Origin: Faecalibacter bovis | Lineage (GTDB): Bacteria; Bacteroidota; Bacteroidia; Flavobacteriales; Weeksellaceae | DNA: 64,000 nt | Assembly: GCF_017948305.1 (NCBI RefSeq) | Contig: NZ_CP072842.1 | Coordinates: 2,672,501-2,736,500 of the forward strand | Direction: 5' to 3' | In this document: piece by piece, positions 1-64,000 of the stretch | How positions within the stretch are numbered: position 1 is the stretch's first letter | Layout of the letters: each line of letters opens with the position of its first letter | Made by a program: the position numbers and the translations under genes | Notes under the pieces: generated by a model | The model's input: only the letters and a program-made list of their open reading frames with translations | Databases searched by the model: none | What the model was told of the DNA's origin: nothing

Positions 1-472
1 ATTAACGGATAAGCGTGAAGGTTTCTTCCACTTAGCTAAAATGTCAGGTTCTGTTACTGAAGCTAAATTAGTTTACATTATCCGTGATCACGATATGGAG
101 CAATATGAAGCGCGTAAAGCATTATTCTTACAAATTGCTGAAGATATCCAAGAGCGTTTTAACCATGAAGTTGTTGTAGCAACGGTTGAAGATCAATATT
201 TCAATATGATTGAAAAAGTTCAGGAAAAATTCCAATCTGTTGAAATCGCAGAACAAGCTTTAAAAGATTGTGGAATCACTCCAAATATCAAACCTATTCG
301 TGGTGGAACTGATGGTGCACGTTTGTCTTTCATGGGATTGCCTTGTCCTAACATCTTTGCTGGTGGACACAATTTCCACGGACCTTACGAGTACGTTCCA
401 GTAGAATCAATGTTAAAAGCTACTGAAGTTATTGTAAGAATTGCTGAATTAACTGCTGAGTCTAGTAAATAA
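1..472 (+). CDS. pepT: Peptidase T (tripeptide aminopeptidase), C-terminal part
   Basis: The frame is open from the first bases of the window, so the gene starts upstream and only about 157 C-terminal residues are present. They read TDKREGFFHLAKMSGSV at the left edge and end with the conserved block IRGGTDGARLSFMGLPCPN followed by GGHNFHGPYEYVP. That block, with its late zinc-ligand histidine, is typical of the M20B aminotripeptidase PepT. The enzyme removes the N-terminal residue from tripeptides in the cytoplasm. The ATG at 41 is internal and not a start. The family is about 410 residues long, so roughly 60% is missing. Identification is firm from the C-terminal motif. Confidence 0.93.
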   Translation, partial: LTDKREGFFHLAKMSGSVTEAKLVYIIRDHDMEQYEARKALFLQIAEDIQERFNHEVVVATVEDQYFNMIEKVQEKFQSVEIAEQALKDCGITPNIKPIRGGTDGARLSFMGLPCPNIFAGGHNFHGPYEYVPVESMLKATEVIVRIAELTAESSK

Positions 473-500
473 GCATTCACAAATAATTATAAAAAAATAG

Positions 501-559
501 ATAGTTTTCTTATTTTGGATTGAAATTTGTAATCAATCAATCCAAAATTTGAAAACTAT
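501..559 (+). promoter_or_regulatory. Long imperfect inverted repeat just before a start codon
   Basis: Two 23-nt arms (501-523 and 537-559) are reverse complements at 21 of 23 positions, with a 13-nt loop. The 3' arm ends 4 nt before the ATG at 564, and TTTTT overlaps its end. It could be the terminator of pepT or a 5'-UTR hairpin that hides the start of the next gene. The sequence alone does not decide. Confidence 0.6.
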
Positions 560-563
560 TTTT

Positions 564-1235
564 ATGAAAAACATATTCATTACTGCCTTAACTTTACTTT
601 CAGCTAATATTGCATTTGGTCAAATCGAAAAAAACGTAGGAGATTATAACTCATTAAAAATTTACGATCGTATTCCTGTTGAGTTAGTTAAATCAAATAC
701 GAATAAAGTTGAAGTTTCTGGAGAACTTGAAAATGAAGTTGAAGTTGTAAATAAAAACGGTGATTTAAAGATTAGAATGAATCCTGTTAATATTTTACAA
801 GGATCTAAGGTAAAAGTTAAAGTTTACTTCAAAAATCTTTACGATATACAAGCAAGCCAAGGCTCATCAATCTTTTCGGAGGATAAATTAAAGTCTAGTA
901 TTTTAAAATTATCATCGAACGAAGGTTCGTCTATAAAATTAGATGTTGATGCTAAGAAAATTGATGCTAAAATAAATTCTGGTTCAGAATTAATTTTGAA
1001 AGGAAATGTTGATGCATTAACTATTAATGCAAATTCAGGAGGTAAATTTTATGGTAAAACTTTAGATGCTGAAAATGCTTCATTAACTACTAATGCTGGT
1101 GGAATAATTGAAGCTAATGTTTCTGAATCAGTAGATGCAAAAACAAGAGCTGGTGGTTCAATCGATATATACGGAAATCCAAAAGTTAAAAACAAGAAAA
1201 ATATTGTGGGAGGTACTATAAATTTCAAAGACTAA
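564..1235 (+). CDS. Secreted GIN-domain (DUF2807) protein
   Basis: A 223-residue exported protein. A signal peptide (MKNIFITALTLLSANIAFGQ) is followed by a repetitive beta-rich region with alternating hydrophobic and Gly/Ser/Asn-rich strands, such as SQGSSIFSEDKLKSS and NANSGGKFYGKTLDAENASL. This is the pattern of the putative auto-transporter adhesin head GIN domain (DUF2807), common in Bacteroidota and of unproven function. A TTG 15 nt upstream would add five residues before the signal peptide. ATG 564 is preferred because it gives a clean signal sequence. A strong inverted repeat ends 4 nt before this start, and a terminator follows the gene, so it is probably monocistronic. Confidence 0.85.
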   Translation: MKNIFITALTLLSANIAFGQIEKNVGDYNSLKIYDRIPVELVKSNTNKVEVSGELENEVEVVNKNGDLKIRMNPVNILQGSKVKVKVYFKNLYDIQASQGSSIFSEDKLKSSILKLSSNEGSSIKLDVDAKKIDAKINSGSELILKGNVDALTINANSGGKFYGKTLDAENASLTTNAGGIIEANVSESVDAKTRAGGSIDIYGNPKVKNKKNIVGGTINFKD

Positions 1236-1256
1236 CACATTTTAAAATATTTTTTT

Positions 1257-1293
1257 AAAGTTCAAACAATGTTAAATTGTTTGAACTTTTTTT
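1257..1293 (+). terminator. Rho-independent terminator after the GIN-domain gene
   Basis: A 13-bp stem (AAAGTTCAAACAA with TTGTTTGAACTTT), a 7-nt loop and a run of T. Confidence 0.85.
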
Positions 1294-1390
1294 ATGCCTA
1301 AAATTAATAAAACATTAATCCTTTTTAGCTTGTTGTATTATGGCTTAGTTTTTGATTTACGTCGTTACCTAATTAAAAACAATACATTAT

Positions 1391-2528
1391 ATGATTAAAC
1401 ACTTATTTTATATTACACTATTTGCTAGCATAACTTCGTATGCGCAAGTAGGGATTGGAACCGATTTACCTTTGGGCACCTTACATGTTAAAGAGAATCG
1501 AGACGCCACTAACAACAAAAATGATGTTAATTCGAATGATGGAATATTGATTCCAAAAATAAGCAAAAGTGAATTAGCCCTAAAACAAACTACTGCATTC
1601 AATACAACTTCAAAATGAAGGTTTAATTGTATATGTGAATAATATCAGTGGAACTATTACTGGACCTAGTACAGAAATGGTTGATCAAATTAATTCAATT
1701 GGATTTTATTATTTATCAAGTGATAATAAATGGATACCAATTGCTAAAAAAGGATTAGATAAATCTAATGACGCTTGGATTAATAATCCTACAATGAAAC
1801 GTGTTGAATTAGCAACAACTTCTAAAGGCATTACACGTCCTAATGGATCTGAAGTTGTGATTACTGATAATGGAAATGTTGGTATTAACATTACAAATCC
1901 TACTAAACGGTTAGAAGTAAATTTAGCTAATGGAGAAAATGAATCCGATGCCTTACGAGTATCTAATTTAAAAACAGAAAATTTCACAAATCGCTCTCTA
2001 GTGATAGATAGTTAAGGATTTGTTGGAATTAAATTGGATGATAATAACGCAGGAAAAATACAACGTTTCCCTATCAAAAAAATAGAAACAATTAGTGCCG
2101 GTGAAACAAAATCAATATTAATTGATACAGATCCTAATTCCGCTTCAAATTCAATTAATACTATTACTCCACCATTCATTCCACAATCAACAAATACTGG
2201 TATTGTGTTACCTGCTGGAATTTATAGATTAGAAGTTAAAATTGTAGGTTATTTTAATAGTGCAGATGTAAGAAATTCAGTAGAGGTCAAAACATTGGTT
2301 AATGGATTAGAAAATTCATCTCAAGACTATGGTTCTAATACAGATCTTAATAATAATGGATCCAATTTTAACGGATTTACTGTTATGGATTTAATAGAAT
2401 TAAAAGAACAAGCCGAAATTGATTTTGTTATTAAAAATAATGTAAATTCTTTTACCGTAGTAGATTATATAAATGATACTAACAACAGAATTTATGGAAG
2501 TTTAATCTTAATACAGCGATTAAAATAA
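1391..2528 (+). pseudogene. Secreted repeat-family protein, paralog 1, broken by a frameshift and a stop
   Basis: Three consecutive reading-frame pieces together spell one protein related to the intact paralog at 3697-4953. A signal peptide ending SYAQ is followed by VGIGTDLPLGTLHVKE, then GILIPKISKSELALK. The frame shifts at 1616, equivalent to one extra T: TTSK stops at TGA, while EGLIVYVNNISGTITGP continues in the next frame. The continuation then meets an in-frame TAA at 2013-2015 (LVIDS, stop, GFVGIK). After that it is open to the C-terminal SLILIQRLK. With both lesions repaired the length matches its neighbours. The end overlaps the next start as TAATG. The VGIGT...P...L.V opening is frequent in secreted flavobacterial proteins of unknown role. 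Confidence 0.85.
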
Positions 2529-3697
2529 TGAAAAATTTATACACACTTATTACAATATGCTTTAGTAGTATTTTTTCTTATGGACAGGTTGGTATTAACA
2601 CAGATTTTCCTTTATCAACATAGCATGTAAAAGAAAGTAGATTACAAGACAACACAAATGTAATTTCTGAAGCTGATGGAATTTTAATTCCAAAATTAAC
2701 AAAAGCTGAATTAGCATTAAAAGCTACAAATACCTATCAATCTTCAGAACAAGAAGGTGTTTTAGTTTATATAACTGAAGTTTCAGATAATATTACTGGG
2801 CCAAGTACTTCTAAGGTAGTAAACATCAATTCTACTGGATATTATTTTTTAAATGCACAAAATCTATGGGAACCAATTTTTGGTTTAGGTATAGATTCTT
2901 CAGATGATGCTTGGGTAAATAATCCATCACAAACTCGTGTAGAATTAGGGACAACTTCTAAAAATGAAAGTCGTTCATTAGGTAGTGAGATCGTTATTAC
3001 TGATGATGGTAATTTTGGTATTAATACCACAAACCCTACAAAACGATTAGAAATTAATGCCTTAAATTCTGATAATCAACCTGATTTTATAAAATTAGAG
3101 AATTTAGCTTTCCCTCTTTCAAATACCGTTACAAGTACATTACAAATAGACGAAAATGGATTAGTAAGTCGACGTGATGAAGAAAACATTGAAGGAAAGA
3201 TATTAAGGCTACCAGTAAATGCGAGGATTGAAATTCCATCAAATGAGAAATTGATACTTGATTTTTCTACAAATCCTGGTTTAGCTCCAAACTTAACTTC
3301 AAATTTTATTAGTTTAATACCTGGATTTATAAGAAATAATAATACTGAATTTACATTACCTGCTGGATTATATAAATACGAAGTTAGATTAATCGGTTAT
3401 TTTAGCAAAGAAGATCCTAAAAATGGAATTTCACTAACTACTTATGTTAACGATAATAAATATTCTATACATTATTATGGTTCTAACTCAAGAATTGGAT
3501 ATAGTGCAGGTGGAAATAGTGTAAATCAAAATTATACTGGTTTTATAAAGAGTGATTTCTTAGAACTTACGGAACCTTCGAAAATAAAATTTGAAGTTTC
3601 GAATTATAGCCCACACAATTTTAGAGTTAGACATTATGTAACTTTAAGTAATCAATATTCATTTAGAAGTGTAATCCTTTTTCAAAGAATTAAATAA
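2528..3697 (+). pseudogene. Secreted repeat-family protein, paralog 2, with one nonsense codon
   Basis: It starts ATG 2528 (overlapping the previous stop as TAATG) with a signal peptide ending FSYGQ, then VGINTDFPLST. An in-frame TAG at 2621-2623 sits where the paralogs have Leu (GTLHVKE, STLDIRA), so a single TTG-to-TAG change explains it. Beyond the stop the frame is open to 3697. It carries the family landmarks GILIPKLTKAELALK, NITGPSTSKV, DDAWVNNPSQTRVELGT, NFGINTTNPTKRLEIN, an LPAGLYKYEVRLIGYF segment and the end SVILFQRIK. No ATG, GTG or TTG occurs between the stop and 3251, so restart near the lesion is unlikely. The product would be about 389 residues if repaired. Confidence 0.85.
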
Positions 3698-4953
3698 TGA
3701 AAAATATTTATAATTATTTACTAATTATTATTATACTTATTGGTGTCAAAGTAAATGCACAGATAGGTATTAACACAGAAAATCCAAAATCAACTTTGGA
3801 TATTAGAGCGAATAGTAACAATCTATCTACTGATGGATTTTTAATCCCTGCTTTATCAAAAAAAGAATTAGCAGCAAAAGAAAATACAGTTTATACAAAT
3901 CAAAACATTGGTATAAAAGTGTATATTAATGATATTTCTGGTCCGATCTCTGGCCCAAGTTTACAACAAGTTATTAATGTAATAGAAAAAGGATTTTATT
4001 ATTTTAGTGAGAGATTGATTTGGGAAAAATTTGTAAGTGATTTTACTGATGATGCATGGGTTAATAATCCAAATGCTAATCGATTAGATTTAGCCACAGA
4101 TTCATTTGGAAATGATAAAAATGAAAATTCAAACGTAAGTATAACAGACAATGGTTTTTTAGGAATTAATATCAATAACCCAGAAAAACGTATAGATATA
4201 AATGCAGCTACTTTTGATAATAATACAGACTATATCAAATTTACTAACCTAAAAGAAGTACAAGAAACAGAAATTACTAGTACACTAGTAATTGATGTAG
4301 ACGGAAATATCTATAAAAATGATGTTGAAAATTTAAATGGGCAAATTATGCGTGTACCCATTAAAGGTTTTACAGTTGGAACTGTTGACAATCCAACACA
4401 AGGGAGTTTACGCTTAGATTTTGGAAATACAAGTATATCACCAGCATGTATACAAAATAATATTAATATTTGTAATACAAATTTTATAAATACAATAAAA
4501 GGAGTATCAGAAGATCAACTAAAAGAAGAAGTTACTTTAACAGCAGGTACAGGAACAAACGCTAGAATAACTGAACGTATAATATTACCAAAGGGAACAT
4601 TTAAAATTCAAGTTCGTTTAGTAGGACATTACACAACAGCATTTACACCATCACCTATAGAATCTGAGACTAACGTAGCATATACTCCAGGTACTGCTAT
4701 TTTAAAATTAGCGATAGGAAACAATGAGCTATCATTAGCAAACTATTCAGAATCTACTTATGGCAGTGATGCATTAACAAGTATATTATATACTGAATTT
4801 ATAGTATTAGAAGATGATGATCCTGAAAAAAGAACATTAGATTTATTATTTAACCCTACTCCAAGAAATAGACCATTTACAATAATTCCAGACAAAATAA
4901 TTGATGGAAAAAAAGTTGGAAAAAGTTTTTTATTAATAGAAAGAATTAGATAA
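3697..4953 (+). CDS. Secreted repeat-family protein, intact paralog 3
   Basis: A 418-residue exported protein and the only intact member of a three-gene tandem family. A signal peptide (to about residue 22, ending VNAQ) is followed by IGINTENPKSTLDIRANS, GFLIPALSKKELAAKE, a GPISGPSLQQV segment, DDAWVNNPNANRLDLAT and GFLGININNPEKRIDIN. The C-terminal half contains LPKGTFKIQVRLVGHYT and ends SFLLIERIR. There is no recognisable T9SS sorting domain and no catalytic motif. The GIN..NP..(T)LDI repeat resembles stalk-like repeats of secreted Bacteroidota proteins, so a surface or matrix role is possible but unproven. Its start overlaps the stop of paralog 2 by one base, implying translational coupling. 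A terminator follows. Confidence 0.8.
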   Translation: MKNIYNYLLIIIILIGVKVNAQIGINTENPKSTLDIRANSNNLSTDGFLIPALSKKELAAKENTVYTNQNIGIKVYINDISGPISGPSLQQVINVIEKGFYYFSERLIWEKFVSDFTDDAWVNNPNANRLDLATDSFGNDKNENSNVSITDNGFLGININNPEKRIDINAATFDNNTDYIKFTNLKEVQETEITSTLVIDVDGNIYKNDVENLNGQIMRVPIKGFTVGTVDNPTQGSLRLDFGNTSISPACIQNNINICNTNFINTIKGVSEDQLKEEVTLTAGTGTNARITERIILPKGTFKIQVRLVGHYTTAFTPSPIESETNVAYTPGTAILKLAIGNNELSLANYSESTYGSDALTSILYTEFIVLEDDDPEKRTLDLLFNPTPRNRPFTIIPDKIIDGKKVGKSFLLIERIR

Positions 4954-4958
4954 AACCA

Positions 4959-4990
4959 AAAAAGTCGCTCTTATGAGCGACTTTTTTTTA
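4959..4990. terminator. Bidirectional terminator
   Basis: AAAAAAGTCGCTC, TTAT loop, GAGCGACTTTTTTT lies between convergent genes. A/T runs on both sides let it serve both strands. Confidence 0.9.
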
Positions 4991-6271
4991 TTCTATATCT
5001 TCTGGTATGCGATAAGCTAAAATTTTATCAATTCGATTTCCATCTTTATCAATAATCTCAAGCACTAAATCATCTACCTGAAACTTATCTCCAACTTTTG
5101 GCATTTCTTCCGTTTGGCTAAAGAACAAACCTGAAACTGTTACATATAAATTTTCAACATCGTCATTAACATCGACATTAAAATAACGCTCAAATTCATA
5201 AATAGAAAATTGACCATCAATTAACCAAGTTCCATCTTCACGTTCAACCACCTCGTAATCTTCTTCTTCATTTTCTGGCGATTCACCAATTAGCTCATCC
5301 ATAATATCATTTATCGTAACGATACCTGCAGTTGTTCCATATTCATCAATCATAATTGCGAGCTGAGAATGTGAATTTTGAAGACGTTCTAATAAAGGAT
5401 AACAAAATGAATTTTCATTAACAAAGATCGCTTTACGCAGATATTTCTTTAACTGAAATTCTTCTTTTGTTGTACCAAAAAAATCCTTTAAATGAATTAC
5501 CCCTACTACTTCATCTAAATTATCATTCTTTACAATTGGATAACCCGAATGTTTATTCTTTTTAAGTTTAGTTCTCACTTCATCAAAAGTGTCGGTAATA
5601 TTTAAATAAACAATTTCTGATCGATGAGTTGCTAATGTATTTACACGTCTATCACCTAATTCAAAAACTCGTTCAACTATTTCGTGTTCTTTTTCTTGAA
5701 TTTCTCCTCCTTCGGTACTTTCTTTAATTATAGACTTAATTTCTTCTTCCGAAACAACTTCTGTATTGTCTTTTATCCCTAAAATCTTCAATAAAATATT
5801 GTTCGTAAAGCTTAATAACCAAACAAATGGTGATGATATTTTAGACAAAATACTCATCGGCTTAGCCATCATTTTAGCAATTGATTCTGGGAACGTCATA
5901 CCCAATCTTTTTGGTAATAATTCACCAAATACAATTGAAAAATAAGTAATCAAAATAATCATTAAAACGGAGGCAGAAGAATTAGCGTAAGGAGCAATTA
6001 ACGGAATTTGAGCTAATAAATTTGCTAAATCTTTTGTTAAAGTATCTCCAGAGAAAACCCCTAACAAAATTCCGATTAATGTAATTCCGATTTGAACTGT
6101 AGATAGAAATGTATCAGGTTTATCTGCCAATTCTAAAGCAGTACGAGCACCTGAACTACCTTTCTTTTTCTCATTTTCTAACTTAAATTTTCTTGCAGAG
6201 ACTAAAGCCATCTCCGACATAGAAAAAACTCCATTTAAAAGAATAAGGATGATTAAAATAATTATTTCCAC
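4988..6271 (-). CDS. CNNM/CorC-family membrane protein (hemolysin-type)
   Basis: 427 residues in the usual order of the CNNM/CorC (HlyC) family. An N-terminal CNNM transmembrane domain (about 1-190) has SEMALVSARK near its start and FGELLPKRLGM in its middle. A CBS pair follows (about 210-330), including SGYPIVKND and MIDEYGTTAGIVTINDIMDELIG split over two CBS repeats. The C-terminal part is a CorC_HlyC domain (about 345-427). Relatives transport or regulate Mg2+ or Co2+, and the old name hemolysin is not informative. Some flavobacterial relatives are linked to gliding or T9SS function (GldE), but this copy lacks a gldD neighbour. Transcribed alone, convergent with the secreted-protein operon. 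Confidence 0.9.
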   Translation of the reverse strand: MEIIILIILILLNGVFSMSEMALVSARKFKLENEKKKGSSGARTALELADKPDTFLSTVQIGITLIGILLGVFSGDTLTKDLANLLAQIPLIAPYANSSASVLMIILITYFSIVFGELLPKRLGMTFPESIAKMMAKPMSILSKISSPFVWLLSFTNNILLKILGIKDNTEVVSEEEIKSIIKESTEGGEIQEKEHEIVERVFELGDRRVNTLATHRSEIVYLNITDTFDEVRTKLKKNKHSGYPIVKNDNLDEVVGVIHLKDFFGTTKEEFQLKKYLRKAIFVNENSFCYPLLERLQNSHSQLAIMIDEYGTTAGIVTINDIMDELIGESPENEEEDYEVVEREDGTWLIDGQFSIYEFERYFNVDVNDDVENLYVTVSGLFFSQTEEMPKVGDKFQVDDLVLEIIDKDGNRIDKILAYRIPEDIE

Positions 6272-6322
6272 TTAATAATGTCTAAATTTGTATAAAATTA
6301 AGTATAATTTTAATATTAAAAC

Positions 6323-7090
6323 ATGTTTAAATCACCTAAACAATCGATAACAAAACTATTCTTAGCCTCTTTTACTCTTTTTGCATTTCAAGCTCATGCA
6401 CAATCAACTATAATTGAACAAAATAAGGAAGAAACTCAAGTCTTTTCTACAGCTGACTTAATTGGGAAATCTAACCCTAATTTAACACAAGGAAAAGATT
6501 ATAAAGTTTTACCTGAAGTAGCTGTACAATTAGAAAAAATGAAAGCTGATGCAAAAAAAGCTGGTTTTGATATCTGCGTAATTTCAAGTTATAGAAGTTA
6601 CAAATATCAGAATGTAATCTGGGAACGAAAATTTAAAGCAAATAAAGCAAAAGGACTTTCTAACATCAAAAATATTGAGAAGATAATTGAATATTCTACA
6701 ATTCCTGGAACTTCAAGACATCATTGGGGAACTGATATTGATATTATTGATATGACAAAGGGAATTCCTGCTGATCCATTACATGAAAAACATTTTAATG
6801 AAGGTGGCTCTATGCGAAAATTTAAACTTTGGTTAGATGAAAATGCGCATAAATATGGGTTCTATTTAGTTTATACTAAAAGTTTAGAACGTAAAGGTTT
6901 TAAATATGAACCTTGGCATTTTACTTATAAACCAATCTCTGATCGAATGATGGAGGAATATAAAAAATTAGATATAAAAAAGCTTTTACAGGAAAATAAA
7001 TTGATGGGAAGTGAATTTTTTACAGATGAATTTGTAGAAAAATATAGAACTGAAAATATACTGGATATCAATCCTGAATTAAATAAATAA
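6323..7090 (+). CDS. M15-family D-Ala-D-Ala carboxypeptidase
   Basis: 255 residues with a signal peptide ending FQAHAQ. The zinc site of the M15B/VanY family is visible: SRHHWGTDIDI (about residues 131-141, His and Asp ligands) and YEPWHFTY (about residues 193-200, the third ligand). An SSYRSYKYQ segment precedes them, typical of VanY-like carboxypeptidases. It probably trims the terminal D-Ala of peptidoglycan stem peptides in the periplasm. Divergent from the CNNM gene with a short intergenic region and followed by its own terminator, so it is likely a single-gene unit. Confidence 0.88.
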   Translation: MFKSPKQSITKLFLASFTLFAFQAHAQSTIIEQNKEETQVFSTADLIGKSNPNLTQGKDYKVLPEVAVQLEKMKADAKKAGFDICVISSYRSYKYQNVIWERKFKANKAKGLSNIKNIEKIIEYSTIPGTSRHHWGTDIDIIDMTKGIPADPLHEKHFNEGGSMRKFKLWLDENAHKYGFYLVYTKSLERKGFKYEPWHFTYKPISDRMMEEYKKLDIKKLLQENKLMGSEFFTDEFVEKYRTENILDINPELNK

Positions 7091-7112
7091 AATCGCCATT
7101 TGGCGATTTTAT
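7089..7112 (+). terminator. Terminator after the M15 peptidase
   Basis: AAAATCGCCA and TGGCGATTTT form a tight hairpin overlapping the stop codon region. The following 210 bases (7113-7322) contain no convincing gene on either strand. Confidence 0.75.
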
Positions 7113-7322
7113 TGTTTCAGTTACAATTGTTCTGCATTTTAAATTGATTCGCGGAAATTTAACTTTAATTGTCGGTGTAAATGACACTTTCAAGTTTCAT
7201 CATTCATCACCTATAAACTTTCAGAACCTAATTGTAATCCAATAACCTCTTTTGTTTGCTTATGTTTTGACGCGAATTTATTTCTTGTTCTTTAAGTTCA
7301 AATCTATTCATTTGTTCCATAA

Positions 7323-7345
7323 AAAAAGAGCAATATTACTATTGC
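7323..7345 (-). terminator. Terminator of the fabH-like gene
   Basis: On the minus strand GCAATA, GTAA loop, TATTGC is followed by CTCTTTTTTT, about 20 nt past the stop codon. Confidence 0.7.
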
Positions 7346-7364
7346 CCCTTCACAAAAAAACTAT

Positions 7365-8357
7365 TTAAAGTCCCCATTTTATTAAAGAAGCTCCCCAAGA
7401 GAAACCTGCTCCAAAAGCAGTTAATAAAACGAAATCACCTTTTTTAAATTTTGAAATATTTTCCCACATACATAGTGGTATAGTTGCAGCTATTGTATTA
7501 CCATATTCCTCTATATTAACCATTGTTTTATGGTCTTCTATATTAATAGCACTTCCAACAGCATCAATTATTCTTTTATTGGCTTGATGAGGCACCAACC
7601 ATTTTACGTCGTCAGTTGTTAAATTATTTTTTTCTAATAATTCAAGACAAGTTTCGCTCATAGCTGTAACTGCTTTCTTAAAAACAATTTTACCATCTTG
7701 TTTAATGAAATGCTTATCCATCGTTTCAATTGAAGCTGGGAAAAGAGATCCACCACCTTCAATATGTAAAAACTCTCGTCCTTCTCCATTACTTTTAAGT
7801 AAAGAATCCATTACACCAAATTCCTCATCAGATTCTAGTAAAACTGCCGCAGCACCGTCACCAAATAATATATTTGTAGATCGGTCATTCACATCTACAA
7901 AGGCACTAATATTATCTGCACCTACAATCAAGACATTTTTGTAACGACCAGATTCAATTAATCCTGAACCAACATTTAAAGCATATAAAAACCCTGAACA
8001 AGCAGCATTTAAGTCAAAAGCCCAAACGTCATGTAATTTTAATTTTTCGCAAACGATATTTGCAGTAGCAGGCATTAACATATCTGGAGTAGAAGTTGCG
8101 ACAATTAATGCATCAACCTTAGATAAATCTTTTTCGTAGTTGTCAAAAAGGTTTAATATAGCTTCAACGGCCATATCAGAAGTCGCTAAACCATTTTCTA
8201 AAATACGACGTTCTCTAATTCCTGTTCGCTTAGTAATCCATTCATCAGATGTATCACAAATTAAAGCTAAATCATCATTAGTTCTTTTTCCTTCAGGCAC
8301 AAAACCTCCTATAGCTGTAATATTTGCAAAAATATTTTTTGTGGCAGTAAATTTCAT
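7365..8357 (-). CDS. fabH: 3-oxoacyl-ACP synthase III (KAS III)
   Basis: A 330-residue thiolase-fold enzyme. The Cys-His-Asn triad of KAS III is present: Cys120 in DLNAACSGFLYAL, His257 in VPHQANKRIID and Asn287 in EEYGNTIAATIP. The N-terminal DTSDEWITKRTGIRERR block is also diagnostic. KAS III condenses acetyl-CoA or branched acyl-CoA with malonyl-ACP to start fatty-acid synthesis. It stands alone here without plsX or rpmF, so it may be an extra copy, and FabH-like enzymes also serve lipid or pigment pathways. A small hairpin (AGGAGA/TCTCCT) lies in its leader, just upstream of the start. Confidence 0.9.
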   Translation of the reverse strand: MKFTATKNIFANITAIGGFVPEGKRTNDDLALICDTSDEWITKRTGIRERRILENGLATSDMAVEAILNLFDNYEKDLSKVDALIVATSTPDMLMPATANIVCEKLKLHDVWAFDLNAACSGFLYALNVGSGLIESGRYKNVLIVGADNISAFVDVNDRSTNILFGDGAAAVLLESDEEFGVMDSLLKSNGEGREFLHIEGGGSLFPASIETMDKHFIKQDGKIVFKKAVTAMSETCLELLEKNNLTTDDVKWLVPHQANKRIIDAVGSAINIEDHKTMVNIEEYGNTIAATIPLCMWENISKFKKGDFVLLTAFGAGFSWGASLIKWGL

Positions 8358-8477
8358 TTTTAAATCTAAAAACAGGAGAAACTATTTTAATCTCCTTTAT
8401 TATTTATATCACAAAGTTCTAAAATGTTTAGGATTAAGAATTGTTTATTAAACTCTATTATTTGTCAAAAAGACGCA

Positions 8478-9371
8478 TTAAGTGTTTTTGAATTCAGTTG
8501 GAGATAAGCCTGTATTTTTTTTAAAAAACTTATTAAAAATGGATAAATCTAGAAAATTAAGTAAGTTAGCAACTTCGGAAATGGTAAAATTTGGATTTTT
8601 CAATAAAACTTTAGTTTCTAATATAACTGCATCAGAAATTATCATTTTAGGAGATTTCTTTAAAACTTCTGAAATCACTTTTGTTAAGTGCTTTCTCGAA
8701 ACGTATAATTTATCGGCATAAAATTGTACTTCACGATGTTCTTTAAAGTGCGTACCCACCAATAAAATAAATTGTTTGGCTAATTCTTCTTTCCTATTAG
8801 GCTTTAACTCTTCTGATGAACTTACCATATGATGATAAAAATTTCCGATTTCGTACATTAATATAGAAAGATGATGAATTACCAATTCGTTAGAAAAAAC
8901 ATTATCATTCTTGAATATATACTTATAAATCTTAGCAAAATTATATTTTACATCTCTTGCAGTTTTACGGTCTAGCGAAATGATTTTAGGATATTGTGGA
9001 GATAAAAATTCAATTAAATTTTGAGATTTAATATGATAACCAGCTTCAACAATCATTTCAGAATCAACGAAAACTGCCTTAACTTCAAAATCATCAGAAT
9101 ATTGAATAATTTCGAAAATCTGACCTGGCAAAACCACCATTATGTCGTCTTGCTTAATCTTTTTTTTCTCTAAATTAACCGTTATATCACACGTTCCTTT
9201 ATAAATATGAATGATACCTAATGAAGAAAATTTATAAGCAGTTTCTTTTGATAAATAACGAGAATGCCAACTTGCCTTCAAATCGAACATCGTTACTTTT
9301 TTGTGACTTAAATTCTTTGGACCTTGATCAATTAAATCACGAATAGAATATTGTAAAATTACGTCTTTCAT
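8478..9371 (-). CDS. AraC-family transcriptional regulator
   Basis: 297 residues. The N-terminal half looks like a cupin-type sensor (KGTCDITVNLEKKKIKQDDIMVV). The C-terminal 100 residues carry the two helix-turn-helix units of the AraC family: VQFYADKLYVSRKHLTKVIS and TISEVANLLNFLDLSIFNKF, then FFKKNTGLSPTEFK. Its ATG directly abuts the TAG stop of the dehydrogenase upstream, so it is the last gene of a three-gene unit with ogt and the dehydrogenase. The ligand is unknown. It may control its own operon. Confidence 0.9.
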   Translation of the reverse strand: MKDVILQYSIRDLIDQGPKNLSHKKVTMFDLKASWHSRYLSKETAYKFSSLGIIHIYKGTCDITVNLEKKKIKQDDIMVVLPGQIFEIIQYSDDFEVKAVFVDSEMIVEAGYHIKSQNLIEFLSPQYPKIISLDRKTARDVKYNFAKIYKYIFKNDNVFSNELVIHHLSILMYEIGNFYHHMVSSSEELKPNRKEELAKQFILLVGTHFKEHREVQFYADKLYVSRKHLTKVISEVLKKSPKMIISDAVILETKVLLKNPNFTISEVANLLNFLDLSIFNKFFKKNTGLSPTEFKNT

Positions 9372-10298
9372 CTAATATCCTCTTTTTAAATCAACTACAT
9401 TTAAAAGTTCTTTATCCTCTAAAAATCGATTAATATTTTCTACAACTTGATTGATGGCTGTATTTGGATTTGTAATACTTGCAATATGAGGCGTTACGTA
9501 AATCGAGAGATTTTCCCAGAAGAGATGATTTTTATCTAAAGGTTCTTCACGAAAAACATCTAAATATGCTTCTTTAACTTTTCCTGAATCTATTGCTGCA
9601 ATTAAATCTTCTTCAACTAAATGTGCACCTCTACCGACATTGATAATTGTAGTATTATCTGACAATTTATTAAAGAAAGATTGATTTAAAATATTTTGTG
9701 TTAAATCTGTTAGCGGTAAAATATTAACAATAAAATCACTGTTTGAAATAGCTTCATCTAATTGATTAATTCCGACAAAGGATTGAATTTTATCTAAATT
9801 TTTCTCAGAATTTGACCAACCTTTTACTTGAAATCCTAAAGCAACTAATTTTTCAGCAACAAAACTTCCAATTTCTCCTAAACCTAATATTGCAACCGTA
9901 GATTCTGAAATTGTAAGATATTTTTTAGACGACCAATTTTTCAATTTTTGCTCCTTATAATAAGGTATAATATTTTTCATCGAAGCCATGATACAAGCTA
10001 AAACATGCTCGTACATATCTTGTTTTAAACTAGAATCTACAATGCGAGCAACCAAGACATCGTCATCTAAAACAGTATGTAACAAATTATCAACTCCTGC
10101 CCCAACCGACTGAACAACTTTTAAATTTGGAAATTCATTTACATAATTCACATGTGGTTTCCAAGTAACAAGAAATTCAATTTCGTTATAATATTCAATA
10201 TCGGGATAAACTTCAATTTTTACATTTGGCATTGATTCCTTTAATTTCAAAAACCATTCTTCCGTAGATTTTTGATTAAATAATATGGCGACACTCAT
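9372..10298 (-). CDS. D-isomer 2-hydroxyacid dehydrogenase (GhrA-like)
   Basis: 308 residues. The Rossmann motif VAILGLGEIGSFVAEKL lies near residue 130. The catalytic set of the family follows: Arg in INVGRGAHLVEEDL, Glu in DVFREEPLDKNH and His in TPHIASIT. The opening FPNLKVVQSVGAGVDNLL is typical of the glyoxylate/hydroxypyruvate reductase A branch, which reduces 2-keto acids with NAD(P)H. One base separates it from the ogt gene upstream, and none from the AraC gene downstream, indicating one operon. The true substrate cannot be read from sequence. Confidence 0.88.
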   Translation of the reverse strand: MSVAILFNQKSTEEWFLKLKESMPNVKIEVYPDIEYYNEIEFLVTWKPHVNYVNEFPNLKVVQSVGAGVDNLLHTVLDDDVLVARIVDSSLKQDMYEHVLACIMASMKNIIPYYKEQKLKNWSSKKYLTISESTVAILGLGEIGSFVAEKLVALGFQVKGWSNSEKNLDKIQSFVGINQLDEAISNSDFIVNILPLTDLTQNILNQSFFNKLSDNTTIINVGRGAHLVEEDLIAAIDSGKVKEAYLDVFREEPLDKNHLFWENLSIYVTPHIASITNPNTAINQVVENINRFLEDKELLNVVDLKRGY

Positions 10299-10299
10299 T

Positions 10300-10917
10300 T
10301 TACTCTTCTAATAATTCTTTGTTTAATAATTGAACTTTTAAATCATCACCCCATCTAAATCCAGCTAATTTTCCAGTTTTTTGAATGACACGATGACAAG
10401 GAATTAAAAATGCAATTTCATTTGAACCAATTGCAGATCCTACGGCACGAGAAGCACCATCAATCCCAAGATTTTTTGCTAATTGACTATAAGTTGTGAT
10501 TTGACCTTTTTGAATTTTAGTTAATCCACGCCAAACTTTGTATTGAAAATCTGTTCCTTTGACTTGTAAATTTAACATTTCAGGCCAAACATTATGTTCA
10601 ATAATTTGTAGGGCTATTTGGTGCTGAGCACTCTCTTGTTTGGAAATATTACAATCTGAGAAAAATGATTTAAAATTTTGTTCAGCCAAAATTTCATCAT
10701 TTATAAAATGTAAATAACAAATTCCAGATTCTGTACTTCCTATAATTATTCTACCAAATCTTGTCTTATAAAATTGATATGAAATAAAATTTTCAGATCG
10801 ATGTTTATAATAATCCTTCATAACCAATTGATTAAAATTGATTTTGAAATTAGTTTTCAAATCCTCAGAATCAACAATTCTACTAATTAAAAATTTTGAA
10901 TTTAACTCTTGCATCAT
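10300..10917 (-). CDS. ogt: O6-methylguanine-DNA methyltransferase (Ogt/Ada-C type)
   Basis: The suicide repair site LIPCHRVI is present, with acceptor Cys174, preceded by TTYSQLAKNLGIDGASRAVGSAIG, which contains the DNA-binding helix and arginine finger. It removes alkyl groups from O6 of guanine and is consumed in the reaction. The open frame gives 205 residues, longer than most Ogt proteins. A start at Met33 (MKDYYKHR) would give 173 residues, the usual size, so the N-terminus is uncertain. First gene of a unit with the dehydrogenase and AraC regulator. Confidence 0.88.
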   Translation of the reverse strand: MMQELNSKFLISRIVDSEDLKTNFKINFNQLVMKDYYKHRSENFISYQFYKTRFGRIIIGSTESGICYLHFINDEILAEQNFKSFFSDCNISKQESAQHQIALQIIEHNVWPEMLNLQVKGTDFQYKVWRGLTKIQKGQITTYSQLAKNLGIDGASRAVGSAIGSNEIAFLIPCHRVIQKTGKLAGFRWGDDLKVQLLNKELLEE

Positions 10918-11016
10918 TCCCCTTCTTACGATTTAAATTATTCTGTGACCCTTTGTCAGATTTACTTATCTTGGTATTTAATTTGATAAATTTACACAAA
11001 ATACAATACAGATCTC

Positions 11017-13047
11017 ATGCATAATCCATTATTAGAAAAATTTGATACTTTATACGAAAGTGCTCCATTTTCTAAAATCAAAATAGAACATTATCAACCT
11101 GCTTTTGAACAAGCAATAAAGGAAGCCAAAGAAGAAATTGATGCTATTATTAATAATCCTGAAGCTCCGACTTTTGAAAATACAATTGAAGCGATGGAAT
11201 TATCTGGTCAAAAATTAGGTCGTATTTCATCTATCTTTTTCAATCTAAATTCTGCTGAAACTAATGACGAGATTCAGAAAATCGCTCAGGATATTTCACC
11301 ATTATTATCCGAATTTGGAAATGATATTCGATTAAATTTAGATTTATTTAAAAGAATTAAAGTCGTTTATGATCAAAAAGATTCGTTAAATCTAAACTCT
11401 GAACAAGCTTATTTATTAGAAAAAAAATACAAAGGTTTTTCTCGTAACGGTGCTAATCTTAGCGATGATGACAAATTAAAACTAAGAGAAATTGATAAAG
11501 AATTATCGAGCTTAACATTACAATTTGGACAGAATGTATTAGCTGAAACTAATAATTACGAACTTTTAATTACTAATGAAGAAGATTTAAAAGGATTACC
11601 TGATTATGCCATTGAACAAGCTAAAACTGAAGCTGAAGCAAAAGGAAAAGAGGGCTGGATTTTTACATTACAAGCTCCAAGTTATATTCCATTTTTACAA
11701 TATGCAGAAAATAGATCTTTAAGAGAAGAATTATTTAAAGCAAGTGGTAGAAAAGCTTTTCAAGCGAACGAATACAATAACGAAGAAAACATTAAAAAGA
11801 TTGCAAAATTACGTTTTGATCGTGCCAATCTTTTAGGATATAAAACGCACGCAGATTACGTTTTAGAAGAACGTATGGCTAAAACTCCTGAAACTGTTGT
11901 TGATTTTTTAAATGATTTATTGGTAAAAGCTAAACCATTTGCGAAAAAAGAAATTAATGAATTAGCTGACTTTGCTAAAAAAATTGACGCAATTGAAACT
12001 TTACAACGTTGGGATCATGCTTATTATGCTGAAAAATTAAAACAAGAAAAATTTAATCTTTCAGAAGAAGAGTTGAAACCATATTTTCAGTTAGAAAATG
12101 TAGAAAAAGGAGCTTTTGATATCGCAACAAAATTATTTGGTATTACTTTTAATAAAATTGATACCATTGATAAATACCACGAAGAAGTTACAACTTATGA
12201 AATTCTTGATAAAGATGGAAATTTCTTAAGTTTATTATATGCTGATTATTTTCCAAGAGCTGGAAAACGTCCAGGTGCTTGGATGACTAGTTTCCGAGAA
12301 GCATCTAATGTAAATGGAAATTCTGTTCGACCACATATTTCTATCGTGTGTAATTTCACAAAACCAACTAAAGATAAACCATCGTTATTAACTTTTCAGG
12401 AAGTTACGACGTTGTTTCATGAATTTGGACATGCATTACACGGAATGTTAGCGAATACCATTTACGAAAGTTTAGCTGGTACTAATGTATATTGGGATTT
12501 TGTAGAATTACCATCTCAGTTTTATGAGAATTTCTGTTACGAGCCAGAAGCTTTAGAATTATTTGCAAAACATTACGAAACAGGCGAAATTATTCCACAA
12601 GAATTGATTGATAAAGTTAAAAATGCATCTAACTATATGGATGGTTATCAAACAGTTCGTCAGTTAAGTTTTGGGTTGTTAGATATGGCTTATCATGCTA
12701 ATAATCCTACAGAAATTACAGATGTCCAAGAATTTGAAAAACAAGCTTTTGATCCGACAGAGTTGTATCCAACTATCGAAAATAATGTGATGAGTCCTTC
12801 ATTTTCACACATTTTCCAAGGAGGTTATTCATCTGGATATTATTCATATAAATGGGCTGAAGTTTTAGATGCTGATGCATTTGCTTATTTCCAAGAAACT
12901 GGAATCTTTAATGAAGAAACTGCTCAGAAATATTACAAATTAATTTCTTCTGGCGGAACTAAAGATCCGATGGAATTATACGAAGAATTTAGAGGAAAAA
13001 AACCATCACCAGAAGCACTATTAAAACGCGCTGGATTAGTTAACTAA
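11017..13047 (+). CDS. dcp: Peptidyl-dipeptidase Dcp (M3 metallopeptidase)
   Basis: 676 residues, the normal size for M3A oligopeptidases. The zinc motif HEFGHALHGM begins at His468, and the downstream FVELPSQFYENFCYEP block supplies the third ligand region. The late SFSHIFQGGYSSGYYSYKWAEV segment is the conserved substrate-binding part of Dcp/oligopeptidase A. It cleaves dipeptides or short peptides. No signal peptide is seen at the N-terminus (MHNPLLEKFDTLYESAPF), so it acts in the cytoplasm unless exported unconventionally. Dcp is favoured over OpdA by overall length and motif spacing. Single gene ending in a strong terminator. Confidence 0.9.
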   Translation: MHNPLLEKFDTLYESAPFSKIKIEHYQPAFEQAIKEAKEEIDAIINNPEAPTFENTIEAMELSGQKLGRISSIFFNLNSAETNDEIQKIAQDISPLLSEFGNDIRLNLDLFKRIKVVYDQKDSLNLNSEQAYLLEKKYKGFSRNGANLSDDDKLKLREIDKELSSLTLQFGQNVLAETNNYELLITNEEDLKGLPDYAIEQAKTEAEAKGKEGWIFTLQAPSYIPFLQYAENRSLREELFKASGRKAFQANEYNNEENIKKIAKLRFDRANLLGYKTHADYVLEERMAKTPETVVDFLNDLLVKAKPFAKKEINELADFAKKIDAIETLQRWDHAYYAEKLKQEKFNLSEEELKPYFQLENVEKGAFDIATKLFGITFNKIDTIDKYHEEVTTYEILDKDGNFLSLLYADYFPRAGKRPGAWMTSFREASNVNGNSVRPHISIVCNFTKPTKDKPSLLTFQEVTTLFHEFGHALHGMLANTIYESLAGTNVYWDFVELPSQFYENFCYEPEALELFAKHYETGEIIPQELIDKVKNASNYMDGYQTVRQLSFGLLDMAYHANNPTEITDVQEFEKQAFDPTELYPTIENNVMSPSFSHIFQGGYSSGYYSYKWAEVLDADAFAYFQETGIFNEETAQKYYKLISSGGTKDPMELYEEFRGKKPSPEALLKRAGLVN

Positions 13048-13054
13048 ATAATAA

Positions 13055-13083
13055 AAAAGCCCAAGATAAATCTTGGGCTTTTT
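13055..13083. terminator. Bidirectional terminator
   Basis: AAAAGCCCAAGA, TAAA loop, TCTTGGGCTTTT between the convergent dcp and lipoprotein genes. Confidence 0.9.
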
Positions 13084-13102
13084 ATTAAACTTGAAATTGA
13101 AA

Positions 13103-13525
13103 TTATTTGATTTTATATTTATTTGCCAAACGAGTATATTCGTCAGCAGCATTATAATATGTACCATATTTCGCAGGAACATCGTTATACATCGCGATTT
13201 TTAAAGTATTAGTTTTAATTTGTTGTTTACCAACTTTATTAGATTCTGAAACTTTACTTAAAACCACAAAATTTTTAAATCCTTTTTGTTTTGTCATCTC
13301 TGCAGCTCTTAACATCGATAGATCAAAAACTTTTTTCTGGTTCATATCTAACCCTCTATAAGCAACTTCGTACTCATTCCCTTTGATGTGTTTATCAAAA
13401 TATCCCGAAGCAAAATTATCTGTTACAACTTCTGTAGTTTCTTGATAAACAGATTTGTTTGAAGTACAACTTACACCTAAAAAAGATATTGTTATAAATG
13501 ACGCTAGTAATAATATTTTTTTCAT
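13103..13525 (-). CDS. Small lipoprotein, CC0125/CC1285-like
   Basis: 140 residues from ATG 13525. A lipoprotein signal peptide ends FLGVSC, with the lipidated Cys at about residue 20. The segment LSMLRAAEMTKQKGFKNFVVL resembles the [YF]RSAELTLENGYDYFVV signature of the CC0125/CC1285 lipoprotein family, whose function is unknown. A longer open frame upstream adds 27 residues with no signal and is rejected. Probably anchored in a membrane facing the periplasm. Confidence 0.75.
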   Translation of the reverse strand: MKKILLLASFITISFLGVSCTSNKSVYQETTEVVTDNFASGYFDKHIKGNEYEVAYRGLDMNQKKVFDLSMLRAAEMTKQKGFKNFVVLSKVSESNKVGKQQIKTNTLKIAMYNDVPAKYGTYYNAADEYTRLANKYKIK

Positions 13526-13819
13526 AAAATTAAATTTTAAATAATAATTTATTTGGTTTAATCCTCCTAAACAAATACCATACCTTAACAATTTATTATT
13601 AATCAATTTAGTAGAAAATTTAAAGGTTAAAAATTCATTTCTAAATAAAATCTTAATCTTTATTCATAGAAGTAAACTTATATTATTTGAAACATAAAAC
13701 AATTCATTTGATTATCAATGAATTTGAATTTTAAAAAGATAATTTCATTAACATTATCTTAACGAGCCAATCGTAACAAAAATCATTGAATATTTCGTGT
13801 TTTATCTCATCAACTCGAC

Positions 13820-13827
13820 TATTTTTG
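13820..13827 (+). promoter_or_regulatory. -7 promoter element of the cytochrome c biogenesis gene
   Basis: TATTTTTG matches the Bacteroidota -7 consensus TAnnTTTG and lies 17 nt before ATG 13845. No clear -33 TTG is seen. The 320-nt divergent region (13526-13844) also holds two 8-bp inverted repeats (near 13711-13734 and 13736-13760) that could be operators. Confidence 0.45.
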
Positions 13828-13844
13828 TAAATCAATTTTTTAGC

Positions 13845-16800
13845 ATGAACAAATTAGAAAAATATTTATTTTCTACCCGTACAATGTCTGTTTTGTTACT
13901 GATTTACGCAGTCGCAATGGCAGTCGCAACTTTTGTAGAGAATGATTATGATACAGCTACTGCAAAAGCTGTAATTTATGAAGCTACATGGTTTGAGGTT
14001 TTAATGGTTTGGTTAATAATTTTATTTATTGCTAACATTAAACGATACCAACTTTGGAGACGTGAAAAATGGTCTTTATTGGTATTCCACGTTGCTTTCT
14101 TATTCATTTTTATTGGAGGTGGTGTAACTCGTTACCTAAGTTTTGAAGGTAATATGCCAATTCCTGAAGGTGAAACTACAAACGAAATTGTTTCGTATAA
14201 GAATTATTTTAAATTGATTGTAGATGATAACGACCAAAGGTTAGCATACGACAATCATAATTATGAAATGACATATTTTGACCGTAAAGACAGTACAAAC
14301 TCTTTATTATATCGCCAGTTCGAAGGTCAATATCAATTTAAAAATAAATTAATCACGTTACGTACGTTCGATTATATTCCTCACGCTTTAGATACAATTG
14401 TTCGCAAACCATCAGGTAAACCAATTTTAGAATTAGTTACTTTAGGTGAAGGTGGACGTCAATCAGTTTATATCAAATCTGGTGAAATTAAATCTTTAGG
14501 TGGTACATTAGTTTCATTTAATCGCCCGATGGACGGTACAGTTCAAATTATGGGAGAAGGTGAAAACTTAACAATTAAATCTCCTTTCGAAGGTGAATAT
14601 GTTCAAATGGCTGGTCAGCAAATTGGACAAATCACTGATATGGAAAAATTTAAAGAAGGAGCTGGAAAAATTGGTTTTAATGTTCAAGAACCTTTAAAAT
14701 TACGTTCTTTATACACAATTTTAAATGCACAATTCGTTATTCCAAATCCATCATTTAACGGTGAAGTTGTTTACAGCCAAGGAAACAAACACAATCCTGA
14801 ACAAAAAGAATTACCAGGTGCAATTCGTGCTGAGGTAATTGTTGGGGATAAACGTGATACAGTAACAATTGTTGGTGGACAAGGACAACAAAACTATACT
14901 GCAGATTTAGAAATTGATGGAATGAATATTTCATTAGGTTACGGATCTCGTGTGGTAAAAACTCCATTCAGTATTCGTTTAGATGATTTCATTTTAGATC
15001 GTTATCCTGGATCATCAAATCCATCTTCATTCGAATCTAAAATTACAGTTATCGACGAAGGGAAAGAAACGCCTCAACACATTTACATGAATAACGTAAT
15101 GGATTATAAAGGTTACAGATTCTTCCAAGCAAGTTACTTCCCTACAGAAAACGGAACTGTTTTATCTGTAAACCAAGATTGGTGGGGAACTAACATTACT
15201 TATTTAGGATATTTTTTATTATTTGGAGGTATGTTTGTATCACTTTTCTGGAAAGGAACTCGTTTCTTACAATTAAACGAATTATTAAAGAATTTACACA
15301 AGAAAAAGACTTTAATATTAATTCCATTCTTCTTTTCAATTTTTGCTTTTGGTCAAGAAGTTGATCCACATGCAGGTCATGGACATGCACCTGGTGAAGG
15401 GCACGAAAACGAAGCAAAACAAGAACAAACAACAGCGGTTCACTCGCCTGAACATATTGCTAAAATCTCAACAGAAATGTCTGACCCTGCTGAGTTAGTA
15501 AAGAACATGAAAATACCTGCGGAACACGCAGATAAATTCGGACGTTTACTAATTCAGGATATTGAAGGTCGTATTAAACCTGTTAACACTCATGCTTTAG
15601 AGATTTTACGTAAAATTTACAAAAAGGATAAATACCATGGTTTAAGTGCTGATCAATGGTTTATCGGAATACAAATGGATCCAGCTTATTGGGCAAATGC
15701 ACCAATTATCAAAATTGGAGATAAAGGTGGAAACCAATTAAAAAAATTAACAAATGCTAATGAAGATGGTTATACCTCTTTAATGAATTTGGTTGATCCT
15801 ACAACTACACGTTTTAAATTAGATAAATTATACAACGAAGCGTTTTCTCGCAAACCTGCAGAACGTTCTAAATTTGACGAAGAAGTAATTGCTGTTACGG
15901 AGCGTTTCAACATTTTAGATAATACTGCAAAAGGTTATCAATTAAAAATTATTCCAGTACAGAATGATCCTTCAGAACGTTGGACTTCTTGGATTTATCA
16001 AACAAATGATAACCCAGTTGAGATTGATACGTTAGCTTTAGGAATGGTTTCTGTTTACATGAATATGGTTTCTGAAGGAATTAAATCTAATGATTTTACA
16101 GCGGCTGATAACGCAGTTGATTATATCGATCAATACCAACAAAAATGGGGGAAAAACGTTGTTCCATCTGAAACTAAAATTGATTTAGAAATTTTCTATA
16201 ATAAAGTAAATGTATTCTTTTACATTATGATTGCTTACTCAATTGTAGCAACATTCTTAGTAATTCTAGCATTTATTCAATTATTCAAAGAAAATAAAGT
16301 ACTAAAATATTTAACTAACTTCTTCTTAGGATTAACGTTTATTATATTCGTTACACAAGCCGTAGGTTTAGGAATTCGTTGGTATATTACTGGTCACGCT
16401 CCTTGGTCTAATGGTTACGAAGCAATTATTTTTATCTCTTGGATTGGTGTATTAGCTGGTTTAGTATTACATAAAAATCGTAACGCATTTATTCCTGCAA
16501 CAGGTGCAATGGTTGCTGTAATTATGATGGGATTTGCACACGGAGGTTCTATGTTAGACCCACAAATTACACCGTTAGTTCCTGTACTTAAATCTTATTG
16601 GTTAATTGTACACGTTGCTATTATTGTATCATCTTATGGTTTCTTTGGTTTAAGTGCTGTTTTAGGTATTTTCGCTTTAATCATTATGTTATTCAGACAG
16701 AATAAAAAGATGGAAACTTCTATAAAAGAAATGTCTTATGTATCTGAGATGTCATTAACTATCGGTATCTACTTATTAACGATTGGTACATTCTTAGGTG

Positions 16801-17132
16801 GTATGTGGGCAAATGAATCATGGGGTCGTTATTGGTCTTGGGATCCAAAAGAAACTTGGGCATTTATTTCTGTAATAGTTTACGCAATCGTATTACACAT
16901 GCGTTTAGTTCCTGGTTTAAGAGGTTTCTGGGCTTTCAATGTTGCTTCTATGTGGGCAATTTGGGCAATCGTAATGACTTATTTTGGAGTTAACTATTAT
17001 TTGTCAGGATTACACTCTTACGCAGCGGGTGATCCAGTTCCGATTCCAGATTGGATTTATTATGCATTAGGATTTATGTTATTTTTAACTTTAATATCAA
17101 AGTTTTTACCAAAATACATGTCAAAAAAATAA
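13845..17132 (+). CDS. ccsBA: Cytochrome c biogenesis fusion protein ResB-CcsA (CcsBA)
   Basis: 1095 residues. The N-terminal third is a ResB/CcsB-type membrane protein (transmembrane segments around residues 10-30, 45-65, 75-95, a large periplasmic domain, another segment before about 480). The C-terminal part is CcsA/ResC, with the haem-handling WWD motif in WGRYWSWDPKETW and several transmembrane helices. The fusion carries haem across the membrane and attaches it to apocytochrome c (system II). Between the halves is a His-rich stretch (HAGHGHAPGEGHENE), near a second signal-like hydrophobic segment. An upstream GTG at 13797 is rejected because a -7 promoter element lies after it. Single gene with its own terminator. 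Confidence 0.93.
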   Translation: MNKLEKYLFSTRTMSVLLLIYAVAMAVATFVENDYDTATAKAVIYEATWFEVLMVWLIILFIANIKRYQLWRREKWSLLVFHVAFLFIFIGGGVTRYLSFEGNMPIPEGETTNEIVSYKNYFKLIVDDNDQRLAYDNHNYEMTYFDRKDSTNSLLYRQFEGQYQFKNKLITLRTFDYIPHALDTIVRKPSGKPILELVTLGEGGRQSVYIKSGEIKSLGGTLVSFNRPMDGTVQIMGEGENLTIKSPFEGEYVQMAGQQIGQITDMEKFKEGAGKIGFNVQEPLKLRSLYTILNAQFVIPNPSFNGEVVYSQGNKHNPEQKELPGAIRAEVIVGDKRDTVTIVGGQGQQNYTADLEIDGMNISLGYGSRVVKTPFSIRLDDFILDRYPGSSNPSSFESKITVIDEGKETPQHIYMNNVMDYKGYRFFQASYFPTENGTVLSVNQDWWGTNITYLGYFLLFGGMFVSLFWKGTRFLQLNELLKNLHKKKTLILIPFFFSIFAFGQEVDPHAGHGHAPGEGHENEAKQEQTTAVHSPEHIAKISTEMSDPAELVKNMKIPAEHADKFGRLLIQDIEGRIKPVNTHALEILRKIYKKDKYHGLSADQWFIGIQMDPAYWANAPIIKIGDKGGNQLKKLTNANEDGYTSLMNLVDPTTTRFKLDKLYNEAFSRKPAERSKFDEEVIAVTERFNILDNTAKGYQLKIIPVQNDPSERWTSWIYQTNDNPVEIDTLALGMVSVYMNMVSEGIKSNDFTAADNAVDYIDQYQQKWGKNVVPSETKIDLEIFYNKVNVFFYIMIAYSIVATFLVILAFIQLFKENKVLKYLTNFFLGLTFIIFVTQAVGLGIRWYITGHAPWSNGYEAIIFISWIGVLAGLVLHKNRNAFIPATGAMVAVIMMGFAHGGSMLDPQITPLVPVLKSYWLIVHVAIIVSSYGFFGLSAVLGIFALIIMLFRQNKKMETSIKEMSYVSEMSLTIGIYLLTIGTFLGGMWANESWGRYWSWDPKETWAFISVIVYAIVLHMRLVPGLRGFWAFNVASMWAIWAIVMTYFGVNYYLSGLHSYAAGDPVPIPDWIYYALGFMLFLTLISKFLPKYMSKK

Positions 17133-17151
17133 TAAAAAAGATATATTATTT

Positions 17152-17187
17152 AAAAAAGGTCTAGATTAATTCTAGACCTTTTTTTTA
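17152..17187 (+). terminator. Terminator after ccsBA
   Basis: AAAAAAGGTCTAGA, TTAAT loop, TCTAGACC followed by eight T. Confidence 0.92.
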
Positions 17188-17231
17188 TTTAGATTAGTCG
17201 AATAATAAACGATTTCGCCTTAAATAAACTT

Positions 17232-17239
17232 TATATTTG
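17232..17239 (+). promoter_or_regulatory. -7 promoter element of a small membrane-protein gene
   Basis: TATATTTG, a perfect TAnnTTTG match 23 nt before ATG 17263. No convincing -33 TTG. Confidence 0.5.
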
Positions 17240-17262
17240 ATTAAACCTAAACCAATTAATTC

Positions 17263-17427
17263 ATGGCAAAGTATAATGATTTTAAGAGATTAAAATCTGC
17301 TAAAACCAAAGATGAATTAGAAAATAAATTTCTTGTAATTACATTGACTTTTATCGCAGTATTATTGTTAGTTTTTATGATTTACTTAAGCGGTGGTATA
17401 ATAAATTTCATAGAAAAAGTTTTCTAG
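17263..17427 (+). CDS. Small single-span membrane protein (54 residues)
   Basis: A short gene that length filters would miss. A charged, probably cytoplasmic N-terminus (MAKYNDFKRLKSAKTKDELE) is followed by a hydrophobic helix of about 20 residues (FLVITLTFIAVLLLVFMIYL) and a short tail GGIINFIEKVF. Support for coding is the perfect -7 element just upstream, the terminator of ccsBA isolating it on the left, and the amphipathic-then-hydrophobic composition. No family recognised. Possibly a regulatory or stabilising subunit of a membrane complex, but nothing nearby names a partner. Confidence 0.6.
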   Translation: MAKYNDFKRLKSAKTKDELENKFLVITLTFIAVLLLVFMIYLSGGIINFIEKVF

Positions 17428-17514
17428 TTCTAATAAATCATTACTCTCTAAACTTACCTACATAATTAATTGAATAATTTGCATTTTTTTAATACTTTCT
17501 AAAATCGTATTCTG

Positions 17515-17522
17515 TAAATTTG
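17515..17522 (+). promoter_or_regulatory. -7 promoter element of the gpx-bshB1 operon
   Basis: TAAATTTG, a TAnnTTTG match 17 nt before ATG 17540. No -33 TTG at the usual spacing. Confidence 0.45.
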
Positions 17523-17539
17523 TATAACAAAAAACAAAT

Positions 17540-18124
17540 ATGAAATACATTTTTATAGCATTATTAAGTGTTTTCACATCTTGTAATGCGCAAGACAATA
17601 AGTCAATTAAAAAAAATAATTCAACTCAATCATCTAAAATAATGAAAACAATTTATGATTATAAATTTGAAGACATTGATGGGAATCAATTTTCTTTTCA
17701 AGATTTAAAAGGTAAAAAAATCATTATTTTAAATACTGCATCTAAATGTGGTTATACTAATCAATACGATGCTTTAGAAAAAATCTATCAAACATATAAA
17801 AATGACGGATTAGTCGTTATTGGTTTCCCTTCTGATAATTTTGGTGGACAAGAATATCAGAATAACGATGAAATTGCAAGTTTTTGTAAATTGAATTTTG
17901 GTGTTACTTTTCCTTTAATGGACAAAAGTGACGTTATCGGATCAAATCAAAATGATATTTTCAAATTTTTAACTCAAAAACAAATCAACGGAAAATCTGA
18001 TTACGAAGTTAAATGGAACTTTACAAAATTTTTAATTAACGAAGACGGAACTTTAGAAACTTCATATCCTTCAAATGTGACTCCAGACGATTCCAGAATT
18101 ATTGATTGGATAGAAAAAAAATAA
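17540..18124 (+). CDS. Glutathione peroxidase-family lipoprotein, thioredoxin-type
   Basis: 194 residues. The peroxidatic Cys70 lies in LNTASKCGYTNQYDALEKIY, with Gln104 (FGGQE) and Trp159-Asn160 (VKWNFTKF) completing the tetrad. The usual FPCNQFG is FPSDNFG here, so that cysteine is absent. Cys116 in SFCKLNFGVTFPLM matches the resolving cysteine of thioredoxin-dependent peroxidases, so electrons probably come from a thioredoxin-like protein, not glutathione. The N-terminus (MKYIFIALLSVFTSC) is a short lipoprotein signal with Cys15, putting the enzyme outside the inner membrane. Three bases separate it from bshB1, so the two are co-transcribed and linked to thiol redox defence. Confidence 0.88.
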   Translation: MKYIFIALLSVFTSCNAQDNKSIKKNNSTQSSKIMKTIYDYKFEDIDGNQFSFQDLKGKKIIILNTASKCGYTNQYDALEKIYQTYKNDGLVVIGFPSDNFGGQEYQNNDEIASFCKLNFGVTFPLMDKSDVIGSNQNDIFKFLTQKQINGKSDYEVKWNFTKFLINEDGTLETSYPSNVTPDDSRIIDWIEKK

Positions 18125-18127
18125 AAC

Positions 18128-18829
18128 ATGAAATTAGATATTTTAGCTATTGGCGCACATCCTGATGATGTTGAATTAGGTTGTGGTGGAACTTTAGCAA
18201 AAGAAATTAGCCTAGGTAAAAAAGTTGGTATTGTTGATTTAACCAAAGGCGAACTTGGTACTCGTGGAACTGATTTAACTCGTAAAGAAGAAGCTCGAGA
18301 AGCAGCAGAAATATTAGGAATTTCTGTTCGAGAGAATCTTGATTTAGGTGATGGATTTTTCCAAAACAACAAAGAAAATCAATTAAAAATCATTGAGATC
18401 ATCCGCAAATATCAACCAGATGTTATTTTGAGTAATGCGCCTTCAGATCGTCATCCAGATCATGCAAAAGGTTCTGACATTGTTAATACTGCAATCTTTT
18501 TATCTGGATTACCAAAAATTGAAAATGGATTACCAGCTTGGCGTCCGAAAAAGCACTTCCACTACATTCAATGGCTTCCTTTAGAACCAAATTTTGTAGT
18601 AGATATCACAGGTTTTTTAGATCAAAAAGTGGATTCGTGTTTAGCATATAAAACTCAATTTTTCGATCCTAATTCTACAGAACCAGTTACTCCTATTGCA
18701 ACAAAAAACTTTACTGATTCCATTCGTTATAGAGCTATGGATTTAGGAAGATTAATAGGTACAGAAGCTGCTGAAGGATTTATTTCAAGAAGTTATATAG
18801 CTGTAAATAATTTAGATTCTTTACTTTAG
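18128..18829 (+). CDS. bshB1: Bacillithiol biosynthesis deacetylase BshB1
   Basis: 233 residues of the LmbE/PIG-L deacetylase family. The zinc motif AHPDDVELGCGGTLA starts at residue 10 and a second motif PSDRHPDHAKGS supplies further ligands. The block LTKGELGTRGTDLTRKEEA, with FFQNNKENQ, is characteristic of BshB1. It removes the acetyl group from GlcNAc-malate to give GlcN-malate, the second step of bacillithiol synthesis in the cytoplasm. Second gene after the peroxidase, ending in a terminator. bshA and bshC are not in this window. Confidence 0.95.
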   Translation: MKLDILAIGAHPDDVELGCGGTLAKEISLGKKVGIVDLTKGELGTRGTDLTRKEEAREAAEILGISVRENLDLGDGFFQNNKENQLKIIEIIRKYQPDVILSNAPSDRHPDHAKGSDIVNTAIFLSGLPKIENGLPAWRPKKHFHYIQWLPLEPNFVVDITGFLDQKVDSCLAYKTQFFDPNSTEPVTPIATKNFTDSIRYRAMDLGRLIGTEAAEGFISRSYIAVNNLDSLL

Positions 18830-18860
18830 AAAAAACACTGAAATTTTCAGTGTTTTTTTT
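18830..18860 (+). terminator. Terminator after bshB1
   Basis: AAAACACTGAAA pairs with TTTCAGTGTTTT and is followed by T. Confidence 0.88.
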
Positions 18861-18871
18861 CTAAAAATTGT

Positions 18872-18901
18872 TTGGAAATATCGAATTCAACACTATATTT
18901 G
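18872..18901 (+). promoter_or_regulatory. Bacteroidota-type promoter for the tRNA-His array
   Basis: TTG (18872-18874), 19-nt spacer, then TATATTTG (18894-18901), an excellent -33/-7 match. It lies 46 nt before the first tRNA and is the only such promoter ahead of the five copies. Confidence 0.75.
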
Positions 18902-18947
18902 CAATCCAATTGAAACACTAATAAACAGTGTAATTTCTTTTAAAATG

Positions 18948-19021
18948 GTGATTGTAGCTCAGTTGGTTAGAGCGCCGGATTGTGGTTCCGGAGGTCGTGG
19001 GTTCGAGACCCATCATTCACC
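18948..19021 (+). tRNA. tRNA-His(GTG), copy 1 of 5
   Basis: A 74-nt cloverleaf. Anticodon stem CCGGA/TCCGG has loop TTGTGGT (anticodon GTG), T arm GTGGG-TTCGAGA-CCCAT, and acceptor GTGATTG/CATTCAC with one T-T mismatch. A G precedes position 1, opposite C73, the His-specific identity pair. CCA is not encoded. Confidence 0.97.
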
Positions 19022-19071
19022 CTAAATAAACTTTTAGAATTTAAGTTTCAAAATCAAAATTCAATAACTTG

Positions 19072-19145
19072 GTGATTGTAGCTCAGTTGGTTAGAGCGCC
19101 GGATTGTGGTTCCGGAGGTCGTGGGTTCGAGACCCATCATTCACC
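19072..19145 (+). tRNA. tRNA-His(GTG), copy 2 of 5
   Basis: Identical in sequence to copy 1, 124 nt downstream of it, with the extra 5' G and no encoded CCA. Confidence 0.97.
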
Positions 19146-19194
19146 CTAAACAAACTTTAGAATTTAAGTTTTAAAATCAAAATTCAATAACTTG

Positions 19195-19268
19195 GTGATT
19201 GTAGCTCAGTTGGTTAGAGCGCCGGATTGTGGTTCCGGAGGTCGTGGGTTCGAGACCCATCATTCACC
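19195..19268 (+). tRNA. tRNA-His(GTG), copy 3 of 5
   Basis: Identical to copy 1, 123 nt after copy 2. Confidence 0.97.
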
Positions 19269-19317
19269 CTAAACAAACTTTAGAATTTAAGTTTTAAAAT
19301 CAAAATTCATTAACTTG

Positions 19318-19391
19318 GTGATTGTAGCTCAGTTGGTTAGAGCGCCGGATTGTGGTTCCGGAGGTCGTGGGTTCGAGACCCATCATTCACC
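19318..19391 (+). tRNA. tRNA-His(GTG), copy 4 of 5
   Basis: Identical to copy 1, 123 nt after copy 3. Confidence 0.97.
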
Positions 19392-19440
19392 CTAAACAAA
19401 CTTTAGAATTTAAGTTTCAAAATCAAAATTCATTAACTTG

Positions 19441-19514
19441 GTGATTGTAGCTCAGTTGGTTAGAGCGCCGGATTGTGGTTCCGGAGGTCGTGGGTTCGAG
19501 ACCCATCATTCACC
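19441..19514 (+). tRNA. tRNA-His(GTG), copy 5 of 5
   Basis: Identical to copy 1. The last copy, followed 6 nt later by a strong terminator. Confidence 0.97.
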
Positions 19515-19520
19515 CTATTA

Positions 19521-19555
19521 AATCTCAATTCTTATTAAGAATTGAGATTTTTTTT
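19521..19555 (+). terminator. Terminator of the tRNA-His array
   Basis: AATCTCAATTCTTA pairs with TAAGAATTGAGATT and is followed by a run of T. Confidence 0.92.
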
Positions 19556-19677
19556 GCTCTATATTTAACATTTCCATTCCTTATATTTTCCTAATTTTAA
19601 TCATCAATTTATTCAATTTTAACACTTTGGTATTATCATTGCGTTAATCCCTAATTGATATTAAAACCGCTATACTC

Positions 19678-22600
19678 TTGAAAATTAATTATAAAAAACT
19701 CTTTAAATATTCCGCAATCACACTACTCACTATTATAGTACTTCTGATTGCGACCATTTTTAGTTTAAAAATTCCTGCCGTTCAAAACTTCATTAAAGAC
19801 CGATTAGTAGTTTATCTTGAAGATAAAATTAAAACCAAAGTAGAACTAGAACGTGTTTACATCGACTTTCCTAATAGTTTGGTGATGGAAAATCTTTATT
19901 TACAAGGTGAAGATGTGGATACGTTGCTTTTCGCAAAAAAATTAGATGTCGGGTTAGATATTTTACAATTAATTGATAATAAAGCGGATCTTACTTCCAT
20001 AGAACTAAATACTGCTAGAGCAAATGTTGTTCGTAAAAAAGACGGTAGTTTTAATTTCGATTATATAATAAATGCTTTTGTAACAAAGGAAGAAGAGGAA
20101 ACAACTTCTAAGCCTTTTATTATTTCGTTAGATAAAATCAAACTCCAAAATGTTGGTGTGTCATTCATTGATCAGCAGGCTGGAAATAATATAAATGTGT
20201 TTGTTAACGCATTTGATACTCGTGTTAAAAAATTCGATTTGCAACAAAATAGCTACGCGATTGATAAAATTTCTTTAGATGGTTTAAAATTACGTTTGAA
20301 ACAAGATTTAGTTCAAGAAGTCGCTGCAAAAGTCGAGCAAAAAGTTGATTCGTTGAATCAGCAAAAACCTATGCAATTGGCATTAGGTGAAATTGATTTA
20401 AAAAACTTTGATATTTATTATGGAGATGATCAAACAAAGATGTATGCTCATCTTCAATTCAAGGAATTTAATACTTCAATCAAAAAATTAGACATAGAAG
20501 ACAACAATTTTGCAGTTGGTGATATTAATCTTAATGGTTTAAAACTAAAATTTATTCAGAAATTAATTCAAGATATAAAAGAATCTGAAACTTCTTCGAA
20601 CACCACTTCTACTCCATTAAAAATTGCGTTGAATCGTATCAATTTAGAAGATATTACTATTGATTATGGCGATGAACGCTCAAAAACTTATGCAAAACTA
20701 GCACTTGAAAAGCTGAATGCTAAAATTAATGCAGTTGATTTAGAAAAAAACAAATTCGATATTGACGAAGTTTTACTTTCCAATACAAATTTAGATGCAA
20801 AACTGCATTTACAAACCTCAAATTCTGCTTCAAATAATTCTTCAAGTTCTGCTCCAATGGAATTAAAACTTGGGAAAGGAATTCTGGACAACGTTAAAAT
20901 TAATTACAATAATACGGCTGCTGCAAAAACTGCTGGTTTAGATTATAATCATTTAACATTGAACAAATTAGCAGTTGATTTGCGTGATTTCCAAATGCTA
21001 AATGGACAGTTTAGTGGAAAAGTAAAAAGTGCCGAATTAAAAGAGCGCAAAGGGTTACATGTTCAACAATTACGCACCAACTTTTTATACGGTACAAACC
21101 AAGCGTATTTAAAAGATTTGTACTTACAAACTCCAAGAACAATAATTCGAGATGAAGTAATTCTGAATTATCGTAACATAAATGAGTTAACCAACAATAT
21201 TGGAAATGTTACTATCAATGCTGATTTGAATCGTTCAAAAATCAGTTTCGCTGACATTTTATTTCTTGTTCCAAGTTTGCGCCAAACTACACCATTTAAA
21301 GAATATCAAAATGCAACGCTGGCCGTAGATACCGAATTGTACGGACGTGTAAATGATTTAACAATTAAAAATCTGTCAGTTTCAGGATTGGATGATTTAA
21401 AAATAAATGCTTCTGGTCGTGTTCAAAATGCAATGAACATGGATCAATTAGCCTATGATTTATCGATTAAAAACTTTTCAACTTCCTCAAAAACGATTTA
21501 TAAAATTGTTCCAAAAAATACCATTCCAAATAACATCCGAATTCCTTCTCAACTAACTTTAAAAGGAAAAGCAAAAGGAACCTTAAAAGTGATTCAACCA
21601 GATTTATACCTAACCTCAACTTTAGGAAACGCTTCTGTAAAAGGACTAATTGATATAAGAAAAACAAATGCTGAAAAATACAATTTAAATGCACAATTTG
21701 ATCGCTTGGACGTTGGAACCTTAATTAGCAATCAACAAGTTGGGAAAATAACAGGAAATGTATCGATCAATGGACAAAGTTTTGATTTAGCACGCGCCAA
21801 CACAAGTATAAACGGTAAAATAAAACAAGCAAAATTTAACCAATATAATTATCAAAATCTTGCATTAAAAGGTAAAATCAACAATGGAATTTTCGATGTA
21901 AATGCGGTTTCGGATGATCCTAATGCTAATCTTAATTTAACTGCTTCTGGTGATTTTAAAAAGGATTTGAAAAATGTAAAACTTAACGGAAATATCGGCA
22001 ATTTAAATATAAAAGCATTGAATTTCTATGACGAAGCTCTTTCAATTTCTGGCGAAATAGATGGTGCTTTTGATAACTTAGATTTTGAAAATCCAAATGG
22101 ATATTTAAGTTTAAAAAATTTAAGTGTTACGGATGAAACTGAAAAGTTAGCTATTGATGAAATGAAGTTAAATGCAATTTCTTCCGAGAATCAAAATCAA
22201 ATTACATTAGAATCTAAAGTTATCAATGCTGAAATAAAAGGTAAATTTAATCTTTTAGAAATTGCTCCTGCCCTAGTTTCTACAATCAATCAATATTATG
22301 AATTTCAAGATTCTAAAAAAATCTCCAAATTTGATCCAAATCAATATTTTACACTAAATGCAAATATCAATAATGATAAATTAGTTCAGAAATTTCTACC
22401 AGATTTAAAAGAATTTTCTACTTTAAATATTACTGGAGATTTTAACGCTCAAACTAAAAAAATCAATTTAGACGGAGATGTAGAAAATTTAATTTATGGT
22501 AATAATTTCCTTAAAAATGCCAAAATTTCACTTTCTAACCCAAATGAAACGCTGAATTATAAACTGAATTTAGATGAAGTTGGTAATGAAAGTTTTAAAC

Positions 22601-24906
22601 TAAATAATATTGATCTTAACGGTGATATTTACAATAATAAAATCAACTTAAACGCATCGTCTAAAGATGAAACAGGTCAAGACAAATTTTATGTTGCAGG
22701 AAATGTTCAATTAGATGATGACATTATTATCGCAAGTTTAAATCCAAATGGGTTAATCTTAAACTATGATGCTTGGCAAATTTCTGAGGATAATCAAATC
22801 AAAATTTCAGATAAAGGCATTGTTGCAAATAATTTTAAAATTTCGAATAACGAAAGTTCAATTGAACTAAATTCTGAAACCGATTCTCCTACAAGTCCAC
22901 TAAATGTTGCGATTAATAATTTTAAAATTGAAACGATAACTGAATTAATTAAAATTGACGAATTGCCAGCTTCTGGAACTATTAACGGAACGGCGCAATT
23001 AAATAATTTAATGGCTGATATGACTTTTACAGCTGATTTAGATGTAACAGATTTAAAGGCCTATAATAATCCCGTTGGTAATCTTGCAATAAATGTAAAA
23101 AACAAAACTTCGGATATTATTTCTGCAGATGCTTTATTGACTGGAAATGATAATGATGTCCGTTTAATTGGCGAGTATAATTTAGCGCAAAGTTTATTAG
23201 ATTTTCGATTCAATATGAATCGATTTGAGTTGAAAACGATCAAAGGTTTTACCAATGGAATGGTAGATGATATTGAAGGTTTTTTAAATGGAAATTTAAA
23301 TCTGAAAGGATCGTTAGATAATCCATCAATAGAAGGTTTAATCGGATTTAATCAAGTTGGTTTTTCGGTTCCTGAATACGGTGTGAATTTCAGAAATATT
23401 ACAGATAATCTAAACTTCACAAAACGAGGAATAGAATTCGATCAATTCAAAATAAATGATAAAGACGGTAATTCGCTTCGCTTGGATGGACAAATTTTAA
23501 CTACAAATTATCAGGATTTTGATTTTAATATTGACCTAAGAGCAAGAGATTTTAAAGTAATAAATTCCGAAAAATCAGCTCAGGCAATGACATACGGAAC
23601 ATTAGCCATTAATACTGATTTAGCAATTCGTGGTAATTTAGATTTGCCTGTTGTTACAGGAGATATTTTAATTACAGATCAATCTGATTTTACATTTGTA
23701 ATGCCAAAAAGCACAACTTCTCTGCAAAGTCATGAAGGTATTGTTGAGTTTATTGATCCTAATGCAACCAAAATTATACAAGAAACAGAAATTGAAACAC
23801 TTCCAAAGGAAACAAATATTAAAGGTGTTAATTTAAGCGTGAATATTGACATTGATCCTGAAGCTAAATCAACAATCATAATCGATCCGATAAATGGAGA
23901 TTATGTAGAATTACAAGGAGAAGCGCAGCTAACTGGCGGAATGGATCCGTCAGGAAGATTATCATTAACAGGGATTTATGAAGTAGAAAAAGGTACTTAC
24001 GAAATGTCTGTTAGTATGATTAAACGCAAATTTGATATTACAAAAGGTTCTACAATTACATGGACAGGCGAACCGATGTCTGCTAATTTAAATTTAACAG
24101 CAGTATATCGAACTCAAACTGCTCCAATCGATTTAGTAGAACAGCAACTTACGGGTTTATCATCTGCGGAAGTAAACATGTATAGACAACGAATTCCTTT
24201 TAATACCGAACTTAAAATTGGAGGCGAATTAGAAAAGCCTGAAATTTCGTTTGACATTACTTTAGATGAAACTAATAATTCTGTTGCAACAACAGTTATT
24301 GAAAATACAAAAGCTAAGCTAAATCAATTAAGAAATGATGAAGCTGAAATGAACAAACAAGTTTTCGCTTTATTGATACTGAATCGTTTTGTGGGGAATA
24401 ATCCATTCCAAAGTCAATCTGGAGTTTCGGCGGAAACAATGGCTCGACAAAGTGTGAGCAGCATACTTTCTGATCAATTAAATAATTTAGCTGCAGATTT
24501 AATACAAGGCGTTGATATTAATCTTGGATTAAATTCTCAAGAAGATTATTCAACTGGTGAAAAAAACACAAGAACGGATCTAAATGTAGAAGTTAGCAAG
24601 AGATTATTGAACGATCGTTTAAAAGTTTCTATCGGAAGTAATTTCGGGCTTGAAGGCGATGCAAGAGCCAACGAAAACATGACCAATATTGCTGGAGATA
24701 TAAACTTAGAATATTCGTTATCTAAAAATGGGCGTTACATGCTTAGGGCTTATCGCAAAAACGAATATCAAGTCGCATTACAAGGGCAAATTATCGAAAC
24801 AGGTGTAGGTTTTATTATTACTTTGGACTACGATAAATTCAGAGAAATTTTTGAGAAGAAAAAGAAAAACGAAGCCATCAAAAAACAAATGAAAATCCAA
24901 CCATGA
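19678..24906 (+). CDS. tamB: TamB-like translocation/assembly protein (DUF490)
   Basis: 1742 residues starting at TTG. One N-terminal signal anchor (LLTIIVLLIATIFSLKIPAV, about 16-35) is followed by AsmA-like sequence (LEDKIKTKVELERVYIDFPNS) and a very long run of short beta-strands. The last about 400 residues form the TamB C-terminal domain, with ISFDITLDE and the Gln-rich EMNKQVFALLILNRFVG block. TamB proteins span the periplasm and help place proteins or lipids in the outer membrane. The stop overlaps the next start as ATGA, coupling it to the Omp85-family gene. No ATG fits the N-terminus better than the TTG. Confidence 0.9.
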   Translation: MKINYKKLFKYSAITLLTIIVLLIATIFSLKIPAVQNFIKDRLVVYLEDKIKTKVELERVYIDFPNSLVMENLYLQGEDVDTLLFAKKLDVGLDILQLIDNKADLTSIELNTARANVVRKKDGSFNFDYIINAFVTKEEEETTSKPFIISLDKIKLQNVGVSFIDQQAGNNINVFVNAFDTRVKKFDLQQNSYAIDKISLDGLKLRLKQDLVQEVAAKVEQKVDSLNQQKPMQLALGEIDLKNFDIYYGDDQTKMYAHLQFKEFNTSIKKLDIEDNNFAVGDINLNGLKLKFIQKLIQDIKESETSSNTTSTPLKIALNRINLEDITIDYGDERSKTYAKLALEKLNAKINAVDLEKNKFDIDEVLLSNTNLDAKLHLQTSNSASNNSSSSAPMELKLGKGILDNVKINYNNTAAAKTAGLDYNHLTLNKLAVDLRDFQMLNGQFSGKVKSAELKERKGLHVQQLRTNFLYGTNQAYLKDLYLQTPRTIIRDEVILNYRNINELTNNIGNVTINADLNRSKISFADILFLVPSLRQTTPFKEYQNATLAVDTELYGRVNDLTIKNLSVSGLDDLKINASGRVQNAMNMDQLAYDLSIKNFSTSSKTIYKIVPKNTIPNNIRIPSQLTLKGKAKGTLKVIQPDLYLTSTLGNASVKGLIDIRKTNAEKYNLNAQFDRLDVGTLISNQQVGKITGNVSINGQSFDLARANTSINGKIKQAKFNQYNYQNLALKGKINNGIFDVNAVSDDPNANLNLTASGDFKKDLKNVKLNGNIGNLNIKALNFYDEALSISGEIDGAFDNLDFENPNGYLSLKNLSVTDETEKLAIDEMKLNAISSENQNQITLESKVINAEIKGKFNLLEIAPALVSTINQYYEFQDSKKISKFDPNQYFTLNANINNDKLVQKFLPDLKEFSTLNITGDFNAQTKKINLDGDVENLIYGNNFLKNAKISLSNPNETLNYKLNLDEVGNESFKLNNIDLNGDIYNNKINLNASSKDETGQDKFYVAGNVQLDDDIIIASLNPNGLILNYDAWQISEDNQIKISDKGIVANNFKISNNESSIELNSETDSPTSPLNVAINNFKIETITELIKIDELPASGTINGTAQLNNLMADMTFTADLDVTDLKAYNNPVGNLAINVKNKTSDIISADALLTGNDNDVRLIGEYNLAQSLLDFRFNMNRFELKTIKGFTNGMVDDIEGFLNGNLNLKGSLDNPSIEGLIGFNQVGFSVPEYGVNFRNITDNLNFTKRGIEFDQFKINDKDGNSLRLDGQILTTNYQDFDFNIDLRARDFKVINSEKSAQAMTYGTLAINTDLAIRGNLDLPVVTGDILITDQSDFTFVMPKSTTSLQSHEGIVEFIDPNATKIIQETEIETLPKETNIKGVNLSVNIDIDPEAKSTIIIDPINGDYVELQGEAQLTGGMDPSGRLSLTGIYEVEKGTYEMSVSMIKRKFDITKGSTITWTGEPMSANLNLTAVYRTQTAPIDLVEQQLTGLSSAEVNMYRQRIPFNTELKIGGELEKPEISFDITLDETNNSVATTVIENTKAKLNQLRNDEAEMNKQVFALLILNRFVGNNPFQSQSGVSAETMARQSVSSILSDQLNNLAADLIQGVDINLGLNSQEDYSTGEKNTRTDLNVEVSKRLLNDRLKVSIGSNFGLEGDARANENMTNIAGDINLEYSLSKNGRYMLRAYRKNEYQVALQGQIIETGVGFIITLDYDKFREIFEKKKKNEAIKKQMKIQP

Positions 24907-27248
24907 AAAAATCAATAGAAATAGTAAACAAAACTTTATTAGGTGTAATTTCATTTTTTGCAATTTCCTCATGTAGCAATACTCAATTTCTGCAAGAAGA
25001 CGAAAAATTATATGTTGGTGCTGATATAGAAATTGTTGGCGATTCGTTATCTAAAAAAGAAAAATCTCAATTAAAAACTGAATTAGAAAGTCGAATTATT
25101 CCAAAACCAAATTCAAGTTTTTTAGGATTACGACCTCAACTTTACATATACAATATCACAAGTGAACCGAAAAATGAAAAAGGTTTACGCCATTGGTTAA
25201 AATATAAAATTGGTGAAGCACCTGTTTTAATGAGCCAAGTTGATACTGAATTCAATAATGAGATTCTGACGAGTTACGCTTCTAATGTTGGCTATTTTAA
25301 TGCAATCGCTAAAGATGATACAATTGTAAAAAACAAAAAAGCTTCGGTAAATTATGTCGTTCAACCAAAAGCGAGATATTTTATCAATAAGGTTAATTTT
25401 CCAACTGATACATTGCAAACCATTAACAAAGAGATTACCAATACACAAAGAAGATCACTTCTAAGAAAAGGTAGACCATACAACTTAAATACGATAATTT
25501 CTGAACGTGAACGTATTGATGAACGTTTAAAAGAAAAAGGATTTTACTACTTTCATCCTGATAATATTATTTTGAAAGCCGACAGTATTTCTACTCAAAA
25601 TCAGGTTGAATTATCTGTTCAATTAAAAGAAAATACGCCAACTATTGCGAAACAACAATACACAATAGATAATATTTTTGTGTTTCCTGATTACAATATA
25701 ACTGATTTGAAAAAAAATATTTATCAAATTCCGTTAGAAAAAGACTCTTTGACTTTAAATCAGGAAGATAATTTTTATATGATTGATCCGTATAAAAAAT
25801 TCAAACCTAAAATTTTTGAACGTGCCTTACAATTCAAAAAAGGAGAATTATATAATCGCACCGATCACAATTTGACTCTGAATCGATTGGTTAATCTTGG
25901 AGTTTTCAAATTTGTAAACAATCAATTTATAATTTCAGATTCTATTAATAATAAATTTGATGCGTATTATATGCTTACACCTCGCGAATTTCAATCACTT
26001 CGATTGGAATTATTAGGGCGTACAAATTCAGCAAATTATGGTGGTGGTGAAATTAATTTAAATTGGACACATCGTAATTTACTTCGTGGTGCTGAACAAT
26101 TAAAAGCTACAATTTTTGGTGCGTTCGATATGCAATTAGGTGGACCAAAAGACGCCAATAACATTTTCCGTATGGGGACAAATGTAGAATTTTCAATTCC
26201 TCGAATTATTGCTCCTTTTAGGTTTCATACTTCCGGTGCGTACATTCCGCGTACAAACGTTACTTTGGCGTACGAATATCTTAACAGAACTCGCCTTTAT
26301 GCTTTACATAATTTTAATACTTCCTTTGGATATCAATGGAAAGAGAACGCGAGAAAAGATCACGATTTAAAAGTTTTAGAAGTTACGTTGGTAAAACCCG
26401 ATAATGTTTCGGACGAATATTATAATCAGATTTATGATGAATTTGGGAATATTATCAATCCGCAATTAAAACGAGTGGTAGATAAACAATTAATTTTCGG
26501 ACCAAGATATTCTTACACTTACACAACAACCATGTTGCCTCGAAAAAACACCATTTATTATCGTGGTATGGTTGATTTATCAGCAAATTTAACTGGTTTA
26601 ATTTCGGGTGCGAATATTGAAAAAGGCAATCAGAAAGAAATCTTCAACATTCCTTTCAGCCAATATGCAAAGATGGAACACGATTTTAGATTTTTCCACA
26701 AATTTAATCGCAAAACATCTATCGCAACACGCTTTATCGGAGGAATTGCTTTACCGTACGGAAACTCAGAATTTGTTCCATTTTCAAAACAATTTTTTGT
26801 TGGAGGAAGCAATAGTATCCGAGCGTTTAGAGCAAGAACTCTTGGTCCAGGTTCTTACGATCCGCGCAATCAAAATGCAAATTTTTACTTTGACCAAGCG
26901 GGTGATATTAAGTTAGAATTGAATGCAGAATATCGAATGAATTTGTTTAAATTTTTAAACTTAGGATTTTTTGTTGATGCTGGTAATATTTGGACAGTAA
27001 ACGAAGAACCAACATTACCAGGTGGAAAATTTTCCAAAGATTTTATAAATGAAATCGCTATTGGTACAGGTTTAGGTGTTCGTCTTGATTTTAGTTTATT
27101 AATTCTACGTTTCGATTTTGCGATGCCATTACGAGTTCCATATTACGAGAAAAACGATCGTTGGACTTTTGATAAAATTGATTTTTCAGATAAAGATTGG
27201 CGAAAAGATAATCTAATTCTAAATATAGCAATAGGTTATCCTTTCTAG
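24903..27248 (+). CDS. Omp85-family TamA-like outer-membrane lipoprotein (TamL type)
   Basis: 781 residues. The N-terminus (ending FFAISSC) is a lipoprotein signal with Cys at about residue 24, unlike proteobacterial TamA. POTRA-like segments cover about residues 30-350 (AKQQYTIDNIFVFPDYN, RTDHNLTLNRLVNLGVFKFV). The C-terminal 16-strand Omp85 barrel includes the signature FFVGGSNSIRAFRARTLGPG and ends with an aromatic residue (GYPF). Lipidated TamA-like proteins called TamL are known in Bacteroidota. Translationally coupled to tamB by a 4-nt overlap, so the two probably act as one outer-membrane assembly machine. The lipobox supports surface or periplasm-side anchoring. Confidence 0.9.
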   Translation: MKKSIEIVNKTLLGVISFFAISSCSNTQFLQEDEKLYVGADIEIVGDSLSKKEKSQLKTELESRIIPKPNSSFLGLRPQLYIYNITSEPKNEKGLRHWLKYKIGEAPVLMSQVDTEFNNEILTSYASNVGYFNAIAKDDTIVKNKKASVNYVVQPKARYFINKVNFPTDTLQTINKEITNTQRRSLLRKGRPYNLNTIISERERIDERLKEKGFYYFHPDNIILKADSISTQNQVELSVQLKENTPTIAKQQYTIDNIFVFPDYNITDLKKNIYQIPLEKDSLTLNQEDNFYMIDPYKKFKPKIFERALQFKKGELYNRTDHNLTLNRLVNLGVFKFVNNQFIISDSINNKFDAYYMLTPREFQSLRLELLGRTNSANYGGGEINLNWTHRNLLRGAEQLKATIFGAFDMQLGGPKDANNIFRMGTNVEFSIPRIIAPFRFHTSGAYIPRTNVTLAYEYLNRTRLYALHNFNTSFGYQWKENARKDHDLKVLEVTLVKPDNVSDEYYNQIYDEFGNIINPQLKRVVDKQLIFGPRYSYTYTTTMLPRKNTIYYRGMVDLSANLTGLISGANIEKGNQKEIFNIPFSQYAKMEHDFRFFHKFNRKTSIATRFIGGIALPYGNSEFVPFSKQFFVGGSNSIRAFRARTLGPGSYDPRNQNANFYFDQAGDIKLELNAEYRMNLFKFLNLGFFVDAGNIWTVNEEPTLPGGKFSKDFINEIAIGTGLGVRLDFSLLILRFDFAMPLRVPYYEKNDRWTFDKIDFSDKDWRKDNLILNIAIGYPF

Positions 27249-27310
27249 ATTTCAATTCTATTAAATCTCATTTAAAATTCTTATTTTTAGAGATACAAAA
27301 ACTAGTTGAA

Positions 27311-28951
27311 ATGAAAAAATCATTTGTATTGAGTGCGATTGCTTTAACTTCAATTTTAGCATCATGCTCAACTCAAAATAAGACTCAAAATTCTGCTGAA
27401 GTGGAAACAAAAATAAACGATTTTAAACCTCAATATTACGCTGAATATACTTTAAAGACAGATTTATCGCATTTATCTACTAATGAAAAAGACATTATTC
27501 GATTAATGATAAAAGCTGCTGATATAATGGATGATCTATTTTGGCAACAAGCTTATGGTGCAAAAATAGATATTACAGATGCGACAAAAGGTGAAATGCT
27601 TGATTATGTTAAAATCAATTACGGACCTTGGGATCGTTTAGACAATGAAAAACCTTTTGTTCCTGGATTTGGTTCAAAACCAGCTGGTGCAATGTTTTAT
27701 CCTACGGATATGACGAAAGTAGAATTTGAAGCGGCTAATTTACCTGATGGGAAGTCAAATTACACATTAGTAAAACGTAATCGTGATGGAAAATTATATA
27801 CAGTTCCTTATCATGTAAATTACAAAAATCAATTGCAAAATGCTGCTGGTTACTTAGTAAAAGCATCCGAATTAGCTGAAGATCCAGGACTTAAAAAATA
27901 TTTACAATTACGTGCCGCTGCTTTATTGAATGATGATTTCTATGCTAGTGATTTAGCTTGGATGGATATGAAAAATTCAAATTTGGACATCGTTGTTGGT
28001 CCGATTGAAACTTACGAAGATCAATTATTTGGATACAAAGCTTCGTATTCTTCTTACGTTTTAGTGAAAGATGTTGAATGGTCTAAGAAGTTGGCAAAAT
28101 TCGTTCAGTATTTACCGGAATTACAAGAAAATTTACCAGTTAATGCAAAATATAAAGCGGAGAAACCAGGAACTGATTCAGATTTGAATGCGTATGACGT
28201 GATTTATTATGCTGGTGATTGCAACGCTGGTGGAAAAACTATCGCAATTAATTTACCAAATGATGAACGTGTACAATTGGAAAAAGGTACGCGTCGCTTG
28301 CAATTAAAAAATGCAATGCAAGCAAAATTTGATCAAATTTTGGTTCCGATTGCAAATGTTTTAATTGACGAATCACAACAAAAGAATATTAAGTTTGATG
28401 CATTTTTCTCGAATGTGATGTTTCATGAAGTTGCACACGGATTAGGAATTAAAAACACAATTAATGGTAAAGGTTCAGTTCGTGAAGCGTTAAAAGAAAC
28501 TCAATCTGGATTAGAAGAAGGTAAAGCTGATATTCTTGGTTTATATATGGTAAATCAATTATTGAAAAAAGGTGAATTAGAAGGATCTCAAGAAGATTAT
28601 TTCGTGACATTTTTAGCTGGAATTTTCCGTTCGGTAAGATTCGGTGCAAGTTCAGCTCACGGACAAGCGAATATGGTTTGTTTTAATTATTTTGCTGAAA
28701 AAGGTGCCTTCGAGAAATTGCCAAATGGACGTTATAAAGTAAACGTAGCCAAAATGGAACAAGCTATGAATGGCCTTTCTGAATTAATCTTAACGTTACA
28801 AGGAAACGGAGATTATGAAGGTGTAAAAAACTTAATGGCAACTAAAGGAAAAATTGGGTCTGATTTACAAAAAGATTTAGATAGAATAAATGCTTCTAAC
28901 GTTCCTGTTGATATTAAATTCAAACAAGGATTAGAAGTTTTAGGCTTATAA
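27311..28951 (+). CDS. Dipeptidyl-peptidase III-like (M49-like) lipoprotein
   Basis: 546 residues with a lipoprotein signal ending SILASC. The zinc site is HEVAHGLG at His372, with a distal EEGKADILGLYMV providing the Glu ligand. The arrangement matches bacterial Zn-dependent relatives of dipeptidyl-peptidase III. True M49 enzymes have an extra residue (HExxGH), while this one reads HExxH. It probably releases dipeptides from oligopeptides, or is a related hydrolase, in the periplasm. It follows the TamA-like gene by about 60 nt and ends in a terminator, so read-through co-transcription is possible. Confidence 0.8.
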   Translation: MKKSFVLSAIALTSILASCSTQNKTQNSAEVETKINDFKPQYYAEYTLKTDLSHLSTNEKDIIRLMIKAADIMDDLFWQQAYGAKIDITDATKGEMLDYVKINYGPWDRLDNEKPFVPGFGSKPAGAMFYPTDMTKVEFEAANLPDGKSNYTLVKRNRDGKLYTVPYHVNYKNQLQNAAGYLVKASELAEDPGLKKYLQLRAAALLNDDFYASDLAWMDMKNSNLDIVVGPIETYEDQLFGYKASYSSYVLVKDVEWSKKLAKFVQYLPELQENLPVNAKYKAEKPGTDSDLNAYDVIYYAGDCNAGGKTIAINLPNDERVQLEKGTRRLQLKNAMQAKFDQILVPIANVLIDESQQKNIKFDAFFSNVMFHEVAHGLGIKNTINGKGSVREALKETQSGLEEGKADILGLYMVNQLLKKGELEGSQEDYFVTFLAGIFRSVRFGASSAHGQANMVCFNYFAEKGAFEKLPNGRYKVNVAKMEQAMNGLSELILTLQGNGDYEGVKNLMATKGKIGSDLQKDLDRINASNVPVDIKFKQGLEVLGL

Positions 28952-28969
28952 TATATTATTGAAATTCAT

Positions 28970-29002
28970 AAAAAAAGCGAACCAATTGGTTCGCTTTTTT
29001 TT
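28970..29002. terminator. Bidirectional terminator
   Basis: AAAAAAGCGAACCA pairs with TGGTTCGCTTTTTT between convergent genes, overlapping the stop of the OsmC gene. Confidence 0.9.
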
Positions 29003-29420
29003 ATGAAATTATCTTGATTTCGTAAGTTATTTCAACTCCGCCAGCAGCTAACATATCGTGAACACTGCAATATTTTTTTACAGCTAATTCGGCAGCTTTA
29101 TTTGCTTTTTCAATATCAATATTACCTTTTAAAGTAAATGTAATATGAATATCTGTATAAATTCTTGGTGCTTCCTCTCTTCTATTTCCGACAACATCTA
29201 CCTGAATATCTTCAATTTCTTGACGTTGTTTCTTTAAAATCTCACCTAAATCAAAAACACTACAACCACCCAAAGCCATCAAAACCATTTCCATTGGACT
29301 TGAGCCTTTTCCTTCTCCACCAATAGAAGCTGGACCATCAATATGAACTTTTACTTCCGAAGAAGGTGCCGTAGCTTCGTAATGCGACGCCTGATTTACA
29401 CGTTGTAATTTAACTTGCAT
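29001..29420 (-). CDS. OsmC/Ohr-family protein
   Basis: 139 residues. The family's two redox cysteines are visible in MALGGCSVFDL and VKKYCSVHDML, with the conserved GEGKGSSPMEMVLMALGG loop. OsmC-fold proteins reduce organic hydroperoxides. The C-terminal KYCSVHDMLAAGGVEITYEI is closer to the OsmC/YhfA side than to Ohr. Cytoplasmic. Separated from the GNAT gene by 23 nt on the same strand, so probably co-transcribed. Confidence 0.88.
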   Translation of the reverse strand: MQVKLQRVNQASHYEATAPSSEVKVHIDGPASIGGEGKGSSPMEMVLMALGGCSVFDLGEILKKQRQEIEDIQVDVVGNRREEAPRIYTDIHITFTLKGNIDIEKANKAAELAVKKYCSVHDMLAAGGVEITYEIKIIS

Positions 29421-29443
29421 AGTTATTTATTTATATCGTAAAA

Positions 29444-29956
29444 TTAAATAATTTTTTCAAAAGCTAATCGTTCACTCCCTCTAAAATATACCTTTCCACA
29501 ATAGTGATAATTTAATTTTTCGAAAACACGAAGCATTCCTTCATTATCAAAATTTGTATCAACTTTTATTGTTCGAATTTCTTTAGCTAAAACTAAATTT
29601 TCAACTTCTTTCATAATCCAAGTTGCTAATCCTTTAATTGGATTATTTTGATCAACAATTAAACGATGCAACACCATATATTTACTTCCTTTTTCTGATT
29701 TCCAATTCCCAATTAAATCTTCATAAGCAGGTTCAATTTCATCTATCATGGCGATATACCCAACAATTTCATTTTGGTCATTATTAATAACTAAACCATA
29801 GCTGTTCTTAATATCGTTTGCAACAACCTCAGGATTTGGGTAACCATCTTGCCATTGATTACTGCCTTCATTTTTGCGCTTTTCTATTCCTTGCTGTAAT
29901 AATTTCCAGATGGTATCGATATCATTTGTTGTAGCTATTCTAATCGTAAAATTCAT
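29444..29956 (-). CDS. GNAT-family N-acetyltransferase
   Basis: 170 residues with the GNAT fold. EIVGYIAMIDEIEPAY is the central beta-strand region, HRLIVDQNNPIKGLATWIM corresponds to motif A (degenerate Q/RxxGxG/A), and KVDTNFDNEGMLRVFEKLNYHYCG is the C-terminal part. It transfers an acetyl group from acetyl-CoA to an unknown amine. It lies upstream of the OsmC gene in the same direction. Confidence 0.85.
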   Translation of the reverse strand: MNFTIRIATTNDIDTIWKLLQQGIEKRKNEGSNQWQDGYPNPEVVANDIKNSYGLVINNDQNEIVGYIAMIDEIEPAYEDLIGNWKSEKGSKYMVLHRLIVDQNNPIKGLATWIMKEVENLVLAKEIRTIKVDTNFDNEGMLRVFEKLNYHYCGKVYFRGSERLAFEKII

Positions 29957-29969
29957 ACATTAAAGTTAT

Positions 29970-30000
29970 AAAAAAATAACAGTGCTTATTACACTGTTAT
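29970..30000 (-). terminator. Terminator after the pirin gene
   Basis: On the minus strand ATAACAGTG, 7-nt loop, CACTGTTAT followed by T. Confidence 0.8.
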
Positions 30001-30009
30001 TAATATAAA

Positions 30010-30882
30010 TTATAATGTTCCAAATTTACCAGCTTTAAATTCATCAAAGGCTTTTACTAATTGTTCTTGTGTATTCATTACAAAAGGACCGTAATGCGCA
30101 ATCGGTTCATTTAAAGGTTCACCACTTAAAACTAAAACCAATGCATCATCAGTTAAAGCTTCTAAAATAAACGTATCCCCGTTTTCATTTTCAAACATCG
30201 CAAAAGTATCTTTATCCAAAATTTCATTCCTATTTACTTTAACACTTCCTTCTATAATTAAGATTGCAGTATTGTAATGATTCGGAAATTGAAAATCAGC
30301 TTTAACGCCTTTTTTCAAATATGCGTTATACATATTTATAGGCGAATAAGTTGTAGCTTTTCCTTTGTTTCCTTTATAATCTCCGGCAATTACGTTAATG
30401 TAACTAACCTCATCCTCCAATACAACTTTAGTCATTTCTTTATACAATAAATCTTGATAATGAGGTGTTGTTTCGCGATCTTTTGCTGGTAAATTCATCC
30501 AAATCTGAACCATTTGAAACAAACCGCCTTGTTTCGACCATTCTTCTTCGTGGTATTCTTGATGTATAATTCCAGCTCCGGCAGTCATCCATTGCACATC
30601 GCCTTCGCCAATTACACCGTGATTTCCACGACTATCTTTGTGCGCAATTTTTCCTTTATAAGCTAAAGTAACTGTTTCAAAACCTTTATGAGGATGAGCT
30701 CCTACTCCTCTCGGAATTTCTTCAGCTTCAAATTCGATATCAGCATTATAACCTAAGGCAAAAAAAGGATCCATTCTTCTTCTTGCTATTTCTCCTACAA
30801 TAAAAGAGGTTGTATAAAATGCGTCTCCTACCCAATTAAAAGTTCCTGGATGCATTATTTTTTCAATATTTCTTGTTTTCAT
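30010..30882 (-). CDS. Pirin-family protein (possible quercetin dioxygenase)
   Basis: 290 residues, two cupin domains. The metal site of pirin is intact in the N-terminal cupin: GVGAHPHKGFETVT gives two His, and GAGIIHQEY gives His and Glu. A C-terminal pirin cupin follows (ANLIIEG-like ILIIEGSVKVN). Some bacterial relatives oxidise quercetin. Others act in regulation. It is 12 nt downstream of the broken TIGR01777 gene and is presumably expressed from the same promoter facing the HxlR regulator. Confidence 0.9.
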   Translation of the reverse strand: MKTRNIEKIMHPGTFNWVGDAFYTTSFIVGEIARRRMDPFFALGYNADIEFEAEEIPRGVGAHPHKGFETVTLAYKGKIAHKDSRGNHGVIGEGDVQWMTAGAGIIHQEYHEEEWSKQGGLFQMVQIWMNLPAKDRETTPHYQDLLYKEMTKVVLEDEVSYINVIAGDYKGNKGKATTYSPINMYNAYLKKGVKADFQFPNHYNTAILIIEGSVKVNRNEILDKDTFAMFENENGDTFILEALTDDALVLVLSGEPLNEPIAHYGPFVMNTQEQLVKAFDEFKAGKFGTL

Positions 30883-30894
30883 TTTCTTGTGATT

Positions 30895-31760
30895 TTATAA
30901 TTTTGATAGAATATCTTTAACTGCCGATTCAATTGATGGAAATTTGAATTGATAACCGGCTTCTTGAATTTTTTTTGCTACTAAATGTTTACCATGAAAT
31001 GGTTGTAAAATTTGATTTTCACCTGAATTCAATTCATTTAAAATTGCTTGGTAAATATTAAACTGAGAAACTGCTTGCGGTGCAACAGAATTATAAACTC
31101 CATCTAAATTATGTTTGACTGCAAAAGCGAATATTCCGGCCATATCTTCCACATGATTCCATGGAACCGATTGTATATTATTTTCCAAAGCTTCCAATTT
31201 GTTTTGTTTTAGCATTGAAACATATAATGGAAAAATTCCGTTTTCCTTACCTAACACCAATGAAACTCTTATTTTAGCAACGTTTGTCGCAACTCCGTTC
31301 GTTTTGAATAAATCTGCTGCTTTTTCCCAATCATCACTTAAATCAGCTGCAAACCCAATTCCTTTTTTTCCATTTTCATCAATTTCAAGCGTATCATCAT
31401 GAAAACCATAGTATCCAATTGCTGAAGCTGACACAAAGCCTTTAATTGTTTGATTTCTCGCAATTAATTTTTCTCTGATCAAATTTGCTGCACCAATCCT
31501 AGTATCATAAATTATTTTTTTTGTTCATCAGTTAATGGTGTTCCGTCATTTAATTTTGCACCAGCTAAATGAATAATGTAATCTACATCGTCTAATGCAT
31601 TTTCATCCATCATTTCATTAGCTACATCCCACAGATACTCATTCTCAAGTTTTGGATTTCGTGTTAAAAATTTTAAATTATATTTTCCTTCCAATAATGG
31701 AATGATATGTTTTGCAATAAAACTATTTGCCCCCGTAATTAAAACTGTATTTTTCATCAT
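30895..31760 (-). pseudogene. TIGR01777-family NAD-dependent epimerase, frameshifted
   Basis: Two frames together make one SDR protein of normal length (about 290 residues). The N-terminal 82 residues (VLITGANSFIAKHIIPLLEG, HLAGAKLNDGTPLTDEQKK) stop at TAA. The rest (IIYDTRIGAANLIREKL, SASAIGYYGFHDD, VPWNHVEDMAGIFAF) lies in another frame. The break is at an A8 tract (minus strand; T8 at 31515-31522). One more A would join the frames exactly. It may be a pseudogene, or be rescued by slippage at the tract. Upstream of pirin and divergent from the HxlR gene. The family's substrate is unknown. Confidence 0.85.
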
Positions 31761-31786
31761 CTTGTGATTTATTTCTTTGATTACTA

Positions 31787-31816
31787 CAAATTTATAACCG
31801 ATAAATAGTATCTTAA
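31787..31816 (-). promoter_or_regulatory. Promoter for the TIGR01777-pirin unit
   Basis: On the minus strand a TTA (31814-31816, a one-base variant of TTG), 19 nt, then TAAATTTG (31787-31794). It sits about 27 nt before the start codon. The palindromic operator lies just upstream of the -33 element. Confidence 0.55.
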
Positions 31817-31822
31817 CTATGA

Positions 31823-31838
31823 GTTACCTAGAGGTAAC
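31823..31838. promoter_or_regulatory. Palindromic operator, probably for the HxlR regulator
   Basis: GTTACCT-AG-AGGTAAC is a perfect 16-bp palindrome. A further half-site GTAACC follows at 31841-31846. It lies between the divergent epimerase and HxlR genes, next to the -33 of the minus-strand promoter. This is where an autoregulating HxlR dimer would be expected to bind. Confidence 0.55.
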
Positions 31839-31912
31839 CAGTAACCTAAAATATACCAAATGATAAAAATCCATTAACAGATCCTGCTCCATGTACAGCT
31901 GATATACTTGCA

Positions 31913-32221
31913 ATGACTGATACTCTAGAAATTTTAGGAGGCAAATGGAAACTTTTGATAATTCATTATTTGATGATGCGTGAAAATGATATGAATACAT
32001 TTAATAAAATTGAACGTGATATTGAAGGTATATCTGCAAAAGTTCTATCTAAAGAATTGAAAGATTTAGAAGCTAATAAATTAGTGATAAGACAAGAGCA
32101 AAAAACAAAACCTATATCGGTTTCTTATTCAATTACTGAATATGGAAAATCAACCAATGAAATAATTGATGTACTTGTAAATTGGGGACAAAATCATCGA
32201 ATTAAAATAATTTCAGAATGA
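31913..32221 (+). CDS. HxlR-family transcriptional regulator, 5' end uncertain
   Basis: 102 residues from ATG 31913. The winged-helix MarR/HxlR signature TLEILGGKWKLLIIHYLM is followed by GISAKVLSKELKDLEANKLV and SVSYSITEYGKS. The same frame continues upstream through NPLTDPAPCTADILA, which looks like the conserved Cys-containing start of HxlR proteins, yet has no start codon. An ATG at 31860 is out of frame, and one extra A in the A5 tract at 31864-31868 would give MIKNPLTDPAPC and a typical 119-residue protein. Either a single-base lesion removed the true start, or the shorter form is used. HxlR proteins often sense aldehydes or quinones. It is divergent from the epimerase-pirin unit. Confidence 0.75.
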   Translation: MTDTLEILGGKWKLLIIHYLMMRENDMNTFNKIERDIEGISAKVLSKELKDLEANKLVIRQEQKTKPISVSYSITEYGKSTNEIIDVLVNWGQNHRIKIISE

Positions 32222-32450
32222 TATATTTTGAAATTCTTAAATACTAAAACATTAAAACTTATAAATAAATTTTAATTTTTCTAAAATTTTAACTCAACAC
32301 CATAAAAACAATAAATAATTGATTTATATAAAGATAAACGATTTAGTCTATATTAAATAATAATACAACTTATTTATTTATTAAAGAAACATTCTTCAGT
32401 TCTTGCATTAAATTTTTTTAAGCTCTATTTTTAAAGCACAAACAAAAAAA

Positions 32451-35400
32451 ATGTCACAAAAACTATTTAACGAAACTGAAGTTGTCATTAAAAAATTAAT
32501 GGTAGCTAATAGAGGTGAAATTGCAATACGTGTATTACGTGCAGCCTCTGAAATGCGAATCAGAACTGTTGCAATTTACACTCATGAAGATCGTTTTTCT
32601 ATGCATCGATTTAAAGCAGATGAATCTTATCAAATTGGATCAGATGATCAGCCTTTAAAACCTTATTTAGATGTAGAAGAAATCATTAGAGTTGCAAAAG
32701 AAAATGATGTAGATGCCATACATCCAGGTTATGGTTTCTTGAGTGAGAATGTAACTTTTGCAAAACGTTGCCGTGAAGAAGGAATAATATTCGTTGGTCC
32801 ACAACCTGAAGTTATGGAACAATTAGGTGATAAAATTGCGGCCAAGAATATTGCGAAATCTATTAATGTTCCAGTCATAGAAGATGCAATTTTATCTGCA
32901 AATGATATTGATAAAATTGATGAAATCGCTGCAAAAATCGGTTTTCCAATTATCTTAAAAGCTGCTGCTGGTGGCGGTGGACGTGGAATGCGAGTTGTAA
33001 GACAAATTGAAGATGTAAAACAAGCATTTAACGAAGCTTCAAATGAAGCGTTTAAAGCTTTTGGTGATGGTACAATTTTTATTGAAAAATTTATCGATCA
33101 ACCCAAGCATATCGAAGTACAATTATTAGCAGATAATCACGGTAATATTGTCCACTTATTTGAAAGAGATTGTTCGGTACAAAGACGTTTTCAAAAAGTT
33201 GTTGAAATTGCTCCAGCTCCCAATTTACCTCAAAAATCGAAAGATGCAGTTTATGAATATGCTTTAAAAATTGCAAAAGCAGTAAACTACAATAATGCAG
33301 GAACAGTTGAATTTTTAGTTGACCAAAACAATGATGTTTATTTTATAGAAGTTAACCCAAGAATTCAAGTTGAGCATACGGTTACAGAAGAAATTACAGG
33401 AATCGATATTGTTCGTAGCCAATTACTAATTGCGCAAGGTGTAACGTTGGATGATCCTCGAATTCATATCAAATCACAAGAAGATTTAAAAATAAATGGT
33501 TTTGCAATTCAATGTCGTATTACGACTGAAGATCCGGAGCAAGATTTTAAACCAGATTATGGAACTTTAATCGCTTATCGAAATGCAGCAGGTTTCGGAA
33601 TCAGATTAGATGAGGGAAGCGCTTACCAAGGCATGAAAATCTCACCTTTCTTCGATTCTATGATCGTGAAAGTTACTGCAAGCGGACGAACTTTATCAGG
33701 AACTACGCAACGTTTATTACGTGCATTATCTGAATTTAGAGTTCGTGGTGTAGCAACCAATATCTTATTTTTAGAAAAGGTTTTAGGACATGAAATTTTC
33801 AGAAAAGGTGAATGTACCGTAAACTTTATCGGTGATCATCCTGAATTGTTTAAAATCAAAAAAATGAGAGATAGTTCGACTAAAGTATTAAAATATTTAG
33901 CCGACATCAAAATCAATCAACATCCGGATGTAAAAATTTATGATCCAAATAAAGAATTTAGAAAACCAATTATCCCAACATTTGATTCATTAAAACCTTA
34001 TCCTAAAGGTTCAAAAGATTTATTAAATGAATTAGGTCGCGAAGAATTCTTGAAACAAATCCGTAACGATAAACAAATTTATTTTACAGATACTACTTAC
34101 CGTGATGCACATCAATCTTTAGTTGCAACTCGTGTTCGTACCAAAGATATTTTGGCTGCATCTGGAAGTTTTGCACAAAACAATCCTGGAATATTTTCAG
34201 CTGAAGTTTGGGGAGGAGCCACATTTGATGTTGCGCTACGCTTTTTACACGAATGTCCTTGGGAACGATTACAGCTACTAAGAAAATCGATGCCAAATGT
34301 ATTATTACAAATGCTTTTCCGTGGTAGTAATGCTGTTGGTTATTCAGCTTATCCAAGAAATATTGTTCAGAAATTTATAGAAGAAGCAGCTGAAAATGGA
34401 ATTGATATTTTTAGAATTTTTGATTCTTTAAATAATTTAGAATCTATGTTACCTGCGATTGAATTTGTTTCTAAAAATACACAAGCAATTGCTCAACCAT
34501 CTTTATGTTATACAGGAGATGTTTTACGCGAAGGAAATTACAAGTATAATTTATCTTATTATACAGATTTAGCGAAGCGTTTAGAGGATGCTGGCGCACA
34601 TATGTTGGCTATAAAAGATATGGCTGGTTTGTTAAAACCACAAGCTGCAGAAGTTTTAATTCCTGCTTTACGAGAAGCCGTTTCTATTCCAATTGCACTT
34701 CATACGCATGATACGGCAGGAACACAAATTGCTACTTATTTAAAAGCTTTAGAAGCTGGTATCGATAGTATTGATTGTTCGTTAGCATCATTTAGTGGAA
34801 CAACAGCGCAACCAAATCTAAATTCGATGGTTGCATTATTACAAGGTACTGAAAGAGAAAATAAATCAATCAATCTTGAGGCATTAAATGAACATAGTAA
34901 TTATTGGGAAAATGTTCGAGAAATGTATTATCCATTCGAGTCTGATTTGAAATCTTCTACAGCTGAAGTTTATAACAATGAAATTCCTGGTGGGCAATAT
35001 TCTAATTTAAGACAACAAGCTGAAGGAGTTGGTTTAGGTGATAAAATATCTACTATTAAAAAGAATTATTCGAACGTTAATAATTTATTTGGAGACATTG
35101 TAAAAGTAACTCCAAGTAGTAAAGTTGTTGGAGATATGGCGTTATTTATGACAGCCAATAATTTAACTCCGGAAGATGTTTTAGATGAAACAAAAAATCA
35201 TTCTTTTCCAGCATCTGTAATTGGTTTCTTCAATGGAGATTTAGGTGTACCTTACGGTGGATTTCCTGAAAAATTAAGACAAATTGTCTTAAAAAATGAA
35301 AAAGAAATTGGCGAACCTCAAGCTCAGATTTTACCTGATGTCGATTTAGAACAAGCGACAAAAGAATTTAATGAAAAATATCCAAATAGTTCTTCATTAG

Positions 35401-35924
35401 ATTTCTTATCATACCAAATGTTTCCTAAGGTTTATGACGAATATTATAATCATAAAAATACCTACGGAGACGTTTCACAATTACCTACTCCTGCATTCTT
35501 CTATCCGATGAAACAAGGAGAAGAAGTTCAAATTAAATTACGTCAAGGAAAGGTTATTCATGTAAAATTATTATATGTTTCAAAACCTGATGAAGAAGGA
35601 ATTAGAACGATTACATACGAACTAAACGGAGGTCAAAGGACAGTTAAAGTAAAAGATAAAAATGTAACTTCTACAAAAGCTGTTCACGCAAAAGTAACTA
35701 ATCCTGAAAATGAAATTGGTGCTCCTTTACAAGGTAGTTTATCACAGATTTTAGTGAAAGAAGGCGATATTGTAGAAAGTGGTTCTCCTCTATTCTTCGT
35801 TGAAGCTATGAAGATGGAAAGTACTATTTCTTCTCCAAAAGTTGCTAAAGTAAAACGAGTGGTTTTATCTGTCGGAACTTTAGTAGATCAAAACGATTTA
35901 GTTATCGAATTAGAAGATTTATAA
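32451..35924 (+). CDS. pyc: Pyruvate carboxylase
   Basis: 1157 residues, the full single-chain form. The biotin carboxylase domain (about 15-460) has VANRGEIAIRVLRAASEM, HPGYGFLSEN and the ATP-grasp loop AAAGGGGRGMRVV. The carboxyltransferase domain (about 540-820) has FTDTTYRDAHQSLVATRVRT and HTHDTAG. The C-terminal biotin carrier has FVEAMKMES with Lys1121 as attachment site. It carboxylates pyruvate to oxaloacetate, refilling the TCA cycle and feeding gluconeogenesis. The 229 nt upstream hold no gene and no clear consensus promoter. Terminator follows. Confidence 0.97.
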   Translation: MSQKLFNETEVVIKKLMVANRGEIAIRVLRAASEMRIRTVAIYTHEDRFSMHRFKADESYQIGSDDQPLKPYLDVEEIIRVAKENDVDAIHPGYGFLSENVTFAKRCREEGIIFVGPQPEVMEQLGDKIAAKNIAKSINVPVIEDAILSANDIDKIDEIAAKIGFPIILKAAAGGGGRGMRVVRQIEDVKQAFNEASNEAFKAFGDGTIFIEKFIDQPKHIEVQLLADNHGNIVHLFERDCSVQRRFQKVVEIAPAPNLPQKSKDAVYEYALKIAKAVNYNNAGTVEFLVDQNNDVYFIEVNPRIQVEHTVTEEITGIDIVRSQLLIAQGVTLDDPRIHIKSQEDLKINGFAIQCRITTEDPEQDFKPDYGTLIAYRNAAGFGIRLDEGSAYQGMKISPFFDSMIVKVTASGRTLSGTTQRLLRALSEFRVRGVATNILFLEKVLGHEIFRKGECTVNFIGDHPELFKIKKMRDSSTKVLKYLADIKINQHPDVKIYDPNKEFRKPIIPTFDSLKPYPKGSKDLLNELGREEFLKQIRNDKQIYFTDTTYRDAHQSLVATRVRTKDILAASGSFAQNNPGIFSAEVWGGATFDVALRFLHECPWERLQLLRKSMPNVLLQMLFRGSNAVGYSAYPRNIVQKFIEEAAENGIDIFRIFDSLNNLESMLPAIEFVSKNTQAIAQPSLCYTGDVLREGNYKYNLSYYTDLAKRLEDAGAHMLAIKDMAGLLKPQAAEVLIPALREAVSIPIALHTHDTAGTQIATYLKALEAGIDSIDCSLASFSGTTAQPNLNSMVALLQGTERENKSINLEALNEHSNYWENVREMYYPFESDLKSSTAEVYNNEIPGGQYSNLRQQAEGVGLGDKISTIKKNYSNVNNLFGDIVKVTPSSKVVGDMALFMTANNLTPEDVLDETKNHSFPASVIGFFNGDLGVPYGGFPEKLRQIVLKNEKEIGEPQAQILPDVDLEQATKEFNEKYPNSSSLDFLSYQMFPKVYDEYYNHKNTYGDVSQLPTPAFFYPMKQGEEVQIKLRQGKVIHVKLLYVSKPDEEGIRTITYELNGGQRTVKVKDKNVTSTKAVHAKVTNPENEIGAPLQGSLSQILVKEGDIVESGSPLFFVEAMKMESTISSPKVAKVKRVVLSVGTLVDQNDLVIELEDL

Positions 35925-35930
35925 AACAAT

Positions 35931-35961
35931 AAAAAAGACCTCAAAATTGAGGTCTTTTTTT
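35931..35961. terminator. Bidirectional terminator
   Basis: AAAAAAGACCTCAA pairs with TTGAGGTCTTTTTT between convergent pyc and the oxygenase gene. Confidence 0.9.
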
Positions 35962-35963
35962 AT

Positions 35964-36605
35964 TTAAAATCCATTTTTGGCTCTTGTTTTCAACCAACCA
36001 GTAATACTATAACGCGTTTGCTTTACTTTTTTTACTTCGTGTGGAATGGTTTTACTATCAAAAATTGCCATTCTTCCCGCAACTGGCAGGATATTTAATT
36101 CACGTTCAGACCCATCTTCGTTTGGTAAATATAATGCTAACTGTCCACCATATTCATCCTTCCAATCCTCGTCGTTCAAATAAAAAACCATTGATAAAGT
36201 TCTACGATCATCATTTTTAAAAGCATCTACATGACGTTGGTAAAAAGTCCCTTCTGTATAGGCAGCGTAATGAAACTCACTTTCCTCAATTCCCATATAG
36301 CACGTACGATTTAAATATGAAATAAAATCGTTTACTTTTTTAAAAAATACTTCCTCAACGTCATTTTTATTCGCTTCGTCAATCCATTTAATTTTATCAC
36401 CACGAATTGATTTCACAATCTTTTCATTTTGAGAATTCCCGATTGCAGCTTGATGAAAACCGTCTTCTGTATTTTGTTCGATTACGTAATTACGTAGTAA
36501 TGTTGTTTCCTCAGTTGAAAAAAAATTATCCGAAATAGAAAATTTATTTTCTGATATATCATCAATTATCTTTTCGTAAATTGGGTTTAATGTAAATTCT
36601 TCCAT
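35964..36605 (-). CDS. 2OG-Fe(II) oxygenase
   Basis: 213 residues with the double-stranded beta-helix motif of the prolyl-4-hydroxylase/SM-20 group. His and Asp ligands are in QRHVDAFKNDDRR, the distal His in KTIPHEVKKVK and the 2-oxoglutarate-binding Arg in QTRYSITGWL. Relatives hydroxylate protein or peptide side chains. The substrate is unknown. Transcribed alone, convergent with pyc. Confidence 0.85.
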   Translation of the reverse strand: MEEFTLNPIYEKIIDDISENKFSISDNFFSTEETTLLRNYVIEQNTEDGFHQAAIGNSQNEKIVKSIRGDKIKWIDEANKNDVEEVFFKKVNDFISYLNRTCYMGIEESEFHYAAYTEGTFYQRHVDAFKNDDRRTLSMVFYLNDEDWKDEYGGQLALYLPNEDGSERELNILPVAGRMAIFDSKTIPHEVKKVKQTRYSITGWLKTRAKNGF

Positions 36606-36926
36606 TAATTGTTATAAAAAACTTCAGTAAAATTAAATTATATTGAGAAAAATGAAATCATCCAAATCATAAAATTTACTATTAAATTGAAAAAAATATT
36701 TTTATTAAATTATATTAAACTTTTTAAACTCATTCATGTAAAACAAACAATTAATACATGTAATTTTTAATAATATCATAATGTAAATTATATCCTAAAC
36801 CGTAAAATCAAATCTAGAAAGTTTTTATTTTATGAAATATTCAGACCGAAAAATCCTGAATTATTCCGAAATAAATAAATTCTTGTTATTTTTAAGAACG
36901 TTATTAAACACTATAATCAGAATAAA
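36606..36926. other. AT-rich intergenic region
   Basis: 321 bases between divergent genes. No open frame of note, no strong hairpin and no clear TTG/TAnnTTTG pair. It presumably holds the two divergent promoters. Confidence 0.6.
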
Positions 36927-37382
36927 ATGAAAGCTAATATTGATCAAACATCAGAAATTATTAATTTATTAAAATCATTACCATTAGATAAACAGCCGGT
37001 TTGGGGAATTATGACGCCACAACACATGGTTGAACATTTAATAGTTTCGATGAAAATGTCAAACGGTGGTTTTATTATTCCGTGTCGCACACCCAAAGAA
37101 ATGATTCCGAAATATAAAGAAGTCGTTTTGAATCCAGATATTGAAATGGAAAGAGGGATAAAAGCTGGCGGAATGGAAGGTTTATTAGACTTACGTTATC
37201 CAACGATGGATGCTGCAATTGAAAAGCTACAAAGTGAAATAGAAAAATTTCACGAATATTTTCAGTCAAATCCAGGTATATTAATGATGAATCCTGTAGT
37301 TGATGAAATTGGTTATGAAGATTGGAAAATTTTTCACAATAAACACTTTACACATCATTTCAAGCAATTTGAATTGATTTAA
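36927..37382 (+). CDS. DUF1569/DinB-like protein
   Basis: 151 residues. Histidines at metal-binding positions of the DinB-like four-helix bundle are visible: GIMTPQHMVEHLIVSM near the N-terminus and FHNKHFTHHFKQFEL at the C-terminus. Such proteins are often called DUF1569 and have no settled function. Thiol-transfer and damage-induced roles are known for other DinB-fold proteins. About 60 nt upstream of the aldo/keto reductase in the same direction, so co-expression is plausible. Confidence 0.7.
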   Translation: MKANIDQTSEIINLLKSLPLDKQPVWGIMTPQHMVEHLIVSMKMSNGGFIIPCRTPKEMIPKYKEVVLNPDIEMERGIKAGGMEGLLDLRYPTMDAAIEKLQSEIEKFHEYFQSNPGILMMNPVVDEIGYEDWKIFHNKHFTHHFKQFELI

Positions 37383-37440
37383 ATATAATTGAAACATTTG
37401 TTTTACTAATCAACGTTAAATAAAAAGAGAAAATCTTATC

Positions 37441-38283
37441 ATGATAAAAAATTTTGTTTTAAATAATTCAAACGAAATCCCAGCAATAGGATTTGGAACT
37501 TGGCAAATTGATGAAGGAGAAAATGCCTATCAAGCTGTGAAAACAGCTTTGGAAAAAGGCTACACACATATTGATACTGCTGCAGTTTATGGGAATGAAG
37601 TGAGTGTTGGAAAAGCAATTAAAGACAGTGGAATTGCGCGCGAAAATCTTTTTGTTACAACAAAATTGTGGAACGATATGCGAGGATATGAAAATGCAAA
37701 AAAAGCATTTCAAATTTCGCTTGATAAATTAGGTTTAGAATACATTGACTTATATCTTTTGCATTGGCCTGCAAATGAAACTCAGTTTCCTGAGGATTGG
37801 CAAAAAATAAATGAAGAATCGTGGAAAGCCTTAGAAGATTTGCAAAAAGAAGGTAAAGTAAAAGCAATTGGTGTAAGTAATTTTATGGTCAATCATTTGG
37901 AAGCTTTACTAGAAAATGCAACTGTTGTTCCTGCAGTGAACCAAATTGAATTCCATCCTGGATTTACACAACCAGAAGTTGTAGAATTATGTAAGAATAA
38001 TAATATTTTAGTTCAAGCTTGGTCTCCGTTAGGTTCTGGAAGAATTCTACAAGACGAAACTTTAAAATTAATTGCTGAAAAGCATAATGTTTCGGTTGGA
38101 CAAGTTTGTATAAAATTTGCAATTCAGCAAGGCGTATTACCTCTACCAAAATCGGAAAACCCAACAAATATTGAAAATAATTTATTGGTTGATTTTGAAT
38201 TATCACAAGAAGAAATTGAACAATTATCTAATTTAGATGAAACTGGATTTTCTGGCTTGAATCCCGGAAATATTAATTTCTAA
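37441..38283 (+). CDS. Aldo/keto reductase
   Basis: 280 residues. The complete catalytic tetrad is present: Asp45 and Tyr50 in HIDTAAVYGNE, Lys75 in FVTTKLWN and His108 in LYLLHWPAN. The C-terminal LPLPKSENPTNIENN binds NADPH. Sequence type is that of bacterial 2,5-diketo-gluconate reductase-like enzymes (AKR5), which reduce assorted aldehydes and ketones. Follows the DUF1569 gene, ends in a terminator. Confidence 0.92.
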   Translation: MIKNFVLNNSNEIPAIGFGTWQIDEGENAYQAVKTALEKGYTHIDTAAVYGNEVSVGKAIKDSGIARENLFVTTKLWNDMRGYENAKKAFQISLDKLGLEYIDLYLLHWPANETQFPEDWQKINEESWKALEDLQKEGKVKAIGVSNFMVNHLEALLENATVVPAVNQIEFHPGFTQPEVVELCKNNNILVQAWSPLGSGRILQDETLKLIAEKHNVSVGQVCIKFAIQQGVLPLPKSENPTNIENNLLVDFELSQEEIEQLSNLDETGFSGLNPGNINF

Positions 38284-38292
38284 AAATATCTC

Positions 38293-38329
38293 TAAACGCT
38301 TCTTATTACTAAGAAGCGTTTAATTTTTA
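38293..38329 (+). terminator. Terminator after the aldo/keto reductase
   Basis: AAACGCTTCTT, 6-nt loop, AAGAAGCGTTT followed by T-rich sequence. Confidence 0.8.
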
Positions 38330-38441
38330 TAAACAAAACTTAACGTAATCTACTTGTTTATAAATACTTATTTTGAGTTATAATTGTTTAAATTCAATTT
38401 AATTTCATAATTTAGCCGAACCTAACCAATTAACTTACATT

Positions 38442-38849
38442 ATGAAAATTTTTAAATTCTTCATAGTAATCTCTTTTATGTTTACTATAATGGGTTGTAC
38501 AAGTGATGATGATAACTACACAAACAAATCTCATTTTAATCCACCAAATTGGATTCATGGAAAATGGAGCACATCACTACAAAATGATACATTGGAATTA
38601 AAATTTGATTATCACAACGTCTATATCACAAGTTCTGAAGAAACAAATTATAATGATATTATAAATACATCAAATTCTTCAGGGCAAATTCAGATGAGAG
38701 TTGAAGAAGAAGTTTCTGATAATTCATATTACTTCACAATTTCGTCTTCTACGACACGAGAGCAATTTATTTTTAAACGAGTATCTGACGCTAAACTTAT
38801 CTATTTACACAGAAATAATGAAATAGAATTGTACAGAAAATCATTTTAA
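38442..38849 (+). CDS. Lipoprotein of unknown function
   Basis: 135 residues. A signal peptide ends TIMGC at about residue 19, followed at once by TSDDDN. Acidic residues right after the lipidated cysteine resemble the lipoprotein export signal that sends Bacteroidota lipoproteins to the cell surface. The body (WIHGKWSTSLQNDTLELKFD, SDAKLIYLHRNNEIELY) looks like a small lipocalin-type beta barrel. No family name can be given. An acceptable promoter (TTG, 21 nt, TAATTTAG) lies 30-60 nt before the start. Confidence 0.65.
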   Translation: MKIFKFFIVISFMFTIMGCTSDDDNYTNKSHFNPPNWIHGKWSTSLQNDTLELKFDYHNVYITSSEETNYNDIINTSNSSGQIQMRVEEEVSDNSYYFTISSSTTREQFIFKRVSDAKLIYLHRNNEIELYRKSF

Positions 38850-38924
38850 TAAAAGATTTTTAAAAAAATCTTTTATATATATATTGATTTTTAACTACAT
38901 TAGCCTAAATAAATTAACTCTATT

Positions 38925-40241
38925 ATGAATAAAAAATTACTTTCGTTACTTACGGTAGCTTTCGCTTCGTTTGCATTTGGACAATATGAAACACAAAATA
39001 TTAATGTTCCTTTACAGTACGCAGCTCCACAAGTTATTTCTATTGTAGATGCTAATACATTATGGTCTACAGTACGTGATGGTTCTGGAAATGGAACTTA
39101 CCCTCGTTTTGCAACTGTTACTACTAATGGTGGTCAAACTTGGGCTTCAAAAGCAATATCAGCTCCATCAAATGCTTTAATTTCAGATATCCACGGTGTA
39201 GATGGTCAAAATGCTTTCGTTGTTACAGCTCCAGCTTCTGGTAGTGGTGCAGCAAACGGTTTATACAAAACTACAAATGGAGGTACAAACTGGTCTAAAA
39301 TTACAGGAGTTTTCGGAAATGCATCTTTTGGTAACATCGTTCATTTCTTTAACGCTCAAACAGGATTAGTTATTGGAGATCCAGTTAATAATAAATACGA
39401 AATGTATAAAACGACTGATGGTGGTAACACTTGGTCTGTATTATCTACTGCTCCAACTCCTTTAATCGCTGACGAATACGGTTATGTTGGTGGTAAAATT
39501 GGTTTCGGAAATAGCTTATGGTTAACTTCTAATACAGGTCGTATTTTACATACAACAGATTTTGGAGCAACATGGAATTCTTACGTAGGTGGTCCAGTTG
39601 ATGATTTCTCAGGAGAAAATTCTAATGCTTCTATGTCATTCTCAAGTGAATCTTACGGTTTATTAGTAGATAACATTGGTTTCTTATGGTTTACAGAAGA
39701 CGCAGGTGCTAACTGGGATATTAAAGAAACTACAGGATACTACAACGGTGATATTAAATACATTCCTGGATCTAATGCAAATTATATTACAACAGGTATT
39801 AGTACAACTTCACCTTTAGGAATTGGATCTTCTTACACTAACGATGGTGGTAATACATGGGTTTCTATCGATGCTGATGATCAAAGAGGTCAAATTGCTG
39901 CTTATGATTGTAGTAATATTTGGGTTGGACAATTTACATCTGACGCAGCAGGTACAGGTGGTATATTAAAATTAGCAGAACCAGTTCCTGGATGTTCTTT
40001 AAGTACAACTGAAACAAATGTTGTTAAAGCAGAATTAAAAGCGGTTGTTTCTAACGGAGTTTTAAACATCGTAACTAACAAAGACATCAAAGATGTTGTA
40101 GTTGGTGATATGTCTGCAAAATCAATTTTAACTTCAACTAAAAAAGAAGTTAATGTTTCTCAATTAAAATCAGGAGTTTACTACGCTCGTGTAGCTTACG
40201 CTGATGGTTCTTTAGGAACAGTTAAATTTGTAGTTAAATAA
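38925..40241 (+). CDS. T9SS-secreted YCF48/BNR-type beta-propeller protein
   Basis: 438 residues. The signal peptide ends SFAFGQ. At least five BNR/YCF48-like blade motifs are visible: YKTTNGGTNWSKI, YKTTDGGNTWSVL, HTTDFGATWNSY, FTEDAGANWDI and YTNDGGNTWVSI, spaced about 45-60 residues. The last about 75 residues (VLNIVTNKDIKDVVVGDMS, SQLKSGVYYARVAYADGS, VKFVVK) form a type A C-terminal sorting domain, so the protein leaves through the type IX system. The role may be adhesion or glycan binding, which is inference. Terminator follows. Confidence 0.85.
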   Translation: MNKKLLSLLTVAFASFAFGQYETQNINVPLQYAAPQVISIVDANTLWSTVRDGSGNGTYPRFATVTTNGGQTWASKAISAPSNALISDIHGVDGQNAFVVTAPASGSGAANGLYKTTNGGTNWSKITGVFGNASFGNIVHFFNAQTGLVIGDPVNNKYEMYKTTDGGNTWSVLSTAPTPLIADEYGYVGGKIGFGNSLWLTSNTGRILHTTDFGATWNSYVGGPVDDFSGENSNASMSFSSESYGLLVDNIGFLWFTEDAGANWDIKETTGYYNGDIKYIPGSNANYITTGISTTSPLGIGSSYTNDGGNTWVSIDADDQRGQIAAYDCSNIWVGQFTSDAAGTGGILKLAEPVPGCSLSTTETNVVKAELKAVVSNGVLNIVTNKDIKDVVVGDMSAKSILTSTKKEVNVSQLKSGVYYARVAYADGSLGTVKFVVK

Positions 40242-40262
40242 TTCAAATTTATTTAATATATA

Positions 40263-40292
40263 AAAAGGACAAAGTGAAAACTTTGTCCTTTT
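40263..40292 (+). terminator. Terminator after the beta-propeller gene
   Basis: AAAAGGACAAAG, 6-nt loop, CTTTGTCCTTTT. Confidence 0.9.
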
Positions 40293-40322
40293 CTTTTTTA
40301 CTTTTGTTCAAATTTTATCATT

Positions 40323-41096
40323 TTGGAATTTGACCTTATTCTTCTACTCTGCTCCGTTGCTTTTTTTGCCGGATTTGTAGATTCTATAGTTGGCGGTGGC
40401 GGATTAATCCAAACACCTTTATCACTCGCATTATTACCTCATTATCCAGTAGCTACCATAATTGGTTCCTTAAAAATTCCTGCGTTTACAGGTACTGCAA
40501 TAGCAACTTCTCAATACTTAAAAAAAATAAAGATTCAATGGAAACTCTTTGCAATTATGGCAATTGTAGCTTTCGTTGCAGCCTTTTTAGGTTCAAGATT
40601 ATTATTGTTAGTGGATAATGATTTTATGAAACCCTTGCTTTTTGTGGTATTAATTGCACTTTTTATCTACACTATTTTCAAGAAAGATTTTGGTCAAGCC
40701 AAAGCTGGTAAAATCGAAAAGAAGGAAAGTATTATTAAAGGTATTTTGATTGCATTTGTGATTGGAATGTATGATGGATTTATTGGACCTGCAACCGGAA
40801 CTTTTTTTATAGTTGCTTTCGTAACTTTAATCCGAATGGATTTTCTACAAGCATCTGCTACAGCCAAACTTGTAAATCTTGCTACAAATTTTGGTTCGAT
40901 ATGTTTATTTTTAATTTCAGGTAAAATAATTTGGGCGATTGCAATTCCGATGGCAATTTCTAATGGAATTGGTGGATTTTTAGGTGCTAAATTTGCAATC
41001 GCAAAAGGAAATACGTTTATTCGTTATATATTTATCTTTGTAATATTATTATCAATTTGTCGATTTGGTTATGAAATCTTTAGCTCTAAAATATAG
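40323..41096 (+). CDS. Sulfite exporter TauE/SafE-family (TSUP) permease
   Basis: 257 residues, about eight transmembrane helices. The family hallmark GFVDSIVGGGGLIQTPLSL is in the first helices, and its repeat GMYDGFIGPATGTFFIV opens the second half. TSUP proteins move sulfite, taurine-derived or other organic anions. The start is TTG: a -7-like TACTTTTG at 40299-40306 lies only 16 nt upstream, leaving no room for an earlier start. The 3' end overlaps the next gene by 26 nt. Confidence 0.88.
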   Translation: MEFDLILLLCSVAFFAGFVDSIVGGGGLIQTPLSLALLPHYPVATIIGSLKIPAFTGTAIATSQYLKKIKIQWKLFAIMAIVAFVAAFLGSRLLLLVDNDFMKPLLFVVLIALFIYTIFKKDFGQAKAGKIEKKESIIKGILIAFVIGMYDGFIGPATGTFFIVAFVTLIRMDFLQASATAKLVNLATNFGSICLFLISGKIIWAIAIPMAISNGIGGFLGAKFAIAKGNTFIRYIFIFVILLSICRFGYEIFSSKI

Positions 41097-41862
41097 TTTA
41101 ATTCTTACGTTAATTTCGTTCCAATTCGTCCAAGCACAATATAAAATAACTGATTCTATTTTTTTCGAAACGGCAAATATTTCGAAAATCACATCAAATG
41201 CTTTGGGCGATATTCATCTAATTTTAAATGAAAAAGAATTAATAAAAATCAAAAAGGATAAATCGATTAAAAGTTATCCTTTAAATAAAATTGTAACCAA
41301 AATTGACTCCAACCTTAGTTTAAAAACGTTCTTGGTTTATAACTATCAAGAATTACAAATATTAGATGACAATCTAAATCCGATTCAGGATCGTATTAAT
41401 TTAAACAAATACAATATTTTCCCTTCCGCAATCTCTGTATCAGATAGTCAAACGTTGTGGTATTTTGATCCAATCGAACTCCGTTTAATTCAGTGGAATT
41501 ATCAATTAAAATCGATGATAAATAAATCAAATATGTTATTCTTCAAAGAAGGTGACACAACTATTGAAGAAATTTATCAAACCAAAAATAGAATCTTTCT
41601 TAAAAGTCAAAATTGGATTTATGAATTTGATTTTTTTGGTAACTCAAAGAATACTATTCTATTAAACACACACGAAAAATATTGTTTTTCAAGAGATTAT
41701 ATTCATCTTTTAGATGATAATAGCTTAACAACTATCAATTTGGTAAACCATGAGATTTCGACCGTTGATAATTTTTTTAATGTAAAAGATTTTACTATGA
41801 GCGACGATCAACTTTTTGTGATAAAGAATAAGGGGTTGTATATTTACACCCGAATAAATTAA
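41071..41862 (+). CDS. Secreted protein of unknown function, possible beta-propeller
   Basis: 263 residues from ATG 41071 with a signal peptide ending QFVQAQ. The rest alternates short beta-strands (NALGDIHLILNEKELIKIKKD, QTLWYFDPIELRLIQWNYQ, RDYIHLLDDNSLTTINLVN), suggesting a WD40- or YVTN-like propeller. No family recognised. It overlaps the TSUP gene by 26 nt in another frame and is 7 nt before the deoxynucleoside kinase gene, so all three are probably one operon. The link to nucleotide metabolism is unexplained. Confidence 0.7.
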   Translation: MKSLALKYSLILTLISFQFVQAQYKITDSIFFETANISKITSNALGDIHLILNEKELIKIKKDKSIKSYPLNKIVTKIDSNLSLKTFLVYNYQELQILDDNLNPIQDRINLNKYNIFPSAISVSDSQTLWYFDPIELRLIQWNYQLKSMINKSNMLFFKEGDTTIEEIYQTKNRIFLKSQNWIYEFDFFGNSKNTILLNTHEKYCFSRDYIHLLDDNSLTTINLVNHEISTVDNFFNVKDFTMSDDQLFVIKNKGLYIYTRIN

Positions 41863-41869
41863 TAGAAAA

Positions 41870-42490
41870 ATGCATATCGCCATCGCCGGAAATATTGGAG
41901 CAGGTAAAACTACTCTTACAAATCTTTTAGCTAAGCAATATAATTGGACACCCCAATTTGAAGATGTTGAACACAACCCTTATCTTGATGATTTCTACAA
42001 TGATATGGAAAAATGGGCTTTTAACTTACAGATTTATTTCTTAGGTAGCCGTTTTAATCAAGTAAAAGAAATTAGAGAAAGTGGTAAAGACATTATTCAG
42101 GATCGTACGATTTACGAAGATGCACACATTTTCGCAAGTAACTTGAACGATATGGGATTGTTGTCAACTCGTGACTATAACAATTATTTACGTGTTTTTA
42201 ATTTGATGACTTCATTCGTTGAAGCGCCAGATTTATTAATTTATTTAAAGGCATCTATTCCAACTTTGGTAAAACAAATCCAAAAACGTGGACGTGATTA
42301 TGAAAACTCTATCAGTATTGATTATTTAAGCAGATTAAATGAAAAATATGATAAATGGACTTCTAACTATACAGAAGGAAAAATCTTAATTATAGATGTT
42401 GATGATTTAGATTTCGTTGAAAATAAAGAAGATTTAGGCTATATTTTTAACAGAATTGATGCAGAAATAAACGGATTATTTAAAGGCTAA
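41870..42490 (+). CDS. Deoxynucleoside kinase (dCK/dGK family)
   Basis: 206 residues. P-loop GNIGAGKTT at residues 7-15, the substrate-site DRT at 78-80 (IIQDRTIYED), and a lid-type arginine region KQIQKRGRDYE. It phosphorylates deoxynucleosides (deoxyadenosine, deoxyguanosine or deoxycytidine, specificity not readable) for salvage in the cytoplasm. Third gene of the TSUP-led unit, followed by a terminator. Confidence 0.92.
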   Translation: MHIAIAGNIGAGKTTLTNLLAKQYNWTPQFEDVEHNPYLDDFYNDMEKWAFNLQIYFLGSRFNQVKEIRESGKDIIQDRTIYEDAHIFASNLNDMGLLSTRDYNNYLRVFNLMTSFVEAPDLLIYLKASIPTLVKQIQKRGRDYENSISIDYLSRLNEKYDKWTSNYTEGKILIIDVDDLDFVENKEDLGYIFNRIDAEINGLFKG

Positions 42491-42520
42491 AAAATTACAT
42501 TTATTATCATACCTTTGACA

Positions 42521-42550
42521 GCTTGCTTCTTCGGAAGCAAGCTTTTTTTT
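42521..42550 (+). terminator. Terminator after the deoxynucleoside kinase
   Basis: GCTTGCTTC, TTCG tetraloop, GAAGCAAGC, then eight T. Confidence 0.93.
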
Positions 42551-42585
42551 GGGAAACTATTTAACTATTTATATACTATATTATT

Positions 42586-43557
42586 ATGCAGAATAAAGAC
42601 CTTTTAAAAGGCGTATTATTCGTGGGATTAGGAGCAAGTTTTTACGGCATGCTCGCTACTTTCGTGAAATTAGCCTACGGTGAAGGATATTCAACAGCAG
42701 AAGTCACAGCATCTCAATTTATTTTAGGTATTTTAATTTTATTGGTAATCAACGGAATAATGTACATTAATGGAAAAAACAATGTACCATTCCAAGGTAA
42801 CGATAGAATTAAACTATTAATAGCTGGTAGCTCGTTAGGATTAACGAGTCTGTTTTACTACATCGCTGTACAATACATTAATGTTTCAATTGCAATTGTA
42901 TTATTGATGCAAACGGTTTGGATTAGTATTTTGGTTGAAACCATAATTACTAAAACATTTCCGTCGTCAAAAAAATTAATTGCTATGGTAATTGTTTTGG
43001 TCGGAACAGCTATGGCAACTAATCTTATTGGACAAGATGTTGATTTGGATTGGAAAGGAATTTTCTGGGGATTTTTAGCCGCATGTTCATTCACAACAAC
43101 CATGTTTACAGCGAACGGAATTGCAAACTATTTACCACCTTACAAAAAAACGTTGTATATGGTTTTAGGAGGTGGAGTTTTGGTTACAATATTTTGTTTT
43201 TTCACACAATTAGGTCCTCATTATCTTCCAGAATTTATGAATTATAAAGCAATTTTAGGAGATGATTTTATTGTTGACAAATCGTTCGATTTTTCAATAT
43301 TCTTTAAATGGGGATTTGCACTTGCTTTATTTGGAACAGTCTTACCTCCTATTTTATTAAATTTAGGTTTCCCAAAAACTGGATTAGGATTAGGAAGTAT
43401 TATATCTTCGGTAGAACTTCCAGTTTCTGTAATGATGGCATTTATTTTATTAAGTGAACAAGTTTTATTTATACAATGGGCTGGAATTATTTTAATTCTG
43501 ACTGCTATTATTTACATGAATTTTGATCAAGTATTTAAAAGAAAAGAAATACAATAA
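42586..43557 (+). CDS. DMT-superfamily EamA-type transporter
   Basis: 323 residues with about ten transmembrane helices and two EamA repeats. Repeat one covers FVGLGASFYGMLATFVKLAY to VIVLVGTAMATNL. Repeat two begins with GIFWGFLAACSFTTTMFTANG and ends LFIQWAGIILILTAIIYMNF. Such proteins export amino acids, metabolites or drugs. The substrate cannot be read. Stands alone between two terminators. Confidence 0.88.
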   Translation: MQNKDLLKGVLFVGLGASFYGMLATFVKLAYGEGYSTAEVTASQFILGILILLVINGIMYINGKNNVPFQGNDRIKLLIAGSSLGLTSLFYYIAVQYINVSIAIVLLMQTVWISILVETIITKTFPSSKKLIAMVIVLVGTAMATNLIGQDVDLDWKGIFWGFLAACSFTTTMFTANGIANYLPPYKKTLYMVLGGGVLVTIFCFFTQLGPHYLPEFMNYKAILGDDFIVDKSFDFSIFFKWGFALALFGTVLPPILLNLGFPKTGLGLGSIISSVELPVSVMMAFILLSEQVLFIQWAGIILILTAIIYMNFDQVFKRKEIQ

Positions 43558-43560
43558 ATA

Positions 43561-43591
43561 AAAAAAGCCTCGCAATCGCGAGGCTTTTTTT
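43561..43591. terminator. Bidirectional terminator
   Basis: AAAAAAGCCTCGC pairs with GCGAGGCTTTTTT between convergent genes. Confidence 0.92.
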
Positions 43592-44384
43592 ATGCTACAT
43601 TATTAATATATTCTTTTTCTAAAATTCCGTCTACCACTTTGTCTACTTCTTCTATATTTTGTTTTAAATAAATTGTATCCTCAATCTCATCTAACTCATA
43701 AAACTTTACATTTTTCTTCACTTCATTAAGTTTTGTATAAAATCTTCTCAATTCTTTTTTATTGTAATTAGAATCATTTTTCACATAAATCACGTGGATA
43801 TTAGATTGAATTAATTGTGCAACTTCCAATACATGATGTCTGTTTCGGCTAATATCAATGCTATAAAAGATAGATTTAATATATTCGTTTTTCGCAATAG
43901 GCTCTTTCACTAACCAATCTTCAGTTACTGGTGAACTAGCAATTGGGATTAAGTTTGAAACACGTTTAGGAAAAATAGTTGTCATTTCCCAAGAAATTCC
44001 GCCACCTAAATCGGCACCAATTACTGCGAATAATTCTTCAATTTCTAACTCGAATAAAGTTAACCAAAACAATACAGCAACATCTCTACCTGTAATTTTA
44101 TCGAATGGTAAATGGTCATATTTAATTTCTTTGGCAACTTCATTTCCAGGAATATCAATACAAATTACTGTATATTCAGCCAAATCAATCGCTTTGTTTT
44201 GCCCAATTACTCCATCCCAATGAAACATACAATCCGAATCACCGTTTAACGAGTGATTGATCAAAATTACAGGTGCCGTTCCGATTGGTAAACCATACTG
44301 ACGATAAGTTACCGATACATTATTTACAATTGTATTATCCTCTAATGGCCATACTGGGATTGTGATCTGATTTAATGTTTGCAT
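43590..44384 (-). CDS. Alpha/beta-hydrolase-fold protein related to homoserine acetyltransferase, degenerate active site
   Basis: 264 residues. The overall pattern matches the MetX-like hydrolases: VTYRQYGLPIGTAPVILINH near residue 25, ICIDIPGNE, and the nucleophile elbow region FAVIGADLGGGISWEM. The elbow reads G-A-D-L-G-G, so Asp replaces the Ser of GxSxGG, and the GHD segment carrying the catalytic His of MetX is not seen near the C-terminus. It may be a pseudo-enzyme or use Asp as nucleophile. The stop of a 13-codon ORF overlaps its start as TAATG. A promoter, a 19-codon ORF and a terminator precede it, so expression is likely controlled by attenuation. Confidence 0.65.
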   Translation of the reverse strand: MQTLNQITIPVWPLEDNTIVNNVSVTYRQYGLPIGTAPVILINHSLNGDSDCMFHWDGVIGQNKAIDLAEYTVICIDIPGNEVAKEIKYDHLPFDKITGRDVAVLFWLTLFELEIEELFAVIGADLGGGISWEMTTIFPKRVSNLIPIASSPVTEDWLVKEPIAKNEYIKSIFYSIDISRNRHHVLEVAQLIQSNIHVIYVKNDSNYNKKELRRFYTKLNEVKKNVKFYELDEIEDTIYLKQNIEEVDKVVDGILEKEYINNVA

Positions 44385-44425
44385 TATTTTAATTTTAAGG
44401 TTGTTTCACTTTGATTTTTATTCAT
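44384..44425 (-). CDS. Tiny ORF coupled to the alpha/beta-hydrolase gene
   Basis: MNKNQSETTLKLK, 13 residues. Its ATG directly follows the T-run of the attenuator, and its TAA overlaps the next ATG by one base (TAATG). It may help load ribosomes on the main gene only when the terminator is read through. It could equally be chance. Confidence 0.35.
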   Translation of the reverse strand: MNKNQSETTLKLK

Positions 44426-44459
44426 AAAAAATCCCCGTTAGATAAACTCTGACGGGGAT
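44426..44459 (-). terminator. Leader terminator (attenuator) before the alpha/beta-hydrolase gene
   Basis: On the minus strand ATCCCCGT, AGA/TCT inner pairs, ACGGGGAT and then TTTTTT. It lies between the promoter and the gene, 42 nt ahead of the start codon, so it must end most transcripts unless overridden. The segment ATATCC at its 5' side (44456-44461) is complementary to GGATAT inside the leader ORF (44503-44508), a possible antiterminator pairing. Confidence 0.75.
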
Positions 44460-44489
44460 ATAAAATATCATAAAAAATAAATTTCAAAT

Positions 44490-44549
44490 TTATATATATG
44501 AGATATCCACGCCTGGATTAATAATCCACACCTGCTTACAAATTGTCAT
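44490..44549 (-). CDS. Candidate leader peptide, 19 residues
   Basis: MTICKQVWIINPGVDISYI between the promoter and the attenuator. The ATG is about 35-40 nt after the predicted transcription start. The codons for TGGATTATTAATCCA form a perfect hairpin, and GTGGATATC can pair with the 5' side of the terminator. These are features of ribosome-controlled attenuation, but no run of one amino acid marks a regulating codon. Coding has not been shown. Confidence 0.45.
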   Translation of the reverse strand: MTICKQVWIINPGVDISYI

Positions 44550-44590
44550 ATATAACGAATTAAATTTCACTTTTTCTATACTTTCTTTTT

Positions 44591-44622
44591 CAAATGTAGG
44601 TATAATATTTTTAAAAGTTCAA
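44591..44622 (-). promoter_or_regulatory. Promoter of the attenuated leader
   Basis: On the minus strand TTG (44620-44622), 21 nt, TACATTTG (44591-44598). It gives a leader of about 200 nt before the alpha/beta-hydrolase start. Bases 44623-44811 hold nothing recognisable. Confidence 0.7.
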
Positions 44623-44811
44623 GCAAATTCGGTTTTTAAACGAATTTTTAACATTAAAAATCAAGAAAATATACCTTTTTTAAACTTTTTTATCCTTTAA
44701 AATTGAACTTATTCAGAACAATATTCTTTGATCAATCCTATATCAATAGAAATTATTTCTAAATACTTCAAAAAAATAGAACAATATATGTTAATTAGAT
44801 TTCTTAAAATT

Positions 44812-44848
44812 TTAAACAAAAAAATGCTGATTGTAACAATCAGCATTT
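44812..44848 (-). terminator. Terminator after the carbamoyltransferase
   Basis: On the minus strand AAATGCTGATTG, TTA loop, CAATCAGCATTT followed by eight T in total. Confidence 0.9.
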
Positions 44849-44868
44849 ATATCATTTATCAAAATTGA

Positions 44869-45840
44869 TTATTTATTCTTTAAAATTTCGTGGAAAACGG
44901 TTTGAGCAGAATAGATACGATTTGTAGCTTCATCGATTACAATTGAAACATCAGAATCTAAAACTTCGTCAGAAACAACAACATTACGACGAACTGGTAA
45001 ACAATGCATGAATTTTCCGTTGTTCGTTAAATTCATTTTTTCCATTGTCACTTGCCAATCTTTATCCCCTTCATTTGCTTGACCGTAGTTTTCGTAAGAA
45101 GACCAGTTTTTCGCATAAACAAAATCTGCATCTTTTAATGCTTCATCTTGGTCATACATAATTGTTGCACCTTCTGTAAATTTTGGATCCAATTCTAAAC
45201 CTTTTGGGTGAACAACTGTAAAATCTACCCAATCTACTTTAGAAAACCATTCTGCAAACGAATTTGGAACAGCTTGTGGTAAACGGCGCGGATGTGGAGC
45301 CCAAGTCATAACAACTTTTACTTTTTTCTCTGGTTTTACACCTGGTGTATAGCCTGTTTTTTCTGCAATTGTAATTAAATCTGCAAAAGATTGTAAAGGG
45401 TGTAAAGTTGCACTTTCTAATGAAACGACAGGAACTGATGATAATGATTTAACTTTATTAAACATCAATTCTTGGTAATCTTCGTCACGATCAACTAATT
45501 TTGGGAATGTACGAACACCTAAAACATCACAATAAGCACTCATAACTTGAATTGCTTCTGTAATATGCTCTTGAGAATCTCCATCCATCACGGTTCCATC
45601 TCCCATTTCTAATGTCCAAGAATCTGCACCTGCATTTAATACCCAAGCGTTAGCACCTAAGTTATAAGCCGCTTTGATAGAACTTAAACGTGTACGTAAA
45701 CTTGGATTAAAGAAAATTAAACCGACAGTTTTGTTTTTACCTACTTCTTGTTGAGCGAATGGATTAGCTTTAATTTCTAAGGCTGTTTTTAATAATTCGT
45801 CGATGTTTTCTACATCATTAACTGACGTGAATTGTTTCAT
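44869..45840 (-). CDS. N-acetyl- or N-succinyl-ornithine carbamoyltransferase
   Basis: 323 residues. Carbamoyl-phosphate loop FFNPSLRTRLS (ordinary ornithine enzymes have STRTR), then VMTWAPHPRRLPQAVPNSFAEW and FMHCLPVRRN, a set found only in the acyl-ornithine branch. This branch replaces ornithine carbamoyltransferase in arginine synthesis of Bacteroidota and xanthomonads. Position 90 in MDGDSQEH decides the acyl group in known enzymes: Pro in the succinyl-using enzyme, Glu in the acetyl-using one. Here it is Gln, so the choice is open. No other arginine gene is nearby. A -7 element lies 33 nt before the start. Confidence 0.9.
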   Translation of the reverse strand: MKQFTSVNDVENIDELLKTALEIKANPFAQQEVGKNKTVGLIFFNPSLRTRLSSIKAAYNLGANAWVLNAGADSWTLEMGDGTVMDGDSQEHITEAIQVMSAYCDVLGVRTFPKLVDRDEDYQELMFNKVKSLSSVPVVSLESATLHPLQSFADLITIAEKTGYTPGVKPEKKVKVVMTWAPHPRRLPQAVPNSFAEWFSKVDWVDFTVVHPKGLELDPKFTEGATIMYDQDEALKDADFVYAKNWSSYENYGQANEGDKDWQVTMEKMNLTNNGKFMHCLPVRRNVVVSDEVLDSDVSIVIDEATNRIYSAQTVFHEILKNK

Positions 45841-45872
45841 ATCTGAAAATTCTTATGTTTTATTTTGTACGA

Positions 45873-45880
45873 CAAAGTTA
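45873..45880 (-). promoter_or_regulatory. -7 element of the carbamoyltransferase gene
   Basis: TAACTTTG on the minus strand matches TAnnTTTG. No TTG at the usual -33 distance. Confidence 0.4.
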
Positions 45881-45978
45881 CTTTAAACTAATGATGATTA
45901 CTGAATTTTGAATATATATTTTTTATCTTTCCAGCAAATTAATACAAGTCTGAAACACATACGGTTTTTAATTATAAT

Positions 45979-47247
45979 ATGAAAAAAGCTCTACTATTTA
46001 CACTATTAATTATTTTTTCTACAATTTCTTTTGCTCAAAATACCTCAAAAGAAAACAGTCTGAAAGACTTAAAATTAATCCAAAACAAGCACCGAAATTT
46101 TGACAACAAAATTGAACGTGAAATATATGATCGGAATTTTAAATCATTAGAATATAGTATTGAGAAAGGTTTTACGAAAGATCAATTTATTGTAGATAAG
46201 AATTTTACGAATTTCATTCAAAAAATTTTTTCAGAAATTACTCGCGCAAATATTTCTTATCAGCTAAATAATCCTAACTTTTTTATCGTTAAAAATAACA
46301 TTCCAAACGCATCTTCATTTGGTTTTGATTATTATATGCTGTACTACGGATTATTTAATTTGGCAGAAAATGAATATCAAATTGCTGCAGTTTTAGGACA
46401 TGAAATGGCTCATAATTATTTAAATCATTCGATTGAGGAAATTAAACAAGAAGCTTCATTTTTAATTGATTTTAAAAAAGAAATCAAATCGATTAAGAAA
46501 CAAGAATTCATACGTCTAATTAAATCTCAGGATGAGATTATTCAGAAAAAATACGATTTAGCTAATCAATCTCGTATAAAAGAAATTGCTGCAGATAGTT
46601 TGGGTTTTGTGTTTTATAGTAACGCAAATTTTCCAAAATCTGAATATTTGGAAATGTTGAATCGATTAGATCAATACAACACAAAAAATACAATAATTTT
46701 AAAAGATAGTACTTATTATAATCTATTTTCATCTGCAGGAATTTCGATAAACCCAAAATGGCTGAAATTAGAAAAAGAAGAATTGTTTGCTGGTTTAACG
46801 TTTACAGAACACGTAGACCAAGATTCAGTTAAAACTCATCCAAATACAAACGAAAGAAAGCAATGGATTGCCAAAAAATTTAAAGTTGAAAATATAAAAA
46901 CTGATGTTGTAAAACCTTCTGTTGAATTTATTCAATTGAAAAATAAAGTAGTTGAAGATTTTTATAATACAATGTTTTTGAATGATAGTTTCGGCGATGC
47001 ACTTTATCTATTATTCAATGAAAAGCAAAATAAATCAGAACGAAATGATTTGGATAAAAATATAGGAATTGCATTTACAAAATTACATGAAGCCCGTTTG
47101 AAACATGAGTTTAATAAATATGTAACAATTGCGGATGCCAATGATGAAGATGCAGATTACCACAAATTTTTGAACTTTTTATGGAATTTAAGTACAAATG
47201 ATTTAAAAATAATCGGAGAATATTATACAAAAAAAACAGCTGAATAA
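45979..47247 (+). CDS. M48-family metallopeptidase, exported
   Basis: 422 residues with a signal peptide ending TISFAQ. Zinc motif HEMAH at His141 (VLGHEMAHNYLNHSIEE), and EIAADSLGFVFY near residue 205 gives the Glu ligand. The later EHVDQDSVKTHPNTNERKQWI resembles the SxHPxxxxR segment of M48 peptidases. Relatives degrade damaged periplasmic or membrane proteins. No transmembrane helices after the signal, so it is probably periplasmic or lipid-free outer-surface. Confidence 0.85.
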   Translation: MKKALLFTLLIIFSTISFAQNTSKENSLKDLKLIQNKHRNFDNKIEREIYDRNFKSLEYSIEKGFTKDQFIVDKNFTNFIQKIFSEITRANISYQLNNPNFFIVKNNIPNASSFGFDYYMLYYGLFNLAENEYQIAAVLGHEMAHNYLNHSIEEIKQEASFLIDFKKEIKSIKKQEFIRLIKSQDEIIQKKYDLANQSRIKEIAADSLGFVFYSNANFPKSEYLEMLNRLDQYNTKNTIILKDSTYYNLFSSAGISINPKWLKLEKEELFAGLTFTEHVDQDSVKTHPNTNERKQWIAKKFKVENIKTDVVKPSVEFIQLKNKVVEDFYNTMFLNDSFGDALYLLFNEKQNKSERNDLDKNIGIAFTKLHEARLKHEFNKYVTIADANDEDADYHKFLNFLWNLSTNDLKIIGEYYTKKTAE

Positions 47248-47262
47248 GCTGCTTTTTGTTTT
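47231..47262. terminator. Weak bidirectional terminator
   Basis: CAGCT, GAATA loop, AGCTG with A-run and T-run on the two sides. It overlaps the stop of the M48 gene. Confidence 0.5.
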
Positions 47263-48766
47263 ATATGTTTATTTTTTCTAATCGAATTGATGTTTCCTTA
47301 TCATCTTTATTGTATTCTGTTATTAAAATACTTCCATATTCTGCTTTGGAAAATCTTAAATAGGATGAATCGGTTTTAAAAGGCATTTTAACTTGCGTTA
47401 ATTTTCCGTCTTTTAGTTTATTCACCACTAAATAATAATTCTTTTTTCCAGCTTCCTTTACATTTTCTTGGTAGAAGAATAGAACTTCGTTTTCCTCTTT
47501 ATTTTCTTGTGAAAACAAATAACTGTCGTAATATTCTTTGGATTTTTCTAATAAGATGTGATTTTTATATTTTCCATCTTTATCAAAATTAACGACTATA
47601 AAATCTGTAGTTTTAGTTAGTACGAAACTTCCATCTCCTTTCTCTTTCGCTAATAATATAGAAAATGACAAATCACTGAAGTTAAAAAATTCTGTAATCA
47701 AAAATTTAAAACCTTTATTATCTCTTCCGTTTTTAAATTTAAGATCCGCAAAAACATCTTGATAATATACTTTGTTTTCTAGGATGACTTCTCCCTTTTC
47801 ATTGTAAATATTTCTTTTAATTCCCAATGATGGTTTTGATTGATATTTACCTATATATTGATCTGGAGTTGATTTAATTTCTCCAATAACTAACATTCTA
47901 TCATCTACAAACTCAATATTTGGATCAAAATATTCTTGTGCATTTAAAGATTTAGAATTGTAAAGGATATTATTTAATAATTCGCCTGAATTTATATCAT
48001 ACGTTAGTAAACGATCTATACCAAGTTTGATTCCGTTATTATACGTACTTTTTCGTTGCCAAATAACTGTTTTATCACCGTAAATCGATTTTGTTAAAAA
48101 CGAATAATATTCCTTCCTTTTCTCTCCATCTAAATAATATTCGTATTTCTTATTAAAGTCTTGATCATAAAAAGTTACATAATTTAGCGGCGCAATATTT
48201 TGATCTAATTTGTTTATTTGAGAAGATACAAAATGTATTTTATCCTTAACATTATTTACAAATAGAAAATTTGCAAAACTATATGTTGATGCATAATCAA
48301 GTTTTGAAAGATAATCAAAATCTATTTCATCATTTTGATATATAGATCCGTTAGAATATAATTGATTTTTAAAATTGTTGTTTTTTAAATCAACAGAAGT
48401 AACTAATTGACCTGTCGTAATAGCATATTTATTCTCTCTAAAAGTTGTTGTAATATATAAGTTTTGATTATTAAAAACGATAGAACTTACTTTAGGAATA
48501 AAGATTTTATGATAAGGAACATTGTAATTTCCGTTTGTAATTTTATTTAGATTTTTATCTAAAATCACATATTCAAACTGTTGCTTTTTGTCATCATCAA
48601 CCAAACCTTTATTGTAAATAAAAGCGTAACCAATTACTTTTTGATTATGATCATTTAAAATGGCAGATGTTTCGTGTTGTCCAGTTGAAAGCTGAGACAA
48701 ATCTTGAATTTGTCCATAAACTATCATTGAAAACAATAATAGGAAGGTAAAGAGTATTTTATTCAT
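47261..48766 (-). CDS. Secreted protein of unknown function
   Basis: 501 residues with a signal peptide ending MIVYGQ. The mature part is Lys/Asn/Tyr-rich with regular beta-strands (FEYVILDKNLNKITNGNYN, SSIVFNNQNLYITTTFREN, DRLLTYDINSGELLNN), which suggests a beta-propeller. No sorting domain, lipobox or catalytic motif is apparent. It lies between the M48 peptidase and the DUF72 gene without an operon link visible on the left. Function unknown. Confidence 0.65.
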   Translation of the reverse strand: MNKILFTFLLLFSMIVYGQIQDLSQLSTGQHETSAILNDHNQKVIGYAFIYNKGLVDDDKKQQFEYVILDKNLNKITNGNYNVPYHKIFIPKVSSIVFNNQNLYITTTFRENKYAITTGQLVTSVDLKNNNFKNQLYSNGSIYQNDEIDFDYLSKLDYASTYSFANFLFVNNVKDKIHFVSSQINKLDQNIAPLNYVTFYDQDFNKKYEYYLDGEKRKEYYSFLTKSIYGDKTVIWQRKSTYNNGIKLGIDRLLTYDINSGELLNNILYNSKSLNAQEYFDPNIEFVDDRMLVIGEIKSTPDQYIGKYQSKPSLGIKRNIYNEKGEVILENKVYYQDVFADLKFKNGRDNKGFKFLITEFFNFSDLSFSILLAKEKGDGSFVLTKTTDFIVVNFDKDGKYKNHILLEKSKEYYDSYLFSQENKEENEVLFFYQENVKEAGKKNYYLVVNKLKDGKLTQVKMPFKTDSSYLRFSKAEYGSILITEYNKDDKETSIRLEKINI

Positions 48767-48809
48767 CGAAATTTATAATAATGGTATAAAGATAAATAAG
48801 ATATTTAAA

Positions 48810-49691
48810 TTAAAAATTTTCTCGATAAACTTTAGGAACTCGAATCTCTAAACCTAATTCTTTATTCAGTTGTTCTACAAAATAGGTCGCATACAATTCT
48901 TCTTGCCCTTGTAAACCTTGATGAATAAAAAAATTAACGCTTTGTAATCCGTTTGCTTTTAAATTTTTAATAATCAAAATCCAATCATCCAAACGTTGAT
49001 AATCAAGCTGATGATATGCACTTACAAATCGTACAAATAAATGCGGCGTCGTTAATCGCATATGCAACATATCTCGTCTACCTGGCGTATCTACGATGAT
49101 ATTTGTGATAAAATTTTCTTCTAATAATTGCACATATTGATTAAAAATAGTTTGATTCTGAAACCATTCTTCATTTCTAATCTCTAAAGCTAAAGGATAA
49201 CCTTTCGGAAAATTTTGTATAAATTCTGCCAAACGATCAAAATCTTTCGGCTTGTAATTGTCGTGCATTTGCAAAAAAGCAATTCCCAATTTTTCTTCGA
49301 ATAATGTAATGGAATCTAAAAATGTCCATAATTTTTCTTTTACATTTAACAAGCGGCTGTAATGAGAAATACTTTGTGGTACTTTCGGAAAAAATCTAAA
49401 ATCATCCGGAGTTTTATTTTTCCAAGTTATAACCTGCTCTTTTGTTGGGGAACGATAAAATGTACCATTCATTTCAATTGAGTTAAATTGAGTTGAATAG
49501 TACATTAATTCATCTTTCGTTTTAGGTGGAAAAAAACCTTTTAATTCTTGTTTTGCCCATCGAGCGCCACCAACGTAAACTTCAAAATCATCATCTAATG
49601 GAAAACGTTTTAAAACTTCAAACGTATCTGGATGGATCGGTGGTAATGTAAAATCTACTTTTGAAACATCTTCTACTTTTCCGAACTTCAT
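48810..49691 (-). CDS. DUF72 (YecE-like) protein
   Basis: 293 residues. The DUF72 TIM-barrel hallmarks are present: YVGGARWAKQELKGFFPP at the start, YYSTQFNSIEMNGTFYRSPT, FRFFPKVPQSISH, LALEIRNEEWF and LFVRFVSAYH. Function is unproven. The barrel resembles xylose-isomerase-like enzymes. 43 nt downstream begins the secreted 501-residue protein in the same direction, so they may be co-transcribed. Confidence 0.88.
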   Translation of the reverse strand: MKFGKVEDVSKVDFTLPPIHPDTFEVLKRFPLDDDFEVYVGGARWAKQELKGFFPPKTKDELMYYSTQFNSIEMNGTFYRSPTKEQVITWKNKTPDDFRFFPKVPQSISHYSRLLNVKEKLWTFLDSITLFEEKLGIAFLQMHDNYKPKDFDRLAEFIQNFPKGYPLALEIRNEEWFQNQTIFNQYVQLLEENFITNIIVDTPGRRDMLHMRLTTPHLFVRFVSAYHQLDYQRLDDWILIIKNLKANGLQSVNFFIHQGLQGQEELYATYFVEQLNKELGLEIRVPKVYRENF

Positions 49692-49738
49692 ACTGATTAA
49701 ATTTGGTTAAAGTTACGGAACTTTAAATTCAACAGAAA

Positions 49739-50719
49739 TTATAACGTAATATCCTTTCCGTTATAAATTCTAGTATCAGGTAACTTCTTTTTTAGATTTC
49801 TTAATTCTTCTTCTGAAATTGGTGTATCTACAATGTCAAGCATTTTAAGATTCTTTAAATTACCTAAACTTTCCGGAAGCGATTTCAATTTTGTACGATT
49901 TAGATTTAGAATATTCAGATTTGTTAAATCTCCAATCGTATTTGGTAGTGATTCGATTGGATTATCATTTAAAACTAAATTTTTCAGATTCTTTAGATTT
50001 CCTATTTCTTTAGGAATTTCTTTAATTTCATTATCAAAAAGCATTAAATACACTAAGTTCTCTAACTTCCCAATCTCTTTTGGTAAATTTTCAAACCCAT
50101 TTTCGTATTAATATAATTTGTTCAATTTTGTAAGATTACCAATTTCTTTTGGTAAATGTTTAATTCCAACCAAATTATAACTTTTATTTGCTATATGTTT
50201 CCCACCTTTATTATTGGTGATTTCTAACGATTCTAAGTTGGTTAATTTTCCTATTTCAACTGGTAAAGTTGTAATTGGCAATAGGGATAAATTTAACTTT
50301 TTTAGCGAAGTAAGATTTCCAATTGCAGAAGGAATTTTCTCGGTTTGATTCATATTATATTCAAAAGATTCTAATCCATCAATCTTAAAAAGATCTTCTG
50401 GTAAATCTTTCACCTGAGTGCCTGAAATATAAAATTTTTTAAGATTTTTTAATGTATTTATCTTGGCAGGTATAGAAGTTAAATCCGGTGAATTTGTTAC
50501 AATTAAAACTCTAATATTCTCGTTATGTTTACTAATTAAATCAAATGGTATTTGATCTATTTTCATTAGATTAACGCCTCAATCTTTAATCATCTCAATT
50601 ACTTCAGCTTCTTTTTTTTGTTTAGGATTTTGATCAGGATCAGCATTCCAACTATCCGTTTGCGCTGTCACGAAATTAGAAAAAGCTAACATTGAAAATA
50701 GTAGCAACGTTTTTTTCAT
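49739..50719 (-). pseudogene. Secreted leucine-rich-repeat protein with two nonsense codons
   Basis: A single reading frame carries a signal peptide (MKKTLLLFSMLAFSNFVTAQ), then a TGA at 50579-50581 (EMIKD, stop, GVNLMKIDQIP), then about nine leucine-rich repeats interrupted by a TAA at 50108-50110 (KLNKLY, stop, YENGFENLP), and ends NGKDITL. The repeats follow LPxxIGNLTxLKxLxL, the bacterial 22-23-residue LRR type. Repaired, it would be about 325 residues. Both lesions are point stops without frameshift, so the gene is likely dead, or a part without signal peptide (start at 50566) may still be made. Confidence 0.8.
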
Positions 50720-50827
50720 TTTTATCATTATTAATGTTAATTTATAAATTGTGTCAATAAAAAACCTCACTGAAAATAAACTCCAGCAAGGTTTAATTTT
50801 AAATATAACTATTTGAATAAAATTATT

Positions 50828-51391
50828 TTAATCGTAAAAATCTTCACGCTTTAATGAAATTTTAGCATTTTTAGAAACTTCAACTTTACAACCTTTTAAG
50901 TTGAAATATTCGGGATTTCTTTGCGCTAAAAATAACATATCAATCTCATCATAATTATTATGATGATAAACTACTTTATGATCGCTAGATCCCATTAATT
51001 CTTTTATTAAACCTTCGTCTAATCGCTTTATTTCCTTTACCTTAATTATTCCGACCAATTTTTCTTGTTCTTTAATATCTTTTTTAAATTGAGGAATTCT
51101 GAACAGAAAATAATAACATAATCCCAAGATAATAAGCGCAGGAATTACAAGAAAATATAAAACATTAAAAGGCCCTAATTCAAAAAATAAAAATTGAGAA
51201 TCAAATGTCATATTTCTCGCTTTTCTTGAAAAGATGCTTAAAATAGAAATTGGAATAAATAGTGGAATACAAAGTACTAGCGCGGCGACTCCTACTAATT
51301 TTAAAAATCTTTGCTCAATTTCTTCTAAACGATCAACCAAAAGAACTAAATCGTATTCTGAAATTTTTTCTATACTTTCCTTGTTATCCAT
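50828..51391 (-). CDS. Membrane protein of unknown function
   Basis: 187 residues. Two hydrophobic segments, LVGVAALVLCIPLFIPISIL (about 32-51) and FNVLYFLVIPALIILGLCYY (about 74-93), flank a short loop. The N-terminus (ISEYDLVLLVDRLEEIEQRFL) is amphipathic, and the C-terminal half is charged and probably cytoplasmic. No family recognised. Same direction as the broken LRR gene, but with about 110 nt between them. Confidence 0.6.
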   Translation of the reverse strand: MDNKESIEKISEYDLVLLVDRLEEIEQRFLKLVGVAALVLCIPLFIPISILSIFSRKARNMTFDSQFLFFELGPFNVLYFLVIPALIILGLCYYFLFRIPQFKKDIKEQEKLVGIIKVKEIKRLDEGLIKELMGSSDHKVVYHHNNYDEIDMLFLAQRNPEYFNLKGCKVEVSKNAKISLKREDFYD

Positions 51392-51622
51392 ACTTATTTA
51401 ATTGAATTTAAAATAAATAAAGTTTTTATAATAACAACATCATAAAAAAGATATATTCATCAATTCATTTTTTTTTTCAATGAGTAAATAAAATAGTCAA
51501 CAATTTAAGCCTTCATTTTTAATATTTGATATGACTATAATTGGACAAAATGTCAGTAAACACTGAATGGTATTGGTTTTGAAAATGATTTTACATCTTA
51601 ATTAATAAAAAAACAAAATATA

Positions 51623-53500
51623 ATGAACAAAGGAAGCATTAATGTATCAGTGGAAAATATTTTTCCATTAATCAAGAAATTCTTATACTCTGATCACGAA
51701 ATCTTTTTACGCGAATTAGTTTCTAATGCAACTGATGCTACGTTAAAATTAAAGCATTTAACAAATATTGGTGAAGCCAAAGTTGAATATGGTGATCCTA
51801 AAATTGAGGTAAAAATCAACAAAGAAAATTCAACTTTACATATTATCGACCAAGGTTTAGGTATGACTGCTGAAGAGGTTGAAAAATACATCAATCAAGT
51901 TGCTTTTTCTGGAGCAGAAGAATTTATTAATCAACACAAAGATGCTGACGGAATCATTGGACATTTCGGGTTAGGTTTCTACTCTGCTTTTATGGTGGCT
52001 GATAAAGTAGAAATTATTACAAAATCTTACAAAGATGAACCAGCAGCTCATTGGACTTGCGATGGTTCGCCAGAATTTACTTTAGATGTAGCAGATAAAA
52101 CCGATCGAGGAACTGAAATTATATTACACATTGCTGAAGATTCTAAAGAATTTTTAGATGAGTGGAAAATCCGTGAACTTTTATCAAAATACAATAAATT
52201 TATGCCTGTTCCGATTAAATTTGGAACGCGTAAAGAAACTTTACCATTACCTGAAGGTGCTGCAGAAGATGCAAAACCAGAAGAAATTGAAGTAGATAAT
52301 ATCATCAATAATCCTACACCAGCTTGGACAAAAACTCCTTCAGATTTAGTTGATGAAGATTATCAAAAATTTTATCGTGAGTTGTATCCAATGCAATTCG
52401 AAGATCCATTATTCCACATCCATTTAAATGTTGATTATCCATTTAATTTAACAGGAATTTTATTCTTCCCGAAATTAGGAAATAACATTAATATCGATAA
52501 AGATAAAATTCAATTATATCAAAACCAAGTATTTGTTACGGACGAAGTTAAAGGGATTGTTCCAGATTTCTTAATGTTATTGCGTGGAGTTATAGATTCT
52601 CCGGATATTCCTTTAAATGTTTCTCGTTCTTATTTACAAGCTGATGGAGCTGTTAAGAAAATTTCAGCACACATCACTAAAAAAGTTGCGGATAAAATGG
52701 GTGCTTTAATTACTCAAAACCGTGAAGAATACGAACAAAAATGGAACGATATTAAAGTCGTAATTGAATATGGAATGGTAACCGAAGATAAATTCTTCGA
52801 AAAATCTGACAAGTTCGCTTTATATCCTACTACAAATAATACTTATTATACTTGGAATGAATTAATCGAAAAGATTAAAGGCAATCAAACAGATAAGAAC
52901 AATAAAACTGTTATTTTATATGCAACAGATAAAGATTCACAAGATCAATATATCCAAATTGCAAACGAAAAAGGATATGAAGTTATTTTCTTAGATTCAC
53001 CTATTGCTGCGCATTTAATTCAGAAATTAGAAGGAACAAAAGAAAATGTTTCATTTGCACGTGTAGATGCGGATCATATCAATAACTTAATTGATAAAGA
53101 CGAAGTTAAAATTTCAAAATTATCTGATGAAGATAAAGAGAAATTAAAAACTCAAATTAATGAAGGGATTAACAACCAATCATATACTGTACAATTAGAA
53201 GATTTATCAGCTACTGACGCACCATTTATTATTACGCAATCAGAATTTATGCGTCGTATGAAAGATATGCAGGCGACTGGTGGAGCTGGAATGTTTGGTA
53301 TGGGTAACTTCCCAGAAATGTACAATGTTGTAGTAAATTCTAATTCAGATTTAGCTACACAAATTTTAGCTAATGAAAATCAAGAAGAAAGAAATGAAAT
53401 TATTTCTCATGCATTAGATTTAGCAAAACTTTCTCAAGGATTGTTAAAAGGTAAAGAATTGACAAATTTTATCAATAAATCTTTTAATAAATTAAAATAA
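51623..53500 (+). CDS. htpG: Chaperone HtpG (Hsp90)
   Basis: 625 residues with the three Hsp90 domains. The ATP-binding GHKL domain (1-about 220) shows FLRELVSNATDATLK, IIDQGLGMTAEEV and IIGHFGLGFYSAFMVA. The middle domain has VFVTDEVKGIVPDFLMLLRG and DSPDIPLNVSRSYLQ. A dimerisation domain follows (about 500-625). Cytosolic ATP-dependent folding helper, usually heat-induced. No sigma-32-like signal was recognised upstream. Terminator at the end, then a 1-kb region without clear genes. Confidence 0.97.
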   Translation: MNKGSINVSVENIFPLIKKFLYSDHEIFLRELVSNATDATLKLKHLTNIGEAKVEYGDPKIEVKINKENSTLHIIDQGLGMTAEEVEKYINQVAFSGAEEFINQHKDADGIIGHFGLGFYSAFMVADKVEIITKSYKDEPAAHWTCDGSPEFTLDVADKTDRGTEIILHIAEDSKEFLDEWKIRELLSKYNKFMPVPIKFGTRKETLPLPEGAAEDAKPEEIEVDNIINNPTPAWTKTPSDLVDEDYQKFYRELYPMQFEDPLFHIHLNVDYPFNLTGILFFPKLGNNINIDKDKIQLYQNQVFVTDEVKGIVPDFLMLLRGVIDSPDIPLNVSRSYLQADGAVKKISAHITKKVADKMGALITQNREEYEQKWNDIKVVIEYGMVTEDKFFEKSDKFALYPTTNNTYYTWNELIEKIKGNQTDKNNKTVILYATDKDSQDQYIQIANEKGYEVIFLDSPIAAHLIQKLEGTKENVSFARVDADHINNLIDKDEVKISKLSDEDKEKLKTQINEGINNQSYTVQLEDLSATDAPFIITQSEFMRRMKDMQATGGAGMFGMGNFPEMYNVVVNSNSDLATQILANENQEERNEIISHALDLAKLSQGLLKGKELTNFINKSFNKLK

Positions 53501-53525
53501 GTTTAGAAACCATTATAATTAAAGG

Positions 53526-53556
53526 ATCTCAGCCAAAATTGGTTGAGATTTTTTTA
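53526..53556 (+). terminator. Terminator after htpG
   Basis: ATCTCAGCCAA pairs with TTGGTTGAGAT (one G-U pair), followed by seven T. Confidence 0.9.
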
Positions 53557-53792
53557 TAACTAAAAACATTTATTGAAGTGTTAAACTTTTAAAATATAGC
53601 TTTTTAAATTTGCTTAACATGATATTTGTCATTAATTTTACTACAAGAAATAAAGTTAATCGTTCTCGATTTTAAAATTATTGAGGTTTTAATAAAGAAC
53701 ATTTCTAGTATTAATTTTATTCTTACAATTCGAGATTTAACTTAATAAGATGATTTCGTTAAATGAAATTATTTTCATTATCAAATTTCGGG

Positions 53793-53821
53793 AAGGATGT
53801 TAAGCAATTGACATCCTTTTT
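53793..53821 (+). terminator. Array hairpin 1
   Basis: AAGGATGTTAA, GCAA tetraloop, TTGACATCCTT (11 bp with one G-U), then T. The compensating change GTT/GAC preserves pairing relative to hairpin 2. Confidence 0.7.
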
Positions 53822-54003
53822 AAACCAGAAGTTCATTTATTGTAGTGTTAATACAATCTTGATTCAAGATCATATTCATTAATTATAATTTTTTATATTA
53901 TATAACTTTATATAATAATTAGATTACAAATTGCTACAATACTTTTAAATATTAGAACTTAACAAATATTAGTGTAGTCATTCATTTATTAACTAATGTT
54001 TGG

Positions 54004-54033
54004 AAAAGGATTTCAAGCAATTGAAATCCTTTT
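54004..54033 (+). terminator. Array hairpin 2
   Basis: AAAAGGATTTCAA, GCAA tetraloop, TTGAAATCCTTTT, 13 perfect pairs. Confidence 0.7.
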
Positions 54034-54211
54034 GAATTGATTCGTTCTTTTTCAAGCGTGATTGATTTAATTAACTTGACATATTACATCTTGATGTATG
54101 TAAATCATTAAAATTTTATTATCAAAAGATTTAATGTTTTTAAATCAATCTATTTTAAAAGAAACCATATTCAAAAGAATAAATCATAATATAATGTTTT
54201 ATTTTTTTGAT

Positions 54212-54244
54212 AAGGATTTCAATTAATAATAATTGAAATCCTTT
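54212..54244 (+). terminator. Array hairpin 3
   Basis: AAGGATTTCAATTA, ATAA loop, TAATTGAAATCCTT, 14 pairs. The T-run after it is weak (TTTATTT). Confidence 0.6.
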
Positions 54245-54452
54245 ATTTAGGTTCAAACTAGAATTGTGAAAAATAATAAAAGCCGCATAAATACAATGTT
54301 ATAAACATTGAAAATTGTGTGAATGTAAAAAGATAATTCATTCAGACGTCTTAATTATTTAGTATTAATATATTATTTTTTATTAAAAGCAATTCGATTA
54401 TATAATTTGAACATCAACAAATAGTACCTTAAAAAAGTACGCTAATTTTGTT

Positions 54453-54488
54453 AAGGATTTCAATCCAATGGATTGAAATCCTTTTTTT
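54453..54488 (+). terminator. Array hairpin 4
   Basis: AAGGATTTCAATCC, AAT loop, GGATTGAAATCCTT, 14 pairs, followed by a strong T-run. Confidence 0.75.
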
Positions 54489-54495
54489 ATGAAAC

Positions 54496-54528
54496 AAAAA
54501 AAAGGTGTAGAATAATCTACACCTTTTT
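54496..54528 (-). terminator. Terminator of the sdhCAB operon
   Basis: AAAAAGGTGTAGA, ATAA loop, TCTACACCTTTTT, read on the minus strand with T-run from the A8 on the left. Confidence 0.88.
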
Positions 54529-54554
54529 ATATATAAATAAATTTTTACAATTTA

Positions 54555-55331
54555 TTAAACTGATTCAGGAGAAGCAATTTTCGCAGATAAGAACTCACGG
54601 TTCATACGCGCGATATTGTCTAAAGAAATTCCTTTAGGACATTCTACCTCACAAGCTCCTGTATTAGTACAGTTACCAAAACCTTCTAAGTCCATTTGTG
54701 CAACCATTTTTTGTGCACGACGAGAAGCTTCAACTTGTCCTTGTGGTAATAATGCAAATTGAGAAACTTTAGCACCTACGAATAACATCGCAGATCCATT
54801 TTTACAAGTTGCAACACAAGCTCCACATCCGATACATGTTGCAGCATCAAACGCTTCATCAGCAGCTTTTTTATTAACTGGAATTGCATTAGCATCAACT
54901 GTACGTCCAGAAGTATTTACAGAAATGTAAGCACCAGCTTGTTGGATACGGTCAAAAGAAGAACGGTCAACAATTAAATCTTTGATTACAGGGAATGCAG
55001 CAGATCTCCATGGTTCGATGTAAATAGTCTCTCCATCTTTAAACATACGCATGTGTAACTGACATGTTGTAGTTCCTGAGTCTGGTCCGTGTGCTTGTCC
55101 ATTAATGAATAAAGAACACATACCACAGATACCTTCACGACAATCGTGGTCAAAAGCAACTGGTTCTTTTCCTTCTCCGATTAATTGCTCGTTTAATAAA
55201 TCAAGCATTTCTAAGAATGAAGAATCAGTCGAAACATCTTTTAGAGAATATGTTTCCATGTTCCCTTGAGCATTAGCGTTTTTTTGACGCCAAATTTTCA
55301 GTGTTATACTGATTGTTTTTGATGATGCCAT
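54555..55331 (-). CDS. sdhB: Succinate dehydrogenase/fumarate reductase iron-sulfur subunit
   Basis: 258 residues. Three cluster motifs are complete: [15 protein letters not shown] for [2Fe-2S] (with an upstream DHDC Cys), [11 protein letters not shown] for [4Fe-4S] and [12 protein letters not shown] for the third cluster. It carries electrons from SdhA flavin to the membrane quinone site. Last gene of the operon sdhC-sdhA-sdhB, 62 nt after sdhA, ended by a terminator. Confidence 0.95.
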
Positions 55332-55393
55332 ATTATTTTAAGATATTTTGACATTCAGTTGAGCTCTTAGACGAGCTCAACCAAATGATTTTA

Positions 55394-57406
55394 TTATTTA
55401 TAACTACGAGCTTTTAACTCAATAAATTTGAATTCTAACATTTCCTTGTGTAACACCTCTTGGTTGATGTCAGCACCTTTGTATTCCCAAGCAGCAACGT
55501 AAGCGAAGTTTTCGTCATCACGCATAGCCTCACCTTCTTCAGTTTGGAAATCCTCACGGAAGTGTCCACCACAAGATTCGTTACGGTGTAATGCATCAAT
55601 TGCCATTAATTGACCTAACTCTAAGAAGTCAGCAACACGCATAGCTTTTTCTAACTCAGTATTTAATTCGTCAGCAGAACCTGGAACCATTACATCTCTG
55701 TAGAATTCTTCACGTAAAGTAGCAATTTCAGCAATCGCTTCATTTAAACCTTGTTTGTTACGAGCCATACCAACTTTATTCCACATAATCATACCTAAAC
55801 GTTTGTGGAAGTGATCTACAGACTTCGTACCTTTATTGTTAATGAAGAAATTTAATTGATCTTTAACAGATTTCTCAGCTTCATCAAACTCAGGAGTATT
55901 TGTAGGGATTTTACCTGTACGGATATCAGCAGATAAGTAATCAGCGATTGTGTAAGGTAATACAAAGTAACCATCAGCTAAACCTTGCATTAATGCAGAT
56001 GCACCTAAACGGTTAGCTCCGTGATCAGAGAAGTTAGCTTCTCCAGCTACGAAACATCCAGGAATTGTAGACATTAAGTTGTAATCTACCCATACACCAC
56101 CCATTGTGTAGTGAATCGCTGGATAAATACGCATTGGATTTTCGTAAGGATTCTCATCAGTAATTTTCCAGTACATTTGGAATAAGTTACCGTATTTCTC
56201 CTCAATCCATTTTTTACCTAATTCTTCGATACGAGCTTCAGATGGGTTAGACTCACCGTTAGCAAAAGCAACCTCTTTACCTTTTTTCTTGATTTCGTCA
56301 GTAAAGTCTAAGTAAACTCCTTCACCTGTTTCATTCGCTTCAATTCCGTAACCAGCATCACAACGCTCTTTCGCAGCACGAGAAGCAACGTCACGAGGAA
56401 CTAAGTTACCGAATGCAGGGTAACGACGCTCTAAATAGTAATCTCTATCTTCTTCTTTAATATCAACAGCTTTTAACTTTCCTGCACGGATAGCTTCAGC
56501 ATCTTCTTTCTTTTTAGGAACCCAGATACGTCCTGAGTTACGTAAAGATTCTGACATTAAAGTTAATTTTGATTGATTTGTTCCGTGGATTGGAATACAA
56601 GTTGGGTGAATTTGAACGTAACATGGGTTCGCGAATAAAGCACCTTTTTTGTGAATTTTCCAAGCTGAAGTTACGTTTGATCCCATCGCGTTAGATGATA
56701 AGAAGTAAACGTTACCGTAACCACCTGTAGCAATAACTACTGCGTGAGCTGAATGTCTTTCAACTTCACCAGTAACCATGTTACGAGCGATAATTCCACG
56801 AGCTTTACCATCAACAAGTACAATATCCAACATTTCGTGACGGTTGTACATCTCGATTTTACCTAAGTGGATTTGGTGATTCATTGCTGAATATGCACCT
56901 AATAATAATTGTTGACCTGTTTGTCCTTTTGCATAGAAAGTACGAGAAACCTGTACCCCACCAAAAGAACGGTTATCTAATAAACCACCGTATTCACGTG
57001 CAAAAGGAACCCCTTGCATAACACATTGGTCGATAATATTACCAGAAACCTCAGCTAAACGATAAACGTTAGACTCACGAGCACGGTAATCACCACCTTT
57101 AATAGTATCGTAGAATAAACGGTAGATAGAGTCATTATCTCCTTTATAATTTTTAGCAGCATTTACACCACCTTGTGCAGCAATAGAGTGTGCACGACGA
57201 GGTGAATCTTGGTAACAAAATGCTTTAACTTTGTATCCTAACTCTGCTAAAGTAGCAGCAGCTGAACCTCCAGCTAAACCTGTACCAACTACAATAACAT
57301 CAATTTTATCACGGTTATTTGGAGCTACTAAATTTAAGTGAGCTTTGTGCTCGCTCCATTGATTTGCGATATCTCCTGTTGGAATTTTAGAATTTAAAAT
57401 ACTCAT
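55394..57406 (-). CDS. sdhA: Succinate dehydrogenase/fumarate reductase flavoprotein subunit
   Basis: 670 residues. FAD-binding [20 protein letters not shown] at the N-terminus, the covalent FAD histidine in [16 protein letters not shown], the active-site region HPTCIPIHG and the long C-terminal helical part ([17 protein letters not shown]). Length and motifs match the B-type (Bacteroidota/Bacillus) enzyme. It interconverts succinate and fumarate, joining the TCA cycle to the quinone pool. 12 nt after sdhC. Confidence 0.96.
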
Positions 57407-57418
57407 TTTCTATTGATA

Positions 57419-58102
57419 TTATGATAAGTTATTAACAAAATGGTAAACTGCAATTACGATAAATAAAGCAGGAACTAAAATTGAATACCATTTTCCGAAA
57501 GCAACTAAACATGGAGTATATTTTGGGTGACGCGCTCCAATAGATTGGAAAGCAGAAGCAAAACCATGTTGTAAGTGTAATGATAAGAATACGAAAGCCA
57601 CTACATATAATACTAATGTTACAGCAGAAGTAAATACGTGGTTTACGTGATCCATAAAGTAGTTACCTTGACCAAAATTAGGATCAACATTAACGTAGTG
57701 AGCGTTGATTGTTGGAACCCAGAATTGCCATAAGTGAACTAATAAGAATAATAAGATAACACCACCTGAAATAATCATATTTCTTGACATCCAAGTTGAG
57801 TTAGCAGCACCGTTGTACTTAGCATATGCTACAGGACCACGAGCTTTTTTGTTTTGAATTTCTAATACAAACCCCATAATAAAGTGGTAAACCACACCTA
57901 TTAATAAAATTGGTTGCATAACAAATTGTACAATTGGGTTAGCACTCATGAAAGCCGAAACTTCATTGAACCCATCTGGATAAACCATAGATAATAAGTT
58001 TATCACTAAATGCTGTAATAAGAACACTATTAAGAATAAGGCTGACAAAGCCATAGCGAACTTCTTACCAATAGATGATTTTAGTAATGATTCATTTGCC
58101 AT
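57419..58102 (-). CDS. sdhC: Succinate dehydrogenase cytochrome b558 subunit
   Basis: 227 residues with five transmembrane helices and several His for two b hemes (LFLLQHLVINLLS, GVVYHFIMGF, LFLLVHLWQFW, DHVNHVFTS, SLHLQHGFASAFQ). This single five-helix anchor is typical of B-type (diheme) complexes of Bacteroidota. It anchors SdhAB and reduces or oxidises menaquinone. First gene of the operon. A promoter lies about 35-65 nt upstream. Confidence 0.95.
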   Translation of the reverse strand: MANESLLKSSIGKKFAMALSALFLIVFLLQHLVINLLSMVYPDGFNEVSAFMSANPIVQFVMQPILLIGVVYHFIMGFVLEIQNKKARGPVAYAKYNGAANSTWMSRNMIISGGVILLFLLVHLWQFWVPTINAHYVNVDPNFGQGNYFMDHVNHVFTSAVTLVLYVVAFVFLSLHLQHGFASAFQSIGARHPKYTPCLVAFGKWYSILVPALFIVIAVYHFVNNLS

Positions 58103-58136
58103 AAAGCAATACGTTTTATATTTTTAGATATTTGCA

Positions 58137-58168
58137 CAAATTTAATCAACCTATCACTCTATTCACAA
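58137..58168 (-). promoter_or_regulatory. Promoter of the sdhCAB operon
   Basis: On the minus strand TTG (58166-58168), 21 nt, TAAATTTG (58137-58144), 34 nt before the sdhC start. Confidence 0.65.
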
Positions 58169-58270
58169 TGAAATATATCATTTAAAGCCGTGTTTACATT
58201 AGTTTAGAACGATTCTTATTAAGATATTAAATTAATTTTAAATCTTCACGAAAAAAAACATGATTTCTTA

Positions 58271-58299
58271 TTGTATATATATAAATTTTAGTAAATTTG
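58271..58299 (+). promoter_or_regulatory. Promoter of the leader/small RNA before the ECF-sigma operon
   Basis: TTG (58271-58273), 18-nt spacer, TAAATTTG (58292-58299), a near-perfect Bacteroidota promoter. Confidence 0.7.
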
Positions 58300-58303
58300 T
58301 CTC

Positions 58304-58383
58304 TGATAAAGCCGTAGCTTTTTCATAGGTTTAAGTTAGTTAGGAAAATCTCCACGTCTTCGGATGTGGAGATTATTTTTTTT
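58304..58383 (+). ncRNA. Candidate leader RNA or small RNA, about 80 nt
   Basis: Between the strong promoter and the sigma gene: a small hairpin AAAGC-CGTA-GCTTT (58308-58321), an unpaired stretch, and a 12-bp stem (AATCTCCACGTC with GATGTGGAGATT) closed by a TTCG tetraloop and followed by eight T (58347-58383). The stem is a textbook terminator 48 nt before the sigma start. It is either the end of an independent small RNA or an attenuator of the operon. Confidence 0.6.
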
Positions 58384-58431
58384 GTAACATTTCGTATCTT
58401 TAAACTACTTATTGCGTAAAAGAATAATAAA

Positions 58432-58932
58432 TTGTCGGAAAAAGCCAACAAATTCACTGAATTAATAGAGAATAATCAAGGGATAATTCACAAAATCTGT
58501 CGTATTTATACAGATGATGAATTTTCGCACGAGGATTTATTTCAGGAAATTGTACTTCAACTTTGGCGATCATTTGATAGTTTCAAAGGAAATTCAAAAT
58601 TTTCCACATGGATGTATCGTGTTAGTCTAAATACAGCTATTGTATTAATTCGAAAAAAGAATCGAACAATAGAAGTTTCAACGCTTGAAAATCAACTTTT
58701 TAATATCAAATCTGAAGATGCTGACATAGAAACCGAAGAGAGACTCCAGTTACTTTATGCAGCTATCAAAATGTTAAATGATGTTGAAAGAGCTTTAGTC
58801 CTCCTCTATTTAGAAGATTTACCTTACAAAGAAATTGCTGATACGTTAGGAATTTCAGAAGTAAATGCACGCGTAAAAATGAATAGAGCAAAAACTAGAT
58901 TAAAAGAATTAATTACAAAAATGGAACAATAA
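58432..58932 (+). CDS. ECF-type RNA polymerase sigma factor
   Basis: 166 residues with TTG start. Region 2 (about 10-75: IHKICRIYTDDEFSHEDLFQEIVLQLW, FSTWMYRVSLNTA) and region 4 (about 105-160: VERALVLLYLEDLPYKEIADTLGISEVNARVKMNRAKTRLK split over the HTH) are clear. No region 3. It probably directs transcription of its own metal-uptake operon or of stress genes. A TATCTTTA element 30 nt before the start could be a separate promoter. The stop overlaps the next start by one base (TAATG). Confidence 0.9.
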   Translation: MSEKANKFTELIENNQGIIHKICRIYTDDEFSHEDLFQEIVLQLWRSFDSFKGNSKFSTWMYRVSLNTAIVLIRKKNRTIEVSTLENQLFNIKSEDADIETEERLQLLYAAIKMLNDVERALVLLYLEDLPYKEIADTLGISEVNARVKMNRAKTRLKELITKMEQ

Positions 58933-59564
58933 TGGAGTTAGATGACTTAAAATCCGCATGGAAATCAATTCCAGACGAAAAAAAATACGATCGAGATAAA
59001 ATATTTAACATGTTGAAGAAAAAATCTACTTCAACAATTCATTGGTTTTTTAAATTTACATTGACTGAATTAACGTTAGTTGTTTTATTTACGTTAATAT
59101 CTATTGCAAAAGGTAAACTAATAACTGGTGAAAGTTTATCATTCGAAAATTCATTTTTTTACAGAAATTATATTATTGGATCTGCTTGCACAATTCTTTT
59201 TACGTTATTGTTTTTAATTTATAGTTACAATACTTATCAGAAAATTAAAATTAACGATTCGGTAAAAAATCTAATGAATCACATTATTAGGTATCGAAAA
59301 ATCGTGAATTTTTTCATTTTCTTTCAAGTCATTGCTCTAATATCAATTTCAACACCTTATTATTTTGAACTTGGTAAAAATATTTACATCGATAAAATTG
59401 GAAGCAATTACGATATAAACAAAGCAGATACAGTTGGTTATATAGCTGTGGGTATCGCAATTGTGCTAATATTAATTATCACAACCATCTATTATGGTGT
59501 TATTTATTGGTTGTTTTTAAGAAAATTATCTAAAAACTTATACGAATTAAAAGATATTAAATAA
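58932..59564 (+). CDS. Four-helix membrane protein linked to the sigma factor
   Basis: 210 residues. The N-terminus (MELDDLKSAWKSIPDEKKYD) is soluble, followed by hydrophobic segments near 37-57, 77-100, 128-148 and 170-195, and a short charged tail. The position, translationally coupled to an ECF sigma gene, suggests an anti-sigma or sensor role, but it lacks the zinc-binding HxxxCxxC of classical anti-sigma factors. Widespread in Bacteroidota next to ECF genes, function unknown. Confidence 0.7.
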   Translation: MELDDLKSAWKSIPDEKKYDRDKIFNMLKKKSTSTIHWFFKFTLTELTLVVLFTLISIAKGKLITGESLSFENSFFYRNYIIGSACTILFTLLFLIYSYNTYQKIKINDSVKNLMNHIIRYRKIVNFFIFFQVIALISISTPYYFELGKNIYIDKIGSNYDINKADTVGYIAVGIAIVLILIITTIYYGVIYWLFLRKLSKNLYELKDIK

Positions 59565-59588
59565 GAATACTTTATTTTTGTAACTACC

Positions 59589-59897
59589 ATGTTAAAAAGA
59601 ATTAAATATATCGTCCTACTATTATGTATGCTGATTTCTGTAAATCAGTCTATTCATATTATTGGCCATATTTTTTCTTCTCATGATGATGCTCAATCAG
59701 AATTGGTTCACATCAATGATCATAAATGTCAATTATGCCACATTGATGTAAAATCATTACTTCCTGATTCAGAACAAAAAAATTTCACTTGGTTTGATGC
59801 TCCAAAGCATACCATTTCCTATTTATTCATAACACCGCAACAATACAAAGTTGCGAATCCATTTTTTAGTCTTAGAGCTCCACCCTTTTTGATATAA
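59589..59897 (+). CDS. Small exported His/Cys-rich protein, DUF2946-like
   Basis: 102 residues. A signal or anchor helix (YIVLLLCMLISVNQSIHII) is followed by HINDHKCQLCHIDVKS, a CxxC flanked by His residues, and the tail FFSLRAPPFLI. The His/CxxC segment and RAPP-type ending resemble DUF2946 proteins found beside copper or zinc TonB-receptor genes. It may bind metal in the periplasm and hand it on. 24 nt after the membrane protein gene and 42 nt before the receptor gene. Confidence 0.65.
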   Translation: MLKRIKYIVLLLCMLISVNQSIHIIGHIFSSHDDAQSELVHINDHKCQLCHIDVKSLLPDSEQKNFTWFDAPKHTISYLFITPQQYKVANPFFSLRAPPFLI

Positions 59898-59939
59898 CTT
59901 CAATTTTAATTCATTGTTTTATATCAAAATCAAGACGTT

Positions 59940-62324
59940 ATGTCATTTTATTTAAAAAGTGCTGTAATTGCTGCAATTATGTGTAGTAATGCAAACGCTC
60001 AACATACTATTTTAGGTCAAGTTATTGATCAAAATCAAAAACCAATTCCATTTGTAACAGTCGAATTTAATAATGAAGCTCATCAAACAGATGCTTCAGG
60101 AAAATTCTATGTAACAAACTTAGTTAATGGAAAATATGAATTGTTTATTAATGAACAAGGGTACTCTCCTATTCAAAAAGAAATTATCATAAATCAATCA
60201 CTTAATTTACAATTTGTATTGATGCATGATCATAGTTATTCATTAAATCAGGTTGATGTGATTGCGCATAAACACGATTTTACAACTGGAAACTCTGAAC
60301 ATGTTGATCAAAAATATGTGCGAGAAAATTATGCTGGTTCTTTGGCTAAATCTTTAGAAAATATGGCTGGCGTGAATGCTTCTGGAATTGGATCTGCAGC
60401 TTCTAAACCAATAATCAGAGGATTAGGATTTAATCGATTATTAGTTTCAGAAAATGGAATAAAACAAGAAGGACAACAATGGGGAGCTGATCATGGTTTA
60501 GAAATTGATGCGTTAAATATTGAAGAAGTTGAGGTAATTAAAGGACCTGCAACATTGGAATATGGAAACGAAGCTATTGCCGGAGTTATTCGTATTAAAA
60601 ACAATCAAGTTCCTGCTAAAAATAGTTCGAAAACGAATCTAGGTTTAATGTATCAATCAGTAAATGATAATTACATCACTTCTATCAATCATCAAACTCG
60701 TGGCGATAAATTCTTTTATAAATTAAAAGGTACTTATAGTGACTTTGCTGATTACAGAACAACAACAGATAAAATTAGATACCTGGATCGTTGGATGCCG
60801 ATTTACAATAATCGTGTAAAAAATACAGCTGGTAAAGAAATGAATGTTCAAGGTCAAATTGGTTATATTGATCAACAGTTCCGAAGTATTTTAACGGTTT
60901 CTAATGTAAATCAAAAAATAGGATTTTTCCCAGGTTCGCATGGAGTTCCTTCATTGGATAGACTTTTACACGATGGAAATTACAGAAACGTTGATTTTCC
61001 GCATCAAAAAGTGAATCATTTCAAAGTTATTAACGAAAATGAATTTAAAATTGATGCTAAGAATTTAATCAAATTCAACTTTGGATATCAAAATAATCAT
61101 CGTCAAGAAATTAGTGCATTCCATACACATTATAGCAATCAACAAGCACCCTTAGTTAATCCTGATTTAGAATTAGATTTTAAATTAGCAACCTATGATT
61201 CGCAAATAAAATTTGAACATACACACAATCAAAATTTTAAAACCATTATTGGTGGTCAATCGCAAATACAGGTAAACCGAATTGCTGGTTACAATTATCT
61301 TTTGCCACAATATGATAGAAATATTTACAGTGGATATTTAATTGAAGAATACCAAAGAGCTAAAACGTGGAAAGTAACTGCTGGAATACGTTTTGACTAT
61401 GCTGATTTTGATTCAAAAGGTTATTTTGATGAAACATTATATGATTATTTGATCGGAAAAGATTACGCACCTGCAATTTCTAATTTTTATGCAGAAAGAA
61501 GCCAAGATATTTCACGTTCATTTTCGAATTGGAATGGAATGATTGGTGCTACGTTTCAGCCTAATGATTTTTGGGATTTTAATTTAAACATTGGAACTAA
61601 TTTCCGCTTACCAACTGCAATTGAATTAGGATCTAACGGAATTCATCATGGATCATTTAGACACGAACGCGGAGATTCAACATTAGATTCAGAAAAAGGA
61701 TACGCATTTGATTTTAAAGCAACTTACCATAAAAATAATTGGGATATTGCCGTAAGTCCGTATGCTTATTATTTTAGCAACTATATATTTTTGAAACCTT
61801 CTGGGCAATTTTCAATATTACCACACGGAGGTCAAATTTACCAATACACACAAAGCAAAGCTTTACTTACAGGTTTTGAAGTCAATGTACAAAAGCGTTT
61901 CACAGATAATTTGGATGCACAAGTTATTTATGAATATGTTTACAATCGTCAGTTAACAGAAGATAATGAATTAGGTAATTTCTTACCTTTTACACCACCA
62001 AATACATTATTTTCTAAAGTAAATTATCGAATTGATCAACCGATTTCAATTTTTGATGATTTCGAATTTAATGTTTCTGGACGTTATGCTTTCGAACAAA
62101 GTAACATTGCACAAAACGAAGACGTTACAAAAGACTATTTCTTACTGGGCGCAGGTATAAAAACTAACATTTTAATCAATAATTTTAAAGCAACTTTAAC
62201 TGTACAAGGTTCTAATTTATTGAACAAAAAATATTACAATCATACAAGCTTTTACCGCGCTTTACAATTACCCGAACAAGCAAGAAATATTCAAGTAATG
62301 TTAAGTATTCCATTCGGTAAATAA
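59940..62324 (+). CDS. TonB-dependent outer-membrane receptor (zinc/copper type)
   Basis: 794 residues. Signal peptide ending SNANAQ, a carboxypeptidase-regulatory-like N-terminal domain (LGQVIDQNQKPIPFVTVEFN), a plug (YAGSLAKSLENMAGVNASG, KPIIRGLGFNRLLVSENGIK, VEVIKGPATLEYGNEAIAG) and a 22-strand barrel ending QVMLSIPFGK. His residues are frequent in the external loops (GADHGLEID in the plug, HTHNQNFK, NGIHHGSFRHERGD). The plug pattern is closer to ZnuD-like metal receptors than to siderophore receptors, so zinc or copper is the likely cargo. Flanked by small His-rich proteins. Confidence 0.85.
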   Translation: MSFYLKSAVIAAIMCSNANAQHTILGQVIDQNQKPIPFVTVEFNNEAHQTDASGKFYVTNLVNGKYELFINEQGYSPIQKEIIINQSLNLQFVLMHDHSYSLNQVDVIAHKHDFTTGNSEHVDQKYVRENYAGSLAKSLENMAGVNASGIGSAASKPIIRGLGFNRLLVSENGIKQEGQQWGADHGLEIDALNIEEVEVIKGPATLEYGNEAIAGVIRIKNNQVPAKNSSKTNLGLMYQSVNDNYITSINHQTRGDKFFYKLKGTYSDFADYRTTTDKIRYLDRWMPIYNNRVKNTAGKEMNVQGQIGYIDQQFRSILTVSNVNQKIGFFPGSHGVPSLDRLLHDGNYRNVDFPHQKVNHFKVINENEFKIDAKNLIKFNFGYQNNHRQEISAFHTHYSNQQAPLVNPDLELDFKLATYDSQIKFEHTHNQNFKTIIGGQSQIQVNRIAGYNYLLPQYDRNIYSGYLIEEYQRAKTWKVTAGIRFDYADFDSKGYFDETLYDYLIGKDYAPAISNFYAERSQDISRSFSNWNGMIGATFQPNDFWDFNLNIGTNFRLPTAIELGSNGIHHGSFRHERGDSTLDSEKGYAFDFKATYHKNNWDIAVSPYAYYFSNYIFLKPSGQFSILPHGGQIYQYTQSKALLTGFEVNVQKRFTDNLDAQVIYEYVYNRQLTEDNELGNFLPFTPPNTLFSKVNYRIDQPISIFDDFEFNVSGRYAFEQSNIAQNEDVTKDYFLLGAGIKTNILINNFKATLTVQGSNLLNKKYYNHTSFYRALQLPEQARNIQVMLSIPFGK

Positions 62325-62326
62325 TA

Positions 62327-62644
62327 ATGAAACAAAAGATCAAACAAAGGATTTTAGTTTTTTTTAGTAGCGTTATTTTATTGCTACCGATTACTAATGC
62401 ACTTCATTTTGTTTTAATTGATCATACTGTAAATCAAGATTCTGGTATAATAAAAATTCCTCATCAATGTGATGATTTTATTCTGAATCAAACGTATATA
62501 ATTCATGATTTTACATTAGAAATTGAAAAACCAATTTGGCTCGATTTCTACTACCACATTAATGTAAATTATTTAAAGAATTATCAATCAAAATTCTTGT
62601 TTGATATTAATAATAAAGGTCCGCCAAATTCTAATTTAGCTTAG
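62327..62644 (+). CDS. Small exported protein of the receptor locus
   Basis: 105 residues starting 2 nt after the receptor stop. One hydrophobic N-terminal segment (ILVFFSSVILLLPITNALHF) and a short mature part with His and one Cys (LIDHTVNQDS, IPHQCDDFILNQ), ending NNKGPPNSNLA. Its size, order and GPP tail echo the small protein before the receptor, but its CxxC is missing. No family recognised. It could be a second accessory metal-binding peptide. Confidence 0.6.
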   Translation: MKQKIKQRILVFFSSVILLLPITNALHFVLIDHTVNQDSGIIKIPHQCDDFILNQTYIIHDFTLEIEKPIWLDFYYHINVNYLKNYQSKFLFDINNKGPPNSNLA

Positions 62645-62703
62645 AAAACCAACAAACCTTTATTTAAAATTAAATCAATTACAATACATTAAAAATTAAA
62701 ACA

Positions 62704-63147
62704 ATGAATTCATTTTTCAAAACAATAATATTAGCTGCAACTCCTATTTTATTATTATCATCATGCTCTTCTGACGATGATAAATTAGATACTGAAAAAC
62801 CAAAAATCGTATTAGGAAAACCAACAGATCACCAATCATACGAATTAGGTTCGACAATAGAAGTTCAAGCAATTTTATCTGATAATGTTGAATTAGGATC
62901 GTACAAAATCAATATTCATTCAGATGGTGATGGACATGAACACAGATCAACGACAACAAATTGGGATTTTTCTGATACTGGAGTTATCGAAGGAAATAAA
63001 GAATATGTTTTAAACAAAACAATTCAAATTCCAGCTGGTGATATTACTGAAGGTCATTACCATTTAGGGATTATGGTAATTGACAAGGCTGGTAACGAAA
63101 CAGAATCATACATCGAAATCGTTGTAGGAGAAGATCACCACCATTAA
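62704..63147 (+). CDS. DUF4625 lipoprotein, His-rich
   Basis: 147 residues. Lipobox LLLSSC at about residue 21, then SSDDD, which resembles a surface-export signal. The body is one immunoglobulin-like beta domain (QSYELGSTIEVQAILSDNVEL, VMVIDKAGNETESYIEIVV) that matches DUF4625. His-rich metal-binding sequence appears in DGDGHEHRS and the C-terminal GEDHHH. Last gene of the operon, ended by a terminator. Likely a surface or periplasmic metal-binding partner of the receptor. Confidence 0.8.
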   Translation: MNSFFKTIILAATPILLLSSCSSDDDKLDTEKPKIVLGKPTDHQSYELGSTIEVQAILSDNVELGSYKINIHSDGDGHEHRSTTTNWDFSDTGVIEGNKEYVLNKTIQIPAGDITEGHYHLGIMVIDKAGNETESYIEIVVGEDHHH

Positions 63148-63164
63148 TCGATATAAATTATGAC

Positions 63165-63192
63165 AAAGGCTCGGAATTTCCGAGCCTTTTTT
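63165..63192 (+). terminator. Terminator after the metal-locus operon
   Basis: AAAGGCTCGG, AATTT loop, CCGAGCCTTT, then T. Confidence 0.9.
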
Positions 63193-63243
63193 GGTTATAA
63201 AAATGAAAGATTTGTTATTTTAGCAGTCATCAAATAAAATACA

Positions 63244-64000
63244 ATGATAATTATTGCAGATAGTGGTTCTACTAAAACAGATTGGGTTGTTTTAGATAAT
63301 GAACAACAAGAAGTTTTCAGAACTAATACAATTGGTTTTAATCCCTATTTCGTTACAAGCGTAGACATAACTACTGAAATTGCTAAAAACGAAGAATTAG
63401 CAAATATTGCAACAAATGTAAAACAAGTATATTTTTACGGTGCTGGAACTTCAACTGAAGCAAACCGAGAAATTGTGCGAATCGGTTTAAATGGTTTATT
63501 TACAAATGCAGAATTTGTTGTAGATCACGATTTATTAGCAGCTTGTTACGCTACTTACATGGGAAAACCTGCAATGGTTTGTATCTTAGGAACAGGTTCT
63601 AATTCTTGTTACTTTGATGGAAAAGTAATGCGAGAAGAAACTAAATCTTTAGCTTATATTTTGGGTGATGAAGGTTCTGGAAACGATTTGGGTAAACGTG
63701 TTTTAAGAGCATATTTCACAAAAAAAATGCCTCCGCATTTAGCTAAAGCTTTTGATGATTATTACAAATTAAATGTAGAAGAATTAAATAAAAACGTTTA
63801 TCAGAACAAATTTGCAAATGCATATTTAGCTTCTTTCAATAAATTTGTTGTTGAACATAAAGACGATCCATTCATCCAAAAAATCATTTATGATGCAATG
63901 ACTGGTTTTATAGAATATCAAATATTACCTTACGAAGAAGCTCGAAATTCTGAGTTAAACTTCATCGGATCTATTGCACATATATACGAGCCAATCATCC
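63244..64000 (+). CDS. N-acetylglucosamine kinase-like protein (BadF/BcrA ATPase family), 5' part
   Basis: 252 codons are open to the window edge, so the 3' end is missing. The ASKHA phosphate-1 loop is IIIADSGSTKTDWVVLD at the N-terminus. The central GTGSNSCYFDGK and LGDEGSGNDLGK motifs are those of the N-acetylglucosamine kinase / BadF-BadG-BcrA-BcrD family. In Bacteroidota this type phosphorylates GlcNAc or related amino sugars from cell-wall recycling, which is inference here. It follows the metal operon but has its own start after a terminator. Confidence 0.85.
   Translation, partial: MIIIADSGSTKTDWVVLDNEQQEVFRTNTIGFNPYFVTSVDITTEIAKNEELANIATNVKQVYFYGAGTSTEANREIVRIGLNGLFTNAEFVVDHDLLAACYATYMGKPAMVCILGTGSNSCYFDGKVMREETKSLAYILGDEGSGNDLGKRVLRAYFTKKMPPHLAKAFDDYYKLNVEELNKNVYQNKFANAYLASFNKFVVEHKDDPFIQKIIYDAMTGFIEYQILPYEEARNSELNFIGSIAHIYEPII

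Follow-up and report, generated by a model that had tools for sequence, protein, structure and literature searches.

We consider it reasonably likely that the leader upstream of a MetX-derived hydrolase gene in Faecalibacter bovis acts as a ribosome-mediated transcription attenuator, in which the charging of Met and/or Cys tRNA governs expression of a MetX homologue that is catalytically dead. The leader lies in the window, the whole 64,000-nt stretch of DNA that was analysed, whose source replicon is a single 2.84-Mb contig. The layout of ribosome-mediated attenuation had been noted in the original prediction and is supported by the comparison with relatives, in which the leader ORF, the alternative pairing and the terminator were kept in 17 genomes of two genera. 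The leader peptides and those of related metX operons suggest Met and/or Cys supply as the most likely signal.

Organization and conservation of the leader

The promoter, the 19-codon ORF with its internal hairpin, the complementarity of GGATAT (44508-44503) to ATATCC (44461-44456) and the terminator of the original prediction were all found again on the minus strand (Table 1). The leader has its own promoter downstream of the N-acetylornithine carbamoyltransferase gene, and a similar carbamoyltransferase-type protein is encoded upstream of the hydrolase in a second genus (g28) too. The -7 box was typed by comparison with TAnnTTTG, which we take to be the Bacteroidota consensus. This motif or a close form occupies the same place at all 14 loci of the window genus and is present in the second genus as well.

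Table 1. Features of the leader and its neighbours in window coordinates
Feature	Position	Strand	Remarks
N-acetylornithine carbamoyltransferase gene	44869-45840	-	same strand as hydrolase, upstream of leader
Upstream promoter box, TTG	44620-44627	-	
-7 promoter box, TACATTTG	44598-44591	-	Bacteroidota TAnnTTTG type
Leader ORF, MKFNSLYMTICKQVWIINPGVDISYI	44570-44490	-	probable GTG start, 26 codons; candidate control codons Met8 and Cys11
19-codon ORF of the original prediction	ATG 44549-44547, TAA 44492-44490	-	its ATG is codon 8 counted from GTG
P1 helix	44554-44547 with 44500-44493	-	encloses P2 and antiterminator strand
P2 hairpin, GTGTGGATTATTAATCCAGGC	44511-44531	-	within ORF; originally noted hairpin TGGATTATTAATCCA is 44528-44514
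Antiterminator strand, GCG-T-GGATAT	44512-44503	-	in 3' part of ORF; partner 44461-44452
Intrinsic terminator, ATCCCCGTcAGA..TCTaACGGGGAT and T run	44459-44426	-	-15.7 kcal/mol; 5' arm is the antiterminator partner
MetX-derived alpha/beta-hydrolase gene, putative pseudoenzyme	43590-44384	-	264 aa; candidate controlled gene

The window leader folded 4.45 standard deviations below dinucleotide shuffles. The window contains 247 ORFs of 18-40 codons that begin with ATG. For five of them, including the leader ORF, a hairpin of -12 kcal/mol or stronger with a T run lies no more than 120 nt downstream. Elsewhere in the window, another short ORF at 58260-58328 (+) precedes a -17.3 kcal/mol hairpin with a T run, and five near-identical tandem tRNA-His(GTG) genes lie in a 123-base repeat at 18948-19515 (+).

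All 14 genus genomes encode a hydrolase orthologue, and at 67-89% identity to the window protein within the genus the gene is under selection. A family search at E 1e-30 gave matches in 19 of 246 genomes (14 of the genus, three of g28 and two with longer MetX proteins), and an order search at E 1e-35 gave matches in 2 of 296, namely the source genome and one with a longer MetX. Promoter, leader ORF, antiterminator and terminator precede the hydrolase gene in all 14 genus genomes and in all three of g28. The genus leaders can be aligned through promoter, ORF, linker and terminator; the g28 peptides (MRIFICHSMYSTRCMISNWDHGGSSMWSDKKKVES, MRFFICHSMYSTGRMISKWDHGGSLMWSDRKEIES and MRSNITISNKQNQWMRIRTVCGCLDR) follow the same plan with different sequences. 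Conservation of the ORF in relatives had been set beforehand as the test of the idea, and in 17 of 17 genomes a frame of 25-35 codons, starting soon after the promoter, was found to be open from ATG or GTG to a stop. A conserved terminator, for which a test had also been proposed, was present in 14 of 14 genus leaders and after each of the three g28 peptides.

The ATG at 44549 was probably misplaced as the start of this frame. In the window species the frame is open further upstream to GTG 44570, and a start codon, preceded by an A-rich stretch, stands at the equivalent position in 17 of 17 genomes (ATG in 14 and GTG in three); the ORF therefore probably has 26 codons and begins at this GTG. 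At locus L012, ACG replaces the originally chosen ATG, and the upstream ATG and the open frame are retained. Over codons 2-15 in 12 species, variable columns were distributed 5/2/8 among the three codon positions. Codons 8-15 read M(S/T)I(C/R)KQVW in all but two of the 14 genus members, and most of the changes there fall on third codon positions. A test for a conserved peptide had been proposed, and MSI.KQVW is such a core in those 12 members, but it is absent from the second genus, and L012 and L014 depart from it. Species differ by 4 nt in the length of the P2 loop and hence in the frame downstream of it, so that in the last third of the ORF the bases are conserved and the peptide is not. 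The 13-codon ORF reported between leader and hydrolase is present in the window species but, among the 17 genomes, nowhere else, as judged with a few start patterns and in agreement with the genus alignment. Between ORF and terminator, ATTTTTTA (44471-44478, minus strand) is kept in 13 of 14 genus members; the attenuator model needs no such element.

RNA structure and modelled ribosome positions

In the 14-sequence alignment, P1, P2 and the terminator together had 94.6% of 350 cells paired, compared with at most 50.8% in slid versions, and 9 of 25 pairs were changed on both sides, a level reached in 0 of 500 shuffles. The two halves of P1 were paired in 95.7% and 100% of cells, with 3 of 8 pairs changed on both sides; the corresponding values for the terminator helix were 92.9% and 4 of 10. 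In the window species, all nine pairs between GCG-u-GGATAT and AUAUCC-c-CGU of the terminator 5' arm form. Counting gaps as misses, this antiterminator was paired in 32 of 36 cells in the four GG species and in 84 of 90 in the ten GGG species, values that lean towards the structure since the pairs were hand-picked in two registers. One A-U pair is changed to U-A in L011 and L013.

Antiterminator and terminator are mutually exclusive in this leader, although in the window species alone the alternative is weak relative to shuffles: its pairing gain with the terminator 5' arm was ordinary, 145 of 200 shuffles being as good. The gain was likewise ordinary in L003 (147 of 200), middling in most genomes and rare in L012, L014, L031 and L032 (matched by 0, 4, 4 and 6 of 200 shuffles, respectively). 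Leaders of several genus members pair with the terminator 5' arm even as naked RNA, so P1 is no clean lock.

A ribosome covering 12 nt ahead of the codon was modelled on each leader. A stall at the first internal codon for Met or Cys left the terminator 5' arm paired in 17 of 17 genomes, with 4-12 pairs and energies of -15.1 to -24.8 kcal/mol; stalls at later Met or Cys codons left it paired only in part. With the ribosome at the stop codon, the remaining RNA retained 0 to -0.8 kcal/mol in the 17 genomes. In the model, a ribosome at the stop codon thus masks the antiterminator strand and an early-stalled one does not, in 17 of 17 leaders.

Transcripts would begin a few bases downstream of 44591, and translation would initiate at GTG 44570. 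With Met and Cys tRNAs charged, the ribosome would reach the stop codon at 44492-44490 and cover GGATAT, upon which the terminator at 44459-44426 would form and transcription would stop. A stall at codons 8-11 would break P1 and leave GCG-u-GGATAT free to pair with AUAUCC-c-CGU, and RNA polymerase would read on into the hydrolase gene. The anatomy, conservation and covariation of the leader, the Met/Cys runs in relatives and the loss of catalytic residues are observed directly; that the ORF is translated, that the ribosome stalls on it, which amino acid is read and in which direction the switch responds are inferred from sequence.

Internal Met and Cys codons were both found in 17 of 17 leader peptides. 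Six partly related representatives of the 17 (L001, L008, L012, L014, L031 and L032) were compared with shuffles in tests picked after the relatives were seen: all six contained both residues (shuffles averaged 2.2, and none of 2000 reached six), and p was 0.018 for Met and 0.0055 for Met plus Cys, in lineages that are related. Total Cys in these representatives was not above shuffles (8 vs 5.2, p 0.12). Among the 247 short ORFs of the window, 42 contain both Met and Cys. In 12 of 14 genus members, Cys is encoded at either codon 5 or codon 11 but not at both, leaving aside a Met codon inserted in two species; seven of the 12 have Cys5 with Arg11 and five have Cys11 with another codon 5.

The MetX-derived protein and the leaders of related operons

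The controlled protein had been described as a degenerate hydrolase, a description that fits, since judged by its residues it is a predicted MetX pseudoenzyme without catalytic Ser and His. It matches Pfam Abhydrolase_1, and its best NCBIfam matches are MetX models at scores far below the cut-offs (66.3 bits for TIGR01392, compared with a curated 500); intact MetX of the genus also falls below the TIGR01392 cut-off. Among solved structures it is best matched by deacetylcephalosporin C and homoserine acetyltransferases, along its N-terminal 160 residues. Compared with six metX-family proteins, all 17 orthologues have GADLGG (once GVDLGG), with Asp in place of the Ser of GGSLGG, and both the His of GHDxF and about 70 residues of the lid are missing; we take the Ser of GxSxGG and the His of GHDxF to be the catalytic residues of MetX and the missing part to be its lid domain. 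A structure model of the hydrolase built from three sequences had a mean pLDDT of 38.7 and was discarded.

Intact MetX is encoded in 12 of 14 genus genomes; the copy in G008 (L027) is split by stops, and in G006 the pseudoenzyme alone was detected. No true MetX was detected at E 1e-5 in two of the three g28 genomes, and the pseudoenzyme is kept in all three. Regulation of MetX through pairing with the pseudoenzyme was considered and set aside, since these two genus genomes and two g28 genomes without intact MetX, like all the others, keep the pseudoenzyme gene.

The closest full-length relative found of the window hydrolase is the MetX of O-acetylhomoserine sulfhydrylase-metX operons in the family. 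These operons have the leader peptides MTVRNNNNMCCMRNDSAGDAVV, MNSKFNKMQMMMCGNAQGLLLV, MTFKTCKTGKMMMCMCMRPPELCLKSASE, MKNRFMQILPMMMCYKTQR and MNHKTQNIMMSMMMQTPFVAHG; Met leader peptides were found at all five close family loci with readable upstream DNA, four of them with Cys, and a sixth locus (L076), cut at a contig end, was left out. In the order, a search of 246 genomes yielded 32 matches; 29 sulfhydrylase-metX loci (L102-L130) were examined, and 17 had a leader with at least three internal Met. These leaders mostly mix Met and Cys, for example, MNLIAKNMCCMMSETSAEFAIV and MKNNNKMCCMMMMCMCAPP, and their stop codons mostly lie 25-36 nt before the terminator, compared with 33 nt in the window leader. 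The other 12 loci had no leader with at least three internal Met; one of them, L119, has a weak leader comparable to that of the window (MKSTSFCMWMTKQKSFWSLTIT). L066, the one locus with such a Met/Cys leader that was scanned, gave no Rfam match.

The sulfhydrylase-metX pair of the window genus itself has a different upstream ORF, MKYNS.KHSFGHGVLL..IYNC.NSKIRMC.., at seven of nine loci, with a diverged form at an eighth (together L077, L083, L084, L087, L089, L090, L093 and L098). This ORF lies 155-163 nt before the sulfhydrylase gene and ends in Met/Cys codons. In one genus member (G009), a SAM riboswitch (RF00162, 67.8 bits) is located upstream of the pair at L070, 1341-1451 (+).

The original prediction had left the signal open because the peptide contains no run of one amino acid. 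There is indeed no run, nor a cluster of several Met/Cys codons, the window peptide having one internal Met (Met8) and one Cys (Cys11), but Met and Cys occur in every leader and the metX leaders of relatives carry Met or Met/Cys runs. The window leader shares with the Flavobacteriales sulfhydrylase-metX leaders a short Met/Cys ORF, the spacing of its stop codon before a strong terminator, and an operon of the metX family. Those leaders have runs (MMM, MCCMM), often two tandem attenuators and active enzymes, whereas the window locus has single codons, one attenuator and a presumably inactive protein. Because it has no Met/Cys cluster, the window leader reads as a diverged relative rather than a member of that group.

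In the trp, his and leu attenuators of E. coli, a leader peptide is combined with a mutually exclusive antiterminator and terminator, and the stop codon lies where a ribosome terminating on it covers the antiterminator. The window leader shares this plan and differs in having no codon run and in controlling one non-biosynthetic relative. The S-box SAM riboswitch (RF00162) also controls methionine genes, as at L070, but binds SAM directly, and no match to it was found at the window leader. In Flavobacterium psychrophilum, leader-peptide attenuation was proposed upstream of amino-acid operons from transcript maps (PMC9723704); the mechanism is the same as that considered here, and the accessible part of that report names no peptide or metX gene. 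The portions of the literature covered by our search contained no description of a Met/Cys-reading leader-peptide family in Flavobacteriales.

Alternative readings and implications

An attenuator responding to another amino acid, with Trp as the best candidate, or to general translation speed is unlikely, though it deserves some weight. Trp occurs in 15 of 17 peptides, as one or two codons in most species, its total in the representatives was 6 compared with 3.1 in shuffles (p 0.08), and by the arithmetic of a 12-nt footprint a ribosome that paused on Trp15 in the window peptide would likewise leave the antiterminator strand free; Trp is, however, absent from the L012 and L014 peptides, and the relatives of the operon use Met and Cys runs. 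Somewhat less probable still is a metabolite-binding riboswitch in which P1 and P2 form the aptamer and the ORF is incidental. P1 and P2 do covary, and the genus leaders contain nearly invariant stretches, CGATTYGCAAACAGG among them. This reading is difficult to reconcile with a start codon and open frame in every genome and with helix and junction sequences that differ in the second genus. Moreover, no Rfam family matched the window leader, in line with the original failure to recognize a named riboswitch, and sub-threshold Rfam matches at the window were dismissed as chance. Each of the 14 genus genomes gave a single strong match to a covariance model, at the hydrolase gene, and in a search of 395 genomes of the order the window's own match alone stood far above the rest; the many weak matches of the order-wide search came from a model (R1) that contained the terminator, and no wider spread is claimed from them.

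Arrest of the ribosome by the nascent peptide YMSI(C/R)KQVW, alone or with a ligand, would account for the conserved motif and its third-position changes in 12 of 14 genus members. We regard it as quite improbable, given that the g28 peptides are unrelated, that L012 and L014 break the motif and that the motif bases also belong to P1 and P2. A plain terminator with a chance ORF, giving constitutive partial termination and no switch, would agree with the weakness of the antiterminator against shuffles in the window species; set against the conserved start codon, the open frame and a covarying alternative helix across the genus, it is hardly credible.

Attenuators of this type are old, and what is unusual here is the link to the Met/Cys-rich leaders of related operons and the inactive target. 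A Met/Cys signal is testable, for an attenuator that had seemed to have none. More tentatively, it is possible that Flavobacteriales have a family of leaders reading Met and Cys for sulfhydrylase-metX operons, to which the window leader points, and that in two genera a metX-derived gene without catalytic residues and lid has kept such an attenuator, its product being made only at Met/Cys shortage, even where active MetX is absent. The regulation of a conserved MetX pseudoenzyme hints at a role in sulphur starvation.

Follow-up and report, generated by a model that had tools for sequence, protein, structure and literature searches.

The 64,000 nt of Faecalibacter bovis DNA analysed here, which will be referred to as the window, contain a gap of ~1 kb between the convergent genes htpG and sdhB in which four related hairpins follow one another. 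A first-pass annotation had read this gap as four tandem small-RNA genes, which raises the question whether the hairpins belong to separate genes, to one RNA or to no RNA gene at all. The boundaries and upstream elements of the locus are as follows.

51623-53500, plus strand: htpG
53524-53555, plus strand: intrinsic terminator of htpG, GGATCTCAGCC..GGTTGAGATTTTTTT, recognized from its sequence, outside the array
53573-53585, plus strand: TTGA(A/T)GTGTTAAA, nearly invariant in the alignment of 12 genomes
53609-53640, plus strand: promoter, with -33 element TTTG (53609-53612), 20-nt spacer and -7 box TAATTTTA (53633-53640)
53619-53632, no strand assigned: palindrome ATGAtatttgTCAT in the promoter spacer, from the alignment
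54499-54528, minus strand: sdhB-side terminator, AAAAAGGTGTAGA..TCTACACCTTTTT, marking the array boundary
54555-55331, minus strand: sdhB

Distribution of the array among relatives

The window genome (2.8 Mb) was compared within its GTDB genus, which comprises Empedobacter, Algoriella and Faecalibacter and was sampled with 14 genomes including the window genome itself. In the htpG tree it grouped with F. macacae (99/98 support). The first-pass annotation had asked whether the locus is kept beside htpG or sdhB, and the array was indeed found in the same htpG-sdhB gap in 12 of the 14 genomes (11 of 13 relatives plus the window genome). Eight of these, belonging to Empedobacter and Algoriella, carry two units, two genomes carry three, and two, among them the window genome, carry four. 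Neither BLAST nor a model of unit 1 (R1) detected an array in the remaining two genomes; in one (G005) the gap is instead filled by a coding gene and in the other (G011) the sdh operon is inverted. The array is thus not essential to the genus.

Unit 1 is orthologous across all 12 array genomes, and unit 4 of the four-unit genomes matched the last unit of genome G004 over its full length, while full-length alignment of the internal units was limited by divergence to close species. Searching 150 genomes of the family with R1 returned the 12 genus members and one weak hairpin match at an unrelated place in another genus. At the sampled loci of other genera of the family, htpG did not adjoin sdhB and no such array was present downstream of htpG; plasmid records gave no match either.

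The end hairpin and its copies elsewhere

The four hairpins were confirmed at 53793, 54004, 54212 and 54453 and share a common stem. Its form AGGATTTCAA/TTGAAATCCT occurs three times in the window compared to 0.00 occurrences expected from shuffles, and 24 of the 25 sites of the exact stem pattern in the 14 genus genomes (25 of 28 for a slightly shorter pattern) lie inside the array locus. The hairpin is therefore neither a chance product nor a dispersed repeat. The latter origin, which the first-pass annotation had set against its own reading, draws on the finding that an identical hairpin occurs at a handful of unrelated contigs, some of them from Bacteroidota, among 85,000 genomes. By our estimate, which was not computed, this number is compatible with chance given how many terminators exist. 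Moreover, the hairpins in Emticicia-like and other contigs were rejected as relatives of the array, as they are ordinary terminators following other genes or a tRNA. With 24 of 25 exact copies confined to one locus, the probability that a dispersed repeat or mobile element accounts for the array is negligible.

Two of these contigs are worth describing in their own right. In a Cytophagaceae MAG (JAIXOL010000012.1, L066 2680-3130), four tandem terminators with the same AAGGATTTCAAGAAA stem, one of them with a stem mismatch, lie 3′ of a tRNA gene and are separated by spacers that look like tRNA 3′-end fragments; this is a separate tandem tRNA-fragment/terminator array. An Emticicia MAG (L067) carries a single copy of the hairpin after a tRNA.

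The end hairpin, designated P4, has the form AAGGAUUUCAA-GNRA-UUGAAAUCCUU followed by U's and looks like an ordinary intrinsic terminator. Hairpins 1 and 2 share a GCAA loop, as had been noted, and the short loops across species (GCAA, GAAA, GTAA, GGAA or GAGA) are all GNRA; the Faecalibacter group has a longer stem or loop in its units 3 and 4. The earlier observation that hairpin 1 keeps its pairing through paired changes was borne out, since in GGATGTTAA-GCAA-TTGACATCC a double change preserves the stem, and three genomes share this U-A to G-C change.

Anatomy of the units

Every unit shows the same order of parts: a domain closed by GUUC and GAAC (P1), a middle helix (P3) and the terminator hairpin (P4).

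53645-53822, plus strand: unit 1, supported by pair counts with compensatory changes, by the genus-wide alignment and by model R1
53662-53665 with 53697-53700, plus strand: P1 of unit 1, GUUC/GAAC
53731-53738 with 53783-53790, plus strand: P3 of unit 1, CGAGAUUU/AAAUUUCG
53775-53782, plus strand: invariant TCATTATC of unit 1
53793-53818, plus strand: terminator hairpin of unit 1
53831-54035, plus strand: unit 2
53831 (GUUC) with 53955-53958 (GAAC), plus strand: P1 of unit 2
53963-54002, plus strand: P3 of unit 2
54004-54033, plus strand: terminator hairpin of unit 2, GCAA loop
54044-54247, plus strand: unit 3
From 54044, with an arm at 54157-54164, plus strand: P1 of unit 3
54171-54210, plus strand: P3 of unit 3
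54212-54243, plus strand: terminator hairpin of unit 3, short U-run
54251-54490, plus strand: unit 4
54251-54257 with 54406-54412, plus strand: P1 of unit 4, GUUCAAA/UUUGAAC
54416-54452, plus strand: P3 of unit 4
54453-54483, plus strand: terminator hairpin of unit 4, 7 U, the longest U-run of the four

The 5′ strand of P1 is GUUC and the 3′ strand GAAC (or GAGC, GGAC), and together they enclose a domain that varies, is often branched and contains a further helix, P2. Just before each terminator hairpin sits P3, which usually starts with CAA and ends with UUG; in unit 1 it reads CGA(A/G)AUUU/AAAUUUCG. This layout recasts several motifs of the first-pass annotation. The GTTC near which each unit begins was seen as described, but it forms one arm of P1, with GAAC as the other. 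Likewise, both the TTTTG/TTTCG box and ACAAATA exist, but as the 3′ and 5′ arms of P3 rather than as separate elements. Unit 1 does not start at 53557, as had been assumed, since 53557-53644 (the first ~90 nt) consists of the promoter and upstream DNA.

Evidence for a conserved RNA fold

In unit 1, 99.6% of the cells pair compared to 59-64% with the partner slid by one column, and changes on both sides were found in P4 and in the inner helices of both P1 and the middle domain. For every unit from the second onwards, the pairing energy of the 5′ arm with its own 3′ arm was compared to that with the arms of other units in 20,000 permutations. Own arms gave a mean of -14.05 kcal/mol for P1/P2 (permuted, -9.56), -9.46 kcal/mol for P3 (permuted, -4.66) and -10.62 for P2 alone (permuted, -7.11), and in each case none of the 20,000 permutations was as low. 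The signal of P1 alone was weaker (54 of 20,000 permutations), as its conserved sequence would lead one to expect. Helix sequences thus differ between units and yet pair within each of them, which points to an RNA fold under selection and speaks against an origin by chance, as neutral terminator debris or as peptide-coding sequence. Thermodynamic z-scores of the unit bodies without the hairpin were weak to moderate, so that the covariation tests carry the argument.

Small proteins as the product of the gap were rejected: no ORF is conserved across the 12 array genomes, and indels do not occur in threes. The 18-codon ORF previously listed at 53619-53675 exists in the window, but its start falls inside the promoter and it is not conserved. 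Elsewhere in the window, open frames on the minus strand at 49739-50566 read as a leucine-rich-repeat protein that is apparently split (49739-50053 and 50108-50566) and may represent a frameshifted gene.

An Rfam search at gathering and relaxed thresholds yielded no meaningful match for the array, including 6S-Flavo and Flavo-1. A 6S RNA was also rejected as its identity, as the 6S-Flavo-like match of the genome lies elsewhere (G000:C1:85236-85361); with 45.6 bits compared to the Rfam gathering score of 85, that match is likely a diverged 6S RNA of the genus. TCATTATC was considered as a seed and discarded: it does not vary in unit 1, but it is partly paired in the Faecalibacter folds and was not seen as a motif common to the other units.

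Promoter and transcription

In 11 of the 12 array genomes, the promoter TTTG-N20-TAATTTTA occupies the same position ahead of unit 1. The scan for the Bacteroidota pattern (TTTG, 18-21 nt, TAnnTTTG-like) is permissive, with ~2 hits per kb of the window, and the evidence therefore lies in the conserved position and not in the hit. In Flavobacterium psychrophilum, the -7 box spans positions -12 to -5 relative to the transcription start (PMC9723704), which places the start of the array near 53645; the RNA of unit 1 probably begins there. TTGA(A/T)GTGTTAAA, ~60-72 nt upstream of this start, is a possible activator site judging from its conservation. The palindrome in the spacer, kept as ATGAT-N4-RTCAT in most relatives, is a candidate operator.

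The same scan detected a strong, similar promoter before the tRNA-His array of the window, where five tandem tRNA-His (GTG) genes with identical Rfam scores are arranged at a near-constant spacing of ~123 nt (18948-19515), a number of copies that is unusual for a single tRNA.

Four independent small-RNA genes, every one with a promoter and a terminator of its own, would be in line with the terminator-like hairpin at the end of every unit and with the tandem or multicopy arrangement of LhrC and the Neisseria sibling sRNAs. However, no conserved TTTG-N18-21-TAnnTTTG site was found before units 2-4 in any clade, and conservation extends to the CAGA(A/C)GUUC linker immediately 3′ of hairpin 1, which would be expected if the RNA were continuous. 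The mean U-run is 5.1 for internal hairpins (n = 18) compared to 7.5 for last hairpins (n = 12; Mann-Whitney p = 1.7e-5, with related genomes treated as independent). A promoter at unit 1 only and weaker internal U-runs fit better with a single transcription unit containing leaky internal terminators. From the first-pass proposal, the tandem, structured, non-coding array with a conserved stem is therefore retained, whereas the separate genes are not; we consider them unlikely and rank them third among the readings.

It might also be argued that the hairpins are redundant terminators left by duplication, which insulate htpG and sdhB from each other without any regulatory RNA. Their position between convergent genes and their resemblance to good terminators would agree with this. 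Nevertheless, both genes have their own terminators outside the array, and such a stack would leave the conserved promoter, the operator-like palindrome and the covarying P1-P3 unexplained, making it very improbable.

Conservation of P4 and candidate protein partners

The P4 arms of different units within a genome show an identity of 0.91-0.96, a figure somewhat favoured by the fact that the hairpins were located by their own sequence, compared to 0.57 for the 3′ arm of P3. A terminator as such does not require a fixed stem sequence. Since P4 is fixed and P3 drifts, although the two stems belong to the same units, P4 seems to be held by more than pairing. The earlier suggestion that the stem is a shared functional or protein-binding element is thus plausible, and so is a sequence-specific partner of P4 as a candidate.

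The RNA-binding families searched were Hfq, CsrA (PF02599) and RRM_1 (PF00076). None of the three was detected in the 14 genus genomes, with controls positive for each (Bacteroides for RRM_1), and the putative partner would accordingly not be among them.

These findings bear on the second-ranked reading, a single long non-coding RNA in which the repeated, invariant hairpins dock an RNA-binding protein, as a sponge or scaffold, similar to CsrB/RsmZ with another protein. The identity of the P4 arms relative to P3 and the variable number of units, as in sponges, speak for it. The repeated site, however, is a terminator hairpin with a U-run, and the candidate proteins CsrA, Hfq and RRM_1 went undetected in the genus. 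We regard this reading as rather improbable.

Proposed mode of action

The array is best explained as an operon of two to four units encoding trans-acting regulatory RNAs whose heads diverge and whose tail is shared, to which we assign a probability of roughly 0.6. Layout, fold, conservation, non-coding nature, the single conserved promoter and the graded U-runs come from comparison. Transcription, partial termination and action in trans are what we infer from them. The sigma-A-type promoter at 53609-53640 would start one RNA near 53645, running toward the sdhB terminator and made of two to four paralogous units, each with a GUUC/GAAC-closed domain, a covarying middle helix and an intrinsic terminator hairpin, usually GNRA-capped. 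The internal hairpins would only partly terminate transcription or stabilise 3′ ends, resulting in a nested ladder (unit 1; 1+2; up to 1-4); transcription would end at the last hairpin, whose U-run is the longest. Most likely, the diverging 5′ domains would base-pair with mRNAs, and the near-invariant end hairpin would serve as a common 3′ stability or recognition element. A more specific version, in which the fixed terminator hairpin is a protein dock, the 5′ domains are exchangeable target-pairing heads and the graded internal terminators determine the proportions of short and long RNAs in bacteria negative for Hfq, CsrA and RRM_1, is offered tentatively and is itself doubtful.

Knowledge of sRNA biology in Flavobacteriales is thin, and three well-known families of RNA-binding regulators, Hfq, CsrA and RRM_1, went undetected in the 14 genomes of the genus. 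As the copy number shifts between close species, the heads drift and the tail stays fixed, the locus represents a natural experiment on the functional part of an sRNA, and the array could be used as bait for a hitherto undescribed RNA-binding protein.

Comparison with known systems

A literature search, mostly of open-access journals, found no description of the array, which is probably a lineage-specific, previously undescribed regulatory RNA operon. Listeria LhrC1-5 is a five-member sRNA family with several members in tandem, thereby resembling the array, but it belongs to a Gram-positive host and has separate promoters. The LhrC family is named in PMC5880928. Bacteroides FopS, which acts with RbpB, likewise consists of multicopy paralogous Bacteroidota sRNAs ending in a Rho-independent terminator (PMC11697453). 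Its 14 copies are distributed over multiple loci and share a conserved single-stranded 5′ seed (PMC11697453), whereas in the array the copies are in tandem and conservation lies in the terminator, with 5′ domains that diverge; moreover, RRM_1, the domain of RbpB, was not found in the 14 genus genomes. The array is not assigned to the CsrB/RsmZ sponges either, as these genomes contain no detectable CsrA. Flavobacterium Rfp18 is, like the array, a genus-conserved and strongly folded flavobacterial sRNA, but has been described as a single sRNA (PMC9723704); the two are compared here by description.

By analogy, the array would work most like the tandem sibling sRNAs NmsRA and NmsRB of Neisseria, as a lineage-restricted variant. 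It consists of paralogous adjacent units with a shared fold and is non-coding, as such siblings are; a promoter for each copy, typical for example of LhrC though not required of all, is replaced by one conserved promoter at unit 1. NmsRA/NmsRB are tandem non-coding RNAs of near-identical structure whose sequences have diverged between the copies (PMC5362039). They differ from the array in comprising two copies, in belonging to Betaproteobacteria and in being drawn as two distinct transcripts (PMC5362039), and the likeness implies no homology. Their targets, established by experiment, are mRNAs of the TCA cycle (PMC5362039).
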